From Rhodanobacter sp. DHB23 (GTDB lineage Bacteria; Pseudomonadota; Gammaproteobacteria; Xanthomonadales; Rhodanobacteraceae): a DNA stretch of 64,000 nucleotides. Under the pieces are notes generated by a model that saw only the letters and a list, made by a program, of their open reading frames with translations, had not been told where the DNA came from and made no database searches. Position numbers and translations under genes: made by a program. The number at the start of each line of letters is the position of its first letter. Positions within the stretch are counted from its first letter, which is position 1. The stretch spans positions 248,001 to 312,000 of the forward strand of contig NZ_JACYXK010000028.1 of NCBI RefSeq assembly GCF_014842975.1. Direction: 5' to 3'. Shown piece after piece: positions 1 to 64,000 of the stretch.

Positions 1-331
1 AGCGCTCGAAGCCGCCGGCCACGGAACGCACGTCGCGGTAGCCCATGCGCTGCAGGGTTTCCGCTGCCAGCAACGAACGCACGCCGCTGCCGCACAAGGT
101 GAGGATGGGACGCGCGCGATCCGGCTCGGCCTGCTCGATGCGCAGCTCCAGGAAGCCACGCGACAAGCCCAGCGCAGCCGCGGGCATGCCGGCGGCGCGT
201 TCGCCGTCCTCGCGCACGTCGACCAGCAAGGCGCCTTGCGCCTGCTGCGCGAGTGCATCGGCGGGTGACAGTTCGGGGATGCGGCCGCGGAGCTCGGCCA
301 GCAGGGTGTCGCGATGGGTAGGCGCAGGCAT
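1..331 (-). CDS. Rhodanese-like domain protein, probably the N-terminus of a MoeB/ThiF-type enzyme (partial)
   Basis: The visible 110 residues start at an ATG at 331 and run off the left edge. They form a rhodanese fold: a strand ending in LLVDVRED, a helix, and the active-site loop CGSGVR, whose cysteine would carry a persulfide, followed by LQRMGYRDVRSVAGGFER. In xanthomonads such a domain is often fused to a HesA/MoeB/ThiF adenylyltransferase that activates sulfur-carrier proteins for molybdopterin or thiamine synthesis. The window ends before that part, so a stand-alone sulfurtransferase is equally possible. The rhodanese call is secure; the fusion is inference. It is followed upstream by a short gap and then der, also on the minus strand. 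Confidence 0.8.
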   Translation of the reverse strand, partial: MPAPTHRDTLLAELRGRIPELSPADALAQQAQGALLVDVREDGERAAGMPAAALGLSRGFLELRIEQAEPDRARPILTLCGSGVRSLLAAETLQRMGYRDVRSVAGGFER

Positions 332-390
332 GCCGACAGTGTAGCGCGGGTCTCCCCTTCGCCCTTGGCGGAGGGGAGGCAACACCGCGC

Positions 391-1794
391 CTACTTCTTG
401 CGCTTCTTCATCTCGCGGATCATGCGCTGGCGCTTGCGCATCTGGCCTTCGGTGAGCACGTTCTTCTTGCCGGCATAGGGGTTCTCGCCTTCGCGGAACA
501 GGATGCGGATGGACGTGCCTTCGAGCTTGTAGCGTTTGCGGAAGAAGTTCTCGAGGTAGCGCTGGTAGGCCGGTGCGATGTGCTTGGTGCGGCTGCCGTG
601 GATCACGATGGTGGGCGGGTTGCTGCCACCGGGATGGGCGAAGCGCAGCTTGGGCGCGTGCCCGCGGACCAGCGGTGGCTGGTAGTTCTGGTAGGCCTTT
701 TCCAGCGAGCGGGTGAGGTCGGACGAATTCAGCTCCCGGGTCGCGGAAGCGTGCGCGCGCACGATGGCGCGCATCAGCTCGCGCAGGCCCGAGCCGTGCA
801 TGGCGGAGATGTAGACGTGCTTCGCCCAGTCCACGAACTGCAGGCGGCGCGCGAGCGCCTCCTGGCAGCGCTCGCGCTGGTAGGCGTCGAGGCCGTCCCA
901 CTTGTTCACCGCGATCACCAGCGCCCTGCCCTCGTCCAGCGCGTGGCCGATCAGGGTGAGGTCCTGGTCGGCGAGGTTCTCGCGCGCGTCGATCATCATC
1001 ACCACGACCTGCGCGGCGGCCATCGACTGCAGCGTCTTGATGACGCTGAACTTCTCCACCGCCTCCTCGACGCGCGCGCGGCGGCGCACGCCGGCGGTGT
1101 CGATCAGGGTGTACTTGCGACCGTCCCGTTCCAGCGGCACGCGGATCGGGTCGCGCGTGGTGCCCGCCACGTCGGAGACGATCAGGCGATCTTCGCCGAG
1201 CAGGCGGTTGACCAGGGTGGACTTGCCCGCGTTCGGGCGGCCGACGATGGCGACGCGGATGCTGTCGCCCTCGACCGGCGCGAGTTCTTCGTGCGCGTCT
1301 TCCGGCAACAGCGGTTGCAGCGCGGCGAGCAGGCGGTCGGTGCCGCGGTTGTGCGCGGCCGACAGCGGCAGCGTGGCGGCGATGCCGAAGACGGCGAATT
1401 CGGCCAGCGCGGACTGCTCGTCGAGGCCGTCGGTCTTGTTGACCGCGACGATGATCGGCTTGCCGCTGCGGCGCAGCTCGTCGAGGATGCTGCGGTCCTG
1501 CGGCAGCAGGCCGTCGCGCGCATCCACCACGAACAGCAGCGCCTGCGCCTCGTCGATGGCAAGGCGTACCTGCTGCGCGGTGAGCGCATCCAGGCCTTCT
1601 TCCACGCCGGAGAGACCGCCGGTATCGACCACCACGAACGGCCGCTCCTCGACGAGGTGGCAGACGCCGTAGTGGCGGTCGCGGGTGACGCCCGGCAGGT
1701 CGGCCACCAGGGCGTCGCGGCTGCGCGTCAGCGCGTTGAACAGGGTCGATTTACCGACGTTGGGGCGACCGACCAGGGCGACGACGGGCAGCAT
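391..1794 (-). CDS. der: GTPase Der (EngA), ribosome assembly
   Basis: 467 residues, normal length for Der. It has two tandem Era-like G domains: P-loop GRPNVGKST at residues 9-17 and a second, GRPNAGKST, near residue 184. Each has its own DxxG (DTGG, DTAG) and NKxD (NKTD, NKWD). A C-terminal KH-like domain ends in a lysine/arginine-rich tail. Der binds the 50S subunit and is needed for its late maturation. The ATG at 1794 is 23 bases downstream of the bamB stop, so der is the last gene of the ndk-to-der cluster, the same end position as in E. coli. Confidence 0.97.
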   Translation of the reverse strand: MLPVVALVGRPNVGKSTLFNALTRSRDALVADLPGVTRDRHYGVCHLVEERPFVVVDTGGLSGVEEGLDALTAQQVRLAIDEAQALLFVVDARDGLLPQDRSILDELRRSGKPIIVAVNKTDGLDEQSALAEFAVFGIAATLPLSAAHNRGTDRLLAALQPLLPEDAHEELAPVEGDSIRVAIVGRPNAGKSTLVNRLLGEDRLIVSDVAGTTRDPIRVPLERDGRKYTLIDTAGVRRRARVEEAVEKFSVIKTLQSMAAAQVVVMMIDARENLADQDLTLIGHALDEGRALVIAVNKWDGLDAYQRERCQEALARRLQFVDWAKHVYISAMHGSGLRELMRAIVRAHASATRELNSSDLTRSLEKAYQNYQPPLVRGHAPKLRFAHPGGSNPPTIVIHGSRTKHIAPAYQRYLENFFRKRYKLEGTSIRILFREGENPYAGKKNVLTEGQMRKRQRMIREMKKRKK

Positions 1795-1817
1795 GGCAGT
1801 TCATTGGTTCCTGACGA

Positions 1818-3047
1818 TCAGTGCGCGCCGAGGCGGTAGGCGCCGATATGGCCCTTCACGTCCTCGATGTACACGGTGTCGCCCACCACCAGCGGCTGGG
1901 CCTGGATCGGCTTCTTGGACAGGCGGATGCGCGCGGCCAATGCGCCATCGCTGGCCTGCAGCCAATGCACGAAGCCGTAGGCATCCGCGACCACCACGTA
2001 GTTGCCCTGCAGCGCGGGGCCGGTGAGCCAGCGGTACTTGAGCTTGGCGTTCTTCCACATGTCCGAGCCGCTGCTGCGGTCGAACGACCACACCTCGCCC
2101 TGGTCGTCGACGCCGTAGAGGGCCGTGCCGCCGAGCGCCAGCGAGGTGTAGGTGGAGAACGGATGCGACCACAGCGGGCGGCCGCTGGGGCCGTCGATCG
2201 CGGTGAGGTCACCGTGGTAGGCGGAGCCGTACAGCGTGCTGCCGTCGAGCAGGATCGTGCCGTCGGCGTCGTTGAGGCGCTCGATGTCGGTGCGACCCTC
2301 GCCGTTGGCCAGCCGCTGTTCCCACAGCTTCTCGCCGTTGTCCTGGCGCAGCGCGACCAGCTTGCCGTCGTCGCTGCCGATGAACACCACGCCGTTCGCG
2401 GCCAGCGGCGTGCCGTAGCCACGCAGGCTGAGTGCGGGCACGGTGCCCTGGTCGTACACCCAGCGGCGCTTGCCGGTGGCGGCGTCGAGGCCGTACACGC
2501 GGCCGTCCTGCGTGCGGGCGATCACCAGGTCGCCGCTGATCGCCGGGGCGGCGACCACTTCGGAATCCAGTTCGGACGACCACAACGGGCTGCCGTCCTT
2601 CGGGCTCATGCCGTAGACATAGCCGTCCAGCGTCCCCACCGCCAGCAGGTCGCCGGCGACGGCCGGGCTGCCGGCGTAGGAGCCGTTGGGGATCTCCTTC
2701 CCTTTCTTGCCGCTGCCAAGGCCGAACCAGCCCTTCTTGACCTTGGTGGTCTTTTCCCACAACTGCTTGCCGCTGGCGGCGTCGAACGCGGCGATCTTGC
2801 CGTCGGTGCTCACCGCATACAGCACGCCGTCAACCACGACCGGGCGCAGGCGCACGCCGCTGATGCCGGCACCGTCGCCAATGCGCGCCGTCCACACCTT
2901 GCTGACCTGCACGGTGGGCGTGAAGTGCTTGTCCAGCGGCGTGGGCGGCTCGATGTTCTTCTTCTTGAACGAATTGCAGCCGGCCGCCAGCAATGCCAGC
3001 GAACCCAGGGCCAGCAGCCATGCGCTCTTCTTCACCACGTCTTTCAT
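1818..3047 (-). CDS. bamB: Outer membrane protein assembly factor BamB
   Basis: 409-residue lipoprotein. The signal peptide ends in the lipobox LLAAGC, so the mature protein is lipidated at about Cys24 and sits on the inner face of the outer membrane. The rest is a series of PQQ-type beta-propeller blades, seen as recurring W/Y-x-aliphatic strands such as GKQLWEKTT, GSPLWSSEL, GKRRWVYD and GEKLWEQR. BamB supports the BamA insertase in beta-barrel protein assembly. Its ATG overlaps the stop of the upstream TPR gene in an ATGA motif, implying translational coupling. Length and neighbours (yfgM-like, der) fit the family. Confidence 0.95.
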   Translation of the reverse strand: MKDVVKKSAWLLALGSLALLAAGCNSFKKKNIEPPTPLDKHFTPTVQVSKVWTARIGDGAGISGVRLRPVVVDGVLYAVSTDGKIAAFDAASGKQLWEKTTKVKKGWFGLGSGKKGKEIPNGSYAGSPAVAGDLLAVGTLDGYVYGMSPKDGSPLWSSELDSEVVAAPAISGDLVIARTQDGRVYGLDAATGKRRWVYDQGTVPALSLRGYGTPLAANGVVFIGSDDGKLVALRQDNGEKLWEQRLANGEGRTDIERLNDADGTILLDGSTLYGSAYHGDLTAIDGPSGRPLWSHPFSTYTSLALGGTALYGVDDQGEVWSFDRSSGSDMWKNAKLKYRWLTGPALQGNYVVVADAYGFVHWLQASDGALAARIRLSKKPIQAQPLVVGDTVYIEDVKGHIGAYRLGAH

Positions 3048-3694
3048 GCACCCTGCTTCCCGGCCACGGCCAGATCGTCGATTTTCATCTGCAGGACGGC
3101 GTGTTGCGGCGCGTCCTCACCCAATGCCGCCATCGCCGCCTGGTAGGCCTTGCGTGCGTCGTCGGCGCGTCCCAGCTTGACCAGCGCGTCGCCTCGGAGT
3201 TCCTGGTTCATGCCGGCGTAGTCGCCGGCCGGCATGGTTTCCAGCGTGGCCAGCGCAGCCTGGCCATCGCCCTTCGCCAACTGGACGCGGGCGATGCGCA
3301 ACTGCACCAGCGACTTCAGCACCGGACTGCCGGCATGCGCCACGGCCCATTGCAGCGAAACGATGGCCTTGTCGAACTGCTTGTCCTGCACTTGCTGCTT
3401 CGCGCGGTCACTGACCGCGAACAGCGCATACGGCGACTTGGCGTAATCCTTCATCAGCTCATCGGTGAAGGCCGTTGCCGCTTCCGGCTTGCCGCTGGCG
3501 AGCGCCACGTCCGCCTGCTGGTACAGCGTGGCAGCGGCAGCCTCGTTGTTGGCCTGGTGCTTGCGCCACTGCTGCAGGCCGAAGATGCCGACCAGACCGA
3601 TCGCGATGCCGACGGCGATGGAGAGGCCGTTTTCGCGCAGCCATTTCTGGACACGTTCGCTTTGTTCGTAATCGTCGTATGCGTCGAATGCCAT
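3044..3694 (-). CDS. YfgM-like tetratricopeptide membrane protein
   Basis: 216 residues. A short cytoplasmic N-terminus (MAFDAYDDYEQSERVQKWLR) is followed by one membrane span at about residues 24-42 and a periplasmic region with TPR-like helices (AATLYQQADVALASGKPEAA, AIVSLQWAVAHAGSP, LGRADDARKAYQAAMAALGED). This matches the YfgM family, an ancillary factor of the Sec translocon that works with periplasmic chaperones. It overlaps bamB by four bases. In E. coli hisS and ispG sit between rodZ and yfgM; here they are absent and only a 145-base gap separates the genes. Confidence 0.85.
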   Translation of the reverse strand: MAFDAYDDYEQSERVQKWLRENGLSIAVGIAIGLVGIFGLQQWRKHQANNEAAAATLYQQADVALASGKPEAATAFTDELMKDYAKSPYALFAVSDRAKQQVQDKQFDKAIVSLQWAVAHAGSPVLKSLVQLRIARVQLAKGDGQAALATLETMPAGDYAGMNQELRGDALVKLGRADDARKAYQAAMAALGEDAPQHAVLQMKIDDLAVAGKQGA

Positions 3695-3767
3695 GCTTCA
3701 CCGTTCGTGGGTGCCGCGCACGCGATGCGCACGCAAGCCGGAGGCGGAAAAACAGCCCGCCTTCACC

Positions 3768-3789
3768 CTTCGCCCGAAGCCGGGCGAAG
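3768..3789 (-). terminator. Hairpin downstream of rodZ-like gene
   Basis: Perfect 9-bp stem CTTCGCCCG/CGGGCGAAG with a 4-base loop in the rodZ/yfgM gap. On the minus strand a T5 stretch lies about 15 bases further on, next to a second small GGCGG/CCGCC stem. It may end or attenuate the ndk-rodZ transcript, but there is no U-run directly after the stem, so terminator strength is uncertain. Confidence 0.4.
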
Positions 3790-3839
3790 AATGGACAAGC
3801 ATAACCGAAATGGATGGTTCGCAGGCGCGGCAGGACGCG

Positions 3840-4862
3840 TCAGAGGCTGGTCGCCGCGGCCTTGCCGTCGGCAATGCGCATGTGGAAATGCGCCACGTTG
3901 GCATGGCGCAACGCATCGAGCGCCACGGGCTGACCATCGATGCTCACCTGCGCGCCGTCGGCGTTGCCGATGCGCACGTCCAGCGGCTGGTCGCTGCGCC
4001 AGGTCTTGCTGGTTCCGGCGGGCAACAAGCCGTATTGCAGTCGCGAGCCATCCTGCCCCACGACCTCGACCCAACTGGCCGCGTCGAGATCCAGCGTGAT
4101 GCCGTGGCTGCCGGTACCGACGACGGCCGCGGTCGCCGCCGTGCCGGCGGCCGCAGGGGCACTGGTTTTCGGCGCAGACAGGCTGGCGTCGCCCATGTTC
4201 GGGAACGGCGCCATCGAGGCCATCAACGGCTGGTCATTGGCGGGTTGCGCGGCCGGCGCCTTCGCGACGGTGGCGGCTGGCGCATCCGGCTGCCTGGCAG
4301 GCGCCGCGACCTGCTGCGCATCCTGCTGCGCCACGGGCGAAGCATCCAGCGGAGTCAGGTGGCTGAGGTCGCGATCCAGCGTGCTGCGCACGCCGAACCA
4401 GATCGTGGGTACCGCGATGACCAGGGTCAGCACCACGTAGGTGGCGGCGGTGGCGTAGCGGTCGAACAGGAAACGCGAATGCGAAATGCCGCCAGTGGCG
4501 ACGAGTGTCGGCTCGACGCTGCGGACACGCGCCAGCTCGGCCTGGATCACCGCGTCGTCGAGGCCGAGGTACTGCCCGTACTTGCCGATGTAGCTGGCCA
4601 GGTAGACGCGCGAATCGAGGTCGTCGTGCCCGCCTTGCTCCAGCCTGCGCAGGACGCGCAATGGCAGCTTCAGGGCATGGGCGCAGGTTTCCAGATCTAG
4701 CCGGCGTGCCTCGCGTGCAGCGCGCAGTCGACTGCCGAAGGCGAGGTCAGGGTCGACGTATCCGGCCAGGGAAATGGTGGCTTCCGTGTTTCCAGCCTGC
4801 TCGGCGAACAGGTCGGGCGCGGCCGGGTCCTGGTCAGGCTGGGAGGGATGCATGTTGTTCAT
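3840..4862 (-). CDS. RodZ-like protein (HTH plus DUF4115)
   Basis: 340 residues with the RodZ layout. An N-terminal helix-turn-helix of the HTH_25 type lies at about residues 38-105 (FGSRLRAAREARRLDLETCAHALKLPLRVLRRLEQG). A single membrane span sits near 138-155 (YVVLTLVIAVPTIWFGV), followed by an Ala/Pro-rich linker and a C-terminal DUF4115 beta domain (ASWVEVVGQDGSRLQYGLL). RodZ links MreB to the elongasome and helps keep rod shape. Its start overlaps the pilF stop by four bases. The gene position between pilF and yfgM/bamB is the conserved rodZ location. Whether it controls shape in this organism is inferred from family and synteny. Confidence 0.85.
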   Translation of the reverse strand: MNNMHPSQPDQDPAAPDLFAEQAGNTEATISLAGYVDPDLAFGSRLRAAREARRLDLETCAHALKLPLRVLRRLEQGGHDDLDSRVYLASYIGKYGQYLGLDDAVIQAELARVRSVEPTLVATGGISHSRFLFDRYATAATYVVLTLVIAVPTIWFGVRSTLDRDLSHLTPLDASPVAQQDAQQVAAPARQPDAPAATVAKAPAAQPANDQPLMASMAPFPNMGDASLSAPKTSAPAAAGTAATAAVVGTGSHGITLDLDAASWVEVVGQDGSRLQYGLLPAGTSKTWRSDQPLDVRIGNADGAQVSIDGQPVALDALRHANVAHFHMRIADGKAAATSL

Positions 4863-5656
4863 GGATTGCTGGCGGTGGCTTTCATTGCGCGGGCCTGCTC
4901 CGAATCCGGGAACTGGCTCTGCAAATGCCTGAGATAGGTCTGGGCTGCATCCGTATGGCCCAAGCGCGATTCGATATCGTAACCAAGCTTGAGGGAGGCC
5001 GCAGTCGGCTTGCCCAACGCATCGAAGCGCTGGATGAAAGCCGCGGCACGAAATGCATCCCCCTGCTTGTAGAGTACTTCGGCAAGCTGGAAAAGTGCAT
5101 CGCCATTGCCCGGATTTCGCGCGATTGCATCACGGAAACTCGCTTCCGCACCGGCCTGGTCGCCCATCTGCAGCTGGCAGATGCCGGCGTTGGTGAGGGC
5201 CACGTCCGGCGTGGCGTAGAACGGGTCGGCCACGGCCTTCTTGAAATAGCCGATGGACTCCTGCGGCTTGCCGGTGCGGCACAGGAACTGGCCGAGGTTG
5301 TTGTTCACGTCGCCCTTGTCCGGGGCCAGTGCAACCGCTTGACGATAGTTGGCCTCGGCCTCGGGAAGCTTGTTGATCTTCTCGTAGACGAACGCGATCA
5401 CGGTGTGGGCCGGTATGTAGTTCGGATCGAACTGCAGGGCCAGCTTCAATTTCTCCAGCGCCCCCTCCAGGTTGCCGGCGGCAAGGTAATGCTGGGCCAG
5501 GTCGGTATGGATGCGGGCGGCATCCTTGAGTTGGTCGGCCTTGCTGGTCTTGGGGATGTTGTCGGTCGGTCCGGGACCATTGCCGTCGTTGTGCACTGTC
5601 ACGCAGCCGGCAAGCGCCAGCGCCAGGCTGATTCCGATCAGCGGTCTACAGCGCAT
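4859..5656 (-). CDS. pilF: Type IV pilus biogenesis/stability lipoprotein PilF (PilW)
   Basis: 265 residues. The N-terminal signal peptide ends in the lipobox ALAGC (lipidated Cys18), then come about six TPR helices ([56 protein letters not shown] and others). PilF is the outer-membrane pilotin that takes PilQ secretin subunits to the outer membrane for pilus assembly. The start lies 11 bases inside the rlmN gene and the stop overlaps rodZ, so this is a compact operon. The length matches the family. Confidence 0.93.
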
Positions 5657-6797
5657 GCGTCACTCCTTGTTCCACACGTTGGCGAATTTCCGCACTGCGG
5701 CGGGTACGGTCGTTCACCTGCCCGGCCAGCTGGCCGCAGGCGGCATCGATGTCGTCGCCGCGGGTGCGGCGCAGCATGGTGAGTATGCCGGCGTTGAGCA
5801 ACTGGGTCTGGAACGCGCGGATGGCCTCGGCGTCCGAGCGCTCGAAGCGCGTACCCGGGAAGGGGTTGAACGGGATCAGGTTGACCTTGCAGGTCGGCAG
5901 CTTGCGCATGAAGCGGATCAGCTGCTTCGCATGCTCGGGCTGGTCGTTCACGCCCTTCATCAAGGTGTATTCGAAGGTGATCGAGGTACGCGGCTTGCGT
6001 GCGATCCAGCGCTGGCAGGCGGCGGTGAGCTCGGCCAGCGGGTAACGCTTGTTGAGCGGCACCAGCTCGGTGCGCAGCTCGTCGTTGGCCGCGTGCAGCG
6101 ACACCGCCAGCGACACGTCGATGACGTCCGACAGCTTGTCGATCATCGGCACCATGCCGGCGGTGGACAGCGTGACGCGCTTGGACGCCAGGCCGAAGCC
6201 CAGGTCATCGCGCATCAGGCTCATCGCGCGCACCACGTTGTCGAAGTTCGCCAGCGGCTCGCCCATGCCCATCATCACCACGTTGGTGATGCGGCGGTTC
6301 TGGTGGGTGACGTTGCCCAGGTGCTTCGCCGCCACCCACATCTGGCCGATGATCTCGGCGGTGGCGAGGTTGCGGTTGAAACCCTGCGCGCCGGTGGAGC
6401 AGAACTGGCAGTTCAGCGCGCAGCCGATCTGCGAGGACACGCACAGCGTGCCGCGGGTGGGCTCAGGGATGTACACCGCCTCCACCGCGTTGCGGCCATC
6501 CATGCCCAGCAGCCACTTGTGCGTACCGTCCGCGGCGGCCTTGTCGACCAGGGTCTGCGGCGGTCCGACGTGGCAGCTCGCCTCGAGCTTGGCGCGCAGC
6601 GCCTTGCCCACGTCGGTCATGTTCGCGAAGTCGGACTCGAGGTGGTGGTAGATCCACTTCATCACCTGCTCGGCGCGATACGGCTTCTCGCCGAGCTGCG
6701 CGAAGAAATCGCGCAGCCCCTGGCGATCGTAGTCGAGCAGGTTGACCTTGCCGGCGGTGCCGGACTGGTCGGATGAAATGGTGGCTACCTCGGTCAC
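5646..6797 (-). CDS. rlmN: Dual-specificity 23S rRNA/tRNA (adenine-C2) methyltransferase RlmN
   Basis: 383-residue radical-SAM enzyme that methylates A2503 of 23S rRNA and A37 of some tRNAs at C2. The 4Fe-4S site CxxxCxxC is present as CALNCQFC (Cys126, 130, 133). The [10 protein letters not shown] motif and the C-terminal AACGQLAG loop, with the catalytic cysteine, follow the family. The start codon used here is GTG ([11 protein letters not shown]); no earlier start is plausible because ndk ends six bases upstream. It is cotranscribed with ndk and pilF. Confidence 0.97.
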
Positions 6798-6803
6798 AAC
6801 TAC

Positions 6804-7229
6804 TTACCGGCCATGCACTTCAGTCGAAGCGAAGAAATAAGCGATCTCGACCGCGGCCGTCTCGGCGGCGTCGGAACCATGCACGGCATTCGCGTCGATG
6901 GAGTCGGCGAAGTCGGCACGGATCGTGCCCGGCGCGGCTTCCTTCGGGTTGGTGGCGCCCATCAGGTCGCGGTGCTTGAGCACGGCGTTCTCGCCCTGCA
7001 GCACCTGGATCATCACCGGGCCGGAGATCATGAAATCCACCAACGCCTTGAAGAACGGACGCTCCTTGTGCACCGCGTAGAAGCCTTCGGCTTCGGCACG
7101 CGACAGCTGCTTCTGCTTGGCGGCGACGACCTTGAGGCCGGCCTTCTCGAAACGGGCGTAGATCTCGCCGATCACGTTCTTGGCGACGGCGTCGGGCTTG
7201 ATGATGGAAAGGGTGCGCTCCAGCGCCAT
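6804..7229 (-). CDS. ndk: Nucleoside diphosphate kinase
   Basis: 141 residues, full length for Ndk. It transfers phosphate from NTPs to NDPs through a phosphohistidine, here the His in NAVHGSD. The N-terminus [15 protein letters not shown] and the motif RDLMGATNP are diagnostic. It heads the minus-strand cluster ndk-rlmN-pilF-rodZ. The upstream region to 7378 is shared with the divergent fatty-acid operon; a TAGAAT-like -10 lies on the minus strand at 7332-7337, without a clear -35. Confidence 0.97.
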
Positions 7230-7378
7230 GGGTGTGCTCCGGTAATGGGATGAAAGTGTGTGCGGTCGGCATCGTGCCGCGGGCGGCCAAAACCGACTCG
7301 GAATGCGGGTTTAGAACGCGAAGTTTGACAGATTCTATCCCATTCGCAAGTTGACGACGGGGCTTCCGGCCACCCCGT

Positions 7379-7408
7379 TTGACGCCGACCAATCCGCCCG
7401 CGTATGCT
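7379..7408 (+). promoter_or_regulatory. Sigma-70 promoter of the psrA-fadBA operon
   Basis: A -35 TTGACG at 7379-7384 and a -10 TATGCT at 7403-7408 are separated by 18 bases. The -10 ends exactly where the palindromic operator begins, so the predicted start site (about 7415) lies inside the operator. The geometry is that of an autorepressed promoter. Confidence 0.7.
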
Positions 7409-7422
7409 CAAACGATCGTTTG
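7409..7422 (+). promoter_or_regulatory. PsrA-type operator CAAACGATCGTTTG
   Basis: Perfect 14-bp palindrome that fits the published PsrA consensus (C/G)AAAC-N4-GTTT(G/C). It directly follows the -10 box of the operon that encodes a PsrA-like repressor and beta-oxidation enzymes. A one-mismatch copy lies in front of fadH at 35938-35951. Binding by the adjacent regulator, relieved by long-chain acyl-CoA or fatty acid, is inferred from the family. Confidence 0.8.
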
Positions 7423-7445
7423 AATCCTTCCCCTGGCCACGTGGG

Positions 7446-8072
7446 ATGACGCTACCCGTGAACCGCACCGGCTCCACCAAGGAACGCATACTCGGCGCCG
7501 CCGAGACCCTGTTCGCCCAGCGCGGCTTCGATGGCGCTTCGCTGCGCCAGCTGACCAGCGCCGCCGGAGTCAACCTCGCCGCGGTCAACTACCACTTCGG
7601 CTCCAAGGAAAAACTGGTCGAGCAGGTGTTCCGGCGCCGGCTGGATACGCTGAACGCCCAGCGCCTGGCCGCGCTGGCCAAGGTGGCCGGCCAGCCCGAC
7701 ACGCGGCTGGAGGACGTGCTCGACGCCTTCATCCGCCCTGCCCTGGAGCTGTCGCACGAGGACGAGGGTTCGCTGTTCATGCGCGTGCTGGCGCGCGCCT
7801 TCGCCGAGCACGACGACGGCCTGCGCAAGTTCCTGTCCGAGAACTACGGCCACGTGATGCGCCAGTTCACCGCCGAGTTCGCCCGCCTGCTGCCGCGGCT
7901 GAGCAAGGAAGAACTGTACTGGCGCATCGACCTGGCGACCGGCGCGCTGACCCATGCCATGTCCGGCTTCGGCATCATCCAGCGCAAGAGCGACGTCAGC
8001 GAACGCGCCCACCGCGAGCAGACCGTGCAGCACCTGATCCGCTTCGCCGCCGCCGGACTCAACGCCAGCTGA
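7446..8072 (+). CDS. TetR-family regulator, PsrA-like (fatty-acid responsive)
   Basis: About 208 residues from the ATG at 7446. An earlier in-frame ATG at 7404 lies inside the -10 box and upstream of the operator, so it is unlikely to be translated. The N-terminal HTH reads STKERILGAAETLFAQRGFDGASLRQLT and is followed by the PsrA signature AGVNLAAVNYHFGSKEKLVEQVF. The rest is a helical ligand domain. PsrA proteins repress their own gene and beta-oxidation genes and release DNA on binding fatty acyl ligands. It is 63 bases from fadB and transcribed with it. Exact ligand unknown. Confidence 0.85.
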   Translation: MTLPVNRTGSTKERILGAAETLFAQRGFDGASLRQLTSAAGVNLAAVNYHFGSKEKLVEQVFRRRLDTLNAQRLAALAKVAGQPDTRLEDVLDAFIRPALELSHEDEGSLFMRVLARAFAEHDDGLRKFLSENYGHVMRQFTAEFARLLPRLSKEELYWRIDLATGALTHAMSGFGIIQRKSDVSERAHREQTVQHLIRFAAAGLNAS

Positions 8073-8135
8073 TTTCACCGCACGGCCACCTTGATCGACC
8101 TCGTTCCGCAAGCCGTCCTTCACCCGGAGACTTCC

Positions 8136-10523
8136 ATGACCGCTTCATCCACCACCCACCCGACGCTGCGCATCCGCAAGGCGGCCGTGCTCGGCGCCGG
8201 CGTCATGGGCGCGCAGATCGCCGCGCACCTGACCAATGCCGGCGTCGAAACCGTGCTGTTCGACCTGGCCGCGAAGGAAGGTCCCAAGAGCGGCATCGCG
8301 CTCAAGGCCATCGAAAACCTCAAGAAGCTCTCACCCGCCCCGCTGGCCGACGCCAGCCTCGCCGCCGCCATCATCCCGGCGAACTACGACCAGCACCTCG
8401 CCCTGCTGGAAGGCTGCGACCTGATCGTGGAAGCCATCGCCGAGCGGATGGACTGGAAGCTGGACCTCTACCGGAAGATCGCCCCGCACGTCTCGCCCAC
8501 CGCGGTGCTGGCGTCGAACACCTCGGGCCTGTCGATCAACGGCCTCGCCGAGGCGCTGCCGGAGGAGATGCGCCACCGCTTCTGCGGCGTGCATTTCTTC
8601 AACCCGCCGCGCTACATGCACCTGGTCGAAGTGATCCCGACCCGGCTCACCGACCCGACGGTGGTCGAAGGCCTGGAAGCCTTCCTCGTCACCGCCGTGG
8701 GCAAGGGCGTGGTGATCGCCCGCGACACGCCGAACTTCATCGGCAACCGCATCGGCGTGTTCTCGATGCTGGCCACCATGCACCACACCGAACAGTTCGG
8801 CCTGGGCTTCGACGTCGTGGATGCGCTCACCGGCCCGGCCGTGGGCCGCCCGAAGAGCGCCACCTATCGCACTGCCGACGTGGTGGGCCTGGACACCATG
8901 GCGCACGTCATCAAGACCATGGCCGACACCCTGCCCGACGATCCGTGGCATGCCTACTTCAAGTCGCCCGTGTGGCTCTCCGCGCTGATCGAAAAGGGCG
9001 CGCTGGGCCAGAAGAACGGCGCCGGCTTCTACCGGAAGGCCGGCAAGGACATCGTGGTGCTCGACGTCGCCAAGCAGGATTACCGCGTTTCCGAGCAGAA
9101 GGCCTCGGACGAAGTCGCTGCCATCCTCGCGATCAAGAACCCGGCCGAGAAGTTCGCCAAGCTGCGCGCATCCAGCGACCCGCAGGCGCAGTTCCTGTGG
9201 GCCACTTTCCGCGACCTGTTCCACTACACCGCCTATCACCTTGCGGATATCGCGGATACGGCGCGCGACGTGGACTTCGCCATTCGCTGGGGCTATGGCT
9301 GGAAGCTCGGCCCGTTCGAGACCTGGCAGGCCGCCGGTTGGCAGCAGGTGGCGCAATGGGTGCAGGAGGATATCGCAGCCGGCAAGGCGATGAGCGGCGC
9401 GCCGCTGCCCGCGTGGGTGCTGGACGGCCGTGACGGCGTGCACGGCAAGGACGGTTCCTGGTCCGCCGCCGACGGCAAGTACAAGCCGCGTTCCGCGCAC
9501 CCGGTCTACCAGCGCCAGCTGTTCCCCGATCCCATCCTCGGCGAGAAGTTCGACCAGGGCACCACGCTGTGGGAGAACGACGGCGTGCGCCTGTGGACGC
9601 TGGGCGACGACGGCGTGGGCATCATCTCGTTCAAGACCAAGATGCACACGGTCAACGACCAGGTGCTCGACGGCATCCAGCACGCCATCGGCATCGCCGA
9701 GGAAAAGCTCAAGGCGGTGGTGCTCTGGCAGAACGGCGAGCCGTTCTCCGCCGGCGCCGACCTCAAGGGCGCGCTGGGCCTGCTGCAGGCCGGCAGGTTC
9801 GACGACTTCGAGAAGATGGTCGCCAACTTCCAGCGCACCAGCATGCGCATCAAGCATTCGCTGGTGCCCGTGGTCTCCGCCGTGCGCGGCCTCGCCCTGG
9901 GTGGCGGCTGCGAGTTCCAGATGCACTCCGCGCGCACCGTGGCCGCGCTGGAAAGCTACATCGGCCTGGTCGAAGCCGGCGTGGGCCTGCTGCCCGCCGG
10001 CGGCGGCCTGCACGAACTGGCCGTGCGCGCGGCCAAGGCCAACCCGGCCGATCCGTTCGAGTCGCTGAAGAAGGTGTTCGAGACGGTGGCGATGGCCAAG
10101 GTCTCGCCCAGCGCCATCGAGGCGAAGAACATGGGCCTGCTGCGCGACAGCGACGTGGTCGTTTTCAACGCCTACGAGCTGCTGTACGTGGCGAAGAAGG
10201 TGGCGCTGTCGCTGGCCGAATCGGGCTACCGCCCGCCGCTGTACCAGCGCAACGTGCCGGTGGCCGGCGACGTGGGCACCGCCACCTTCAAGGCCTCGCT
10301 GGCCAACCTGCAGGCCGGCTACTTCGCCTCCGAGCATGACATCGCCATCGCTACCCGCATCGCCGACTGCCTGTGCGGCGGCAACGTGGAGCGCGGCTCG
10401 CTGGTGGACGAGGAGTGGCTGCTGGAACTGGAGCGCAGGCACTTCGTGGAGCTTGCGAAGACCGAGAAGACCCAGGCCCGCATCGCGCACACCATGACCA
10501 CCGGCAAGCCGCTCAGGAACTGA
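8136..10523 (+). CDS. fadB: Bifunctional 3-hydroxyacyl-CoA dehydrogenase/enoyl-CoA hydratase (FadN-type FadB)
   Basis: 795 residues from the ATG at 8136, which has a GGAG Shine-Dalgarno five to seven bases upstream. The domain order is dehydrogenase first (Rossmann motif GAGVMGAQIA near residue 20, then NFIGNRIGVF at the 3HCDH boundary) and hydratase last (GEPFSAGADLKG, RGLALGGGCEFQMH). This is the order of Bacillus FadN and the reverse of E. coli FadB. It catalyses hydration of 2-enoyl-CoA and oxidation of 3-hydroxyacyl-CoA in beta-oxidation. It lies between the PsrA-like regulator and the thiolase, forming a complete beta-oxidation operon. Confidence 0.93.
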   Translation: MTASSTTHPTLRIRKAAVLGAGVMGAQIAAHLTNAGVETVLFDLAAKEGPKSGIALKAIENLKKLSPAPLADASLAAAIIPANYDQHLALLEGCDLIVEAIAERMDWKLDLYRKIAPHVSPTAVLASNTSGLSINGLAEALPEEMRHRFCGVHFFNPPRYMHLVEVIPTRLTDPTVVEGLEAFLVTAVGKGVVIARDTPNFIGNRIGVFSMLATMHHTEQFGLGFDVVDALTGPAVGRPKSATYRTADVVGLDTMAHVIKTMADTLPDDPWHAYFKSPVWLSALIEKGALGQKNGAGFYRKAGKDIVVLDVAKQDYRVSEQKASDEVAAILAIKNPAEKFAKLRASSDPQAQFLWATFRDLFHYTAYHLADIADTARDVDFAIRWGYGWKLGPFETWQAAGWQQVAQWVQEDIAAGKAMSGAPLPAWVLDGRDGVHGKDGSWSAADGKYKPRSAHPVYQRQLFPDPILGEKFDQGTTLWENDGVRLWTLGDDGVGIISFKTKMHTVNDQVLDGIQHAIGIAEEKLKAVVLWQNGEPFSAGADLKGALGLLQAGRFDDFEKMVANFQRTSMRIKHSLVPVVSAVRGLALGGGCEFQMHSARTVAALESYIGLVEAGVGLLPAGGGLHELAVRAAKANPADPFESLKKVFETVAMAKVSPSAIEAKNMGLLRDSDVVVFNAYELLYVAKKVALSLAESGYRPPLYQRNVPVAGDVGTATFKASLANLQAGYFASEHDIAIATRIADCLCGGNVERGSLVDEEWLLELERRHFVELAKTEKTQARIAHTMTTGKPLRN

Positions 10524-10700
10524 GATTCGGGATACGGGATTGGGGATTCGGCAAAAGCCGGCGAGTCCCCAACCTTCTTGAAACTTCAGCCATCCATATA
10601 CAACCCATTTGAAGCGCCGGGAAGATCGCAGGGATCAGGATCGCGTCGAACTGCTTGACCGAATCCCGAATCCCCAATCACGAATCCCGGCTTTCGGAGA
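10524..10700. repeat. Inverted pair of GGGATTCGGGATT-type repeats between fadB and fadA
   Basis: Just after the fadB stop, 10524-10560 carries GGGATTGGGGATTCGG followed by a short hairpin. At 10661-10700 the same word occurs in reverse complement (CCGAATCCCGAATCCCCAAT). The two arms face each other across about 100 bases. Repeats of this word are common between genes in Xanthomonadales genomes (known from general familiarity). They could fold the fadB-fadA mRNA and separate expression of the two cistrons. Confidence 0.7.
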
Positions 10701-10706
10701 AAGCCA

Positions 10707-11912
10707 ATGACCAAGCAAGTGCAAGACGCCTACATCGTCGCCGCCACCCGCACCCCGGTCGGCAAGGCGCCGCGCGGCGTGTTCCGCAACACCCGTCCCG
10801 ACGACATGCTGGCCCACGTCATCAAGGCCGTGATGGCGCAGGCGCCGGGCATCGACCCGCACCGCATCGGCGACGCCATCATCGGCTGCGCCATGCCCGA
10901 GGCCGAGCAAGGCATGAACGTGGCGCGCATCGGCGTGCTGCTGGCCGGCCTGCCCGACACCGTGCCCGGCGTCACCATCAACCGCTTCTGCTCGTCCGGC
11001 CTGCAGGCCGTGGCGATGGCCGCCGACCGCATCCGCCTCGGCGAGGACGACCTGATGCTGGCCGGCGGCACCGAGAGCATGAGCATGGTGCCGATGATGG
11101 GCCACAAGATCGCGATGAACCCTGCGATCTTCAGCAACGAGCACATCGGCATCGCCTACGGCATGGGCATCACCGCCGAGAACGTGGCCAAGCAGTGGAA
11201 GGTCAGCCGCGAGGCGCAGGACGCCTTCGCGGTGGAAAGCCACCGTCGCGCGCTGGCCGCGCAGGCCGCCGGCGAATTCAACGACGAGATCGCGCCGTTC
11301 CAGCTCGACGACCGCTACCCCGACCTCGCCACCCGTGGCATCGTCACCGACAGCCGCATCATCACCGCCGACGAAGGTCCCCGCGCGGGCACCACCGCCG
11401 AGGTGCTGGGCAAGCTCAAGACCGTGTTCCGCAACGGCCAGTTCGGCGGCAGCGTCACCGCCGGCAACTCCTCGCAGATGTCCGACGGCGCGGGTGCCGT
11501 GCTGCTGGCCAGCGAGAAGGCGATCAAGGAATACAACCTGCAGCCGCTGGCCCGCTTCGTCGGCTTCTCCGTCGCCGGCGTCAAGCCCGAGATCATGGGC
11601 ATCGGCCCGAAGGAAGCGATCCCCAAGGCGCTCAGGCAGACCGGCATCACGCAGGACCAGCTCGACTGGATCGAGCTCAACGAAGCCTTCGCCGCACAGG
11701 CGCTGGCCGTGATGGGCGACCTCCAGCTCGATCCCGCCAAGGTCAATCCGCTGGGCGGCGCCATCGCGCTGGGCCACCCGCTCGGCGCCACCGGCGCCAT
11801 CCGCATCGCCACCCTGCTCCACGGCCTGCGTCGCCGCAAGCAGAAGTACGGCATGGTGACGATGTGCATCGGCACCGGCATGGGGGCGGCGGGCATCTTC
11901 GAGGCGGTTTGA
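10707..11912 (+). CDS. fadA: Acetyl-CoA C-acyltransferase (3-ketoacyl-CoA thiolase)
   Basis: 401 residues, standard thiolase length. The acyl-carrying nucleophile is Cys95 in NRFCSSGLQA; the second site residues are the His of GHPLGATGA and the Cys of CIGTGMGAAG near the C-terminus. It cleaves 3-ketoacyl-CoA with CoA to acetyl-CoA and a shortened acyl-CoA, the last step of beta-oxidation. It is the third gene after the PsrA-like regulator and fadB, and a strong terminator follows 44 bases after the stop. Confidence 0.95.
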   Translation: MTKQVQDAYIVAATRTPVGKAPRGVFRNTRPDDMLAHVIKAVMAQAPGIDPHRIGDAIIGCAMPEAEQGMNVARIGVLLAGLPDTVPGVTINRFCSSGLQAVAMAADRIRLGEDDLMLAGGTESMSMVPMMGHKIAMNPAIFSNEHIGIAYGMGITAENVAKQWKVSREAQDAFAVESHRRALAAQAAGEFNDEIAPFQLDDRYPDLATRGIVTDSRIITADEGPRAGTTAEVLGKLKTVFRNGQFGGSVTAGNSSQMSDGAGAVLLASEKAIKEYNLQPLARFVGFSVAGVKPEIMGIGPKEAIPKALRQTGITQDQLDWIELNEAFAAQALAVMGDLQLDPAKVNPLGGAIALGHPLGATGAIRIATLLHGLRRRKQKYGMVTMCIGTGMGAAGIFEAV

Positions 11913-11956
11913 TCGGGTGTCATGGACCGCGCGGCGATCCGCCTTGAATGAAAGAG

Positions 11957-11988
11957 CGAAAACGGCGCCCATCGTGGCGCCGTTTTCG
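11957..11988. terminator. Bidirectional intrinsic terminator between fadA and the convergent gene
   Basis: A 13-bp perfect stem CGAAAACGGCGCC/GGCGCCGTTTTCG with a 6-base loop. The A4 and T4 tracts inside the stem ends give a U-run on both strands, so it can stop fadA (plus) and the convergent gene at 12000-13190 (minus). Confidence 0.85.
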
Positions 11989-11999
11989 TGTCGGGATGG

Positions 12000-13190
12000 T
12001 CAGTTTCGCAGCTTGCCCACCAGCTTCTTCCAGAATGACGGCCTGGCCTGGGGTTGCTGGCTGTCGGCAGGCTTCGGGGGGACGTATCCGGGCTGCATGG
12101 CCTGGCAGTCCGCCAGGAATGGTTGCGTGAGTTTTTCTACCTGCAAGGGCGCAACCCAGAAACCCACGCGGACCGGACTGCCAGTAATCTCGAACCACAC
12201 GCCCAGGGACATCGACTGCAGCACTGGCGTGAGCTGGGCGAACGGCATCGTGCGCGAGAACACCAATGCATCGCCGTCAGCATGCGGGCGTTCCCCCTGA
12301 TGCATCTGCCATGGCTGGCCGCCCACCTGGAAGTAGGCATACATGGCCCGCGCAGCCAGCAGTCCGGTGCGTTCGGCCCCCACCACGTAACGGGCCGCCA
12401 GCGTGATCTGCCCGGGTGCGCATTGCAGCGTCACCTGGTCCTGCTTGCCATGCACCATTTGCGACAGCAGCAGCGTGGACGGCGTGCCGGGAGCTTTTTG
12501 ATAGGCCGCCTCCAGCGGCAGGCGGCCGTTGTTGGCCACCTGCGTGGAAGCCAGCTTTTCCGTGCTCCACCACGCGACGCCGTTCACCACCAGGCCGGCC
12601 ACCTGCGCGAATTCCGCCGGACGCACGCCCATGGCCTCCACGTACTGGTTTGCGTCCGGCGTTTGCGCTGCGGACGAGGCCGCCCGCGCCGGTTGCAGGT
12701 TGTCGTGCAGGCCGATGCGGTCGGAACCACTGGGCGACCAGCGATACACGCCGCCCAGGTAGGCGTAGGCGCAGGCGTCGAGGCAGGTGGCCGGAAGCGC
12801 CGGTGAATTGCCGGTGTGCCAGGTTCCCAGGTGCGTGTTGAAGCGCGAGGCGCGGAACAGCCTGCCGAGCTCCATGCCCGCGACGATGTCACCCGCGGAC
12901 GAATCCAGATAGACGTCCGAACCCGGCACCAGCTTCCCGGCCTCCAGCAGTTGGCGAACCTGCGCCACGGCCGCGTCGTCGATGGTCCCGGCTAGATAAG
13001 CCTGCGGCGCCTTGGCCACGCGCAAGGTCATGCTGTCGTTGCGCACGTGCACGGTGAGCGGGCCAGCCACATTGGGTGGCGATTTCGCGGGAACCTGAAT
13101 CGCCAGCAGGCTTCCGGTCGCGGCCAGCAGAAGTATCGCGCAGCGTTTAGCGATGGAATCGGGCAAGGTCGCTCGCCTCGTCTGGAGCAA
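12000..13190 (-). CDS. Secreted ClpP/crotonase-fold protein (COG3904-like), possibly non-catalytic
   Basis: About 396 residues from a TTG start; no ATG lies early enough to keep the signal peptide (AILLLAATGSLLAIQVPAKS). After it come strand-helix elements typical of COG3904 periplasmic ClpP-like proteins: AYLAGTIDDAAVAQVRQLLEAG, then SSAGDIVAGMELGRLFRASRFNTH and CLDACAYAYLGGVYRW. In that family the loop is usually C-x-S-A-C, with Ser as the candidate nucleophile; here it is C-L-D-A-C, so Ser is replaced by Asp. The C-terminal half is unique, ending in a Pro/Gln linker and a basic tail. Role unknown. Confidence 0.6.
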   Translation of the reverse strand: MLQTRRATLPDSIAKRCAILLLAATGSLLAIQVPAKSPPNVAGPLTVHVRNDSMTLRVAKAPQAYLAGTIDDAAVAQVRQLLEAGKLVPGSDVYLDSSAGDIVAGMELGRLFRASRFNTHLGTWHTGNSPALPATCLDACAYAYLGGVYRWSPSGSDRIGLHDNLQPARAASSAAQTPDANQYVEAMGVRPAEFAQVAGLVVNGVAWWSTEKLASTQVANNGRLPLEAAYQKAPGTPSTLLLSQMVHGKQDQVTLQCAPGQITLAARYVVGAERTGLLAARAMYAYFQVGGQPWQMHQGERPHADGDALVFSRTMPFAQLTPVLQSMSLGVWFEITGSPVRVGFWVAPLQVEKLTQPFLADCQAMQPGYVPPKPADSQQPQARPSFWKKLVGKLRN

Positions 13191-13520
13191 AGAGGCGAAG
13201 TGTCGCCGAATTCCGCTGGGTCTTGCATGAATGCGCGGTCGCGCGGGCTCAGTGCAAAGGGCGACCCTTGCTGCTGCGATCGGTTGGCGCCTGCTGGCAG
13301 GTCACGTCCGGCCGCACGCCGTGCACTGTTGCGCTACATCGCAGGAACCGGCGTGTCTCGCATTTCTCGCAATGGGCGAAATCGTGGCTCCGCTTCCCCC
13401 GGGGTGCGAACGCACCAAGCAGCATCGGCGACAGCGGCATCGATCCGGATTCCAAACGGCACCGTCGCCAGCCCATCCGCTGTTGCCCCACTACTCGCCG
13501 CGGGGGCGAGCCCCAAGGTG
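13191..13520. other. 330-base gap with no supported gene
   Basis: Between the start of the ClpP-fold gene and the stop of the sulfotransferase. Open frames here lack start context and homologous character. It presumably holds the promoter of the gene at 12000-13190; I could not pick out a convincing -35/-10 pair or hairpin. Confidence 0.5.
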
Positions 13521-14420
13521 TCAGCGGTACAGGTATCGAACGCCGCTTTCGGCGTGCTGCCCGGACTGGATGCAGTTGCTGCGCAGTTCCTCGTAGGGCA
13601 TCAACTTCCGTTGCAACCATTCGCGCATCTGGGGGCCGAACAGGTTCTCGGCCTTCCGCCGCGGCTTGCTCGGCTGCCCGCTCACCGCCTCGTTCTTCCA
13701 GGGCTCCTCGCGCAGGTCGGTGATCGCCTGGTCGCAACCGGCCTCCAGTTCGACCGCAGGATCGAAATCCAGGAAAGCGCACAGCCGCCGCCACTCGCCT
13801 TGCTGGTCGCGGACCAGGTCGTCCAGGAAAACGATATGGTGGTTGGACCGCGATGCATGTTCACAATGGATCTGGGCCGCATGATTCCATCGCCGCGACC
13901 ATTTCGCCGTGCCTCCGGCGAAAATCCCCCGCTCTTCGTAGCGCATGCTGGCGTCCGCGATCGAGGCCAGCACATCCTCGCCCCGGCGGATCACATGCAC
14001 GAAACGCGCATCGGGCACGTATTGCTCGATTTCCGGGATGTACAACAGGTGGCTGGGGGTCTTCTCGATCCATGCGACGCGCCCATCCGCGACTGCACAG
14101 GCATCGAGCATGCCGATGAAACGGCGCACGCAGCTTGCGGTACGCAACGGCCAACGCGGAAAGCGGTTGCCGCCCTGCGACAGTTGCTCCCGCAAGGCCC
14201 CCAGTGCCGCGCGTCCCTGCTGATGCGCAAAGCCGAGCCGTTGCCGCAGGCGCCGCCGCGGCTTGGCGGCGCTATCACCCCAACGCCATTCGACATTGCC
14301 GTACAGATGCTCGAAAAACGCAGTTTCTGGCAGGGAGAAAGCGGCTGGATGCCTCGCCAACATCGCCTGCACGAGCGTAGTCCCGGAACGCGGACAGCCA
14401 ACGATAAAGATGCGTTGCAT
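13521..14420 (-). CDS. Sulfotransferase family protein
   Basis: About 299 residues from the ATG at 14420 (MQRIFIVGCPRSGTTLVQAML). The PAPS 5'-phosphosulfate-binding loop CPRSGTT is at residues 9-15 and is followed by the typical LARHPAAFSLPETAFFEHLYG. A frame extension to 14531 exists but crosses an AT-rich, promoter-like patch near 14490-14520, so I prefer the shorter form. Sulfotransferases move sulfate from PAPS to a hydroxyl or amine acceptor; the acceptor is unknown. It is divergent from the MBL hydrolase and not in an operon. Confidence 0.8.
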   Translation of the reverse strand: MQRIFIVGCPRSGTTLVQAMLARHPAAFSLPETAFFEHLYGNVEWRWGDSAAKPRRRLRQRLGFAHQQGRAALGALREQLSQGGNRFPRWPLRTASCVRRFIGMLDACAVADGRVAWIEKTPSHLLYIPEIEQYVPDARFVHVIRRGEDVLASIADASMRYEERGIFAGGTAKWSRRWNHAAQIHCEHASRSNHHIVFLDDLVRDQQGEWRRLCAFLDFDPAVELEAGCDQAITDLREEPWKNEAVSGQPSKPRRKAENLFGPQMREWLQRKLMPYEELRSNCIQSGQHAESGVRYLYR

Positions 14421-14605
14421 GCTGGGTGTATCTTTCAACAGCGGCACATGTACCTGACTGTAAGCCAACGAGCCGTCCATTACATGCTTGACGCCGATAT
14501 GTAACATAACTTTACAAACCCGGTCGGCCACGCACTAGGCAAGCTCCTGCGGGTCGCCGTCCGTGCATTTGCTACGCTGGATGTCCCCAGCGACGGAACC
14601 GGCGA

Positions 14606-15529
14606 ATGACGGCGCAAGACATCCACACCATCGACACCGGCTTCGTCCGGCCGCGTTTCGATGCGGCGTACCTCGTCGTAGAGAACGGTCGCGGCGCCTT
14701 CGTGGACTGCGGCACCAACCACGCGGTGCCACGCATGCTGGCCGCGCTGGATGACGCCGGCCTCGCCGCCCCGGACGTGGACTGGCTGATCCTCACCCAC
14801 GTGCATCTGGACCACGCGGGTGGCGCAGGCGAGCTGATGGCCCGCCTGCCGAACGCCAGGCTCGTGGTGCATCCGCGCGGTGCACGGCACATGATCGATC
14901 CGTCGCAACTGTGGGCCGGCGCCAGCGCGGTGTATGGCGAACGCGTGATGGAGTCGACCTACGGCCGCCTGCGCCCGGTACCCGCCGAGCGCGTGGTCGA
15001 GGCCGCCGACGGCCACGTCGTCGATCTGGCCGGGCGCGCACTGCATTGCCTCGACACGCCCGGCCATGCCAGGCACCACCTCACCGTGCACGACGTGCGC
15101 ACGAACGCCTGCTTCACCGGCGACGTGTTCGGCCTCTCCTACCGTGACTTCGACAACGCCAACGGTCCTTTCATCCTGCCGACCACCTCGCCGGTGCAGT
15201 TCGACCCCGAAGCGCTGCATGCCTCGCTGCGTCGACTGCTCGCGCTGGAACCGGCGGCGATGTACCTCACCCACTACGGCCGCGTGGAGGATATCGCGCG
15301 CCTCGCCGCCGACCTGCACGCACAGATCGATGCGATGGTGGCCATCGCGCGGGCGACGCACGGCAACCCGGATCGCCATGCGGCCCTGGTCCAGGCATTG
15401 ACCGACCTGTACGCCCGGCGGGCCGTCGCGCATGGCTGGCAGCAGGGGCGCGAGGCACTCGCCGCGTTGCTGTCGATGGACATCGAGTTGAACGCGCAGG
15501 GACTGGAAGTCTGGATGGATCGCGCGTAG
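14606..15529 (+). CDS. MBL-fold metallo-hydrolase
   Basis: 307 residues. The metal-binding signature is LILTHVHLDHAGG (HxHxDH); further ligands are a His in the LDTPGHARHH stretch, an Asp in CFTGDVFG, and the late His in YLTHYGR. The N-terminus IDTGFVRPRFDAAYLVVENGRGAFVDCG is a typical MBL opening. Such enzymes hydrolyse thioesters, lactones or similar bonds with two metal ions; this subgroup resembles glyoxalase-II-like hydrolases, but the substrate cannot be told. It stands alone, divergent from the sulfotransferase and convergent with the GNAT gene. Confidence 0.85.
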   Translation: MTAQDIHTIDTGFVRPRFDAAYLVVENGRGAFVDCGTNHAVPRMLAALDDAGLAAPDVDWLILTHVHLDHAGGAGELMARLPNARLVVHPRGARHMIDPSQLWAGASAVYGERVMESTYGRLRPVPAERVVEAADGHVVDLAGRALHCLDTPGHARHHLTVHDVRTNACFTGDVFGLSYRDFDNANGPFILPTTSPVQFDPEALHASLRRLLALEPAAMYLTHYGRVEDIARLAADLHAQIDAMVAIARATHGNPDRHAALVQALTDLYARRAVAHGWQQGREALAALLSMDIELNAQGLEVWMDRA

Positions 15530-15543
15530 TCGAAACCGCGCGC

Positions 15544-15978
15544 CTAGGCCAATGCCTTGCGGTACATGTGTTGCGTCTTGACCCGCAAGTACCCGAGGCT
15601 CTCATAGAACGGGTGGGATCCCTCGCGCATCACGTTGGAGCGCACGCCGATCGCGCCAAAGCCCTGCGCGGATGCCCATCCCTCGGCATCCGCCACCAGC
15701 GCACGACCCACGCCTTTGCCGCGCGCCGCGGCATCCACCACCAGTCCCACGATCTCGATGCGTTCGCCGGATTCCAGCGTGAGCCGCCGTTCGACGGCGA
15801 TCCAGCCGAGCAGTTCGTCGCGTTCGCCCTGCGCCACCACGATGCGGTGCTGCGGCATGGACAGCAGCGCGCACAGCCGCGCGTGCATCGTATCGACAGC
15901 CACCGGATAACCCAGTTCGCCGGCCAGCCGGGCGATCTCCGCGGCATCGTCGATGCGAGCCTCGCGCAACTCGGACAT
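15544..15978 (-). CDS. GNAT family N-acetyltransferase
   Basis: 144 residues from the ATG at 15978 (MSELREARIDDAAEIARLAGELGYP). The acetyl-CoA loop is VVDAAARGKGVGRALVADAEGWA (Q/RxxGxG/A type), followed by the beta-bulge region IGVRSNVMREGSHPFYESLGYLR. The fold is clear; the acceptor is unknown. The start follows the stop of the CsaA-like gene by one base (TGAGATG), so translation is coupled. The three genes 15544-17634 form one minus-strand operon. Confidence 0.87.
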   Translation of the reverse strand: MSELREARIDDAAEIARLAGELGYPVAVDTMHARLCALLSMPQHRIVVAQGERDELLGWIAVERRLTLESGERIEIVGLVVDAAARGKGVGRALVADAEGWASAQGFGAIGVRSNVMREGSHPFYESLGYLRVKTQHMYRKALA

Positions 15979-15979
15979 C

Positions 15980-16339
15980 TCAGGCCAGCCGCGTGCCGTT
16001 GGGCACGTTGCGTTCGATCGCGGTGAGCACCACGCCGTCCGGCGTGGGAAAGCCGGTGAGCAGGAACTGCGAGCGGAACGGGCCGATCTGCTTTTCGGGG
16101 AAGTTGATGATGCCCACGATCTGCCGGCCGACGAGATCCTCGGCCTTGTACAGCGCCACGACCTGCGCACTGGTCTTCCGTTCACCGTAGGGGCCGAAAT
16201 CCGCCCACACCTTCCACGCCGGCTTGCGCGCCTCGGGGAAGGCTTCCACCCTGGTGATCGTGCCGGCCACGATCAGCACCTTCTCGAAGTCCGCCCAGCC
16301 GATCTCGCCCACCTGGGTTGTTTCCGTCGTTTCGCTCAT
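15980..16339 (-). CDS. CsaA-like tRNA-binding domain protein
   Basis: 119 residues ([21 protein letters not shown]...). It is a single OB-fold tRNA-binding domain as in CsaA and the C-terminus of bacterial Met[31 protein letters not shown], then [27 protein letters not shown] and [14 protein letters not shown]. CsaA is described as an export-related chaperone in Bacillus and binds tRNA-like RNA; the role in proteobacteria is not clear. It overlaps the upstream oxidoreductase gene by four bases. Confidence 0.87.
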
Positions 16340-17634
16340 CCTTCCAGCCTTGTCTTGAATCCGTCGCGGGCCTGCTGCCACCAGTAATTGAATTGCGCGG
16401 CGAGCAGGCCGAAGGGTTTGTGCGTGCTGGCCAGGCCGTAAGCGGAGAACTGCTTCCAGCCCTCGTCGCCTTCGGCAATCGCCGCGGCCAGCAGTTCGCC
16501 CGCCGCACAGGTGGGCGCGAGGCCGTGGCCGCCGAAGGCTTGCGCCCACCACAGGCCCGCGTCGTCGCCTTCGCCGCAGCCGAGCTGCGGCATCTGGTGG
16601 CGCGCGTAACTCATCAGGCCCGACCATGCGTAGTCGATCTTCGCATCCTTGAGCTGCGGAAACACCCGCGACAAGTCACGCCGCAGCAGGCGCTGCACGG
16701 CATGCGGCGAGCGGTTGCGGATGGAGATGCGGCCGCCCCAGAGCAGGCGCGTATCGGCCAGCGGGCGGTAATAGTCGAACGCGAAGCGGCTGTCGTACAC
16801 CGCCGCGCGCGTGGCGAGGCATTCGCCGAGGCGCCCGCCTAAGGGCTCGGTGGCCATCACGTAGGTGGCGATGGGCAGCACGGCACGGTCGATCGGCTTG
16901 CGCAGGCCGGCGAGGTAGCCACCGCAGGCCAGCACCACCTGTTCGGCGAGCAATTCGCCCTGCGGCGTGCTGACCAACCAGCGCGAACCTTCGCGCCTGA
17001 GCCGCCGGACTTCGCTCTGCTCATGGATGCGCACGCCCTGCCCGCTCGCCGCGCTGGCGAGACCGATCGCGTAGTTGAGCGGATGGAGGTGCAGCGCGTT
17101 GCGCTCGTAGAGCGCGTCGTGATAACGCTCGCTCGACACGCGCTCGCGCAGTTGCTGCTGCGGCAGCCACTCCCAGTGCACGCCGTAATGCCCGGCCAGT
17201 AATTGCTGGCGTTGGCGCAACACCTCTGGGTCGCGGAACCAGTTGGCCCAGATCACGCCCTCGTCCACCGCGTCGCAGGGAATCGCATAGTGCGCGACAC
17301 GTGCGCGGATGCGCTCGACCGCCGCGGTGGTGAGGCCGAACAGCGCGAGGGCACGTCCTTCGCCGAGCTGGTCGAGCAACGCCTGTTCGCCCAGCGAATA
17401 ACCCGCGAACACGAAGCCGCCGTTGCGGCCGGAGGCACCGAAGCCGATCCGTTCGCGTTCCAGCAGCACCACGTCGCGCACGCCGCGTTCGGCCAGGCCA
17501 AGCGCGGTGTTCAGTCCCGCATAGCCGCCGCCGACGATGGCGATGCGCGTTTCCTGCCGTCCCTGCAGTGGTGCATGCGCCTCGTAGGGCGTGGCCGTGG
17601 CTGCGTAATACGACGGAACCGCTGGTTGCTTCAT
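16336..17634 (-). CDS. FAD-dependent oxidoreductase (DAO/PuuB-like)
   Basis: 432 residues from the ATG at 17634 ([25 protein letters not shown]). The FAD-binding motif [17 protein letters not shown] lies near residue 36. The N-terminal [18 protein letters not shown] and the C-terminal [27 protein letters not shown] are typical of gamma-glutamylputrescine oxidase and related amine or sarcosine oxidases. It would oxidise a secondary amine or amino acid to an imine with release of hydrogen peroxide. No puu pathway genes are nearby, so the substrate is open. First gene of the three-gene operon. Confidence 0.83.
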
Positions 17635-17680
17635 GCGCGAACGCCCCTGTGCGTCTGCAAGACACACGAGCATAGCCCAA

Positions 17681-20059
17681 TCACTGGATCAGGCTCACTT
17701 GCAGCGGTCGCTCGTCGCTACGGCCGTGGTCGTCCACCACACGCACGCGGTAACTGCCGGCGTTGCGCGCCTGCCAGAACAGGCTGGTGCCCGGCCTGCC
17801 CTGCCCCACGTAGGCATCGTCCACGAACCAGTACAGCGCGTGCACGTCGGCGTCGGCGGTGGCGCTGAAGGCGATGCTCGTCCGGTCCGCCTGGTCGAGG
17901 CGCATCGCATAGGTGCTGGCACGCAGCGGCGAGGTGATCTGCGGCGGATCGCCCATGGGGCGGCCGGCATCGAGGCAGGCCGGATTCTGCGGCGGCTTGC
18001 GGCGCGGGATGCCGGCCTGCGCGAACACCTGCGCGAGATCGGACGGCCAGAACTCGAACACTTCCACGTGCGTGTGCTTGTCCGCGTACGGCGGGCATGC
18101 CGGCAGGCCGGTGGCGTCGTCGATCACCAGCGGGCGGTGGATGGTGTCCACGCGGATCGGCGACTTGCCGGGGATGAACCATGTCCAGCCGCGCTGCGGG
18201 CACCACTGGCTGGGCAGGTCGCCGCTGGCGAGGCAGATTTCCACGCGCTTGAGGTCGGCCGGCATGTGCCGCACCGGCTCCTGCATGTGCGGGCGTTCCG
18301 CGCGCAGCGCATCGACGCTCTGGAAGAACAGCGGTGCGGCGGCGTCCACGCCGACGAAGGCGGGGTTCGCCGTGCCGTCGAAGTTGCCGACCCACACCAC
18401 CAGCACGTAGGGTCCGAAGCTGCCGGCCGTCCACGCATCGTGGAAAGCCCACGACGTGCCGGTTTTCCAGTACACCGGCAGGCGCGTGCTCTCCGCGCCG
18501 AAGGCGGCATCGGGGCGCGGGTTCTGCCGCAGCATGTCCATCACCATGAAGCTGGATGCATCGCTCAGCAGGCGCGTGCCGGACACCTGCGGATCATCCT
18601 CGCGCAGGCGCAAGGGTTGCAGCACGCCGCGATTGGCGAGCATCGCGTAGAGGTCGCCCAGCTCCTGCATGGTCACCTCGCCGCCGCCCAGCACGAGGGC
18701 GAGGCCGTAGTGCTGTTCGCTGGCGAGGCGGCTGATGCCGGCTTCACGCAGGAAGTCGTACAGGCTGGGCTGGTGCAGTTGCGAGGCCACCCACACCGCG
18801 GGGATGTTGCGGCTGCGGATCAGCGCCTGCGTGGCGGTGATCGGCCCGAGGAAATGCCCGTCGAAATTCTCCGGCGTGTACGGGCCGAACGAAGTCGGCA
18901 CGTCGCGCAGCACGGTCTGCGGATGCAGGATTCCCTGGTCGAAGCCCAGCGCGTAGATGAAGGGCTTGAGCGCGGAACCGGGCGAACGCTTCGCATTCGT
19001 GCCGTTGTTCTGCCCCTCGATGCCGGCATCGAAGTAATTGGCCGAACCCACCATCGCCTTGATGCCCATGTCGCGGGTGTCGATCAGCAGCACCGCCGCG
19101 TTGCGGATGCCGCGCGAACTGTTGCGCTGCACGTAGTTCGCCACTTGCCGTTCCAGGCCGTGCTGCAGGTCGAGGTCGATCGTGGTGACGACGCGCGGCG
19201 GCAGGCGCTCGCCGCTCACGCGCTGCGCGGCGATCAACTGGTCCACCGCATGCGGCGCCTCGAACGGCAACTTGGCCAGGGGACGCAGCGTGAGCGGCAG
19301 GTCGAACAGCGGCTTGAACGAGGCATCGCGCGGATGCCCGTGCAGCCAGCGTGCGTAAAGTCCGTTGCGGGCCTGCGCCAAGGCAGGATTGATGAGCATG
19401 CCGCCCTTCTGCAAAGGACGCGACGGCTGCTGTGGAATCACTGCCAGCGTCAGCGCTTCCGGCAGGGTGAGGTCGCTGGCCGGCTTGCCGAAATACGCGA
19501 GACTGGCCGCGCCCACGCCCTGCACGTTGCTGCCGTAGGGCGCGTCGTTGAGGTAGGCCTCGAGGATGTCGCGCTTGGAATAGAACAGCTCGAGCTGCAG
19601 CGCATGCGCGATCTGCCGCAACTTGCCCGACGGCGTGCGCGTGTCCAGCCCCCACAGCAGGCGCGCAAGCTGCATGGTGATGGTGGAGCCGCCCTGCGGA
19701 TGGCGATGCCGCACGTAGGTGACCCACGCGCCGCGCAGCAGCCCCCACGCGTTGAAGCCGGGATGCCACCAGTACCAACGGTCCTCGTGCAACAGCACGC
19801 CTTGGACGAGCTGCGGCGAGATCTGCTGCAGTGGCACCCACAGGCGGTATTGCTGGTCGCTGGCCAGCGTCAGGCGCAGCAAGTGGCCGTTGTCGTCGTA
19901 GAACGCGGTGGAACTGGGCAGGCGCTCGCGCAAGGGCGGATGCGGCCACAGGCGGCATCCGGCGAGTACGGCAACGAGCAATGCGAGGCCGACCAGCCAG
20001 TTTTGCCAGCGCTGGAACCAGCGGACAAACCAGCTCCATGGTGAGGTTATGGCAAGCAC
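17681..20059 (-). CDS. pbpC: Penicillin-binding protein 1C
   Basis: 792 residues from a GTG start at 20059. One membrane anchor (WLVGLALLVAVLAGCRLW) precedes a GT51 glycosyltransferase domain (EDRWYWWHPGFNAWG, GGSTITMQLARLLWG) and a transpeptidase domain with the nucleophile in GSALKPF (about Ser362), SRN, and KTGTSWAFHDAW. A C-terminal BiPBP_C domain with DVHALYWFVDDAYVGQG follows. It polymerises and cross-links peptidoglycan. It lies 57 bases after the alpha-2-macroglobulin gene, the known PBP1C-YfhM pairing. Confidence 0.95.
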   Translation of the reverse strand: MLAITSPWSWFVRWFQRWQNWLVGLALLVAVLAGCRLWPHPPLRERLPSSTAFYDDNGHLLRLTLASDQQYRLWVPLQQISPQLVQGVLLHEDRWYWWHPGFNAWGLLRGAWVTYVRHRHPQGGSTITMQLARLLWGLDTRTPSGKLRQIAHALQLELFYSKRDILEAYLNDAPYGSNVQGVGAASLAYFGKPASDLTLPEALTLAVIPQQPSRPLQKGGMLINPALAQARNGLYARWLHGHPRDASFKPLFDLPLTLRPLAKLPFEAPHAVDQLIAAQRVSGERLPPRVVTTIDLDLQHGLERQVANYVQRNSSRGIRNAAVLLIDTRDMGIKAMVGSANYFDAGIEGQNNGTNAKRSPGSALKPFIYALGFDQGILHPQTVLRDVPTSFGPYTPENFDGHFLGPITATQALIRSRNIPAVWVASQLHQPSLYDFLREAGISRLASEQHYGLALVLGGGEVTMQELGDLYAMLANRGVLQPLRLREDDPQVSGTRLLSDASSFMVMDMLRQNPRPDAAFGAESTRLPVYWKTGTSWAFHDAWTAGSFGPYVLVVWVGNFDGTANPAFVGVDAAAPLFFQSVDALRAERPHMQEPVRHMPADLKRVEICLASGDLPSQWCPQRGWTWFIPGKSPIRVDTIHRPLVIDDATGLPACPPYADKHTHVEVFEFWPSDLAQVFAQAGIPRRKPPQNPACLDAGRPMGDPPQITSPLRASTYAMRLDQADRTSIAFSATADADVHALYWFVDDAYVGQGRPGTSLFWQARNAGSYRVRVVDDHGRSDERPLQVSLIQ

Positions 20060-20061
20060 CC

Positions 20062-20104
20062 GCCCCTCACCCCAACCCTCTCCCTTTTGGGGAGAGGGGG
20101 TTTT
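20062..20104. repeat. Dispersed GC-rich hairpin repeat between the macroglobulin gene and pbpC
   Basis: A 9-bp stem CCCTCTCCC/GGGAGAGGG with a TTTTG loop, preceded by CCCCTCACCCCAA. The word is a widespread intergenic repeat in proteobacterial genomes (general familiarity). On the plus strand it ends in T4, on the minus strand not, so it is unlikely to stop the minus-strand operon fully. The GTG start of pbpC lies just outside it. Confidence 0.6.
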
Positions 20105-20116
20105 CGCGGTTGTGGA

Positions 20117-23100
20117 TCACGGCTGCACCACGGTCAACACGGCGCCGCCGGGTGCCTGTGCCTGGATGGAGCGGTCGTACATCTGCTCGGCATACGCGGG
20201 CGCGACCTGGAACCTGCCGGCGTTGGTGGCCTTGATGCGATAGACGAACTCGCGCACGTCCGGCGTGGCCGTGCCGTAGATCACCACGCGATCCTCGCGG
20301 ATGTCCGCGTACTCGGGCTGCCAGGTCGATGAATCGAGGCCGATCGGCGAACGCCACGCCGCAGGCTTGGGCGTGTCGCTGCCGTCGCTGCTGCTGTCGT
20401 CTCCATTGCCGTTCGCGTTGCTGTCCACCTGCGTGGCGGGCGGCGGCTGGATCACCGGATCGAAACCGCCCGGCAGCAGGTCGACGATGGCCACGTTGCC
20501 CACGCCATCGTCGCCGGTGGCGCGGATCTTGATGTGCACGTCGATCTCCTCGCCCACCGTGATCTTGTCCAGCGCCTTGCCGTTGGTGTCGGTGTACTCG
20601 CGCACGATCTCGATGCCGTTCTTGATCGCCTCCTTCGAGGTGCTGCGGTCGTAGCCGCCCTGCGTGGCGATGCGCCAGGCCGGCAGGCTGCCCTGGTTGG
20701 TGAAGCGCAGCGCCTTCGCCACGCTGTCCCAGCTGCCGCCCAGCAGCATGCCGCCTTGCGGCTGGCCGATCGGCTTCGCGCTGCCGTCGGCCAGCACTTC
20801 GGCGATGCCCAGCTTGTCCAGGCCGGCGGTGGTGTCGTGCGCGTAACTGTCCAACGCCAGCACGGTCATCGCGGACGACAAGGTGTTGTAGTCGTTGTGC
20901 GCGAGCGGCCACGAGAGGTTCTCGAACACGCGCGGCGGCAGCGACTTCGCCTCCTGCGGGAAGTGTTTGGCGATCAGGTACAGCACGCTGGCGTCGCGGG
21001 TCAGCGGGTCGTAGTAGTAGCCGTAGTCGAAGTCCTCGGCGGCCTTGGCGCGGGTCAGCAGCTTGAGCGGCCCGGCCATCAGCCGGTTCGCCTCGGCATC
21101 CTGCTTCAGCAGCTTGTACGAAGCGGCCAGCCATGCGGCGGAGAGGTCGTTGGTCCAGTCGTTGGGATACTGGTCCTGCAGGCGCTTCTGCACCGCCGCC
21201 AGTTCGTTGGTGGTGACGTTGCCCTGGCGGGTCAGCAGGTATACCGCATACGCGCGCTCACGCAGCTGGTCCAGCGTGTCCATGCTGTCGTCGGCGGCCA
21301 GCTGCTTGAGGTACTGGTTGCCGGCGTCGAGCATGTCCTGCGGCACGCTCATGCCGCGTTCGCGTGCTTCGATCAGGAAGTTCATCGCGTAGTCGGAGAC
21401 GAACGGCTCCGCATCCGGCGTGGCCGACCACAGGCCGAAGCCGCCCGCGCCGTTCTGCCGCGAGTGCAGCACGTCGAGGAAGTTCGCCAGCGCCTGGTCG
21501 TTGCTGATGCTCTTGTCGCCGAAGGCCGGCAGCAGCGCGTGCGCGAACACCGGCACCACCGGCCACTTCGACACCACCAGCCGCGGCATCGCCGAACTCA
21601 CGATCTGCTCGCTGCAGTAGTTCTGGTAGTTCACCAAGTAGCTGGTGATGCCTTGCGCCAGCACTATCGGCAGCGAGGAAATCGCCGCGTCGCGCGAGGC
21701 GTAAGCGTCGTACAGCGGACGCAGCGGCTTCAGGTCGGCCTGGCTGTTCGATTCCACGCGTCCCACGTCGACCTGGGTGCGATAGGCCGCCGCCGGGCGC
21801 ACCGATACGTCGATGCCCTGCCGCGCCGATTTGCCACCGTAGCTTGCGGCGAAGTCGAGGTGGCCGGAACCCAGTTTGTCGGTGGCCTTGACGCGGAAAC
21901 GCAGCACGCCTTCGCGCATCGAGGCCAGGCTCACGTTTTGCGTGGCCGGGCCCAGCACCTGCAACTGCGGACCGGTCTGCAGCGTCACCGCCACCGGCAC
22001 CGCCTTGGTGCCGATGTCGGTGAGGTTGTTGGCCACGCCCACGCTCACTTCGGCCTCGTCGCCCGGCGCCAGCGTGGTGGGCACGTTGGGCGACAGCACG
22101 AAATCGCCTCGCACCGTGGTGGCACCTTCCCAGGTGCCGACGCGGTCCGCCGACACCGCCACGGCCATCACGCGCACCCGGCCGTTGAAGTAGTCGGGCA
22201 CGGTGTAGCTGAAGTCCTTGTCGCCAGCGACGTCGACGATGCCCGACCAGTACGCCACCGGCTTGTCGCGCTTGCGCTTGAACGGATTGAGCTGGCGGCT
22301 GATCGCCGCGTCGGCATCACCGCCGGGCGCGGCGGACAGCGCCATCAGCTTCTCGAACTCGGGCAGGATCAGGTCGAGGATCTGCGAGGTCTTCACCTCG
22401 AGCATCTTCTTGCGGAAGAAGAACTGCAGCGGATCGCCCAGTTTGTAGCGCGCGACCTGCAGGATGCCCTCGTCCACCGCGAACAGCACCACCCTGGCCG
22501 GTTGCGCCGCGTGCAGCTTGAAGGTGACGGTGTCGCCCGGCTTCACCAGCGCGGGCGTGTCCACCGTCAGCGCGTCGCGCCGCGCGTCGAGGTTCACCGA
22601 GAACGGCACCACGCCGTAGGACAGCGGGCTCATGAAGATCTCGTCGGAGGACGGATCGCGCACGAACTGCACGTTGACGTAGCCGTTGCCCTCGAAGTCC
22701 TTCGGCAGCGTGATGCTCTGCACCGAGCTGGTGGTGTCGGCGTGGAACCACGCGTGCGCGTAGACCTTGTCGCGCTCGATGGTGATCAGGCCGCTGCCGG
22801 CATACGGCGCGTGCACGGCGATGTGGATGGTGTCGCCGGGCTTGTAGTCGCCCTTGTCCAGGCTCAGTTGCAGCTCGGCGTTGCGATCCAGCGAACGAGA
22901 CAGGTTGGCGTTGCCGGCCACCGAGTAGCTGACGCGGTTGACCTCCTTGCGGTCGTTGCCGCGCAGGATCAGCAGCGCGTAGTCGCCGGGCTTGTCGGTG
23001 GCGAGCGGGTAATCCATGCCGCCCGCGGGAATCGCCAGCGGCTGCTCGTCCACCGGGATTTCCTTGAGCTTGGACTCGTACTTGTAGACGCCGGAGTCCT

Positions 23101-26100
23101 GCTTGGTAAGTATCGAGACGTAGCGGCGCTCGACCAGTTGCGCCTTGAGACCGTCCAGCGCGATCGATTTCGCATCGGGGCCGATCGCCACCAGGCGCAC
23201 CTTGCGCGCCGCGTTGCGGCTCACGTAGTCCAGCGCGTCGTCGCTCTTGTAGCCGACCAGCCAGTCGTTGGAGGACACCAGGGTCTGCGCCGCGGCGGCC
23301 ACGCTGCGCCCGCCGTCCGCCTCGTGCGCCTTGGCGAGGAAGTAGAGCTGGTAGGTGGCGTCGGCGTATTTCTTGAGGTCGAGGTCGAACTCGGCGTGGC
23401 CCTTGTCGTCGGTCTTGCCGTCGGCGAGGTTCTCCTCGTAACCCTCCTTGGCGCGGCGGATGTCGTAGAAGTGGTAGTCCGGCCAGCTGTGGAAGTCCGG
23501 CCATGCCGGACGCAGGGTCAGCGAGGCTTCCACGCGGCGATCCGCGGCGGGCGTGCCGAACAGGTTCTGCGCATCGACCAGGCCCTTGAGCTGGTCGGGC
23601 TTCACCCAGCCTTCGGCGACCTGCTGCGAGAGCTTGGCACTCACTTTCATGCGATCGGGCAGGAATTCCTTGATCTGCACCGTGGTGCTGCCGATCTGCG
23701 TGTCGGCCTTGCCGCCGCGCACGATGTAGAGGTTCACCGCCCACGTACCGGTGGGCGCGGTCTCGGCCGGCGTGTAGCTCAACTCGCCGAAGCCGCTGGA
23801 GTCCATCGACATGGACTGCTGCTTCACCGTGACGCCGCGCGGGTCGACGATCTCCGCCTGCAACGGAATGCCCGCCACGTTGCGCGCCCAGTCCGCGGCA
23901 CGCACGATCAGGCCGATGTGGAAGGTGTCGCCGGGACGATAGATGCCGCGGTCGGAAAACAGGTAGGCGCTGAGCTGGCCGGCGTTCGCCGCGTTTGCTT
24001 CGCCGCCGATGTCGAAACGCGAGAAGTCGAGCTGGCGGTCGTAGCTGCCGACCGGCAGGAAGGACAGGTCCTCGCCCTTGCTCACCACGTACAGCGCGGG
24101 CTTCTTCTCGCGGTCCAGCCCCTTGAGGCTGGGGAAATGCACCACGCCATCGGCGCCGGTGACCTGCGTGTAGAGCGTCTGCCCATTCACCGCAAGCACC
24201 GACACGCTGGCGCCCGACACCGGCTGGCCGTTGGCTATGGACTGCACGAACACATCCTGGCTGCCGTCCAGCGCCTGCTTCACCAGCATGCCGAGATCGG
24301 TGACCACGATGAGGCGGTTGCCGTTGGGCGATGTATCGCCATCGCCGTTGTCGTCGCCGCTGTTCGCAGCATCATCGGCTGCCGTTGCCGTGCTGGCCGC
24401 CGCAGCTGGCGCCCCCGCCGACTGACCGGGTGCCGGCGCCAGGCCTTGCTGCGCCAGCGCACGCGCCTTCGCTGCCTCGGCCGCGCGCTTGGCGGCGGCG
24501 GCCGGGTCGTAGCTGGAGAGGTGCAGCCAGAACACGCCACGACGCCCCGGCTTGAGGTACTGGCCGAGGTCGACGCCCTCGTAATGCGCCTGGCCCGGCC
24601 CGCCCTGCGGGAACGAGCGCTTGATCTCGTAGCGCTCGACGATGTGGCCCTCGTCGAAGTCATAAGGCAACTGCGGATGGCTGTAGTCGCCCGAGTTGAG
24701 GCTGACCAGATGCTGCAACTGGTCGGGCAGCACGCGGCCGATCTCCACCCGCATGCCGGGCATGTTGCGCGAGACCACCGAGACGCGTTTGCTGCCGCCC
24801 AGCGACAGCAGCGAACCGTCGGCCATGAAGCGCAGCAGCTTGGGATAGTCCGGCACCGTGAACACGCGCGCCACCGGCCGGCCCAACACGTAGCCGCCGA
24901 AGGACTTCACGCCCTTGCCGATGCGCACGTAGATGCGCTGGCCCGGCGTGGCCTGGTACTTGAAGCTCTGCAATTCCTGGTAGTCGTTCTCGGTGGGCAC
25001 CACGTCGAGCTTGAGTGGCTGCGACTTGCGCAGCACGTCCTCGCCCACTTCGGAAACGTCCCACTCGTAAGGCTTGCCGTCGTCGGAAACCGGCTCGCCC
25101 GGCTTGTTCGCCGGCAACACCCAGGCCTGGGTCACGTCGGCCACGTCGCTGCTGCGTACGGCGCCACCGAAATTGGCCACCATCACCTGTTCGGGTTCGT
25201 ACTTGTCGTTGTCCACCAGCGTGGGCGAAATGTCGTCCACCGTGAGGCTGTAGAGACCGGGGATGCGCACGCTGGCGTTGAGCGGATCCTTGGTTCCCGC
25301 ACCGCCACGCGTGCTGCGCACGCCGCTGTCGATCGTGACCGCCACCGCGCCGTCATCGTGCGGCAGCGCCAAGGGCTGCGAGTGGATCCACGCATGCAGG
25401 CGGGTCGGGTCGTAGGTGACCGTGTACTTCAACGCGTCGCCGCGTTTGCCGTCCTTGTCGGTCAACGCCAGTGCTATGCGCCGCTCGAACTGCGCGGCGT
25501 CGATGGGGTAGCTGAAATCCACCGGCAGGATCACCTGCTTGGCGGTGGCATCCTGCGGATCCTGGTAGAACTCGCCCCTGCCCAGCGTGGCAGTGAACGG
25601 CGCGGTGTCGAACTCGAACCCGTCATCGGCCAGCAGGGCCTGCGGCGCGAAGACCTTGCGCACGTCGAAGCGCACCTTGTAGTGCTGGCCCACCGGCCAG
25701 TCCGCGGCGGGCGTGAAGCGCAGGGTGTGGTCGTCCACCCAAGTCCATTGGCCCTTGCTGTCGGGGCTCATGCTGATGCCGTCGGTCACCGGCTTGCCGA
25801 CGCGTTCGATCGGTGCGGCCGAGCCGGAGAACGCGAGCTCCAGCGGGTGCACGACGATGGGCTGCTTGCCGTAGTCGGTGAGTGCGGGCGCGGTCACCTG
25901 CCAGGTGATCTGCTGCGGCTGCGGCGGACGCGGGCGGTTCTTGTACCAGTGCCAACCGAACCAGCCGCCACCGGCCAGCACGATCGCCGCCAGCAGGCTC
26001 CCCGCCGAACGCAGCGGATTGCGTCGCACGGCGTGCATCCAGCCCGGTGCCGACCATTGCACGTTGCCGAACAGCGGTCGCAGGGCCCAGCCAAGCGCGT

Positions 26101-26158
26101 GCGCCACGATGCGCAGCAGGCGCACCGGCAGCAGGAACAGGAAACGCAGCAGATCCAT
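20117..26158 (-). CDS. Alpha-2-macroglobulin family protein with thioester (YfhM-like)
   Basis: 2013 residues. The N-terminal part carries basic residues and one membrane span at about 52-70, so this protein is anchored by a transmembrane segment and not by a lipobox as in E. coli YfhM. Many MG-type beta domains follow, with a low-complexity Ala/Asn/Asp insert near 570-610. The thioester motif is CSEQ (Cys1515-Gln1518), in the expected place after the bait and CUB-like parts, and it is followed by helical TED repeats. Bacterial A2M proteins are thought to trap periplasm-invading proteases; the pbpC neighbour suggests guarding during wall repair. Longer than most relatives (about 1650). Confidence 0.93.
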   Translation of the reverse strand: MDLLRFLFLLPVRLLRIVAHALGWALRPLFGNVQWSAPGWMHAVRRNPLRSAGSLLAAIVLAGGGWFGWHWYKNRPRPPQPQQITWQVTAPALTDYGKQPIVVHPLELAFSGSAAPIERVGKPVTDGISMSPDSKGQWTWVDDHTLRFTPAADWPVGQHYKVRFDVRKVFAPQALLADDGFEFDTAPFTATLGRGEFYQDPQDATAKQVILPVDFSYPIDAAQFERRIALALTDKDGKRGDALKYTVTYDPTRLHAWIHSQPLALPHDDGAVAVTIDSGVRSTRGGAGTKDPLNASVRIPGLYSLTVDDISPTLVDNDKYEPEQVMVANFGGAVRSSDVADVTQAWVLPANKPGEPVSDDGKPYEWDVSEVGEDVLRKSQPLKLDVVPTENDYQELQSFKYQATPGQRIYVRIGKGVKSFGGYVLGRPVARVFTVPDYPKLLRFMADGSLLSLGGSKRVSVVSRNMPGMRVEIGRVLPDQLQHLVSLNSGDYSHPQLPYDFDEGHIVERYEIKRSFPQGGPGQAHYEGVDLGQYLKPGRRGVFWLHLSSYDPAAAAKRAAEAAKARALAQQGLAPAPGQSAGAPAAAASTATAADDAANSGDDNGDGDTSPNGNRLIVVTDLGMLVKQALDGSQDVFVQSIANGQPVSGASVSVLAVNGQTLYTQVTGADGVVHFPSLKGLDREKKPALYVVSKGEDLSFLPVGSYDRQLDFSRFDIGGEANAANAGQLSAYLFSDRGIYRPGDTFHIGLIVRAADWARNVAGIPLQAEIVDPRGVTVKQQSMSMDSSGFGELSYTPAETAPTGTWAVNLYIVRGGKADTQIGSTTVQIKEFLPDRMKVSAKLSQQVAEGWVKPDQLKGLVDAQNLFGTPAADRRVEASLTLRPAWPDFHSWPDYHFYDIRRAKEGYEENLADGKTDDKGHAEFDLDLKKYADATYQLYFLAKAHEADGGRSVAAAAQTLVSSNDWLVGYKSDDALDYVSRNAARKVRLVAIGPDAKSIALDGLKAQLVERRYVSILTKQDSGVYKYESKLKEIPVDEQPLAIPAGGMDYPLATDKPGDYALLILRGNDRKEVNRVSYSVAGNANLSRSLDRNAELQLSLDKGDYKPGDTIHIAVHAPYAGSGLITIERDKVYAHAWFHADTTSSVQSITLPKDFEGNGYVNVQFVRDPSSDEIFMSPLSYGVVPFSVNLDARRDALTVDTPALVKPGDTVTFKLHAAQPARVVLFAVDEGILQVARYKLGDPLQFFFRKKMLEVKTSQILDLILPEFEKLMALSAAPGGDADAAISRQLNPFKRKRDKPVAYWSGIVDVAGDKDFSYTVPDYFNGRVRVMAVAVSADRVGTWEGATTVRGDFVLSPNVPTTLAPGDEAEVSVGVANNLTDIGTKAVPVAVTLQTGPQLQVLGPATQNVSLASMREGVLRFRVKATDKLGSGHLDFAASYGGKSARQGIDVSVRPAAAYRTQVDVGRVESNSQADLKPLRPLYDAYASRDAAISSLPIVLAQGITSYLVNYQNYCSEQIVSSAMPRLVVSKWPVVPVFAHALLPAFGDKSISNDQALANFLDVLHSRQNGAGGFGLWSATPDAEPFVSDYAMNFLIEARERGMSVPQDMLDAGNQYLKQLAADDSMDTLDQLRERAYAVYLLTRQGNVTTNELAAVQKRLQDQYPNDWTNDLSAAWLAASYKLLKQDAEANRLMAGPLKLLTRAKAAEDFDYGYYYDPLTRDASVLYLIAKHFPQEAKSLPPRVFENLSWPLAHNDYNTLSSAMTVLALDSYAHDTTAGLDKLGIAEVLADGSAKPIGQPQGGMLLGGSWDSVAKALRFTNQGSLPAWRIATQGGYDRSTSKEAIKNGIEIVREYTDTNGKALDKITVGEEIDVHIKIRATGDDGVGNVAIVDLLPGGFDPVIQPPPATQVDSNANGNGDDSSSDGSDTPKPAAWRSPIGLDSSTWQPEYADIREDRVVIYGTATPDVREFVYRIKATNAGRFQVAPAYAEQMYDRSIQAQAPGGAVLTVVQP

Positions 26159-26231
26159 GGTGCTCCCCCAGTTTCAATCCGTCTGATGGCATCGGCCGTT
26201 GCAGTCGATGTCGGGGCTTCCTTCATGCAAT

Positions 26232-26258
26232 CAGGCCTCGCATGACATGCGAGGCCTG
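26232..26258 (-). terminator. Hairpin after galU (distal)
   Basis: Perfect inverted repeat CAGGCCTCGCATG/CATGCGAGGCCTG (13 bp, one central base) in the galU-macroglobulin gap. No U-run follows on either strand, so it may be a stability element and not a classical terminator. Confidence 0.35.
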
Positions 26259-26319
26259 GTTCGATGGACTTCCCCATGCGCATCCTGCGCCGCAAACATG
26301 GCGGGACACGGTCGCGATT

Positions 26320-26342
26320 CTGGCACGATCATGCCGTGCCAG
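26320..26342 (-). terminator. Hairpin after galU (proximal)
   Basis: An 8-bp stem CTGGCACG/CGTGCCAG with a 7-base loop, 14 bases beyond the galU stop on the minus strand. There is no clear U-run, so it is a possible Rho-assisted end or mRNA-protecting hairpin. Confidence 0.4.
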
Positions 26343-26355
26343 TCCGCGATGCAAC

Positions 26356-27231
26356 TCAAAGCGTGGCGGCGATCTCGCGCACCACCGGCGCCAGTGCCGG
26401 ATCCTGCAGCGCCATGTGCATGGTGGCGCGCACCAGGCCAGCCTTGTTGCCGCAGTCGAAGCGGGTGCCCTCGAAGCGGTACGCCAGCACCTTGCCCTGC
26501 TCCTTCAGCAGGGCGTCGATGGCATCGGTCAGCTGGATTTCGCCGCCGGCGCCCGGCGTGGTCTGTTCCAGCAACTGGAAGATCCGGCCCGGCAGCACGT
26601 AGCGGCCGACCACGGCCAGGTTCGACGGGGCGTCGGCCGGCTTGGGCTTTTCCACCATGTGGCGGATCTGCGCGCTGCGCTCGTCGATGCGGGTCGCGTC
26701 GACGATGCCGTATTTGTCGGTATCGTTCTGCGGCACTTCCTCCACCGCGATCACGCCGGCGCCTTCGCGCTGGCCCAGCTCGGCCATCTGGCGCAACGCC
26801 CCCTTGCCGGCGCCGTTCCAGATCAGGTCGTCGGGCAGCACCACACCGAACGGCTCGTCGCCCACCACCGGCTTGGCGCACAGCACGGCATGGCCCAGGC
26901 CCAGCGCCTCGGGCTGGGTGACGAAGATCGCGCGCACGTGCTTCGGCAGCGTGCCCTGCACCAGTGCCAGCAACGCGTCCTTGCCCTTCTCCTGCAGCTT
27001 CGCCTCCAGCTCGTAGGCCTTGTCGAAGTAGTCGGCGATGGCGTGCTTGTAGCGGTTGGTGACGAAGATCAGCGTGTCGGCGCCGGCATCGACGGCTTCA
27101 TCCACCGCGTACTGGATCAGCGGCTTGTCCAGTACCGGCAGCATTTCCTTGGCCACCACCTTGGTGGCGGGCAGGAAACGCGTGCCCAGGCCGGCCACCG
27201 GGAACACCACCTTGCGCAAGGGCTTGCTCAC
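26356..27231 (-). CDS. galU: UTP-glucose-1-phosphate uridylyltransferase
   Basis: 291 residues from a GTG start that directly abuts the stop of the capD-like gene. The nucleotidyltransferase signature AGLGTRFLPATKVVAKEMLPV opens the protein; MVEKPK and GLGHAVLCAK are further GalU motifs. It makes UDP-glucose from glucose-1-phosphate and UTP, feeding LPS, exopolysaccharide and glycolipid synthesis. It is the last gene of lapA-lapB-wecA-capD-galU, which sets a surface-polysaccharide context. Confidence 0.96.
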   Translation of the reverse strand: MSKPLRKVVFPVAGLGTRFLPATKVVAKEMLPVLDKPLIQYAVDEAVDAGADTLIFVTNRYKHAIADYFDKAYELEAKLQEKGKDALLALVQGTLPKHVRAIFVTQPEALGLGHAVLCAKPVVGDEPFGVVLPDDLIWNGAGKGALRQMAELGQREGAGVIAVEEVPQNDTDKYGIVDATRIDERSAQIRHMVEKPKPADAPSNLAVVGRYVLPGRIFQLLEQTTPGAGGEIQLTDAIDALLKEQGKVLAYRFEGTRFDCGNKAGLVRATMHMALQDPALAPVVREIAATL

Positions 27232-29127
27232 TCACTTCTCTCCTGTTTCGTGCCGGCGGATCGACACCACGTTGTCCGGCTGCGGCGCCTCGCTCCAGCG
27301 GAACGAGGGCAGCATGCCGGATACGCAGCGCCGCAGTTCTTCGTCGTTGTCGGTCGCGACCATGTCGGCCGCCCTGTGCATCGTAGCCTGCAACAGTTCC
27401 CACGGCACCTGGCGATGCTGGGCCAGGAAGATCTTGGCGTGCGTGGTGGCGCTGTACTGCTCCAGCGGGTGGAACAGCTCCTCGAACAGCTTTTCGCCCG
27501 CGCGCAGGCCGGTGAAGACGATGGGGACCTCGCTGCCGGGCTTCTTGCCGGCGAGCCGGATCATCTGCTCGGCCAGGTCGCGGATCTTCATCGGCTCGCC
27601 CATGTCCAGCGCGAAGATCTCGCCGCCCTTGCCGAGGCTGGCCGCCTGCAGGATCAGCTGGCAGGCCTCGGGGATGGTCATGAAGTAACGCGAGACTTCC
27701 GGATGGGTCACGGTCACCGGGCCGCCATCGCGGATCTGCTGGCGGAACAATGGCACCACCGAGCCGGCCGAATCGAGCACGTTGCCGAAACGCACGGTCA
27801 TGAAGCGGGTGTCGGCCTGCGCGTCGAGGTTCTGGCACCAGATCTCGGCGATGCGCTTGCAGGCGCCCATCACGCTGGTGGGGTTGACCGCCTTGTCGGT
27901 GGAGATCAGCACGAAGCATTCCACGCCCACCTCGCGCGACAGGTCGGCCATGGTGCGCGTGCCCAGCACGTTGTTGAGGAAGGCCGCGCGCAGCTGTTGC
28001 TGCAGCATGGGCACGTGCTTGTAGGCGGCAGCATGGAACACCACCTGCGGCCGCGCCCCGGCCAGCACCTTGCGCATCTGCACGCTGTCCACGCAACTCG
28101 CCAGCACGGCTTCGAGCAGCAGTTCCGGATAGCTGGCGCGCAGCTCGCGCGTGATCTGGTAGAGGTTGTATTCGCTGTGGTCGACCACGACCAGCGACAG
28201 CGCTCCCAGCCGCGCCACCTGGCGGCACAGCTCCGAGCCGATCGAGCCGCCACCGCCCGTGACCAGCACGCGGCGGCCGCCTATGGTCTCGCGGATCGCC
28301 GTCCAGTCCAGCTCGATGGCATCGCGGCCGAGCAGGTCCTCGATCGCCACTTCCTTGATCTCGCCGGGTTGTGCGCGGCCGGCGACCACGTCGTCCAGCT
28401 TGGGAACCGTCCGGTACGGCAGGCCGGCGGCATCGCACAGCGCCACCACGCGGCGCATCTGCCCCGCCGTGGCGCTGGGCAGGGCGATCAATATCATCTC
28501 CGCCGCCGTTTCGCGGGCGATGGCAGGCAGTTGCTCGAACCGGCCCAGCACCGGATGCCCGTTGATGCTGGCGCCGCGCAGCGCGGGGCGGTCGTCGAGG
28601 AAGCCGACCACGGCGTAGCCGCCGTTGCGGAGCAGGTCCCGCGAGAGCACCTCGCCGGCATAGTCCGCCCCGAGGATCAGCACCCGGCGCGTCAGGCCGG
28701 TCCCGGACACCCCGAGGTGGTTGTCCTTCCAGCCCCGATAGGCCAGCCGCGGCACGCCAAGCAACAGCGCCAGCATCACCGGATAGAGCAGCAGCATGGA
28801 CCGCGGCACGCCTTCCAGTCGATTGAACATCGACATCAGCAGCCAGATCGCCACCGAGCCCAGGAGCGAGGCGCGCAGGATGTTCCACAGGTCCCGCACG
28901 CTGGCGAAGCGCCACACGCCCTTGTACAGGCCCGTCCAGCGGAAGATCAGCCCTTGCGCCAGCAGCACCACCGGGAACTCGAACCAGAGGAACTGCATGA
29001 CGTCCTGCGGCCGCAACGCATAGCGCAGCAGCTTGGCCACCCACCAGGCGATGACGGCCATGGCCAGGTCGTGCAGCACGACAGCCATGCGCGGGTGGAG
29101 GATGGCAACGAACCTACGCGACGGCAT
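27232..29127 (-). CDS. Nucleoside-diphosphate sugar epimerase/dehydratase, CapD/WbpM type
   Basis: 631 residues with four N-terminal membrane spans (residues 15-130), a CoA-binding-like Rossmann domain (RRVLILGADYAGEVLSRDLL) and a second SDR domain with VTGGGGSIGSE at about residue 289. The active site reads STDKAVNPTSVMGACKR: the usual Tyr of YxxxK is Met, as in long 4,6-dehydratases such as WbpM and PglF. These act on UDP-GlcNAc to start synthesis of UDP-QuiNAc/FucNAc-type sugars for O-antigen. The start lies 14 bases inside the wecA-like gene. Confidence 0.92.
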   Translation of the reverse strand: MPSRRFVAILHPRMAVVLHDLAMAVIAWWVAKLLRYALRPQDVMQFLWFEFPVVLLAQGLIFRWTGLYKGVWRFASVRDLWNILRASLLGSVAIWLLMSMFNRLEGVPRSMLLLYPVMLALLLGVPRLAYRGWKDNHLGVSGTGLTRRVLILGADYAGEVLSRDLLRNGGYAVVGFLDDRPALRGASINGHPVLGRFEQLPAIARETAAEMILIALPSATAGQMRRVVALCDAAGLPYRTVPKLDDVVAGRAQPGEIKEVAIEDLLGRDAIELDWTAIRETIGGRRVLVTGGGGSIGSELCRQVARLGALSLVVVDHSEYNLYQITRELRASYPELLLEAVLASCVDSVQMRKVLAGARPQVVFHAAAYKHVPMLQQQLRAAFLNNVLGTRTMADLSREVGVECFVLISTDKAVNPTSVMGACKRIAEIWCQNLDAQADTRFMTVRFGNVLDSAGSVVPLFRQQIRDGGPVTVTHPEVSRYFMTIPEACQLILQAASLGKGGEIFALDMGEPMKIRDLAEQMIRLAGKKPGSEVPIVFTGLRAGEKLFEELFHPLEQYSATTHAKIFLAQHRQVPWELLQATMHRAADMVATDNDEELRRCVSGMLPSFRWSEAPQPDNVVSIRRHETGEK

Positions 29128-30145
29128 GGCAATCCTTGGGCGGGCGACGTTGCAGGCAGCGGCGCTTGAGCGCCATCCAGAGCGCTGCCGCAGCCACGTA
29201 GGCGCCTATGGTAATCAGCAGGCCCAGCCTTGGATGACTGCAAGCCAACCATGCCGATGGCGCCGCACATGCCAGGTTCCACGCCATGTAGACCGCGCTG
29301 CCCCTGCGATGCGTCATGCCGCACCTGACCAGCCACTGGTACAGATGCTCGCGGTGCGCGCTGTACCAGCGCCGTCCGCGGAAATACCGCGTCAGCAAGG
29401 TCAGGCTGGCGTCGGTGGCGAAGGCCGAGGACAGGATCAACGCCGGCCACAGCAGGGCCGCATCGACCCGCCACAGCATCGCCGTGAACGCGAAGACCAG
29501 CAATCCCACGCTGCCGCTGCCCACGTCCCCCATGAAAATGCGCGCCGGTGAACGGTTGAGCAGCCAGAAACCGAGGCTGGCCGTGGCAAGGCAGCCGGCG
29601 GCCAGCGCCAGCGAGCCCTGCCCGGCGCTCCACGCCAGCCATGCCAGGCCGGCTCCCACGAACATCGCCTGCTGGGCCAGCAGGCCATCGATGCCGTCCA
29701 TGAAATTGTGCAGGTTGATGCTCCAGGCACCGGCCGGCAGCAACAGCGGCAGCCACCACCACGGCATGCCGCTTGCACCCAGGGCCGCGGCAAACAGCAG
29801 CACGGCCAGCAACTGCGCAGCGAAGCGCGGCAGGATCGGCAGGGAGCGATGATCGTCCCACCAACCGGCCAGGGCCACCAGCAGCAAGGCCGCCAGCAGG
29901 CCGGCCACCGTCGTCGACGGCCAGGGCACCTGCGCGCGAAGCAGGACAGCCGGCAGGCAAGCCAGGCTGGCGAGGACGATGCCGATACCGCCGCCGCGCG
30001 GCGTGGGAACGGTGTGGGATCGCCGCTGGCCGGGCCGGTCCAGTATGCCCCGGCGATGCGCGTAGACGATCGCCACGCGCGCCGACAGCCACGCAATGGC
30101 GAAAGACGACAGCAGCCATCCGATGACCCAGGTCACCGGGGTCAC
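29114..30145 (-). CDS. Undecaprenyl-phosphate glycosyl-1-phosphate transferase, WecA/MraY family (GT4)
   Basis: About 343 residues from a GTG at 30145 overlapping the lapB stop (GTGA). The frame stays open far upstream inside lapB, but that part is a shadow of lapB. There are ten or so membrane spans with the family motifs RRGILDRPGQRRSHTVPTPRGGG, DDHRSLPILPR, NLHNFMDGIDG and the cytoplasmic HREHLYQ. Members transfer a sugar-1-phosphate from a UDP-sugar to undecaprenyl phosphate as the first step of O-antigen or capsule assembly. The exact sugar is unknown; the neighbouring capD-like enzyme suggests a QuiNAc or FucNAc derivative. Confidence 0.88.
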   Translation of the reverse strand: MTPVTWVIGWLLSSFAIAWLSARVAIVYAHRRGILDRPGQRRSHTVPTPRGGGIGIVLASLACLPAVLLRAQVPWPSTTVAGLLAALLLVALAGWWDDHRSLPILPRFAAQLLAVLLFAAALGASGMPWWWLPLLLPAGAWSINLHNFMDGIDGLLAQQAMFVGAGLAWLAWSAGQGSLALAAGCLATASLGFWLLNRSPARIFMGDVGSGSVGLLVFAFTAMLWRVDAALLWPALILSSAFATDASLTLLTRYFRGRRWYSAHREHLYQWLVRCGMTHRRGSAVYMAWNLACAAPSAWLACSHPRLGLLITIGAYVAAAALWMALKRRCLQRRPPKDCHAVA

Positions 30146-31314
30146 TCGTTGGCTACGCCGTGGATGGGCCGGATCGTGCTCCAGCTCTTGCAGCTGGGGC
30201 ATTGCCAGTGATGCGCCTTGGCGCCGAAGCCGCAGCGGCTGCAGCGGTACATCGCCTGCCCCTCCAGCAGCTTCTTGGTGAGGTCGCGCAGTATCAGGAA
30301 ATTCTCGCGCGCCTCGCCTTCGATCCGGTCCATCGTGGCGTCGATCAGGGCCATCAGGCCACGCACCGAGGGGCGCTGGCGCAATTGCCCGGTGAGGAAG
30401 CCCACCGCCTCGCGCTGGCCATCGCGTTGCTGGTACAGCCGGGTCAATGCCAGCACCGGCGAGATGCCGTGGTAGCGCTCCAGCAGTTCGCGCAGGAAAC
30501 GCTCGGCGCGGTCCATCTGCTGCGAACAGGCGTAGCTGTTCAGCAACGGCGGCAGGATCTCCGGCACGAAGGCGATGTCCGCACCGACCGCCGCCTCGTA
30601 GGCCTGCACGGCTTCGGCGTGATTCCCGTCCTCGGCGTGCAGGCGCCCGGTCAGCATCCATGCGCGCACGCAATCGGGCTGGCAGCGGAAGGCATGCTCC
30701 AGGTAATCGCGCGCCTCGACCCGCGCGCCGTGCTGGCGCGAGCGCTCGGCCAGCTCGCAATAGAACTGCGCGATCATCGGCGACTCGTCCTCGCCGGTCA
30801 TCGCCTCCAGCCGGCGGGCGTGCTCGATCGCCTTGTTCCAGTCGCGTTCGTGCTGATAGATCGCGATCAGGTGGCGCAGCGCCGAAGGCGCGTGCGCATC
30901 CATCGCCACCAGGTCGTCGAACAGCGCTTCCGCGCGATCGAGCAGGCCCGCCCGCATGTAGTCCTCGCCCAGCTCCAGCAAGGCCACGGTCTTGGTCGGC
31001 TCGGACAGGTTCGGCCGCGAAACCAGGTGCTGGTGCAGGCGGATCGCGCGATCCACTTCGCCGCGGCGGCGGAACAGGTTGCCCAGCGCGAGATGCGTCT
31101 CCACCGTGTCGCGGTTGTATTCGGCGAGCTTGAGGAACACCTCGATGGCCTTGTCCTGCTCCTCGTTGAGCAGGTAGTTCAAGCCGCGGAAATAGTCGGA
31201 CGAGAGTTCGTTGACCGCTGCGCCGGAACGCCGAGCACTGGCCCGCCGGGACGCCCACCAGCCCAGCACGAAGGCAAGCGCCGCCAGCGGCAGCAACGCG
31301 TACCAGTGCATCAT
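30142..31314 (-). CDS. lapB: Lipopolysaccharide assembly protein LapB (YciM)
   Basis: 390 residues from the first of two adjacent ATGs (MMHWYALLPLAAL). An N-terminal membrane anchor is followed by nine TPRs (SSDYFRGLNYLLNEEQDKAIEVFLKLAEYN and so on) and a C-terminal rubredoxin-like metal knuckle with two CxxC motifs, CSRC and CPSC. LapB promotes FtsH-dependent turnover of LpxC and thereby balances LPS with phospholipid. It overlaps lapA by four bases, and the wecA-like gene starts on its stop codon. Confidence 0.96.
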   Translation of the reverse strand: MMHWYALLPLAALAFVLGWWASRRASARRSGAAVNELSSDYFRGLNYLLNEEQDKAIEVFLKLAEYNRDTVETHLALGNLFRRRGEVDRAIRLHQHLVSRPNLSEPTKTVALLELGEDYMRAGLLDRAEALFDDLVAMDAHAPSALRHLIAIYQHERDWNKAIEHARRLEAMTGEDESPMIAQFYCELAERSRQHGARVEARDYLEHAFRCQPDCVRAWMLTGRLHAEDGNHAEAVQAYEAAVGADIAFVPEILPPLLNSYACSQQMDRAERFLRELLERYHGISPVLALTRLYQQRDGQREAVGFLTGQLRQRPSVRGLMALIDATMDRIEGEARENFLILRDLTKKLLEGQAMYRCSRCGFGAKAHHWQCPSCKSWSTIRPIHGVANE

Positions 31315-31553
31315 GCGCGCGCCTGCTTCTTGCCGGCCTTCATGCGGCGGCGATGCCGCAGGCTCACGCCAAGCCACGCGGTGAGGCCACCAAGCAGCCA
31401 GCCTAGTACCAGCGCAGTCAGCAAGGCCGCGCCCTTGGGCAACTGCATCCGCGTGAAGGCGAAGTCGTAGTCGACCAACCCAACATTGAGCGCGCCGACC
31501 ACCACGCCGGCAGCGGCGAAGAACACGAGGACAAGGATGACGATCAATCGCAT
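31311..31553 (-). CDS. lapA: Lipopolysaccharide assembly protein LapA
   Basis: 80 residues, DUF1049 family. There are two membrane spans (residues 3-24 and 41-64) with the conserved N-V-x-V-D-Y-D-F element between them (NVGLVDYDFAFTRMQLPKG) and a basic C-terminal tail. LapA works with LapB in LPS control at the inner membrane. In many gammaproteobacteria the order is rpsA-ihfB-lapA-lapB; here an extra gene and two repeat copies separate ihfB and lapA, so lapA must have its own promoter in 31554-31761. Confidence 0.92.
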   Translation of the reverse strand: MRLIVILVLVFFAAAGVVVGALNVGLVDYDFAFTRMQLPKGAALLTALVLGWLLGGLTAWLGVSLRHRRRMKAGKKQARA

Positions 31554-31632
31554 CGCACGACTTTACCCGATCAGCCGTGCACGACACAGCAAGCAAGCCC
31601 CGCCATGTTGCCGCGATTCAGTACCAACTATT

Positions 31633-31680
31633 GAAGAGTGAGGCCATGGATGGCTGCACTTTTGATCTTCGCGATCATGG
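31633..31680 (+). repeat. Interspersed palindromic repeat, copy A1
   Basis: Member of a six-copy family in this window with consensus GTGCGGCCATGGATGGCCGC followed by CCGTTTGATCTTYGCGATCATGG. This copy has GTGAGGCCATGGATGGCTGC in the palindrome. It lies between lapA and the orphan gene. Confidence 0.85.
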
Positions 31681-31700
31681 AAGATCGCATGAACACAGCC

Positions 31701-31750
31701 AAAGTGCAGCCAAGGATGGCTGCCCGTTCGACTCTCGCGATCAAGATAAC
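31701..31750 (+). repeat. Interspersed palindromic repeat, copy A2
   Basis: Direct repeat of copy A1 after 20 bases. The palindrome is GCAGCCAAGGATGGCTGC; both arms differ from the consensus at the matching position, so the stem is kept. The tail CCGTTCGACTCTCGCGATCA aligns with the other copies. Confidence 0.85.
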
Positions 31751-31761
31751 CGCATAAGGGG

Positions 31762-32382
31762 TTATCCCTTTGCTTCCGGCTCAATGTGAAGGTTCTGGTC
31801 GCCCGCCAGGAAGCGACGCGTGAACACGAAGCCGTCAGCGTGAACGACTTGTTGGATTTGCTGCTGTTTGGGTGCCAGACGATTGAGGATACGCGCCAGA
31901 TTGGTCTGTGATGCCACCCCGGTATGCAGCGCATTCCTGTCCACGGTGGCAATCACGGCCGCCGCCCCCAACACAAAGGTCATCGCCGCAACGCCGGCGC
32001 TGTCATCGTCCTGGGCTTCCACGATGAGATCGGTGGAAAGCACCCTGCTACCGGCCGCCGTGATGTTGAGATCACCTACCACACCAGGCGACAGCCCCAT
32101 TAAGCTGCAGGTGTAAAGCACGAAATGCTTGGACCCGTCCGGGTCAAACATCGTGTTCTTGGTTTGCTCGCAATGTCCCACATGCGCCAGTCGTCCAAGG
32201 TGTGGGTTCTGCTGAAACATGCCCGTCAATGGGGCTGGATTGCCAAGGTTCGTATCCACCTTGGCGACCAGTTGGGGTGGCGTCAGGTCAATACGAACGG
32301 GCTCCGCCCCCATGTCCGCGTGAGTTGCTCCGGTGATGACCAGCAGGCTGATTACTAGCGCCCAACGCTTCCTGGTGCGCAT
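31762..32382 (-). CDS. Hypothetical secreted protein
   Basis: 206 residues. A basic start (MRTRKRW) and hydrophobic core (ALVISLLVITGATHA) make a clear signal peptide, cleaved after THA. The mature part has two cysteines (HVGHCEQTK, LYTCSLMG) that could pair, and no motif I recognise; VLGAAAVIATVDRN is a short hydrophobic stretch. A purine-rich AGGGGG lies five bases before the ATG. It interrupts the usual ihfB-lapA order and borders two repeat copies, which suggests later insertion. Function unknown. Confidence 0.65.
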   Translation of the reverse strand: MRTRKRWALVISLLVITGATHADMGAEPVRIDLTPPQLVAKVDTNLGNPAPLTGMFQQNPHLGRLAHVGHCEQTKNTMFDPDGSKHFVLYTCSLMGLSPGVVGDLNITAAGSRVLSTDLIVEAQDDDSAGVAAMTFVLGAAAVIATVDRNALHTGVASQTNLARILNRLAPKQQQIQQVVHADGFVFTRRFLAGDQNLHIEPEAKG

Positions 32383-32566
32383 GCGTTCCCCCTGTTTCCT
32401 CCGTCCCAGTTGCCGCGAGTGTAGCCACGCATGGGCGGGAATGGACGCCTGTGTCTTGGGCGCCTTCCGTAAAATACAGGCGATGCCCCGCAGAAACGGG
32501 CAGACCGTGCAGCGATTGAACCACTAGGGGAAGTCAGGGGAAACCAGACCCAACGCGCACATAGCC

Positions 32567-32600
32567 AAAAAAAGGCAGGATCGGCTTACGCCGCCTGCCT
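32567..32600 (-). terminator. Intrinsic terminator of ihfB
   Basis: On the minus strand the arms GGCAGG and CCTGCC enclose a nested CGGC-GTAA-GCCG stem and are followed at once by T7. It starts about 30 bases after the ihfB stop and ends the rpsA-ihfB transcript before the orphan gene. Confidence 0.88.
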
Positions 32601-32629
32601 CGATACATGCATCCACCTAGTGCATGGCG

Positions 32630-32932
32630 TCAGCCGGTCGCCGCTTCTTCCAGCCGCAGGTTGACGCGCTCGCGCAACTCCTTGCCAGGCTTGAAGTGCG
32701 GCACGTGCTTGCCGGGCAAGGCCACGGAATCGCCGGTCTTGGGGTTGCGCCCCATGCGCGGCGGCCGGAAGTGCAGCGCGAAGCTGCCGAAGCCGCGTAC
32801 CTCGATGCGCTCGCCCTGCGACAACGCCTGGCTCATCTGCTCGACCACGCTCTTGACCGCCAACTCGACATCGGCGAACGCAAGATGGGTCTGGCGCCTG
32901 GCCAGCGCCTCGATCAATTCGGATTTGGTCAT
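32630..32932 (-). CDS. ihfB: Integration host factor subunit beta
   Basis: 100 residues ([27 protein letters not shown]...). HU/IHF fold with the DNA-minor-groove arm [30 protein letters not shown], whose Pro residue in the arm intercalates and bends DNA. It pairs with IhfA to bend DNA in recombination and transcription. It lies directly downstream of rpsA, the conserved position. Confidence 0.96.
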
Positions 32933-32967
32933 GTTCCCCCAGTCCGCGAGTGTGTTGCTGCGCTGCT

Positions 32968-32997
32968 GGCCCGGGGCGGCTCACGCCGCCCCGGGCC
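32968..32997 (-). terminator. Strong GC hairpin between rpsA and ihfB
   Basis: A 13-bp perfect stem GGCCCGGGGCGGC/GCCGCCCCGGGCC closed by a GNRA-type loop (GTGA on the minus strand). No U-run follows, so it is probably a partial terminator or processing barrier that sets rpsA over ihfB expression. Confidence 0.55.
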
Positions 32998-33011
32998 CTT
33001 CTTGCAACGCC

Positions 33012-34685
33012 TTAGTCGGCCTTGTTCATCTGCTCCTTGAGCAGAGCGCCGAGCTTGGTGGTGCCGCCGGCGGCCGAGGAGTATTCGGCCAGGGCTTCCT
33101 GCACGTCTTCCTCGTCCTTGGCGCGGATCGACAGCGACAGCTGGCGGCCCTTGCGGTCCATGCCGGTGAACTTGGCCTCGACCTTGTCGCCCACCTTCAG
33201 GTGCTGGGTGGCGTCGTCGATGCGCTCCTTGGCGATGTCGTTGGCGCGCAGGTAACCCTCCACGCCCTCGCCCAGGTCGATCACCGCACCCTTGGCGTCC
33301 ACTTCCTTCACCGTGCCGGTGACGATGCTGCCGCGCGGGTTGTTGCCCATGAACTGGCCGAACGGATCCTGCTCCATCTGCTTGATGCCGAGCGAGATGC
33401 GCTCGCGCTCCGGATCCACCGCCAGCACCACGGCCTCGATCTCGTCGCCCTTCTTGAAGTTGCGCACGAGGTCTTCGCCGGACATCTGCCAAGAGATGTC
33501 GGACAGGTGCACCAGGCCGTCGATGCCGCCGTCCAGGCCGATGAACACGCCGAAGTCGGTGATCGACTTGATCTGGCCGGAGACCTTGTCGCCCTTCTTG
33601 TGCATGGCGGCGAAGGCTTCCCACGGGTTCGAGCGGGTCTGCTTGATGCCCAGCGAGATGCGGCGACGCTCTTCATCCACGTCCAGCACCATCACTTCGG
33701 TCTCGTCGCCGACCTGCACCACCTTGGCCGGGTTGACGTTCTTGTTGGTCCAGTCCATCTCGGACACGTGGACCAGGCCCTCGACGCCCGGCTCGATCTC
33801 GACGAAGCAGCCGTAGTCGGTGACGTTGGAGACCTTGCCGAACAGGCGCGAGCTCACCGGGTAACGACGCGAGATGTTCACCCACGGATCGTCGCCCAGC
33901 TGCTTCAGGCCCAGCGAGACGCGGTTGCGCTCCTTGTCGAACTTCAGCACGCGCACGTCCAGCTCGTCGCCGACGTTGACGACTTCGCTCGGGTGGCGCA
34001 CGCGCTTCCACGCCATGTCGGTGATGTGCAGCAGGCCGTCGATGCCGCCCAGGTCCACGAACGCGCCGTAGTCGGTGAGGTTCTTGACCACGCCCTTGAT
34101 GATCGCGCCTTCGACCAGACGCTCAAGCAGCTGCTCGCGCTCGGCGGAGAACTCGGTCTCGACGACGGCACGGCGGCTGACCACCACGTTGTTGCGCTTG
34201 CGGTCGAGCTTGATGATCTTGAACTCGAGTTCCTTGCCCTCGAGGTAGGTCGGCTCGCGCACCGGGCGCACGTCGACCAGCGAGCCCGGCAGGAACGCGC
34301 GGACGTCCTTGATGTCGACGGTGAAGCCGCCCTTGACCTTGCCGGAGATCATGCCCTTGATGGTCTCTTCCTTGTCGAACGCCTCCTCGAGGTCGTCCCA
34401 CACCATCGAGCGCTTGGCCTTCTCGCGCGACAGCTTGGTTTCGCCGAAGCCGTCCTCGAGCGCTTCGAGGGCCACCTTCACGTGGTCGCCGACGTTCACT
34501 TCGAGGGTGCCGTCTTCGCCCTTGAACTGCTCGATCGGGACGATGCCTTCGCTCTTCAGGCCCGCGTTGATCACGACGACGTCGTTGCGGATTTCCACCA
34601 CGATGCCGGTGACGATGGCGCCGGGCTTCAGCTTGGCGATGGCCTGCTGGCTCTGTTCAAACAGTTCGGCAAAACTTTCGGTCAT
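33012..34685 (-). CDS. rpsA: 30S ribosomal protein S1
   Basis: 557 residues with six S1 RNA-binding domains; repeats are marked by motifs such as [49 protein letters not shown] and [26 protein letters not shown]1 binds mRNA leaders and brings them to the 30S subunit. The 169-base leader to cmk carries a CCCCGRTC/GATCGGGG hairpin (34811-34832) that may take part in autogenous control or end cmk transcription. The order cmk-rpsA-ihfB is conserved. Confidence 0.97.
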
Positions 34686-34854
34686 GTTGATTCCAGAATG
34701 GGAAAGGACGGTTGCGGCGCTCCGGACTGGAAACGCAGCGGCAACGGCCCACCGGTTGGGGTGTCTTCGGAACGCCCTTGCGGGGCACGCCTCGCCACCA
34801 TGGTTGAGCCCCGATCGTCATTGACCGGGGAACGAAAACCGCCGCGCAACCCGC

Positions 34855-35535
34855 TCAGGGCTGCACGACGGCAAGAACTTTTGCGACGACCTCGTCGATG
34901 CCCATGCCGGTGGTGTCCACCAGCACGGCCTCCGGCGCGGGCTTGAGCGGCGCGACCGAACGCGACGCATCGCGATGGTCGCGCGCCTCGATCTCGCGCT
35001 GCAGACTCGACAGTGTAACGCTGAGTCCCTTTTCCTTCAACTGCTTATAGCGTCTTTTCGCCCTCTCGGCGGCGCTGGCGGTGAGGAACACCTTGAACGG
35101 CGCATCGGGGAAGATCACCGTGCCCATGTCGCGCCCGTCGGCCACCAGGCCGGGTGCCTTGCGAAAGCCCAGCTGCAGCTCCACCAGGGCTTGCCGCACC
35201 GGGGCAAGCGAGGCGATCGCCGAGGCCGCGGCGCCCGCGGTTTCGGTGCGCAGCTCGTCGGTGGCGTCGTGGCCGTTGACCAGGATGCGGGTATCGCTGC
35301 CGTCGGCGCTGGGCTGGAAGCGGATCCTGGTGGCCTGCGCGCAGCGGGTCACCGCTTCGACGTCGGACAGGTCCAGTCCCGCCGCCCCGGCGGCGTAGCC
35401 CACCGCCCGGTACAACGCACCGGAGTCCAGCAAGCGCCATCCCAGGTGCTCGGCCACGCGCCGGCTGATCGTGCCCTTGCCCGAGCCCGAGGGACCGTCG
35501 ATGGTCAGCACGGGTACGGCGGCTGTTCGGCTCAT
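34855..35535 (-). CDS. cmk: Cytidylate kinase
   Basis: 226 residues. P-loop GPSGSGKGT at residues 14-22; the NMP-binding insert and [29 protein letters not shown] follow the family. It phosphorylates CMP and dCMP with ATP. First gene of cmk-rpsA-ihfB, divergent from the acyl-CoA-binding protein gene with about 100 bases between. Confidence 0.96.
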
Positions 35536-35635
35536 GATGGCTCCTGATCAAGCGGGGACGCGCATGGTATCGCGCCGGCCCCCGCGGCATCGCGTACCAT
35601 GGCGAAATTCCGGGCCACTCCCGCGTCGATCCGCC

Positions 35636-35893
35636 ATGAATGATCCCCGCCATGCATTCGAGCAGGCTGCCGAGGCCGTGAAACGGCTGGATTACCGCCC
35701 CGACAACGACACCCTGCTCAAGCTGTACGCGCTGTACAAGCAGGGGTCGGAGGGCGATGCGCACGGCGACCGGCCCGGTTTCTTCGATTTCGTGGGCACC
35801 GCCAAGCACGAGGCCTGGGTGCAGTTGCGCGGCCTGCCGCAGGACGAGGCGATGCGCCGCTACATCGCCCTGGTGGAGCAACTGCGGACCTGA
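35636..35893 (+). CDS. Acyl-CoA-binding protein (ACBP)
   Basis: 85 residues from the ATG at 35636 (MNDPRHAFEQAAEAVKRLDYRP). The family signature LLKLYALYKQGSEGDAHGDRPGFFDFVGTAKHEAWVQLRGL contains the Tyr/Lys residues that hold the CoA and acyl chain. ACBPs buffer long-chain acyl-CoA in the cytosol. They are rather uncommon in bacteria and here the gene sits 72 bases before fadH, so the two probably act in the same acyl-CoA pool. No operator is seen before ACBP itself. Confidence 0.93.
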   Translation: MNDPRHAFEQAAEAVKRLDYRPDNDTLLKLYALYKQGSEGDAHGDRPGFFDFVGTAKHEAWVQLRGLPQDEAMRRYIALVEQLRT

Positions 35894-37984
<2,091 letters not shown>

Positions 37985-38016
37985 GCGTAAACAACGGCGG
38001 TCACGGGGAAAATTTG

Positions 38017-38058
38017 AAAGTGCGGCCATGGATGGCTGCTCGCTTGATCTTCGCGACG
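38017..38058 (+). repeat. Interspersed palindromic repeat, copy B1
   Basis: Copy of the family with palindrome GCGGCCATGGATGGCTGC (one G-U pair possible in RNA) and a degenerate tail. It lies 33 bases after the fadH stop and is in direct orientation with copy B2. Confidence 0.85.
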
Positions 38059-38094
38059 CTCTGCCACAAACCCGCAACGCAGCGGCCTTCCCTG

Positions 38095-38141
38095 AAAAGT
38101 GCGGCCATGGATGGCCGCCCGTTTGATCTTTGCGATCATGG
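38095..38141 (+). repeat. Interspersed palindromic repeat, copy B2
   Basis: The most regular copy: perfect palindrome GCGGCCATGGATGGCCGC followed by CCGTTTGATCTTTGCGATCA. It ends 22 bases before the terminator of the minus-strand RNA at 38164-38285. Confidence 0.88.
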
Positions 38142-38163
38142 ATCGATCGCACAGGAGAACCAC

Positions 38164-38285
38164 AAAAAAACGCCTCGCGGTGCGACGCATCGAAATGGCC
38201 AGGGAGGGGGAGTGGCCGTTCGAGTGCTGCGTCGCCGCGAGGCGTGGGTCGCCACCACCGGGGGAGGGGGGAGGATGGTGGGACG
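38164..38285 (-). ncRNA. Candidate C-rich small RNA divergent from the LysR gene
   Basis: No minus-strand gene lies here, yet a textbook terminator does: a long stem (10 bp CGCCTCGCGG/CCGCGAGGCG, then 7 bp and a further mostly paired part) followed on the minus strand by T7 at 38170-38164. A promoter sits 120 bases upstream. The predicted RNA of about 122 nt has two hairpins. Hairpin 1 (38255-38280) pairs CCACC with GGTGG and shows a loop of UCCUCCCCCCUCCCCC type. The terminator hairpin shows the 11-base loop CUCCCCCUCCC. C-rich loops of this kind mark anti-Shine-Dalgarno sRNAs (Xanthomonas sX13, alphaproteobacterial CcsR). Homology to either is not claimed. Confidence 0.65.
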
Positions 38286-38291
38286 AGGGGT

Positions 38292-38321
38292 ATTTTATGA
38301 GCGACACATTCAAGCATCCAA
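38292..38321 (-). promoter_or_regulatory. Promoter of the candidate C-rich RNA
   Basis: On the minus strand a -35 TTGGAT (38321-38316), an 18-base spacer and a -10 TAAAAT (38297-38292). The start site would be near 38285. The -35 forms one arm of the palindrome at 38316-38334, so a bound regulator could block or activate it. Confidence 0.6.
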
Positions 38322-38334
38322 TATATATTTGGAT
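38316..38334. promoter_or_regulatory. Palindromic operator ATCCAATATATATTTGGAT
   Basis: Perfect 6-bp arms ATCCAA/TTGGAT around an AT-only centre, in an AT-rich island that stands out from the GC-rich surroundings. It lies 24 bases before the LysR start codon and overlaps the -35 of the divergent RNA, the usual place for a LysR-type autoregulatory site (T-N11-A type). Confidence 0.6.
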
Positions 38335-38357
38335 CGATATTTATACGAAACCCATAT

Positions 38358-39272
38358 ATGTTTGACTTCCGCCAGCTGCGCTACTTCGTCACGGTCGCCG
38401 AGGAATTGAGCTTCACGCGCGCCGCGCTGCGCCTGCACATCTCCCAGCCGCCGCTCTCGCAGCAGATCCAGGCCCTGGAACGGGACCTCGGCGTCCTGCT
38501 GCTGGAACGCAGCAAACGCAAGGTGGCGTTGACCGAGCCCGGCAAGGTTTTCCTCGAACAGGCTCGCCTGATCCTTGCCCAGGCCGAGCTGGCACGCAGC
38601 CGTACCGCCGATGCCGCGGCCGGCCACAGCGGCCAGTTGCGGCTGGCGTACACGTTGTCGGTATCGTTCCACCCCGCCCTGCCCCGCACCCTGCTGCGCC
38701 ATCGCCAGATGGCACAGGGCGTGGACGTCCAGTTGCGCGAGATGAACAACGCCCCGCAGTTCGCCGCCCTGCTGGCCAACGAGATCGACATCGGCTTCGT
38801 GCGTACCGAGCCGCGCCACCTGCAGGACGCCCGCAAGTTGCGCCTGCGCATGCTCGATCGCGAGCCGCTGATGCTCGCCCTGCCCTCCAGCCACCCGCTG
38901 GCCACGCGCGACCAGTTGCACATGGGCGAAGTGGCCGGCGAGGCCTTCGTCACGCAACCGCGCGAGGTGGCCGCCACCCTGCACGAAAAGCTCACCACGC
39001 TGGCCAGTGCGGCCGGCTTCCACCCCCGTACCGTGCAACAGGCGCGGCAGATCAGCGGACTGCTGGCCCTGGTGGCGGCGGGCCTGGGCGTGGCGCTGGT
39101 GCCGGCGACGATGCGCGCGGTGCACCTGGCCGGGGTCAGCTATGTGCCGCTGGCCGATCCCGCCGCCCAACTCCTGCTGGCCGTGGCCAGCCGGGCCGAC
39201 GATGCCTCCCCGGTGGTGGCGCAATTCCTGTCCACCGTGGACGAATTCGTCCGTGATTCCGGCAACTTGTGA
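38358..39272 (+). CDS. LysR-family transcriptional regulator
   Basis: 304 residues. N-terminal winged HTH: MFDFRQLRYFVTVAEELSFTRAALRLHISQPPLSQQIQALERDLGVLLLERSKRKVALTE-type opening (residues 1-60), then the periplasmic-binding-like effector domain to the end. There is no Shine-Dalgarno; a TTATAC -10 at 38341-38346 would start the transcript about five bases before the ATG, so the mRNA may be nearly leaderless. The effector is unknown. No metabolic target gene lies divergent; instead the upstream region holds the candidate C-rich RNA. Confidence 0.93.
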   Translation: MFDFRQLRYFVTVAEELSFTRAALRLHISQPPLSQQIQALERDLGVLLLERSKRKVALTEPGKVFLEQARLILAQAELARSRTADAAAGHSGQLRLAYTLSVSFHPALPRTLLRHRQMAQGVDVQLREMNNAPQFAALLANEIDIGFVRTEPRHLQDARKLRLRMLDREPLMLALPSSHPLATRDQLHMGEVAGEAFVTQPREVAATLHEKLTTLASAAGFHPRTVQQARQISGLLALVAAGLGVALVPATMRAVHLAGVSYVPLADPAAQLLLAVASRADDASPVVAQFLSTVDEFVRDSGNL

Positions 39273-39333
39273 CTGGCGATTCAGCAGGTTATACTAGCCC
39301 GCTGATTTTTCCGTTTGGTATCAGGAGCTCGCC

Positions 39334-39459
39334 GTGAAGGTGCTTAACTCGTTGAAGTCCGCCAAGGCGCGGCACCGCGACTGCAAGATCGTGCGTCGTC
39401 GCGGCAAGGTGTTCGTGATCTGCAAGAGCAACCCGCGTTTCAAGGCTCGTCAGCGCTGA
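39334..39459 (+). CDS. ykgO: 50S ribosomal protein L36, alternative (C-minus) form
   Basis: 41 residues from a GTG start with AGGAG six bases upstream. The sequence begins [20 protein letters not shown] and ends [17 protein letters not shown]. It lacks the full four-ligand zinc ribbon of the C-plus L36, so it is the zinc-independent paralogue (YkgO/RpmJ2 type) often used under zinc limitation. It is a single-gene unit: LysR stops 61 bases upstream and a strong terminator follows. No Zur box was recognised. Confidence 0.93.
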
Positions 39460-39482
39460 GTCCGGCATGACGCGTGGATAAG

Positions 39483-39509
39483 AAAGGCCGCATCGATGCG
39501 GCCTTTTTT
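39483..39509 (+). terminator. Intrinsic terminator of the L36 gene
   Basis: Stem AAAGGCCGCA/TGCGGCCTTT with a TCGA loop, running into T6, 24 bases after the stop codon. Confidence 0.95.
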
Positions 39510-39626
39510 GTGTCTGCGATTTCTGGCGGTCGCCCTTCAGGTATCGCTTGCACGAAGCCGAAAACCGCTCCCGGCGGGTTTGGTTTCTGGCATGCAAGCC
39601 AGAACGTGGGGGTAGATCGCCGCGCT

Positions 39627-40103
39627 TCAGGTCTTCGACGTCGATCGCCTGCACGACAGCCAGAACAGCACCGCGGAGACGGTCAGCGAGACCCAGTAGT
39701 CGCTGGGTGCCGGCCCCCACCAGTGGATGTGCCACGGGATGTAGCGCGGCGCGAAATGCGCCACGCCATAGGCCGGGTTCAACACGAACCACAGGAAATC
39801 CTCGGTGATCCAGAACAGCATGATGCAGGCGAACACGCGCGCTTCGGCACGCCAGTTCCAGCGGCCGGTGAAGATCAGCGGGAAATGGAAGAACAATCCC
39901 ATGCAGGGGAAAAGCCAGGCGTGGTAGCCGGTCATCGGCCGGCCACCCCAGAAAATATCCAGCAGCCAGTGATGCTCGATGCGCCAGGTCGGCAGGTTCG
40001 CCGCCCAGCCGGCGGCGCCTTCGATCTGGATCTCCACGTTGGCAAAGAAGAAAGCCAGCAGCACGGTCCAGCCCAGGGTCAGCAGCAGCACCAGCGGCCG
40101 CAT
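39627..40103 (-). CDS. Hypothetical multi-span membrane protein rich in His and aromatic residues
   Basis: About 158 residues from the ATG at 40103 (MRPLVLLLTLGWTVLLAFFFANVEIQIEG); a start at 40145 is also possible. It has four or five membrane spans. Conserved-looking polar clusters include WRIEHHWLLDIFWGG, YHAWLFPCMGLFFHF, WITEDFLWFVLNP and YIPWHIHWWGPAPSDYW. The many His/Asp/Glu beside membrane ends could bind a metal, but no known motif matches. It follows the glycosyltransferase gene by 12 to 53 bases, so both may act on lipids. Function unknown. Confidence 0.65.
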   Translation of the reverse strand: MRPLVLLLTLGWTVLLAFFFANVEIQIEGAAGWAANLPTWRIEHHWLLDIFWGGRPMTGYHAWLFPCMGLFFHFPLIFTGRWNWRAEARVFACIMLFWITEDFLWFVLNPAYGVAHFAPRYIPWHIHWWGPAPSDYWVSLTVSAVLFWLSCRRSTSKT

Positions 40104-40156
40104 GGAAACAGGGTCTTCTCCTGCATGCAGGAATCGTCGATCCATCGGGCGCACGC

Positions 40157-41320
40157 TCAATGCTCCACCGGCCCAGCCGCTGTCCGCCGGCCCTCGAGCT
40201 GGGCCTGCACGATCTCCAGTACGCGCTGCGCCGCCTGCGGCTGGCCGAGGCGACGCGCCTGTTCGCGCATCCGCGCCAGGCGCTGGGGTTCGGCCAGCAA
40301 CTGGCGCACGCGGTATTCGAGCGAGACCAGGTCGATCGCCTTCAACGCCGCCCCCTGCTCCAGCACATAGTCCGCGTTGCGCTCTTCCTGGCCCGGGACC
40401 GGCGCATACACCACCATCGGCACGCCCATCGCCAGGCATTCGGAGGTGGTCAGTCCGCCCGGCTTGGTGATCACCAGGTCCGAACAGGCCATCAGCTGCG
40501 GCACTTCGCTGGTGAAGCCGAACGGGAACAGGCGCCCCGGATGCTCCGTGGCCAGCAACTTCAGCCTGGCCAGGGCGGCCTCGTTGCGCCCGGCCAGCAC
40601 GATGAGCTGGAAGTCGTGCTCGAGCCGCATCAGCGCCGTGGCCACTTCGTCGAGCTTGCCGACCCCGGCGCCGCCGCCCATCAGCATGATGGTCTGCCTG
40701 GCCGGATCCAGGCCGAAGCGCCCGGCACAGGTCGGGCGATCCTGCGGCTGGGTGAACGCCGGCATCACCGGAATGCCGGTGGCGTGGATGCGCCCCGCCT
40801 CGATGTGGTTGGCCTGCATGCGGAAGGCGATCTCGTCGCTGGCAGCGAAGAAACCCGTCATGCGCGGGATCACCCACATGCCGTGCAGGTCGAAGTCGGT
40901 GACCTGCACCCACACCGGCACCGTGAAGCGTTCGCGCCGGATCTCGTGCATCAGCATCTCGGCGGGCAGGAAGTGGGTGCAGACGATGGCGTCCGGCGCG
41001 AACGCGTTGATCGCCTTGCGCAGGTCGCCCGTGCCCAGTCGTTCGATGGCACGCCGCAGTTTCTGCATCGGGCCGTTCGGGTCGGCCTCCGAGCTGCGCT
41101 GGTACAGCATGCCCCACAGCGTCGGGTAGCTGCTGATCAGGGTGATGTAGAAATCGGTGTACAGCTTGCGGAACGCCGATGGCACGTAGTCCATCGCATC
41201 CAGGTGCCGGGTCTCGACCTGCGGCAAGGTCGTCTCGGCGGTCAGGCGCAACGCCTCGGCAGCACGCATGTGGCCTGCTCCGGCGGAGACGCTGAGTAAC
41301 AGGATTTTCTGCTGCGGCAT
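40157..41320 (-). CDS. MGDG synthase-like processive glycosyltransferase (GT28)
   Basis: 387 residues. The N-terminus KILLLSVSAGAGHMRAAEALR and SYPTLWGMLYQ are typical of MGDG synthases and UgtP-type diacylglycerol glucosyltransferases; the C-terminal half has LMGGGAGVGKLDE and the donor site ITKPGGLTTSECLAMGVPMV. It would transfer galactose or glucose from a UDP-sugar to diacylglycerol or a similar lipid. No clear membrane span; such enzymes attach peripherally. The galU product at 26356-27231 could supply UDP-glucose. Acceptor identity is inference. Confidence 0.82.
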   Translation of the reverse strand: MPQQKILLLSVSAGAGHMRAAEALRLTAETTLPQVETRHLDAMDYVPSAFRKLYTDFYITLISSYPTLWGMLYQRSSEADPNGPMQKLRRAIERLGTGDLRKAINAFAPDAIVCTHFLPAEMLMHEIRRERFTVPVWVQVTDFDLHGMWVIPRMTGFFAASDEIAFRMQANHIEAGRIHATGIPVMPAFTQPQDRPTCAGRFGLDPARQTIMLMGGGAGVGKLDEVATALMRLEHDFQLIVLAGRNEAALARLKLLATEHPGRLFPFGFTSEVPQLMACSDLVITKPGGLTTSECLAMGVPMVVYAPVPGQEERNADYVLEQGAALKAIDLVSLEYRVRQLLAEPQRLARMREQARRLGQPQAAQRVLEIVQAQLEGRRTAAGPVEH

Positions 41321-41380
41321 GGGGCGGACCGTTGTCAGGTGACCGTCGACGGGGGCAGCCCGCCCCCGGTTGGCTTGCCA

Positions 41381-41404
41381 GGCCGGCCACCGAGGTGGCC
41401 GGCC
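41381..41404 (-). terminator. Hairpin after greA
   Basis: A 10-bp perfect stem GGCCGGCCAC/GTGGCCGGCC with a CGAG loop, 28 bases beyond the greA stop on the minus strand. No U-run is seen, so termination may be Rho-assisted. Confidence 0.55.
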
Positions 41405-41431
41405 GTTCCAGACGTAGCTTCAGCCTGGCAA

Positions 41432-41907
41432 TCAGGAATAACGCACGCCCGTGATTTCGTAATGCTTGACGCCGTTCGGCGCGGTGAACTCGAAGCTGTC
41501 GCCTTCGCTCTTGCCGATCAGTGCACGCGCGATCGGCGAGGACACTGCGATCAGGCTCTGCTTGATGTCGGCCTCGAGGTCGCCCACGATCTGATAGGTC
41601 ACCTCGGCGCCGCTGTCCTCGTCCGCCAGGTCCACGATGGCACCGAACACCACCTTGCTGCCCGGGTTGAGGCGCGACACGTCGATCACCTCGGCGGTGG
41701 AAAGCAGCGCCTCCAACTGGCCGATGCGGCCCTCGATGAAGCTCTGCAGCTCGCGCGCGGCGTGGTACTCGGCGTTTTCCTTGAGGTCGCCGTGCGCACG
41801 TGCTTCGGCAATCGCCGCGATGATGCGCGGGCGATCTTCCGACTTCAGCTTTTCCAACTCGGCGCGCAGGCGTTCCGAACCTGCCTTGGTGATGGGGGCG
41901 CGATTGC

Positions 41908-41911
<4 letters not shown>
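41432..41911 (-). CDS. greA: Transcription elongation factor GreA
   Basis: 159 residues. N-terminal coiled coil with the catalytic tip [20 protein letters not shown] (acidic Asp-Glu pair reaching the RNA polymerase active site) and a C-terminal FKBP-like domain ([24 protein letters not shown]). It rescues backtracked polymerase by transcript cleavage. It overlaps the carB stop by four bases; carA-carB-greA is a common order. Confidence 0.97.
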
Positions 41912-45135
<3,224 letters not shown>

Positions 45136-45136
45136 C

Positions 45137-46264
45137 TCAGCGGGCCTCCTGCATCAGCTTGGCAAAACGATCAAACAGGTAACCCATCTCGTGCGGGCCG
45201 GGGCTCGCTTCCGGATGGCCCTGGAAGCAGAATGCCGGGCGGTCGGTGAGCGCGAAGCCCTGCAGCGAGCCGTCGAACAGCGACTGGTGGGTCACCCGCA
45301 CGTTCGCCGGCAGCGTGGTCGGATCGACCGCGAAGCCGTGGTTCTGCGAGGTGATCAGCACGCGGCCGTCGTCCAGGTCCTTCACCGGATGGTTCGCGCC
45401 GTGGTGGCCGAACTTCATCTTCAGCGTCTTCGCGCCCAGCGCCAGGCCCATGATCTGGTGACCGAGGCAGATGCCGAACAGCGGGATCTTCGCGTCGAGG
45501 AACTGCTTGGCCGCTTCGATCGCGTAGTCGCATGCGGCCGGATCGCCGGGGCCGTTGGAGAGGAACACGCCGTCCGGCTTCATCGCCAACACCTCGGCCG
45601 CCGGCGTCTGCGCGGGCACCACGGTGATGTCGCAGCCCTGCTCGGCCAGCAGGCGCAGGATGTTCTGCTTCACGCCGTAGTCGTAGGCCACCACCTTGAA
45701 GCGCCGGGCCGGCTGGCTGAAGGCCGTGCGGTCGAGGTCGTAGATGCCTTCGTTCCAGCTGTACGGCTTGCTCACGCTGACCACCTTGGCCAGGTCCATG
45801 CCGTTCAAGCCGGGGAAGGCGCGCGCCTTCGCCAGTGCGGCTTCGGCGTCGATGGCTTCGCCGGCCACGATGCAGCCGTTGAGCGCCCCCTTGTCGCGCA
45901 GGATGCGGGTGAGGCGGCGCGTGTCGATGCCGGCGATGGCGACGATGCCGTGGCGCTTGAGGTAATCGGGGAGGCTTTCAGTGCTGCGCCAGTTGCTCGC
46001 GCGGCGCGGCACGTCGCGCACGATCAGGCCGGCGGCGTGCACGGCGGTGGACTCGGCATCCTCGGCGTTGATGCCGGTGTTGCCGATGTGCGGGTACGTG
46101 AGGGTGACAATCTGGCGCGAGTACGAGGGATCGGTGAGGATCTCCTGGTAACCGGTCATGGCGGTGTTGAAAACCACCTCGCCGACGGTTTCACCAGTCG
46201 CGCCCACGGCATGGCCGTGGAACACGCTGCCGTCTTCGAGGGCAAGCAGAGCGGGGATGGGCAT
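45137..46264 (-). CDS. carA: Carbamoyl-phosphate synthase small subunit (glutamine amidotransferase)
   Basis: 375 residues from the ATG at 46264 ([21 protein letters not shown]). The class I amidotransferase triad is Cys in [15 protein letters not shown] and His/Glu in [13 protein letters not shown]. It releases ammonia from glutamine and channels it to CarB. The upstream 213 bases are shared with the divergent oxygenase gene; I saw no clear Arg or PyrR box. Confidence 0.97.
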
Positions 46265-46477
46265 GGAAACCGCCTTTCGGGTGCAGCAAAGTCCGCAAGC
46301 CGCGAAAAGCAGGCTTGAGAACCTTGGAAGGGAGGACGTTCGGGCGGGTGGCAATGATAGGCGCAGGGGCACCGGCTGTCCACTTCGAATCGGGCATGAG
46401 GCGTGGATTTCGTCAGCCTCCGTATCATCGCGTGGCGTTAGACTGATCCGCCGTTTCCAGGGAAATGAAACCTGCCC

Positions 46478-47173
46478 ATGAGTCCGGATGCCCTGCTCGA
46501 TCCTGCCCGCTTCGATCGCCCGGACACCCTGGTGCAGCGGGAACCGTTTCCCTTCATGGTGGCCCATGGCCAGTTGCCCGACGACGCGCGTGGCGAGTTG
46601 GATCGCGACTTCCCGCCTTACCCGAGTGCCGGCTTCTTCCCGTGGGATCCGGCCGATTGCGGCCCATCGATCAACGCCCTGGTCGGGCAGCTCACCGCCC
46701 CCGATTTCGCCGACCTGATCGGCGGCAAGCTGGGCATCGCCGGGCTCGGCCAGTATCCGACGCTGGTGACGCTGTGCCGCCTGCTCAACAAGCGCCACGG
46801 CACCATCCACACCGACAGCAAGTCCAAGGTCGCCACCGCCCTGCTCTACCTCAACCCGCAATGGCCCGACACCAGTGACGGCTGCCTGCGCTTCCTGGAC
46901 AAGATCGACGACATCGATGCGCTCGTGGCCCCCGAACTGCCGCCGCTGTACGGCGAATTCGCCGTGTTCAGGCGCAGCGACAACTCCTTCCACGGCCACC
47001 TGCCCTACGAGGGCGAGCGCCGGGTGATCCAGGTGGCCTGGCTCACCAGCGAGGAGGAGAAACTGCGCAAGACCAGGCGCGGCAAGTTCTCCCGCCTGTT
47101 CAAGAAACTGTTCGGCAAGCTGGACACGCGGTACGGCGCCAAGCGCGACCGCAACGCCGCGCACCGCGACTGA
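46478..47173 (+). CDS. 2-oxoglutarate/Fe(II)-dependent oxygenase family protein
   Basis: 231 residues. The iron facial triad is visible as HTD (in [20 protein letters not shown]) and a distal His in [20 protein letters not shown], where the Arg would bind 2-oxoglutarate. The tail is basic ([20 protein letters not shown]), possibly for nucleic acid or membrane contact. The substrate is unknown. It is a single gene between carA and the secreted-protein gene. Confidence 0.8.
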
Positions 47174-47268
47174 GCCTCACCAAGCCTCCTGGTTCAAATC
47201 TTGCTTTCCTGCCAGCGAATCCAGCTGGCGGGCGGCCTGAGGCGCTCCCTGACGCAATTCGCCGGCAC

Positions 47269-47297
47269 TTGCAAGCGACTTTGCCCGCGCCTATATG
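47269..47297 (+). promoter_or_regulatory. Sigma-70-like promoter of the gene at 47377
   Basis: A -35 TTGCAA at 47269-47274, a 17-base spacer and a -10 TATATG at 47292-47297, about 80 bases before the ATG, in otherwise GC-rich DNA. Confidence 0.6.
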
Positions 47298-47376
47298 TGT
47301 GCGCTTCGTCACACTTTCAGGGACGGTGTGAACGAAAGTCCGTGGCCTGGCCACGCGAATACGCTCGGAGGGGACT

Positions 47377-48156
47377 ATGAAACTGCTCACTGTGTGTGTG
47401 GTTGCGGCGCTTGCGGCTTCCGCCGCGGCAAGCGCCCGCGCGGGAGATTCGGACAAGGCCGTCGTCTGGCGGGACTGGACCGATACCGTGGCTCCAGCCC
47501 AGCAAGAGCACTACGAGGCCGGCGTCAAGGCATTCAACCAGTGCCTGCGCGAGCACCATGTCAAGTTCAGCATGCCGACCGTGGCCCACGAGACTGGCAA
47601 CGACTACCAGTATTCGTCCGACGTGGGGCCTGTCACCTGGGCCGACCTGGACGCCCTGGATGCCCAGATGAAGCCATGTGATGCGACCTGGCGCTCGCAG
47701 GGCAACCCGTACCTGACGGGCGAGACCAGTGCGCTCATGGTGCTGCAGCCCGACCTGAGCAGCCCATCCGCCAACTGGCGAACCGAAGTTCCGCCGCCGA
47801 TCCTGCAGGTGCTCGACTACAAGCTGAAGCCGGGGCGCGAACCAGGAATGGCCTTCAACGACGCGGTCAAGAAGATCACCGCCGCGGCCATCAAGGCCAA
47901 CTGGCCGTATCACTGGTACACCTTCCAGATCCAGGGCGATGGCGATGGCGCGCCTGACTATGTCCTGGTGATCCGCAGCAAGAACTGGGCTGAAGCCGGT
48001 GCCGAGCCTGATCCCCCGCTGTGGAAGATGGTGGCCGGCGTGTACGGGCAGTCTGCCGCGGACGCGATCCGCAAATCCCTGGACGATTCGATCGCCAAGG
48101 CATCCGACCACTTCGACAGGTACAACGCCGACCTCAGCTACACGGCCGGCAAGTGA
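47377..48156 (+). CDS. Hypothetical secreted protein
   Basis: 259 residues with a clean signal peptide (MKLLTVCVVAALAASAAASARA, cleaved after ARA). The mature part has two cysteines (FNQCLREH, MKPCDATW) likely to form a disulfide, and alternating charged and aromatic stretches such as VTWADLDALDAQMK and NWPYHWYTFQIQGDGDG. I recognise no domain. GGAGGGG precedes the start codon. It has its own promoter and a hairpin after the stop, so it is a single-gene unit. Function unknown. Confidence 0.75.
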   Translation: MKLLTVCVVAALAASAAASARAGDSDKAVVWRDWTDTVAPAQQEHYEAGVKAFNQCLREHHVKFSMPTVAHETGNDYQYSSDVGPVTWADLDALDAQMKPCDATWRSQGNPYLTGETSALMVLQPDLSSPSANWRTEVPPPILQVLDYKLKPGREPGMAFNDAVKKITAAAIKANWPYHWYTFQIQGDGDGAPDYVLVIRSKNWAEAGAEPDPPLWKMVAGVYGQSAADAIRKSLDDSIAKASDHFDRYNADLSYTAGK

Positions 48157-48161
48157 CGCCT

Positions 48162-48200
48162 GCTGTCCTCCGGACGGCCACACGCCGCCCGGAGGACAGC
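48162..48200. terminator. Hairpin between convergent genes
   Basis: A 12-bp perfect stem GCTGTCCTCCGG/CCGGAGGACAGC with a 15-base loop directly after the stop at 48156 and 15 bases before the end of the convergent antiporter gene. No U-run on either side. Confidence 0.55.
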
Positions 48201-48214
48201 GCAACGGCCGGACC

Positions 48215-49222
48215 TCAACGGGCGAAATGCAAGGCCACGACCATGGCGAACACGCCGTACAAAAGGCCCACTGGCAGCAGTTGGCGCGCATCCACGTTTC
48301 CGCGCTGGAACAGCCACCAGAGATAGGCGATCGCGGCCGCAGTCAACGCGCCCGATGTCAGCAGCGGCGCATCGAACAGCCACGGCGTGGCGAAGATCGC
48401 CAGCGCACTGGGGATGGTGGCCTGGATCATCATGGCGCCGGAGATGTTCGCCAGCGCCAGGCGCTCCTTGCCCTGGCGCACCCAGATCAGCGCGTTGAGC
48501 GTCTCCGGCAGTTCGGTCGCCACCGGGCTCAGCACCAGCGCCACCAGGTGCGGCGGCAGCGACATTGCCACGCCGATCGCTTCCAGTTGGCCTACGAACA
48601 CCCTCGAAGCCACGGCGATCACCACCAGCGCAGCCACGGCCTGCAGCCACACCCAGCCCAGCGCGGGGTCCGCCTGGCGCGGGCACAGCTTCAGCGGTTC
48701 CAGCTCTTCCTCTTCTTCCGGCACGCTGTCGTCGCTGCGCATCTCGCGCCACACGTACAGTGCATAGGCCAGCAGGAACACCACGCCAAGCGCCGGCTTG
48801 AGCGCGAACGCCACCAGGCCGAGACCAACCTTGAGTGCGAAGATCGCCAGGAACCACGACTGGTCGCGCGCCAGCCGCTGGTGATCGACGCGCACCAGCC
48901 CATCGACGCGCCGCAGGCGCTTGCGGTTGCTCAACAATGCGATGCCGACCACCGCATAGGCCACCGTGGCCAACGCCAGCGGACCACCCATCGCCGCGCC
49001 CACGCCGATGTCGCGTGCTGCGGGTGTCTTGCCGAAGATCACCGCGACGAAGGTGACGGCGCTTTCCGGCAGCGCGGTGCCGAACGCGGCTAGCACGGTG
49101 CCGGTGGCGGTCGCGCCCATGTCGAGCTTGCGCCCCAGCCACTCGACGCTGTTGACGAAATATTCGCAGGCTAGATAGATCGCGCCGGCGGAGACGAGGA
49201 ACAGGGCGAGGATAGGCAGCAT
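48215..49222 (-). CDS. CaCA-family cation antiporter (probable Mn2+/Ca2+ exporter)
   Basis: 335 residues from the ATG at 49222, about ten membrane spans in two inverted halves. Each half carries the alpha-repeat signature: GTVLAAFGTALPESAVTF (near residue 45) and LVLSPVATELPETLNALIW (near 230), with the acidic residue of the P-E pair lining the ion path. An acidic loop (DDSVPEEEEELEP) joins the halves. Annotated homologues are called sodium/calcium antiporters; the manganese riboswitch in the leader argues that Mn2+ export is the relevant job here. Confidence 0.9.
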   Translation of the reverse strand: MLPILALFLVSAGAIYLACEYFVNSVEWLGRKLDMGATATGTVLAAFGTALPESAVTFVAVIFGKTPAARDIGVGAAMGGPLALATVAYAVVGIALLSNRKRLRRVDGLVRVDHQRLARDQSWFLAIFALKVGLGLVAFALKPALGVVFLLAYALYVWREMRSDDSVPEEEEELEPLKLCPRQADPALGWVWLQAVAALVVIAVASRVFVGQLEAIGVAMSLPPHLVALVLSPVATELPETLNALIWVRQGKERLALANISGAMMIQATIPSALAIFATPWLFDAPLLTSGALTAAAIAYLWWLFQRGNVDARQLLPVGLLYGVFAMVVALHFAR

Positions 49223-49232
49223 GGGATGCACG

Positions 49233-49282
49233 GGCCGGGCGAACGATGGAACCGATGGCGCAACGACACCGTTCGCCCGGCC
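49233..49282 (-). promoter_or_regulatory. Expression-platform hairpin of the riboswitch
   Basis: A 13-bp perfect stem GGCCGGGCGAACG/CGTTCGCCCGGCC with a 24-base loop lies between the aptamer and the start codon. Its base is 10 nt from the ATG, so it covers the ribosome-binding region; there is no U-run, which points to translational control. Confidence 0.6.
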
Positions 49283-49294
49283 GGGTGAGGTGTC

Positions 49295-49434
49295 GCTGGC
49301 CAAAGGTCTCGCCGGGCAACGCATCGGGCGACGATGCCTGCCGTTCGCACCATGGCGCCGCGGGCGGCGACCAAGTCTGTTGATGCGAACGCCTCGGGGG
49401 ATGAGGCTGGCTACTCCCCAATGACAGGCCAGCG
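49295..49434 (-). ncRNA. yybP-ykoY manganese riboswitch
   Basis: On the minus strand the two conserved elements of the class are present: TTGGGGAGTAGCC near the 5' end and GCGAGACCTTTGG near the 3' end. The outer arms CGCTGGCC (49434-49427) and GGCCAGCG (49302-49295) form a perfect P1. An internal arm GCGCCATGGTGC-like region fits P2/P3. The class binds Mn2+ and turns on exporters. It lies directly before the CaCA antiporter gene, a known partner of this riboswitch. Confidence 0.87.
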
Positions 49435-49463
49435 ATGCTAGCTGCCGGCAGGTGGCGAGGCAA
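49435..49463 (-). promoter_or_regulatory. Candidate promoter of the riboswitch-antiporter transcript
   Basis: Minus-strand -35 TTGCCT (49463-49458), a 17-base spacer and -10 TAGCAT (49440-49435), in the 41-base gap after dapB. The start site would fall inside the outer P1 arm and shorten it, so transcription from dapB is an alternative. Confidence 0.45.
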
Positions 49464-49475
49464 GTTTTTGCGGGT

Positions 49476-50273
49476 TCAGCCCGGCGACGCGAGCACGTCT
49501 TCCAGCCGCCAATGCCCGGCCGCGCGGCCGACCAGCCAATGCGCCGCCTGCAGGGCGCCGCGGGCAAAGATCGCGCGGTCGGTGGCGCGGTGCCCGAGTT
49601 CAAGCCGTTCGCCCGGCCCGATCAGCAAGGCCTGGTGCTCGCCCACGATGTCGCCGCCGCGCACCACGGCGAAGCCGATGCTGCCGGGAGCACGCTCGCC
49701 GGTGCGCCCTTCGCGGCTGTAGACGGCGGCCTGCGACAGCGTGGTGTCGCGCGCCGCGGCCGCCGCCTGCCCCAGCGCCAGCGCCGTGCCCGAGGGGGCA
49801 TCCTGCTTGCGGCCATGATGGGCTTCGACGATTTCCAGGTCCCACTCCGGCAAGGCGCCGGCTGCCTCGCGCAGCAGCCGCGTCAGCAGCGCCACGCCAA
49901 GGCTGAAGTTCGCCGCGCGCAGCAGCGCGATGCGCGCGCCGGCGGCTTCCAGCCGTGCCTGCAGGGTCGCATCGAGGCCGGTGGTGCCGGTGACGAGGGG
50001 GATGCCGTGCGCAAGGCAATGATCCAGCGCCGCCGCCAGGCCGGTCGGACCACTGAAATCGACTACCACGTCGGTCGCGGGGGCATGCGACCAGTCGTGC
50101 GCATGACGCAGGGAGTGCCCGAACCAGACCGGCTCGCCGTCATGCGCCGAGCCCGGCGACACCACTGTATGCACCAATTCGAAACGGCCATCTGCGCGCA
50201 GCAGCGACAGCAGGGCCTGGCCCATGCGGCCGGAGGCGCCATTGATGGCGAGGCGGATCGGCGAACTGGTCAT
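49476..50273 (-). CDS. dapB: 4-hydroxy-tetrahydrodipicolinate reductase
   Basis: 265 residues from the ATG at 50273, which has AGGA nine bases upstream (an ATG at 50282 is also in frame). NAD(P)-binding motif INGASGRMGQA; the catalytic EAHHGRKQDAPSGTA motif (His-His and Lys) is intact. It performs the second committed step of lysine/meso-diaminopimelate synthesis for the cell wall. It follows dnaJ by about 48 bases, as in other xanthomonads, and is probably transcribed with it. Confidence 0.95.
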   Translation of the reverse strand: MTSSPIRLAINGASGRMGQALLSLLRADGRFELVHTVVSPGSAHDGEPVWFGHSLRHAHDWSHAPATDVVVDFSGPTGLAAALDHCLAHGIPLVTGTTGLDATLQARLEAAGARIALLRAANFSLGVALLTRLLREAAGALPEWDLEIVEAHHGRKQDAPSGTALALGQAAAAARDTTLSQAAVYSREGRTGERAPGSIGFAVVRGGDIVGEHQALLIGPGERLELGHRATDRAIFARGALQAAHWLVGRAAGHWRLEDVLASPG

Positions 50274-50321
50274 GGCGGACATCCTGGCGTGCGCGGCAAA
50301 CGGACGTCCAAAGTTAGCAGT

Positions 50322-51446
50322 TTACGAAGTCACCTTCGACCAGAACTGCTTCACGCCATCGAACCAGTTGTGCGCGCGCGGCATGTGCTCCTCGGCCTTG
50401 CCTTCGTTGAAGCTGGCCTCGAGCTGTTCCAGCAGCTCGCGCTGCTGCCTGGTGAGGCGTACCGGCGTTTCCACCGCCACCCGGCAGATCAGGTCGCCGG
50501 AACGGCCGCTGCGCACCGACTTCACGCCGCGCCCGCGCAGGCGGAAAGTCTGCCCGGTCTGTGTCTCCGGCGGAATGGTGATCGGCACCTCGCCTTCCAG
50601 CGTCGGCACCGGCAATTCGGCGCCCAGCGCGGCCTGCGAGAAACGGATCGGCACTTCGCAGTAGAGGTCGTTGCCTTCGCGCTGGAAGATCGCGTGTTCG
50701 CGCACGCGCACTTCCACGTACAGGTCGCCCGCCGGTGTGCCGGACGGGCCGGCTTCGCCCTGGCCGGTCAACCGGATGCGGTCGCCGTTGTCCACGCCGG
50801 CGGGGATCTTCACCGACAGCGTGCGGGTCTCTTCCAGCCGGCCCTCGCCATGGCAGTGCTTGCACGGCTTCTCGATCGCCTGGCCACTGCCGCCGCAATG
50901 CGGGCATGCCTGCTGGATCGAGAAGATGCCGTTCTGCATGCGCACGCGGCCGTGGCCGTGGCAGGTCTTGCACTGCACGGTCTTGCCGTCGGCCGAGCCG
51001 CTGCCGTTGCAGTGGTGGCAGTTGACCTGCGACGGGATCTCGATCTTGCGCTCGATGCCGAACACGGCCTCTTCGAGATCCAGCTCCATGATGTAGCGCA
51101 GGTCGGCGCCGCGCCGCGGCTGGCGGCTGCGGCCACCGCCGAAGATGTCGCCAAAGATGTCGCCGAAGATGTCACCCATGTCACCGAAGCCCGCACCACC
51201 GCCGCGGCCGCCCATGCCACCCTCGAAGGCCGCATGCCCGTACTGGTCGTACAAGGCGCGCTTCTGCGCGTCGGAAAGCACCTCGTAGGCCTCCTTGGCC
51301 TCCTTGAACTTCTCCTGCGCGTGCGGATCGTCGGGACAACGGTCCGGGTGGTACTTCATCGCGAGGCGGCGGAAGGATTTCTTCAGCTCGACCTCGGTGA
51401 CGGTACGTTCGACACTGAGGACTTCGTAGTAATCACGCTTGCTCAT
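50322..51446 (-). CDS. dnaJ: Molecular chaperone DnaJ (Hsp40)
   Basis: 374 residues, type I DnaJ. J domain at residues 5-70 with the HPD motif ([10 protein letters not shown]), a G/F-rich linker ([16 protein letters not shown]), and four zinc-finger motifs [24 protein letters not shown] and CKHCHGEG, then the substrate-binding C-terminal domains. It stimulates DnaK ATPase and delivers unfolded clients. Its ATG overlaps the stop of a TMEM175-type gene that separates it from dnaK, so translation is coupled to that gene. Confidence 0.97.
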
Positions 51447-52021
51447 TGCTTGATCCGCGATTCGATGCGCCGATCAGGAATGAACCAGATCGCTGCCACC
51501 GTGGCATAAAACAGACACGACACCCACGGCGCCACGAACGCCAGCAGGATGCCTCCCAGATACATGGTGACGGCCACCTTGCCTTTCCAGTCGCCACCGA
51601 GCGCCTGCGCCAGCAGCGAGGTCTTACCGCCGTTCGCGCAGATGAGGCTGTATTGCAGCGGCAGCCAGGCAATGGCGCACATCAGCAACACGAAACCGTA
51701 GACCGCCACCGGCAGCGTGGCGAACTGGTTCTCGCCCATCCAGCCCGTGGCCACCGGCATCAGCGACAACCAGAACAGCAGGTGCAGGTTGGCCCACAGC
51801 ACGCTGCCGTCCACCTTCTTCGCCGCATGCAGGAAGTGGTGGTGATTGTTCCAGTAGATGCCCACGTAGACGAAGCTCAGCACGTAGCTGAGGAACACCG
51901 GCCACTGCGCGGCCAGCACCTCCCAGCTTGCGCCGTGCGGCACCTTCAGCTCCAGCACCATGATGGTGATGATGATGGCCAGCACGCCATCGCTGAAGGC
52001 CTCCAAGCGTCCCTTGTCCAT
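51443..52021 (-). CDS. TMEM175-family potassium channel-like protein (DUF1211)
   Basis: 192 residues with six membrane spans. The N-terminal signature is [21 protein letters not shown] (FSDGV at residues 9-13), which lines the ion pore in bacterial TMEM175 tetramers; [18 protein letters not shown] and [21 protein letters not shown] follow the family. Bacterial TMEM175 proteins conduct K+. The gene lies between dnaK and dnaJ and ends on the dnaJ start codon (ATGA overlap), while a repeat copy separates it from dnaK. A role in ion balance under heat stress is speculation. Confidence 0.88.
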
Positions 52022-52051
52022 CGCTCTCCCCAGAAAAGCTTATGCGCTCCT

Positions 52052-52098
52052 CCATGAGCGCGAAAGTCAAACGGGCGGCCATCCTTGGCCGCACTTTT
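52052..52098 (-). repeat. Interspersed palindromic repeat, copy C
   Basis: Reverse-orientation copy with palindrome GCGGCCAAGGATGGCCGC and tail CCGTTTGACTTTCGCGCTCA. It sits between dnaK and the TMEM175-type gene, inside the heat-shock operon. Confidence 0.85.
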
Positions 52099-52146
52099 CA
52101 GCAACGAGCGTTGCTTTCGCAGCACCCGTTTTGAGCCAGGGCACGC

Positions 52147-54060
<1,914 letters not shown>

Positions 54061-54113
54061 GTGTTAGCTCCCGAATCTCGAAGGCGGCCCCCACGGCCGC
54101 GCAATGGTTTTCC

Positions 54114-54140
54114 AGATGGGGCCCGCGTGCGGCGAATCAA
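54114..54140 (-). promoter_or_regulatory. Sigma-32-like heat-shock promoter of dnaK
   Basis: On the minus strand a -35 core TTGATT (54140-54135), a 13-base spacer and a -10 CCCCATCT (54121-54114). The -10 is close to the sigma-32 consensus CCCCATNT; the -35 is weaker than CTTGAA. It is about 55 bases before the dnaK ATG. Confidence 0.5.
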
Positions 54141-54183
54141 TGCCGACGGGACTCCGGATGCGTCGCGCCCGCTGGCGCGCGGT

Positions 54184-54708
54184 TCAGTCTTTCGCCACGG
54201 CCACCAGCGCGGGGCGCAGCAGGCGGTCGTTCAACACGTAGCCCTTCTGCAGCACGCTGACCACGGTGCCTGCCTCCGCGCCGGGCGACTCGACCATGCT
54301 CACCGCATGGTGGCGCTCGGGATCGAGCGGCTGGCCCAGCGGATCGACCTGCGCCAGGCCGTGGCTCTCGCCCACCTTCAGCAGCGACTTGAGGGTGAGG
54401 CCCAGGCCCTGGCGCATCGCCGCCACGTCGGCGGTTTCCACCGCGAGGCCGCTTTCCAGGCCGTCGAACACCGGCAGCAGCTCGTTCAGCAGCTTCTCGT
54501 TGGCGAAGCGGCGGGCCTGCTCCAGGTCGCGGTGCAGGCGGCGGCGCTGGTTCTCCAGCTCGGCCTTCTCGCGCAGCACGGTTTCGCGCAGCTCGGTATT
54601 GCCGGCCTCCAGCTCGGCCACGCGGGCCTTCAGCGCTTCCAGGTCGGCGCTGACCGCCTCGCCGGCTGCATCGGCGCCTTGCGCCGGGTGCGAATCGTTG
54701 TTGTGCAT
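54184..54708 (-). CDS. grpE: Nucleotide exchange factor GrpE
   Basis: 174 residues from the ATG at 54708 (MHNNDSHPAQGADAAGEAVS). A long N-terminal coiled coil (LEALKARVAELEAGNTELRETVLREKAELENQRRRLHRDLEQ) is followed by the compact beta domain (RHHAVSMVESPGAEAGTVVSVLQKGYVLNDRLLRPALV). It releases ADP from DnaK. Second gene in hrcA-grpE-dnaK. Confidence 0.95.
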   Translation of the reverse strand: MHNNDSHPAQGADAAGEAVSADLEALKARVAELEAGNTELRETVLREKAELENQRRRLHRDLEQARRFANEKLLNELLPVFDGLESGLAVETADVAAMRQGLGLTLKSLLKVGESHGLAQVDPLGQPLDPERHHAVSMVESPGAEAGTVVSVLQKGYVLNDRLLRPALVAVAKD

Positions 54709-54791
54709 GAATGACTCCAAGCCTCGTCCGTGGCCGGCAGGTGGCGCCGACCGATTCAAAACCTGCGGGCAATCCCCGCCTCCCGCGCCAC

Positions 54792-55853
54792 TTATGAGGC
54801 CGTCGCGGCGCGATTCAAGGCATCGCTGAGCAGGCCGGCCGTGGCCTGTACCACCGGGATCACCCGCTCGTAGGCCATGCGGGTGGGACCGATCACGCCC
54901 ACCGCACCCAGCACGCGCCCCTGGGCACCGTAGCTGGCGGTGACCACGCTGCAACCGTCCAGTGCGGCGAAACCCGACTCCTCGCCGATGAACAGCCGCA
55001 CGCCGGGCGCCCGCGCGCACGACTCCATCAACTGCAACAGCCCATTCTTCTGCTGGAACGCCTCGAACAGCTCGCGCAGGCGCTGCAGGTCGGCCAGTTC
55101 GGCGCAGGCCATCAGGTTGGTCTGGCCGCTGACCAGCACCTCGTCGCCCTCGGCCTGCGGCGCGAACGAGGCCGTGGCCAGCTCGGTGGCGTTCGCCACC
55201 AGCCGGTTCAGCTCGCTGCCCGCGGCGCGCAGTTCGGCCAGCAGGTGGGCGCGGATGTCGTCCACGCGCAGGCCGACGAAATGGGCGTTGATGTAGTTCG
55301 CCGCATGCTCCAGCTCGCGGCCTTCCAGAGGCCTGGCCAGTTGCACCACGCGGTTCTGCACCTGGTTGTCGGAGAACACCAGGATCACCAGCACCCGGGC
55401 ATCGGGCAGCGGCACGAAATCGATGTGGCGCAACGGGAAATCCGCCTGCCGCGGCACCGTCACCACGCCGGCGAAGCGGGTCATCGCCGACAGCAGGGCC
55501 GAGGCGTTGCCCAGCAGGTCGCGCGTGGTGGCCTGCCCCGGCGGCAGCTCGCGCTGCAGGCGGGCCATTTCCTCGTGCGGTAGCGGCTGCAGCTCGATCA
55601 GGCTGTCCACGAACAGGCGCAGGCCCCGCGGCGTGGGGATGCGCCCCGCCGAAGTATGCGGCGAGGCGACCAGGCCGGCCTCCTCGAGGTCGGCCATGAT
55701 GTTGCGGATGGTCGCCGGACTGACGTCCAGCCCGGACGACCGCGACAACGTGCGCGAGCCTACCGGCTCGCCGTCGACCAGGTACTGCGCGATCAGGCTG
55801 CGCAGCAGGCGGCGGGTACGTGCATCGAGTTCGCGGGCGGGGTGACGGGACAT
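54792..55853 (-). CDS. hrcA: Heat-inducible transcription repressor HrcA
   Basis: 353 residues from the ATG at 55853 (MSRHPARELDARTRRLLRSLIAQYLVDGEP). The N-terminal winged HTH contains VGSRTLSRSSGLDVSPATIRNIMADLEEAGLV; TSAGRIPTPRGLRLFVDSL is diagnostic. HrcA represses genes at CIRCE sites (TTAGCACTC-N9-GAGTGCTAA). No CIRCE is found upstream of hrcA, grpE or dnaK in this window, so its target, probably groESL, lies elsewhere. It is divergent from recN. Confidence 0.94.
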   Translation of the reverse strand: MSRHPARELDARTRRLLRSLIAQYLVDGEPVGSRTLSRSSGLDVSPATIRNIMADLEEAGLVASPHTSAGRIPTPRGLRLFVDSLIELQPLPHEEMARLQRELPPGQATTRDLLGNASALLSAMTRFAGVVTVPRQADFPLRHIDFVPLPDARVLVILVFSDNQVQNRVVQLARPLEGRELEHAANYINAHFVGLRVDDIRAHLLAELRAAGSELNRLVANATELATASFAPQAEGDEVLVSGQTNLMACAELADLQRLRELFEAFQQKNGLLQLMESCARAPGVRLFIGEESGFAALDGCSVVTASYGAQGRVLGAVGVIGPTRMAYERVIPVVQATAGLLSDALNRAATAS

Positions 55854-55939
55854 GCGCTGTAGCAATCGGTGAGACGGGCAAGAGATAAGGTCTGCACGCC
55901 TGTCACGCAAGCGCCCCGGCATTGTAGCGACTGGCATGC

Positions 55940-56000
55940 AGCCTGCGCGGCGTAGGCGTTCGAGGCGAATGCGCCCCGGACGACTTCCGCCGCGCAGGCT
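55940..56000. repeat. Inverted repeat between hrcA and recN
   Basis: A 13-bp perfect inverted repeat, AGCCTGCGCGGCG at 55940-55952 and CGCCGCGCAGGCT at 55988-56000, with 35 bases between and an outer TCCTACTAC. It resembles TAGGAGC-type REP elements common in gammaproteobacteria. Confidence 0.65.
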
Positions 56001-56046
56001 CCTACTACAATCGCACTATTCCCATACGGACTGCCGCCAGCCCGCC

Positions 56047-57717
56047 ATGCTCATCTCGCTCCATGTCCGCCAATTCGCCGTCGTCGAACAGGCCGAAGTC
56101 GACTTCGGCGCCGGTCTCACCGTGGTCAGCGGCGAAACCGGCGCCGGCAAGTCGCTGTTGGTGGATGCCTTGCTGCTGCTCGCCGGCGCGCGCGCCGACA
56201 GCGGCATGGTGCGCGCCGGCAGCGACCGCGCGGAGCTGTCCGCCGAATTCGACCTCGCCGCCCTGCCCGAGGCCCGCGCCTGGCTGGCGCGGGAAGAGCT
56301 GGACGACGGCGAAGCCTGCCAGTTGCGCCGGGTGATCCGCGCCGAGGGCAGCTCGCGCGCCTGGATCAACGGCCGGCCGGCCAACGCCGGCCAGCTTTCC
56401 GAACTCGCCACCCTGCTGGTGGAAATCCACGGCCAGCACGAACACCAGGCCCTGCTCTCCCGCACGCACCAGCTCGCCCTGCTCGACGCCTACGCCGGCC
56501 ACGAGCCGCTGGCCGTCCAGGTGCGCGAACTGGCCACGCAATGGCGCGAACTGGGTGCGCGCATCCGCCGCCTCAGCGGTGGCGAGGACCGCGAACAGCG
56601 GCTGGGACTGCTGCGCCACGAACTCGCCGAGCTGGAGCAATGGACGCTGCCGCCCACCGGACTGGCCGAGCTCGAAGCCAGCCACAAGCGCCTCGCCAAC
56701 GCCGGCCGGCTCGCCGAGGGCGCGGCCGGAGTGGTCGAACTGCTCGACGGCGACAGCGAATTCGCGTTGCGCCGCGCCCTGGGGCGCGCCCATGCCGAAC
56801 TGGGCAAGCTGGCCGCGCTGGACGAAGCGCTGAACCCCGCGCTGGAACTGCTGGACAACGCCACGATCCAGCTGGGCGAAGCCGCCGACACGCTGGGCCG
56901 CTACGTGCAGGACGTCGATCTCGACCCCGAGCGCTTCGCCGAGGTCGATGCCCATCTCGCCCGCCTGTACGAACTCGGCCGCCGTCACCGCCTGCCCATT
57001 GCCGAATTGCACGACAAGGCCGCGGCGCTGGGCAACGAACTGGCCGAGCTGGAAGGCGCCGGCGAAGTGCTGGAGCAGCTCGCCGCCCAGCGCGAACGCA
57101 GCCGCGCCGACTACGCGCAGGCCGCGGACAAGCTGGGCAAATCGCGCCGCAAGGCCGCGGACAAGCTGGGCAAGGAAGTCAGCGCGCTGATGGCCGAGCT
57201 GGGCATGGCCGGTGGCGTGCTCGCGGTGGAACTGGAACCCGCCGAAGGTGCGGAGCCCGACCCGCAGGGCCACGAACGCTGCGAACTGCTGGTCAGCGCC
57301 AACCCGGGCCAGCCGCCGCGCGCGTTGCGCAAGGTGGCCTCCGGCGGCGAACTCGCGCGCATCAGCCTCGCCATCGAGGTCGCCACCCTGGGCAACGACA
57401 GCGTGGGCACCATGGTGTTCGACGAAGTGGACAGCGGCATCGGCGGCGCGGTGGCCGAGGTGGTGGGCCAGAAGCTGCGCGCGCTCGGCGGCCAGCGCCA
57501 GGTGCTGTGCGTCACCCACCTGCCCCAGGTGGCCGCGCAGGGCCATGCGCACCTGTTCGTCAGCAAACACAGCGATGGCGGCCACACCCGCACGCGAATC
57601 CGGCCGCTGGATGCCGAAGGCCGGCGCGACGAACTCGCGCGCATGCTGGGCGGCGTGGAGATCACCCGCGAAACCCGTGCCCACGCGAAGCAGATGCTGG
57701 AACGCGCGCAGGCCTGA
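56047..57717 (+). CDS. recN: DNA repair protein RecN
   Basis: 556 residues from the ATG at 56047 (MLISLHVRQFAVVEQAEVDFGAGLTVVSG). SMC-like ATPase: Walker A GETGAGKS near residue 33, long coiled-coil arms rich in Ala/Glu/Leu, signature RKVASGGELARISLA and Walker B MVFDEVDSGIGG. It helps in double-strand-break repair. No LexA box of the CTGT-N8-ACAG type was seen before it. It has repeat elements on both sides and no operon partner. Confidence 0.96.
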   Translation: MLISLHVRQFAVVEQAEVDFGAGLTVVSGETGAGKSLLVDALLLLAGARADSGMVRAGSDRAELSAEFDLAALPEARAWLAREELDDGEACQLRRVIRAEGSSRAWINGRPANAGQLSELATLLVEIHGQHEHQALLSRTHQLALLDAYAGHEPLAVQVRELATQWRELGARIRRLSGGEDREQRLGLLRHELAELEQWTLPPTGLAELEASHKRLANAGRLAEGAAGVVELLDGDSEFALRRALGRAHAELGKLAALDEALNPALELLDNATIQLGEAADTLGRYVQDVDLDPERFAEVDAHLARLYELGRRHRLPIAELHDKAAALGNELAELEGAGEVLEQLAAQRERSRADYAQAADKLGKSRRKAADKLGKEVSALMAELGMAGGVLAVELEPAEGAEPDPQGHERCELLVSANPGQPPRALRKVASGGELARISLAIEVATLGNDSVGTMVFDEVDSGIGGAVAEVVGQKLRALGGQRQVLCVTHLPQVAAQGHAHLFVSKHSDGGHTRTRIRPLDAEGRRDELARMLGGVEITRETRAHAKQMLERAQA

Positions 57718-57814
57718 GGGCAACAGCACCCGGCACGGGCTGCGGGAAACGCCGACAGGCTCCAAGAGCCTGCTCAAAGCCTTTCTCTGGCAGGCGCACC
57801 ACTCTTAGAAATCC

Positions 57815-57891
57815 GTAAGGAGCGCACCCTGTGCGCGAATGCTTTTGGCGGAGCGTTCGAGAAACCTGAAGTGCATCGCGGCTGAAGCCGC
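57815..57891. repeat. REP pair (BIME-like) downstream of recN
   Basis: Two small hairpins about 40 bases apart: GTAAGGAGCGCACCCTGTGCGCGAATGC-type unit at 57815-57842 (stem GCGCAC/GTGCGC) and CATCGCGGCTGAAGCCGCTC at 57874-57893 (stem GCGGCT/AGCCGC). The pairing of a GGAGCGCAC...GCGAATGC unit with a CATCGCGGCTGAAGCCGCTC unit is a known REP style in this bacterial order (general familiarity). They lie in the recN/response-regulator gap. Confidence 0.75.
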
Positions 57892-57945
57892 TCCCGCTCC
57901 GAAACGATGAGGCCACGCAGGGGACGGGAAAGCCTTGAACAGGTC

Positions 57946-58581
57946 CTAGGCGCTGGGAGCCAGCAGTCCGCGCTCGCTGGCCATGCGGTACAACTCCAGT
58001 TCCGAACCGGCGTTGAGCTTGCCCATCACGCTGGCGCGGTGGATGTAGACGGTCTTCTGGCCGATGCCCAGTTCCGCCGCCACCTGCTTGGGCGTGCGGC
58101 CGCAGGCCAGCAGCAGGAACACCTCGTGTTCGCGGGCGGTCAGGCGATGCAGCGGATCGAGCGCGGACTCCGGCTGCTCGGCGCGGCGCTGGCGCAGGTC
58201 GGAACTCAGGAACTGCTCGCCCTGCATCACCGCGCGCAGGCCGGCCACCAGTTCCTCCGGCGCCACGCCCTTGGTCACGTAGCCGCTTGCGCCGCGGCGC
58301 AATGCCTCGGACACGTAGGGTTCGCCGTCATGCATGCTCAGCACCACGATGCGCGTGTCCGGCGACACGCTGCTCAGGTGCTCGATCAGGGGCAGGCCGC
58401 TGCCGTCGGGCAACGACAGGTCCAGCGCCACCAGGTCGGGCCGGTGCTGCGCCACCGCTTCCACGGCGTCGTCCGCGCAGCGGCACTCGCCCACCACCTT
58501 GAGATCGGGTTCCAGCCCGATCAGCCGCTTGAAGCCTTCGCGCACGATGGCGTGGTCGTCGACCAGGACAATGCTGTACAT
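57946..58581 (-). CDS. NarL/UhpA-family response regulator
   Basis: 211 residues from the ATG at 58581. Receiver domain with the acidic pocket VDD (residues 7-9), phosphoacceptor Asp54 (LVALDLSLPDG), Ser/Thr and Lys (VTKG). The C-terminal LuxR-type HTH is LTAREHEVFLLLACGRTPKQVAAELGIGQKTVYIHRASVMGKL. It is divergent from the histidine kinase gene with only 54 bases between, so the pair is probably controlled together. The target genes are unknown. Confidence 0.94.
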   Translation of the reverse strand: MYSIVLVDDHAIVREGFKRLIGLEPDLKVVGECRCADDAVEAVAQHRPDLVALDLSLPDGSGLPLIEHLSSVSPDTRIVVLSMHDGEPYVSEALRRGASGYVTKGVAPEELVAGLRAVMQGEQFLSSDLRQRRAEQPESALDPLHRLTAREHEVFLLLACGRTPKQVAAELGIGQKTVYIHRASVMGKLNAGSELELYRMASERGLLAPSA

Positions 58582-58635
58582 GAGGCCTACTGTATACGGA
58601 GCGGGGCCGGCCTGCGCCAGCACGGCCAAACGCCC

Positions 58636-60252
58636 ATGTACCATCCGCGGATGCGCCTGAAACCGTTCCGCCCGCTGCATTCCGGCCCGCTGCTGGGAGC
58701 GGCCTACCTGCTGCTGTGGCTGTTGCTGTGGCCGACCGAGCAACCCTATTGGGCCCTGCCCTACGGCCTGCGCTTCGGCGCGCTGCTGTTGCTGCCCGTG
58801 CGCAGTTGGGGCTGGCTGCTGGGTGCCGAGCTGGTCGCCTCTGCCGGCATGGACATCCACGACGGGCTGCCGATGGGCTGGAGTGGCTATTTCCTGGGCG
58901 ACGTGCCCGAGCCGTTGGTGACCGCGGCCAGCCTGTGGCTGCTGCGCCGGCTCAACCCGCATGCGGGCACGAGCCTGCACAACCCGCACGAGGCCGCCCG
59001 CCTGCTGCTGGCCGCGATGCTCGTGGTGCTCGCCACCACCGCGGTGGACATCGGCCTGCTCACGGTGATCCACACGGCCGCGGCCGAGGATGCGCTGATC
59101 CGCATGCTGGGCAACGAATTGCTAGGCGGCTACCTGGGCGTGCTGCTGATGGTGCCGGTGATGGTCCTGCTGCTGCGCGCGCCCCCCAACCGCCAGGCGC
59201 TGGCCGAACTGGCCCTGGATGGCCTGCAGGTGATGCTGCCGGCCATGGCCATCCTGCTGCTGCTTTCCGAGCAGGCCACGTCGCAACCGCAGTTCGCCCG
59301 CGCGTTGTCGCTGGCGCCGGTGCTGTTCTTCGCCTTCCGCCATGGCTGGCGGGGCGCCAGCCTGGCCATGACCGTCTCCAGTTTCGGCATGACGGCGCTG
59401 GACCAGCGACTCGGCCACGCGCCCTCGGCGGCCGGGTACCTGTTCCTGGCCGTGGCAGGCACCGGCACGCTGATGCTGGGCTCGGCGACCGACGCCCTGC
59501 GCCGCAGCAAGCGGCAAGTGGCCGAGCAGAACACCCACCTGGCCGCGGTCAACCGGCGGCTGGACCAACTGGCGCGGCAACTGCGCGCCGCCGCCCGCGG
59601 CAACCTGCAGGCAGAGGAAAACCAGCGCCGCCACATGGCCGCCGAGTTGCACGACGAGCTGGGCCAGAACATCACCGCGATCCAGACCCACGTGAAGCTG
59701 GCGCAGGCGCGCCTGCAACAGGCCGGGCTGGAGGACATCGGCACCTCGATCAACGGCATCCTCGCCCACATGCGCCGCGCCCTGCACCGCCTGCTGGACG
59801 ACCTGCGCCCCGCCGTGCTGGACGAGTTCGGCCTGCTGCGCGCGCTGGACGAGGGTCCGATCCGCGACCTGCTGAAGGCCGCTGGCATCCACTACCTCAC
59901 CGAGCTGCACGGCGACCCGCGTCTGCTCGACGACGACACTCGCACCACTATCTACCGGCTGGCCCAGGAAAGCGCCACCAATGCGGTCAAGCACGCCAGG
60001 GCCAGCGAGTTCCGCCTGCGCCTGCGCATCGGCGAGCGCCACGGCGCGATCCTCGCCCTGCTCGACCTGCGCGACAACGGCGTCGGATTGCCCGAGCGGC
60101 CGCCACGCGGCGGCCGTGGCCTGCAAGGCATGCGCGACCGCGTCACCTCGCTGGGGGGCATGTTTCAGTTGCGGCCCGCACCACGAGGCGTGCACTTGCG
60201 CGTATTGCTGCGTAGCAACAACGACTTACCCGTCACATTTCGAGCTATCTAG
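58636..60252 (+). CDS. MASE1-type sensor histidine kinase (UhpB-like)
   Basis: 538 residues from the ATG at 58636 (a second ATG at 58651 is possible). About eight N-terminal membrane spans (MASE1-like, residues 15-290) are followed by a HisKA_3 dimerisation helix with phosphoacceptor His339 (MAAELHDELGQNITAIQTHVK) and a HATPase domain with the N box (LAQESATNAVKHARASEF) and G box (LRDNGVGLPERPPRGGRGLQGMRDRV). It phosphorylates the adjacent response regulator. The signal is unknown; no sugar-phosphate transporter gene is nearby. Confidence 0.9.
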   Translation: MYHPRMRLKPFRPLHSGPLLGAAYLLLWLLLWPTEQPYWALPYGLRFGALLLLPVRSWGWLLGAELVASAGMDIHDGLPMGWSGYFLGDVPEPLVTAASLWLLRRLNPHAGTSLHNPHEAARLLLAAMLVVLATTAVDIGLLTVIHTAAAEDALIRMLGNELLGGYLGVLLMVPVMVLLLRAPPNRQALAELALDGLQVMLPAMAILLLLSEQATSQPQFARALSLAPVLFFAFRHGWRGASLAMTVSSFGMTALDQRLGHAPSAAGYLFLAVAGTGTLMLGSATDALRRSKRQVAEQNTHLAAVNRRLDQLARQLRAAARGNLQAEENQRRHMAAELHDELGQNITAIQTHVKLAQARLQQAGLEDIGTSINGILAHMRRALHRLLDDLRPAVLDEFGLLRALDEGPIRDLLKAAGIHYLTELHGDPRLLDDDTRTTIYRLAQESATNAVKHARASEFRLRLRIGERHGAILALLDLRDNGVGLPERPPRGGRGLQGMRDRVTSLGGMFQLRPAPRGVHLRVLLRSNNDLPVTFRAI

Positions 60253-60264
60253 GAATTTTTCCGA

Positions 60265-60293
60265 TACACAGGACGTGAAGGCTTCGTTAGCAT
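60265..60293 (+). promoter_or_regulatory. Promoter of the candidate GGA-rich RNA
   Basis: A -35 TACACA at 60265-60270, a 17-base spacer and a -10 TAGCAT at 60288-60293, 12 bases after the kinase stop codon. The start site would be near 60300. Confidence 0.5.
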
Positions 60294-60299
60294 CGTTCC

Positions 60300-60494
60300 A
60301 TCGATGTGGGGGAGCCGCCATCGTGAGATGGCGTACCGGAGTCCTCGTGGGGACGGCGACTCCGGAGAGATGGCAGGACGCCGTCTGGTCGTTACCTTGG
60401 ATGCAGGGCCTGGACGAGCAACTCGCCATGCCCAAGTCCAACCGGGTACGAGGCAATCGCGAGGTGGACAGGAGTCCTCCCTCGCGATTTTTTT
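60300..60494 (+). ncRNA. Candidate structured GGA-rich RNA between the kinase gene and fur
   Basis: A roughly 195-nt stretch without a credible reading frame, bounded by a promoter and a strong terminator. Hairpins visible: CGCCATC-GTGA-GATGGCG (60316-60333, GNRA loop), CCGGAGTC/GACTCCGG (60336-60365), CGAG-CAA-CTCG (60415-60425) and the terminator. At least eight GGA motifs occur; the terminator top is GGAC-AGGA-GTCC, with GGA in a tetraloop after ACA, the favoured CsrA/RsmA site. A CsrA-titrating RNA is one reading; a leader or 3' UTR of the kinase mRNA is another. Confidence 0.55.
60455..60494 (+). terminator. Intrinsic terminator of the candidate RNA
   Basis: Stem AATCGCGAGG/CCTCGCGATT (10 bp) with an inner GGAC/GTCC stem, followed at once by T7 on the plus strand. 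The plus-strand U-run excludes fur, which is on the minus strand. Confidence 0.92.
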
Positions 60495-60544
60495 ATGCCT
60501 GCGGTTCGGGCTTGTGTCCCCGGGCCAGCCCCGGGGGCCCGTGA

Positions 60545-60973
60545 TCAGCCCTTGCGCGAGGTACGGTTCTTGGGACGCACGTACAGCACCAGGCTGTGGT
60601 CCTCGATCACGTACCCGTGGCGCGCCGCGACCTCGCGCTGCAGGCGTTCGATCTCTTCGCTGACGAACTCGATCACCTTTCCGCTGTCCACATCGATCAT
60701 GTGGTCGTGGTGCTTGCCGCGGTCGAGTTCGTAGACGGCCTGCCCGCCCTCGAAGTTGTGCTTGACGACGATGCCCGCTGCCTCGAACTGGGTCAGCACC
60801 CGGTACACCGTCGCCAGGCCGATGTCTTCCTGATGGGCGAGCAGCTTCTTGTAGACGTCCTCGGCAGTGAGGTGGTTGCCCTCCTCCTCGTCGAAGATCT
60901 GCAGGATGCGCATGCGCGGGTGGGTCACCTTGAGACCGACCCGACGAAGTTCCTGGGTTTCCTGTTCCATCAT
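60545..60973 (-). CDS. fur: Ferric uptake regulator Fur
   Basis: 142 residues from the ATG at 60973 (MMEQETQELRRVGLKVTHPRMRIL), with GAGGTGG seven bases upstream; a further in-frame extension to 61048 would run into the bamE promoter. Winged HTH with AEDVYKKLLAHQEDIGLATVYRVLTQFEAAGIV and the metal site GKHHDHMIDVDSGKV. The C-terminal CxxC zinc site is absent, which is common in xanthomonads. It represses iron-uptake genes with Fe2+ as corepressor. Divergent from bamE, the conserved arrangement. Confidence 0.95.
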   Translation of the reverse strand: MMEQETQELRRVGLKVTHPRMRILQIFDEEEGNHLTAEDVYKKLLAHQEDIGLATVYRVLTQFEAAGIVVKHNFEGGQAVYELDRGKHHDHMIDVDSGKVIEFVSEEIERLQREVAARHGYVIEDHSLVLYVRPKNRTSRKG

Positions 60974-61050
60974 TTGCCACCTCACGCCGGCGCGGCGATG
61001 CCGAACCGGTAGTGTATCATCCGCCATTCCACGATCTGGACGCTTCACGC

Positions 61051-61521
61051 ATGCAAAAGCTGATCACCCTGCCGGTTGTCGCGCTGTTGGCGCTTGCCGT
61101 TTCCGGCTGCCACCTGGTCTACACGCAGGACGTGCGCCAGGGCAACCTGCTCGACAAGACCATCGACCAGAAGGCGGTGGATCAGCTCAAGCCCGGCCTG
61201 ACCAAGCGCCAGGTGATGCTCCTGGTCGGCACGCCGTCGGTCGCCTCCCCGTTCGACCAGAGCCGCTGGGACTATGTCTCCACCTACTCGCACCGCGGCG
61301 GCCCGATGCAGGTCAGCACCATGACCCTGTACTTCAACGACGACATCCTGGCGCGCGTCGAGGGCAGCCCCTACCTCGAGAACAACAAGAACCTGCTCAA
61401 GGAGAGCAAGAAGCTCAACGTCAACTACTCGGTCGACGACAACAAGGGCGACAAGGACACGAGCGGCAAGGACAGCAAGGATTCCGGCGGCGACTCCGAC
61501 GACAGCAGCGGCAACAAGTAA
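61051..61521 (+). CDS. bamE: Outer membrane protein assembly factor BamE (SmpA/OmlA)
   Basis: 156 residues from the ATG at 61051. The signal peptide ends in the lipobox LAVSGC, so the protein is an outer-membrane lipoprotein. The SmpA/OmlA domain follows: GNLLDKTIDQKAVDQLKPGLTKRQVMLLVGTPSVASPFDQSRWDYVSTY. The last 35 residues are a low-complexity Asp/Lys/Ser/Gly tail that E. coli BamE lacks. BamE stabilises the BamA-BamD contact. It is divergent from fur. Confidence 0.95.
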   Translation: MQKLITLPVVALLALAVSGCHLVYTQDVRQGNLLDKTIDQKAVDQLKPGLTKRQVMLLVGTPSVASPFDQSRWDYVSTYSHRGGPMQVSTMTLYFNDDILARVEGSPYLENNKNLLKESKKLNVNYSVDDNKGDKDTSGKDSKDSGGDSDDSSGNK

Positions 61522-61540
61522 CCCCCTGCCGGCAGGCGGG

Positions 61541-61825
61541 TCAGCCCTGACCGGCCCTGCGCCGGCGCGAGGCCATCGGATCGAGGGCAAGCGGCCGGTA
61601 GATTTCCACCCGGTCGCCATCGCGCAGCACGTGGCCGGCCTCGATCCGGCGCGAGAAGATGCCCAGCCGCAGGGGAGCCAGCACCTCGGCGGGCAACGAC
61701 GGCAGCAGGCCTGCAGCTTCCACCGCCTGCATCGCGGTGCTTCCGGCCGGCAACGAGACTCGGCAACACCAGGTCCGCTGCACACCGGCATGCAGCACTT
61801 CCACCGTGATGGCCGGCTCAGCCAT
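61541..61825 (-). CDS. RnfH-family ubiquitin-like protein
   Basis: 94 residues: ITVEVLHAGVQRTWCCRVSLPAGSTAMQAVEAAG, then LRLGIFSRRIEAGHVLRDGDRVEIYRPLALDPMASRRRRA. The beta-grasp fold and the EIYRPL-DP-R tail are the RnfH signature. The gene usually sits with ratA and smpB, as here. It was once proposed as the antitoxin of RatA (RatB/PasI), but that role is not firm. It overlaps the ratA stop by eight bases. Confidence 0.9.
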   Translation of the reverse strand: MAEPAITVEVLHAGVQRTWCCRVSLPAGSTAMQAVEAAGLLPSLPAEVLAPLRLGIFSRRIEAGHVLRDGDRVEIYRPLALDPMASRRRRAGQG

Positions 61826-62246
61826 GCAACTGGTCCGCGGCGCGGCAGAAGTCGTCGACCATGCGGTTGGCGAGGCCCTGGAAGCCCAGCTTGAGCACGC
61901 TGCCGCCGATGCCCGCGTAATCGAAATCCAGCGTCAAGGCCACCTTGCAGCCATCGTCGCCCAGCGCCGTGAAACCCCAGTGGCCGTCCAGCGAGCGGAA
62001 CGGTCCCTCGACCAGGCGGATGTCGATGCGGTGCGGCCGCTCGGCGGTGTTGCGCGTGGTGAAGCTGTGCCGCAGGCCGGCGAAATGCAGGTCCAGCCGG
62101 GCCACCAGCACGTTGCCGTCGCGCTCGATCACGCTGGACGACGAGCACCATGGGAAGCGCTTTGGGTATGCTTCCACGCCATCGACCAGATCGAACATCT
62201 GCTCCGGCGAATGGCGCACCAGCGCGCTGCGGCGTATTTCGATCAC
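61818..62246 (-). CDS. ratA: RatA-family START/coenzyme-Q-binding protein
   Basis: 142 residues from a GTG at 62246 with AGGGA six bases upstream; an upstream in-frame ATG at 62321 lies inside a repeat copy and is rejected. START-like fold: VIEIRRSALVRHSPEQMFDLVDGVEAYPKRFPWCSSSSVIERDG, and the C-terminal LANRMVDDFCRAADQL helix. The family comprises RatA (reported to block 70S assembly in E. coli) and Coq10-like quinone-binding proteins; which applies is open. Divergent from smpB, conserved. Confidence 0.9.
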   Translation of the reverse strand: MIEIRRSALVRHSPEQMFDLVDGVEAYPKRFPWCSSSSVIERDGNVLVARLDLHFAGLRHSFTTRNTAERPHRIDIRLVEGPFRSLDGHWGFTALGDDGCKVALTLDFDYAGIGGSVLKLGFQGLANRMVDDFCRAADQLHG

Positions 62247-62271
62247 GATCGGTCCCTGGTTTGTGCATTCG

Positions 62272-62319
62272 TCCTTGAATGCAAAAGTCAAACGGGCATC
62301 CATCCATGGATGCACTCTC
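62272..62319 (-). repeat. Interspersed palindromic repeat, copy D
   Basis: Reverse-orientation copy with palindrome GCATCCATGGATGGATGC and tail CCGTTTGACTTTTGCATTCA. Both arms changed together relative to the consensus, so the stem is kept. It fills the ratA-smpB promoter region. Confidence 0.85.
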
Positions 62320-62369
62320 AATAAAAGCGTTGCTCCGCTGGAGCTCGCGTGCAGTGAAGTTTAGCGGAC

Positions 62370-62864
62370 ATGGCCAAGAGCAAGGACAAGGACACCACCA
62401 AGGGCACGGGGACCATCGCGCTCAACAAGCGTGCGCGCTTCGAGTACCACATCGACCAACGCTACGAGGCGGGTATTGCCCTGCAGGGCTGGGAGCTGAA
62501 GGCGCTGCGCGCGGGGCGGATCAACTTCGGCGACGGCTACGCCATCGTGATCAAGGGCGAGATCTTCCTGGTCGGCGCCTCGATCCCGCCGCTGATCAGC
62601 GCCTCCACCCATGTCATCGCCGAGGACCGACGCACGCGCAAGCTGCTCCTGCACCGCAAGGAGATCGACCAGCTGATCGGCGCGGTGGAGCGCAAGGGCT
62701 ACACGCTGGTGCCCACCGCGATGTACTGGAAGAACGGCAAGGTGAAGGTGGAAGTCGGACTGGCCCGCGGCAAGCAGGAGCACGACAAGCGCGACACCGA
62801 GAAGCAGCGCGACTGGCAGATCGAGAAGCAGCGCACCATGCGCTCGCACAACCGGGCTTCCTGA
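62370..62864 (+). CDS. smpB: SsrA-binding protein SmpB
   Basis: 164 residues. Oligonucleotide-binding fold: TGTIALNKRARFEYHIDQRYEAGIALQGWELKALRAGRINFGDGYAIV, then LIGAVERKGYTLVPTAMYWKNGKVKVEVGLARGKQEHDKRDTEKQRDWQIEKQR with the basic C-terminal tail that reaches the decoding site. It brings tmRNA to stalled ribosomes. No ssrA gene is visible in the window. Divergent from ratA. Confidence 0.97.
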   Translation: MAKSKDKDTTKGTGTIALNKRARFEYHIDQRYEAGIALQGWELKALRAGRINFGDGYAIVIKGEIFLVGASIPPLISASTHVIAEDRRTRKLLLHRKEIDQLIGAVERKGYTLVPTAMYWKNGKVKVEVGLARGKQEHDKRDTEKQRDWQIEKQRTMRSHNRAS

Positions 62865-62982
62865 TCCCGTCCCTGCCCGGCTTGCGGACCTCGAAAAAAT
62901 CCTTGAGCCCCGTGTCGATCCCCGGCGGCGCTGTTCGTCGTACCTGTGAAAGCGGAACCATCCCACCACAGGAGACAAACCG

Positions 62983-63405
62983 ATGCGCTGCCTAGTGATC
63001 GTGAAAGCGACCAGCGACACCGAGGCCGGCGTGATGCCGGGCACCGAGCGGCTCGCCGCGATGGGCCGATTCAACGAAGAATTGGTGAAGGCCGGCGTGA
63101 TGCTGGCCGGCGAAGGCCTGCACCCCAGCTCGCGTGGCGCCCGCGTGCGCTTCGACGGTGCGCAACGCAGCGTGATCGACGGCCCGTTCACCGAATCCAA
63201 GGAGCTGATCGCCGGCTTCTGGCTATGGCAGGTGAAATCGATGGCCGAAGCCATCGAGTGGTTGAAACGCGCCCCGTTCGACGCCGGTGCCGAAGTCGAG
63301 ATTCGCCCGGTGTTCGAGGCCGAGGACTTCGGCGACAAGTTTACCGATGCGTTGCGCGAGCAGGAAACGAACCTGCGCGCGCAGATCGGCAACCGCCAGC
63401 AATAA
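62983..63405 (+). CDS. YciI family protein (DGPF domain)
   Basis: 140 residues with a good Shine-Dalgarno (AGGAGA, 62970-62975). The DGPFTESKELIAGFWLWQVKSMAEAIEWLKRAPF core gives the family its name (DGPF). Ferredoxin-like alpha/beta fold; YciI proteins are thought to be small enzymes or substrate binders of unknown reaction. It starts a cassette with a VOC-type protein and an ECF sigma factor, a recurring gene group in soil bacteria. Confidence 0.9.
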   Translation: MRCLVIVKATSDTEAGVMPGTERLAAMGRFNEELVKAGVMLAGEGLHPSSRGARVRFDGAQRSVIDGPFTESKELIAGFWLWQVKSMAEAIEWLKRAPFDAGAEVEIRPVFEAEDFGDKFTDALREQETNLRAQIGNRQQ

Positions 63406-63434
63406 ACCCCGCCCGACTTTTAAGGAGTACCGCC

Positions 63435-63851
63435 ATGCAATTCGTCGCCTACCTCAACTACGACGGCAATGCCGAAGCCGCCTTCGACTTTTACGCCCGC
63501 TGCTTCGGCGGCAAGGTCACCATGCGCGCACGCTATGGCGACGCACCGCCCGACATGCCCATGCCGGCGGAAATGCACGACAAGATGATGCACGTGCGGC
63601 TGGAAGTGGGCGACCAGGTGCTGATGGCCTCGGACGCGATGGCACCGCAATGCCCCTACACGCCGATCAAGGGTTGCTCGGTGTCGGTCCAGCTCGACTC
63701 GCCGGAACAGGCCGAGCGCATCTTCCACGCGCTGGCCGAAGGCGGCACGGTGCAGATGCCGATCCAGCAGACGTTCTGGGCCGCGCGCTTCGGCTCGCTG
63801 GTGGACCGCTACGGCGTGCCGTGGATGATCAACTGCCCGCCCGCCGCATGA
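63435..63851 (+). CDS. VOC family protein (PhnB-like, glyoxalase fold)
   Basis: 138 residues from the ATG at 63435, with AAGGAG upstream. Two beta-alpha-beta-beta-beta modules: MQFVAYLNYDGNAEAAFDFYARCFGGKVTMRARYGDAP and GCSVSVQLDSPEQAERIFHALAEGGTVQMPIQQTFWAARFGSLVDRYGVPWMINC. The QTFWAARFGSLVDRYGVPW ending is the PhnB/3-demethylubiquinone type. No reaction is known. It lies 29 bases after the YciI gene and 41 before the sigma factor, probably one operon. Confidence 0.92.
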   Translation: MQFVAYLNYDGNAEAAFDFYARCFGGKVTMRARYGDAPPDMPMPAEMHDKMMHVRLEVGDQVLMASDAMAPQCPYTPIKGCSVSVQLDSPEQAERIFHALAEGGTVQMPIQQTFWAARFGSLVDRYGVPWMINCPPAA

Positions 63852-63892
63852 CGCCTTGCCGCCGCGGGGCGATGATGGTCTGATCGGTCGCC

Positions 63893-64000
63893 ATGACGGC
63901 GACCGACATCCACCGCAGCATCGAGGCCATCTGGCGCATCGAGTCGGCGCGCATCATCGCCGGGCTCACCCGCATGCTGCGCGACGTGGGCCTGGCCGAG
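63893..64000 (+). CDS. ECF-type RNA polymerase sigma factor (partial, runs off the window)
   Basis: The 36 visible residues (MTATDIHRSIEAIWRIESARIIAGLTRMLRDVGLAE) match the start of the DUF6596/ECF sigma factors that typically follow YciI and VOC genes in soil bacteria. The region 2 and 4 domains are outside the window, so the call rests on the N-terminus and the neighbours. Confidence 0.75.
   Translation, partial: MTATDIHRSIEAIWRIESARIIAGLTRMLRDVGLAE

Follow-up and report, generated by a model that had tools for sequence, protein, structure and literature searches.

A conserved small RNA with C-rich loops, encoded divergently from a LysR-type gene in Rhodanobacteraceae and likely under its control

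The window analyzed in this study, a 64,000-nucleotide stretch of the genome of Rhodanobacter sp. DHB23, carries a LysR-type gene whose upstream region raises a question: does the opposite strand encode a small RNA (sRNA), and, if so, what controls this RNA and on what does it act? A preliminary description, made from the sequence of the window, had proposed a C-rich sRNA on the minus strand with its own promoter, operator and terminator. The existence of such an sRNA gene is near certain; the gene, its strand, its structure, its conservation and its link to lysR are established here by computation. Control by LysR is likely, and the targets of the RNA are only predicted. The features of the locus are collected in Table 1.

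Table 1. Features of the sRNA-lysR locus (positions within the window).
Feature	Position	Strand	Basis
Small RNA, ~120 nt	38164..38284	-	Start inferred at 38284, end in T run; sequence, fold, covariance model R1
Hairpin 1, 11 pairs	38248..38284	-	Fold; 10 of 11 pairs changed on both sides
C-rich loop 1, 14 nt, CUCCCCCCUCCCCC	38260..38273	-	MFE fold; C-rich in 84-locus survey
Hairpin 2, long, doubles as intrinsic terminator stem	38170..38245	-	Fold, covariation
C-rich loop 2, 11 nt, CUCCCCCUCCC	38202..38212	-	MFE fold, 84-locus survey
T7 run of terminator	38164..38170	-	Sequence
-10 box TAAAAT	38292..38297	-	Sequence; 84-locus survey
Weak -35 box TTGGAT	38316..38321	-	Sequence; 84-locus survey
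Conserved AAATATATATT core, proposed LysR operator	38320..38330	-	Exact in 71 of 84 loci
lysR gene, AlsR/HcaR/BenM-like LysR-type regulator, 304 aa	38358..39272	+	Profile and structure matches; orthologues with adjacent sRNA

The proposed minus-strand RNA withstood analysis. Its fold has an MFE of -61.1 kcal/mol, compared with -38.4 ± 3.35 kcal/mol in shuffled sequences (n = 200; z = -6.8; none of the 200 as good), and the RNA is conserved across the family. Both C-rich loops of the preliminary description appear in the MFE fold, but loop 1 had been drawn a few bases longer than it folds. A T run is present on the minus side of the locus only. The downstream oxidoreductase gene lies on the plus strand, ends at 37984 and converges on the sRNA; thus no other owner for the minus-strand terminator was seen at the locus, as had been claimed. 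Putative long minus-strand ORFs crossing the sRNA region are probably mechanical and lie opposite the oxidoreductase gene. By eye, the 14-sequence alignment described below contained no common ORF, and its lengths did not vary by threes. The interval separating the oxidoreductase gene from the sRNA terminator contains two palindromic repeats like GCGGCCATGGATGGCCGC; the window holds four such matches with at most two mismatches (38022-38039, 38101-38118, 31640-31657 and 52075-52092), where 0.08 would be expected. Generic scans of the window missed both the promoter and the terminator of the sRNA, the former because its -35 box is weak and the latter because its hairpin loop is longer than the scan permits. 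The octamer CCTCCCCC alone is also unremarkable in the window (3 matches against 2.78 expected). Motif evidence from a single sequence is weak, and the proof therefore rests on conservation rather than on motif scores. A search for further copies in the same genome returned chance-level matches only (E of at least 0.159); the best of them falls, by its coordinates, inside the polA reading frame and was rejected.

Of 41 genomes searched with the sRNA at the DNA level, 14 gave a match, and the resulting 14-sequence alignment was used to build a covariance model, R1, with 26 base pairs. R1 matched 111 of 197 Rhodanobacteraceae genomes and 59 of 299 genomes of the order, all 59 inside the family. 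The matches in three genomes (G143, G158 and G183) were terminator- or coding-like without an adjacent lysR, and these genomes were dropped from the true holders; a second match in G051 was of the same kind and likewise had no lysR beside it. Profile searches placed the LysR orthologue in 113 of the 197 family genomes, representing 17 of 26 genera (E up to 1e-95), and in 61 of the 299 order genomes, again all within the family (E up to 1e-80). The sRNA, as recognized by the model, and the LysR orthologue occurred together in 108 genomes, and in all 108 they were divergent and adjacent. Such conserved placement next to a LysR-type gene is the mark of sRNAs controlled by a LysR neighbor, of the LsrB-AbcR1 and GcvA-GcvB kind. 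The 5'-to-5' distance was 72-87 bp in 106 of these genomes and 93 and 130 bp in the remaining two. Five lysR holders were missed by the model (G015, G042, G056, G076 and G103), and reading and folding their sequences revealed, in each, a pair of C-rich-loop hairpins at the corresponding position. Two of these five loci (L197 and L198), among the most diverged members, lack a T run downstream of hairpin 2. With 108 holders identified by the model and 5 by reading only, no LysR holder among the 113 is without the sRNA element, in agreement with the expectation of the preliminary description that the element is kept wherever lysR is kept.

A separate genome scan yielded 80 LysR loci. The sRNA was present at every one of the 19 best orthologues, which show 58-73% identity and come from Rhodanobacter, Dyella, Frateuria, Luteibacter, Oleiagrimonas and one Lysobacterales MAG. 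The sRNA search covered 52 of the 80 loci, namely these 19 and 33 of the 61 less similar ones; none of the 33 had a match beside lysR, and some of the loci gave weak matches that were not adjacent to it. A plain C-run scan found a run in 19 of 19 orthologue loci against 6 of the 61 others. At the listed Luteibacter and Oleiagrimonas loci the neighboring genes vary and the sRNA-lysR pair is retained.

The structure was examined in 84 distinct upstream regions drawn from 130 loci. In the initial 14-sequence alignment, 6 of 26 pairs were compensatory. A larger alignment of 80 sequences (76 distinct), fitted to the covariance model, omits four loci (L070, L197, L198 and L201) that the model did not detect at E 1e-8; in it, 19 of 26 pairs had changed on both sides, a count reached in none of 500 shuffles, and 98.5% of cells were paired, compared with at most 50.9% in slid controls. 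The same helices were recovered when these 80 sequences were aligned by MAFFT without regard to structure. This structure-blind alignment contained 92 G-U cells against 22 A-C cells, an excess that favors an RNA on the minus strand. Predicted folds of the 84 loci showed two C-rich-loop hairpins in 81, three in 2 and one in 1. Single-stranded C-rich apical loops are thus conserved, two or more hairpins of this kind being predicted in 83 of 84 loci, and the stems around them are compensatory, which bears out the proposal that both loops are kept while the stems vary. The 84-locus survey also showed that the composition of the loops (C runs with a U) is better conserved than their exact sequence.

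The LysR protein is of the full-length type; its nearest models are AlsR, HcaR and BenM, with scores below their cut-offs, and its structure matches are LysR/BenM structures. Regulators of this class often sense small carboxylates. The lysR start lies 74 bp from the sRNA start on the opposite strand. In the sRNA promoter, the weak -35 box and the good -10 box are 18 nt apart and the start is inferred to be G38284; across the 84 loci, the best -10-like hexamer lay 18 bp from the -35 box in 75, as chosen by a script that always picks one within spacings of 15-20. The palindrome reported at the -35 box proved to be a perfect 10-bp sequence, AATATATATT (38320-38329), which overlaps the box and lies 28 bp before the lysR ATG. 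ATATATT occurs near the same place in all 84 distinct loci. The 11-mer AAATATATATT is found once in the genome of the strain, where a 15-base pattern allowing two mismatches adds one further site. It is present in 14 of 15 genomes of the genus, at this locus only, and the exception is an incomplete genome. Among 97 family genomes, 60 exact sites occurred in 52 genomes, 48 of them at the sRNA locus and 12 elsewhere; of the latter, 4 accompanied a locus site in the same genome and 8 did not. The exact core was missing at the locus in 13 of 61 lysR holders of this sample, so exact-core counts can miss true sites. AAATATATATT is a proposed, not a proven, LysR box. The poor -35 box of the sRNA would suit an activated promoter, but a core lying over the -35 could be compatible with repression too. 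It is possible, though we regard it as rather less than an even prospect, that this LysR has one target: a single genomic operator would drive both the sRNA and lysR, and the output of a small-molecule sensor would be an anti-Shine-Dalgarno (anti-SD) RNA tuning the translation of many genes, as a two-gene unit in most genera of the family. The lysR holders lacking the exact core make this idea less probable.

The core of the loops is complementary to GGGGGAG. The genome of the strain contains 37 sites of the form GGGGGAG-N4-10-ATG, one of which is the sRNA locus itself on the other strand, against 5 for the reversed pattern; because this control leaves a general SD-like excess, the difference indicates opportunity, not targeting. 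A survey of 150 genes whose starts were matched up in two genomes compared windows at the ribosome-binding site with upstream and CDS controls. Loop matches of at least 5 bases were found in 30 ribosome-binding sites, 8 upstream windows and 6 CDS windows; the corresponding counts were 9, 4 and 0 for at least 6 bases, 2, 3 and 0 for at least 7, and 0, 3 and 0 for at least 8. A 6-base match was kept in all three genomes for 1 of the 80 genes that had a third genome. Thirty of the 37 motif sites were fetched; 17 of these had an open frame of at least 60 aa from an ATG that is a predicted start, and 10 of the 17 were chosen. Nine of the ten candidates matched Pfam families (FimV_N, MacB_PCD/FtsX, Peptidase_S9, Smr, RadC, cytochrome c, T2SSE/MshEN, Peptidase_S8 and LysR), and for one candidate gene (L306) a 6-base match is retained in one relative. 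Loop 1 formed a stronger predicted duplex than a 16S tail in 10 of 10 candidates, a comparison that proves little because the loop string had 19 bases, including stem bases at its ends, against 13 for the tail and the sites were picked by motif.

Together, these data make it probable that the RNA acts in trans, being switched on by the neighboring LysR through the core and masking, with its C-rich loops, the G-rich ribosome-binding sites of several mRNAs. The LysR protein would bind around the AAATATATATT core over the weak -35 box and, in answer to a small ligand, would switch the sRNA on (off being less likely). The two C-rich loops of the ~120-nt RNA would mimic the anti-SD sequence of 16S rRNA and pair with GGGGGAG-type ribosome-binding sites of several mRNAs, whose translation would be blocked. 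The regulator would be spared: in 81 of the 84 loci no SD-like 4-mer precedes lysR, and the sRNA should therefore not act on its own regulator by SD masking.

Other explanations have to be weighed against trans-acting SD masking. There is a small chance that the sRNA is real and that its loops serve to bind a protein or to titrate another G-rich RNA, as a sponge or decoy, instead of pairing with ribosome-binding sites. The conservation of the loops in composition more than in exact word and the weak conservation of targets would fit this, but the loop core complements GGGGGAG, which is enriched before ATG, and sX13 and NfeR1, whose loops are similar, are reported to target G-rich or SD sites (PMC3771888, PMC8844928, PMC10746234). 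It is quite unlikely that the sRNA is constitutive or under another regulator, with LysR using the palindrome for autoregulation only. LysR proteins commonly regulate themselves from a divergent promoter; here, however, the core overlaps the sRNA -35 box at a near-fixed place, the pair is unseparated in 108 of 108 genomes, a poor -35 box is in keeping with a promoter that needs activation, and no other divergent gene was seen at the locus. A cis-acting leader, an attenuator or a DNA-level element, such as a bidirectional terminator or a plus-strand G-quadruplex, is very improbable. The plus strand does have G-rich runs, and the hairpin is strong and terminator-like; yet the downstream gene converges, the pair stays where its neighbors differ in the listed Luteibacter and Oleiagrimonas loci, the stems show G-U rather than A-C pairs, the T run is on the minus side only, and the promoter elements are conserved.

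Membership in the sX13 family, as a regular member or a second copy, is scarcely tenable. The sX13 RNA of Xanthomonas is described as a 115-nt RNA located after polA, with three stem-loops carrying 4C/5C loops, and the mRNAs that it represses have G-rich motifs near their starts (PMC3771888). The window RNA resembles it in length and in its hairpins with apical C-rich loops, and comes from the same bacterial order. However, it lies beside lysR rather than polA and has two hairpins (81 of 84 loci) instead of three, and the covariance check suggested in the preliminary description was negative: the sX13 model (RF02232) had no match at the sRNA locus at E up to 10. Rfam 15 gave nothing at gathering score at this locus or in 20 relatives; the sole alignment at E up to 10 was to ar14 (RF02344), at 18.6 bits (E 0.25) against a gathering score of 58.8. 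The claimed likeness to sX13 and CcsR-type RNAs thus fits as a similarity in the way of working, and membership in sX13 or ar14 fails by the Rfam models. In addition, the genome of the strain has a separate sX13-like RNA downstream of polA (L202:1273-1386, minus strand; 35 bits with RF02232, cut-off 50), so two C-rich-loop RNAs coexist in it. RF02232 matched 40 of 41 family genomes and 26 of 26 genera at E up to 0.01, 14 of the 41 over the cut-off, compared with 1 of 14 control genomes, below the cut-off; this model may undercall sX13-like RNAs in Rhodanobacteraceae. Another weak sX13-like match in the same genome (C19) was discarded, as it folds into a single long repeat-like hairpin. An Oleiagrimonas-like genome has two weak sX13-like matches ~230 bases apart (L288, G063:C4), a possible tandem copy, and a GCGGCCATGGATGGCCGC-like sequence also follows the sX13-like RNA at polA. 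Elsewhere in the window, a manganese (yybP-ykoY) riboswitch was matched at 49287-49432 on the minus strand (52.4 bits, gathering score 45); the minus-strand ORF downstream of it appears cation antiporter-like by eye.

This study thus describes an sRNA family that occurs in 17 of 26 sampled genera, has no Rfam 15 match at gathering score, and comes with a likely regulator attached, through which the inducer and the target set can each be tested by one deletion. Since these bacteria appear to keep two separate C-rich-loop sRNAs, SD-masking RNAs may be layered, with one of them wired to its own sensor. Taken with LsrB-NfeR1, the locus suggests more than one origin for the control of anti-SD RNAs by LysR-type proteins.

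Several known systems pair an sRNA with a LysR-type regulator. GcvB (gcvA) and OxyS (oxyR) are divergent from the LysR-type gene that controls them, and their loops and targets differ from the loops and predicted targets of the present sRNA, which gives no Rfam match to either family. In Alphaproteobacteria, the gene for LsrB/VtlR adjoins and activates the ~120-nt trans-acting sRNA AbcR1, with conserved synteny, and AbcR1/2 bind Hfq (PMC8844928, PMC7486931). The window locus is similar in having a ~120-nt sRNA next to a LysR-type gene in conserved synteny, and differs in that Rfam, searched at E up to 10, aligned no family of this sort with it. VtlR, the Agrobacterium and Brucella counterpart of LsrB, binds three promoters in Agrobacterium (PMC7486931), in contrast to a core that is single in the genome studied here. 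A closer precedent is provided by the rhizobial NfeR1/ar14 sRNAs, which are ~115 nt long and transcriptionally activated by the LysR-type LsrB (PMC10746234, PMC8844928); LsrB activates both NfeR1 and AbcR1, the latter encoded next to lsrB (same sources). According to PMC10746234, NfeR1 RNAs have three hairpins with identical anti-SD loops containing CCUCCUCCC and stems highly different in sequence, and their promoter has an LsrB site at -72 to -57 and is repressed by NtrC. The window RNA likewise keeps C-rich loops while its stem sequences differ; unlike NfeR1/ar14, it has two hairpins with other loop words and does not show the triple CCUCCUCCC hairpins, and its proposed core covers the -35 box rather than the region of the LsrB site. 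A literature search, with most subscription papers outside its scope, found no report of a LysR-paired C-rich sRNA in the order or of Rhodanobacteraceae sRNAs. The RNA thus represents a new sRNA family that most likely acts by a known kind of mechanism, that of a LysR-linked anti-SD sRNA. What sets it apart is that it is paired with a LysR gene of its own, divergently and at a near-fixed distance, and that its core is single in its own genome.
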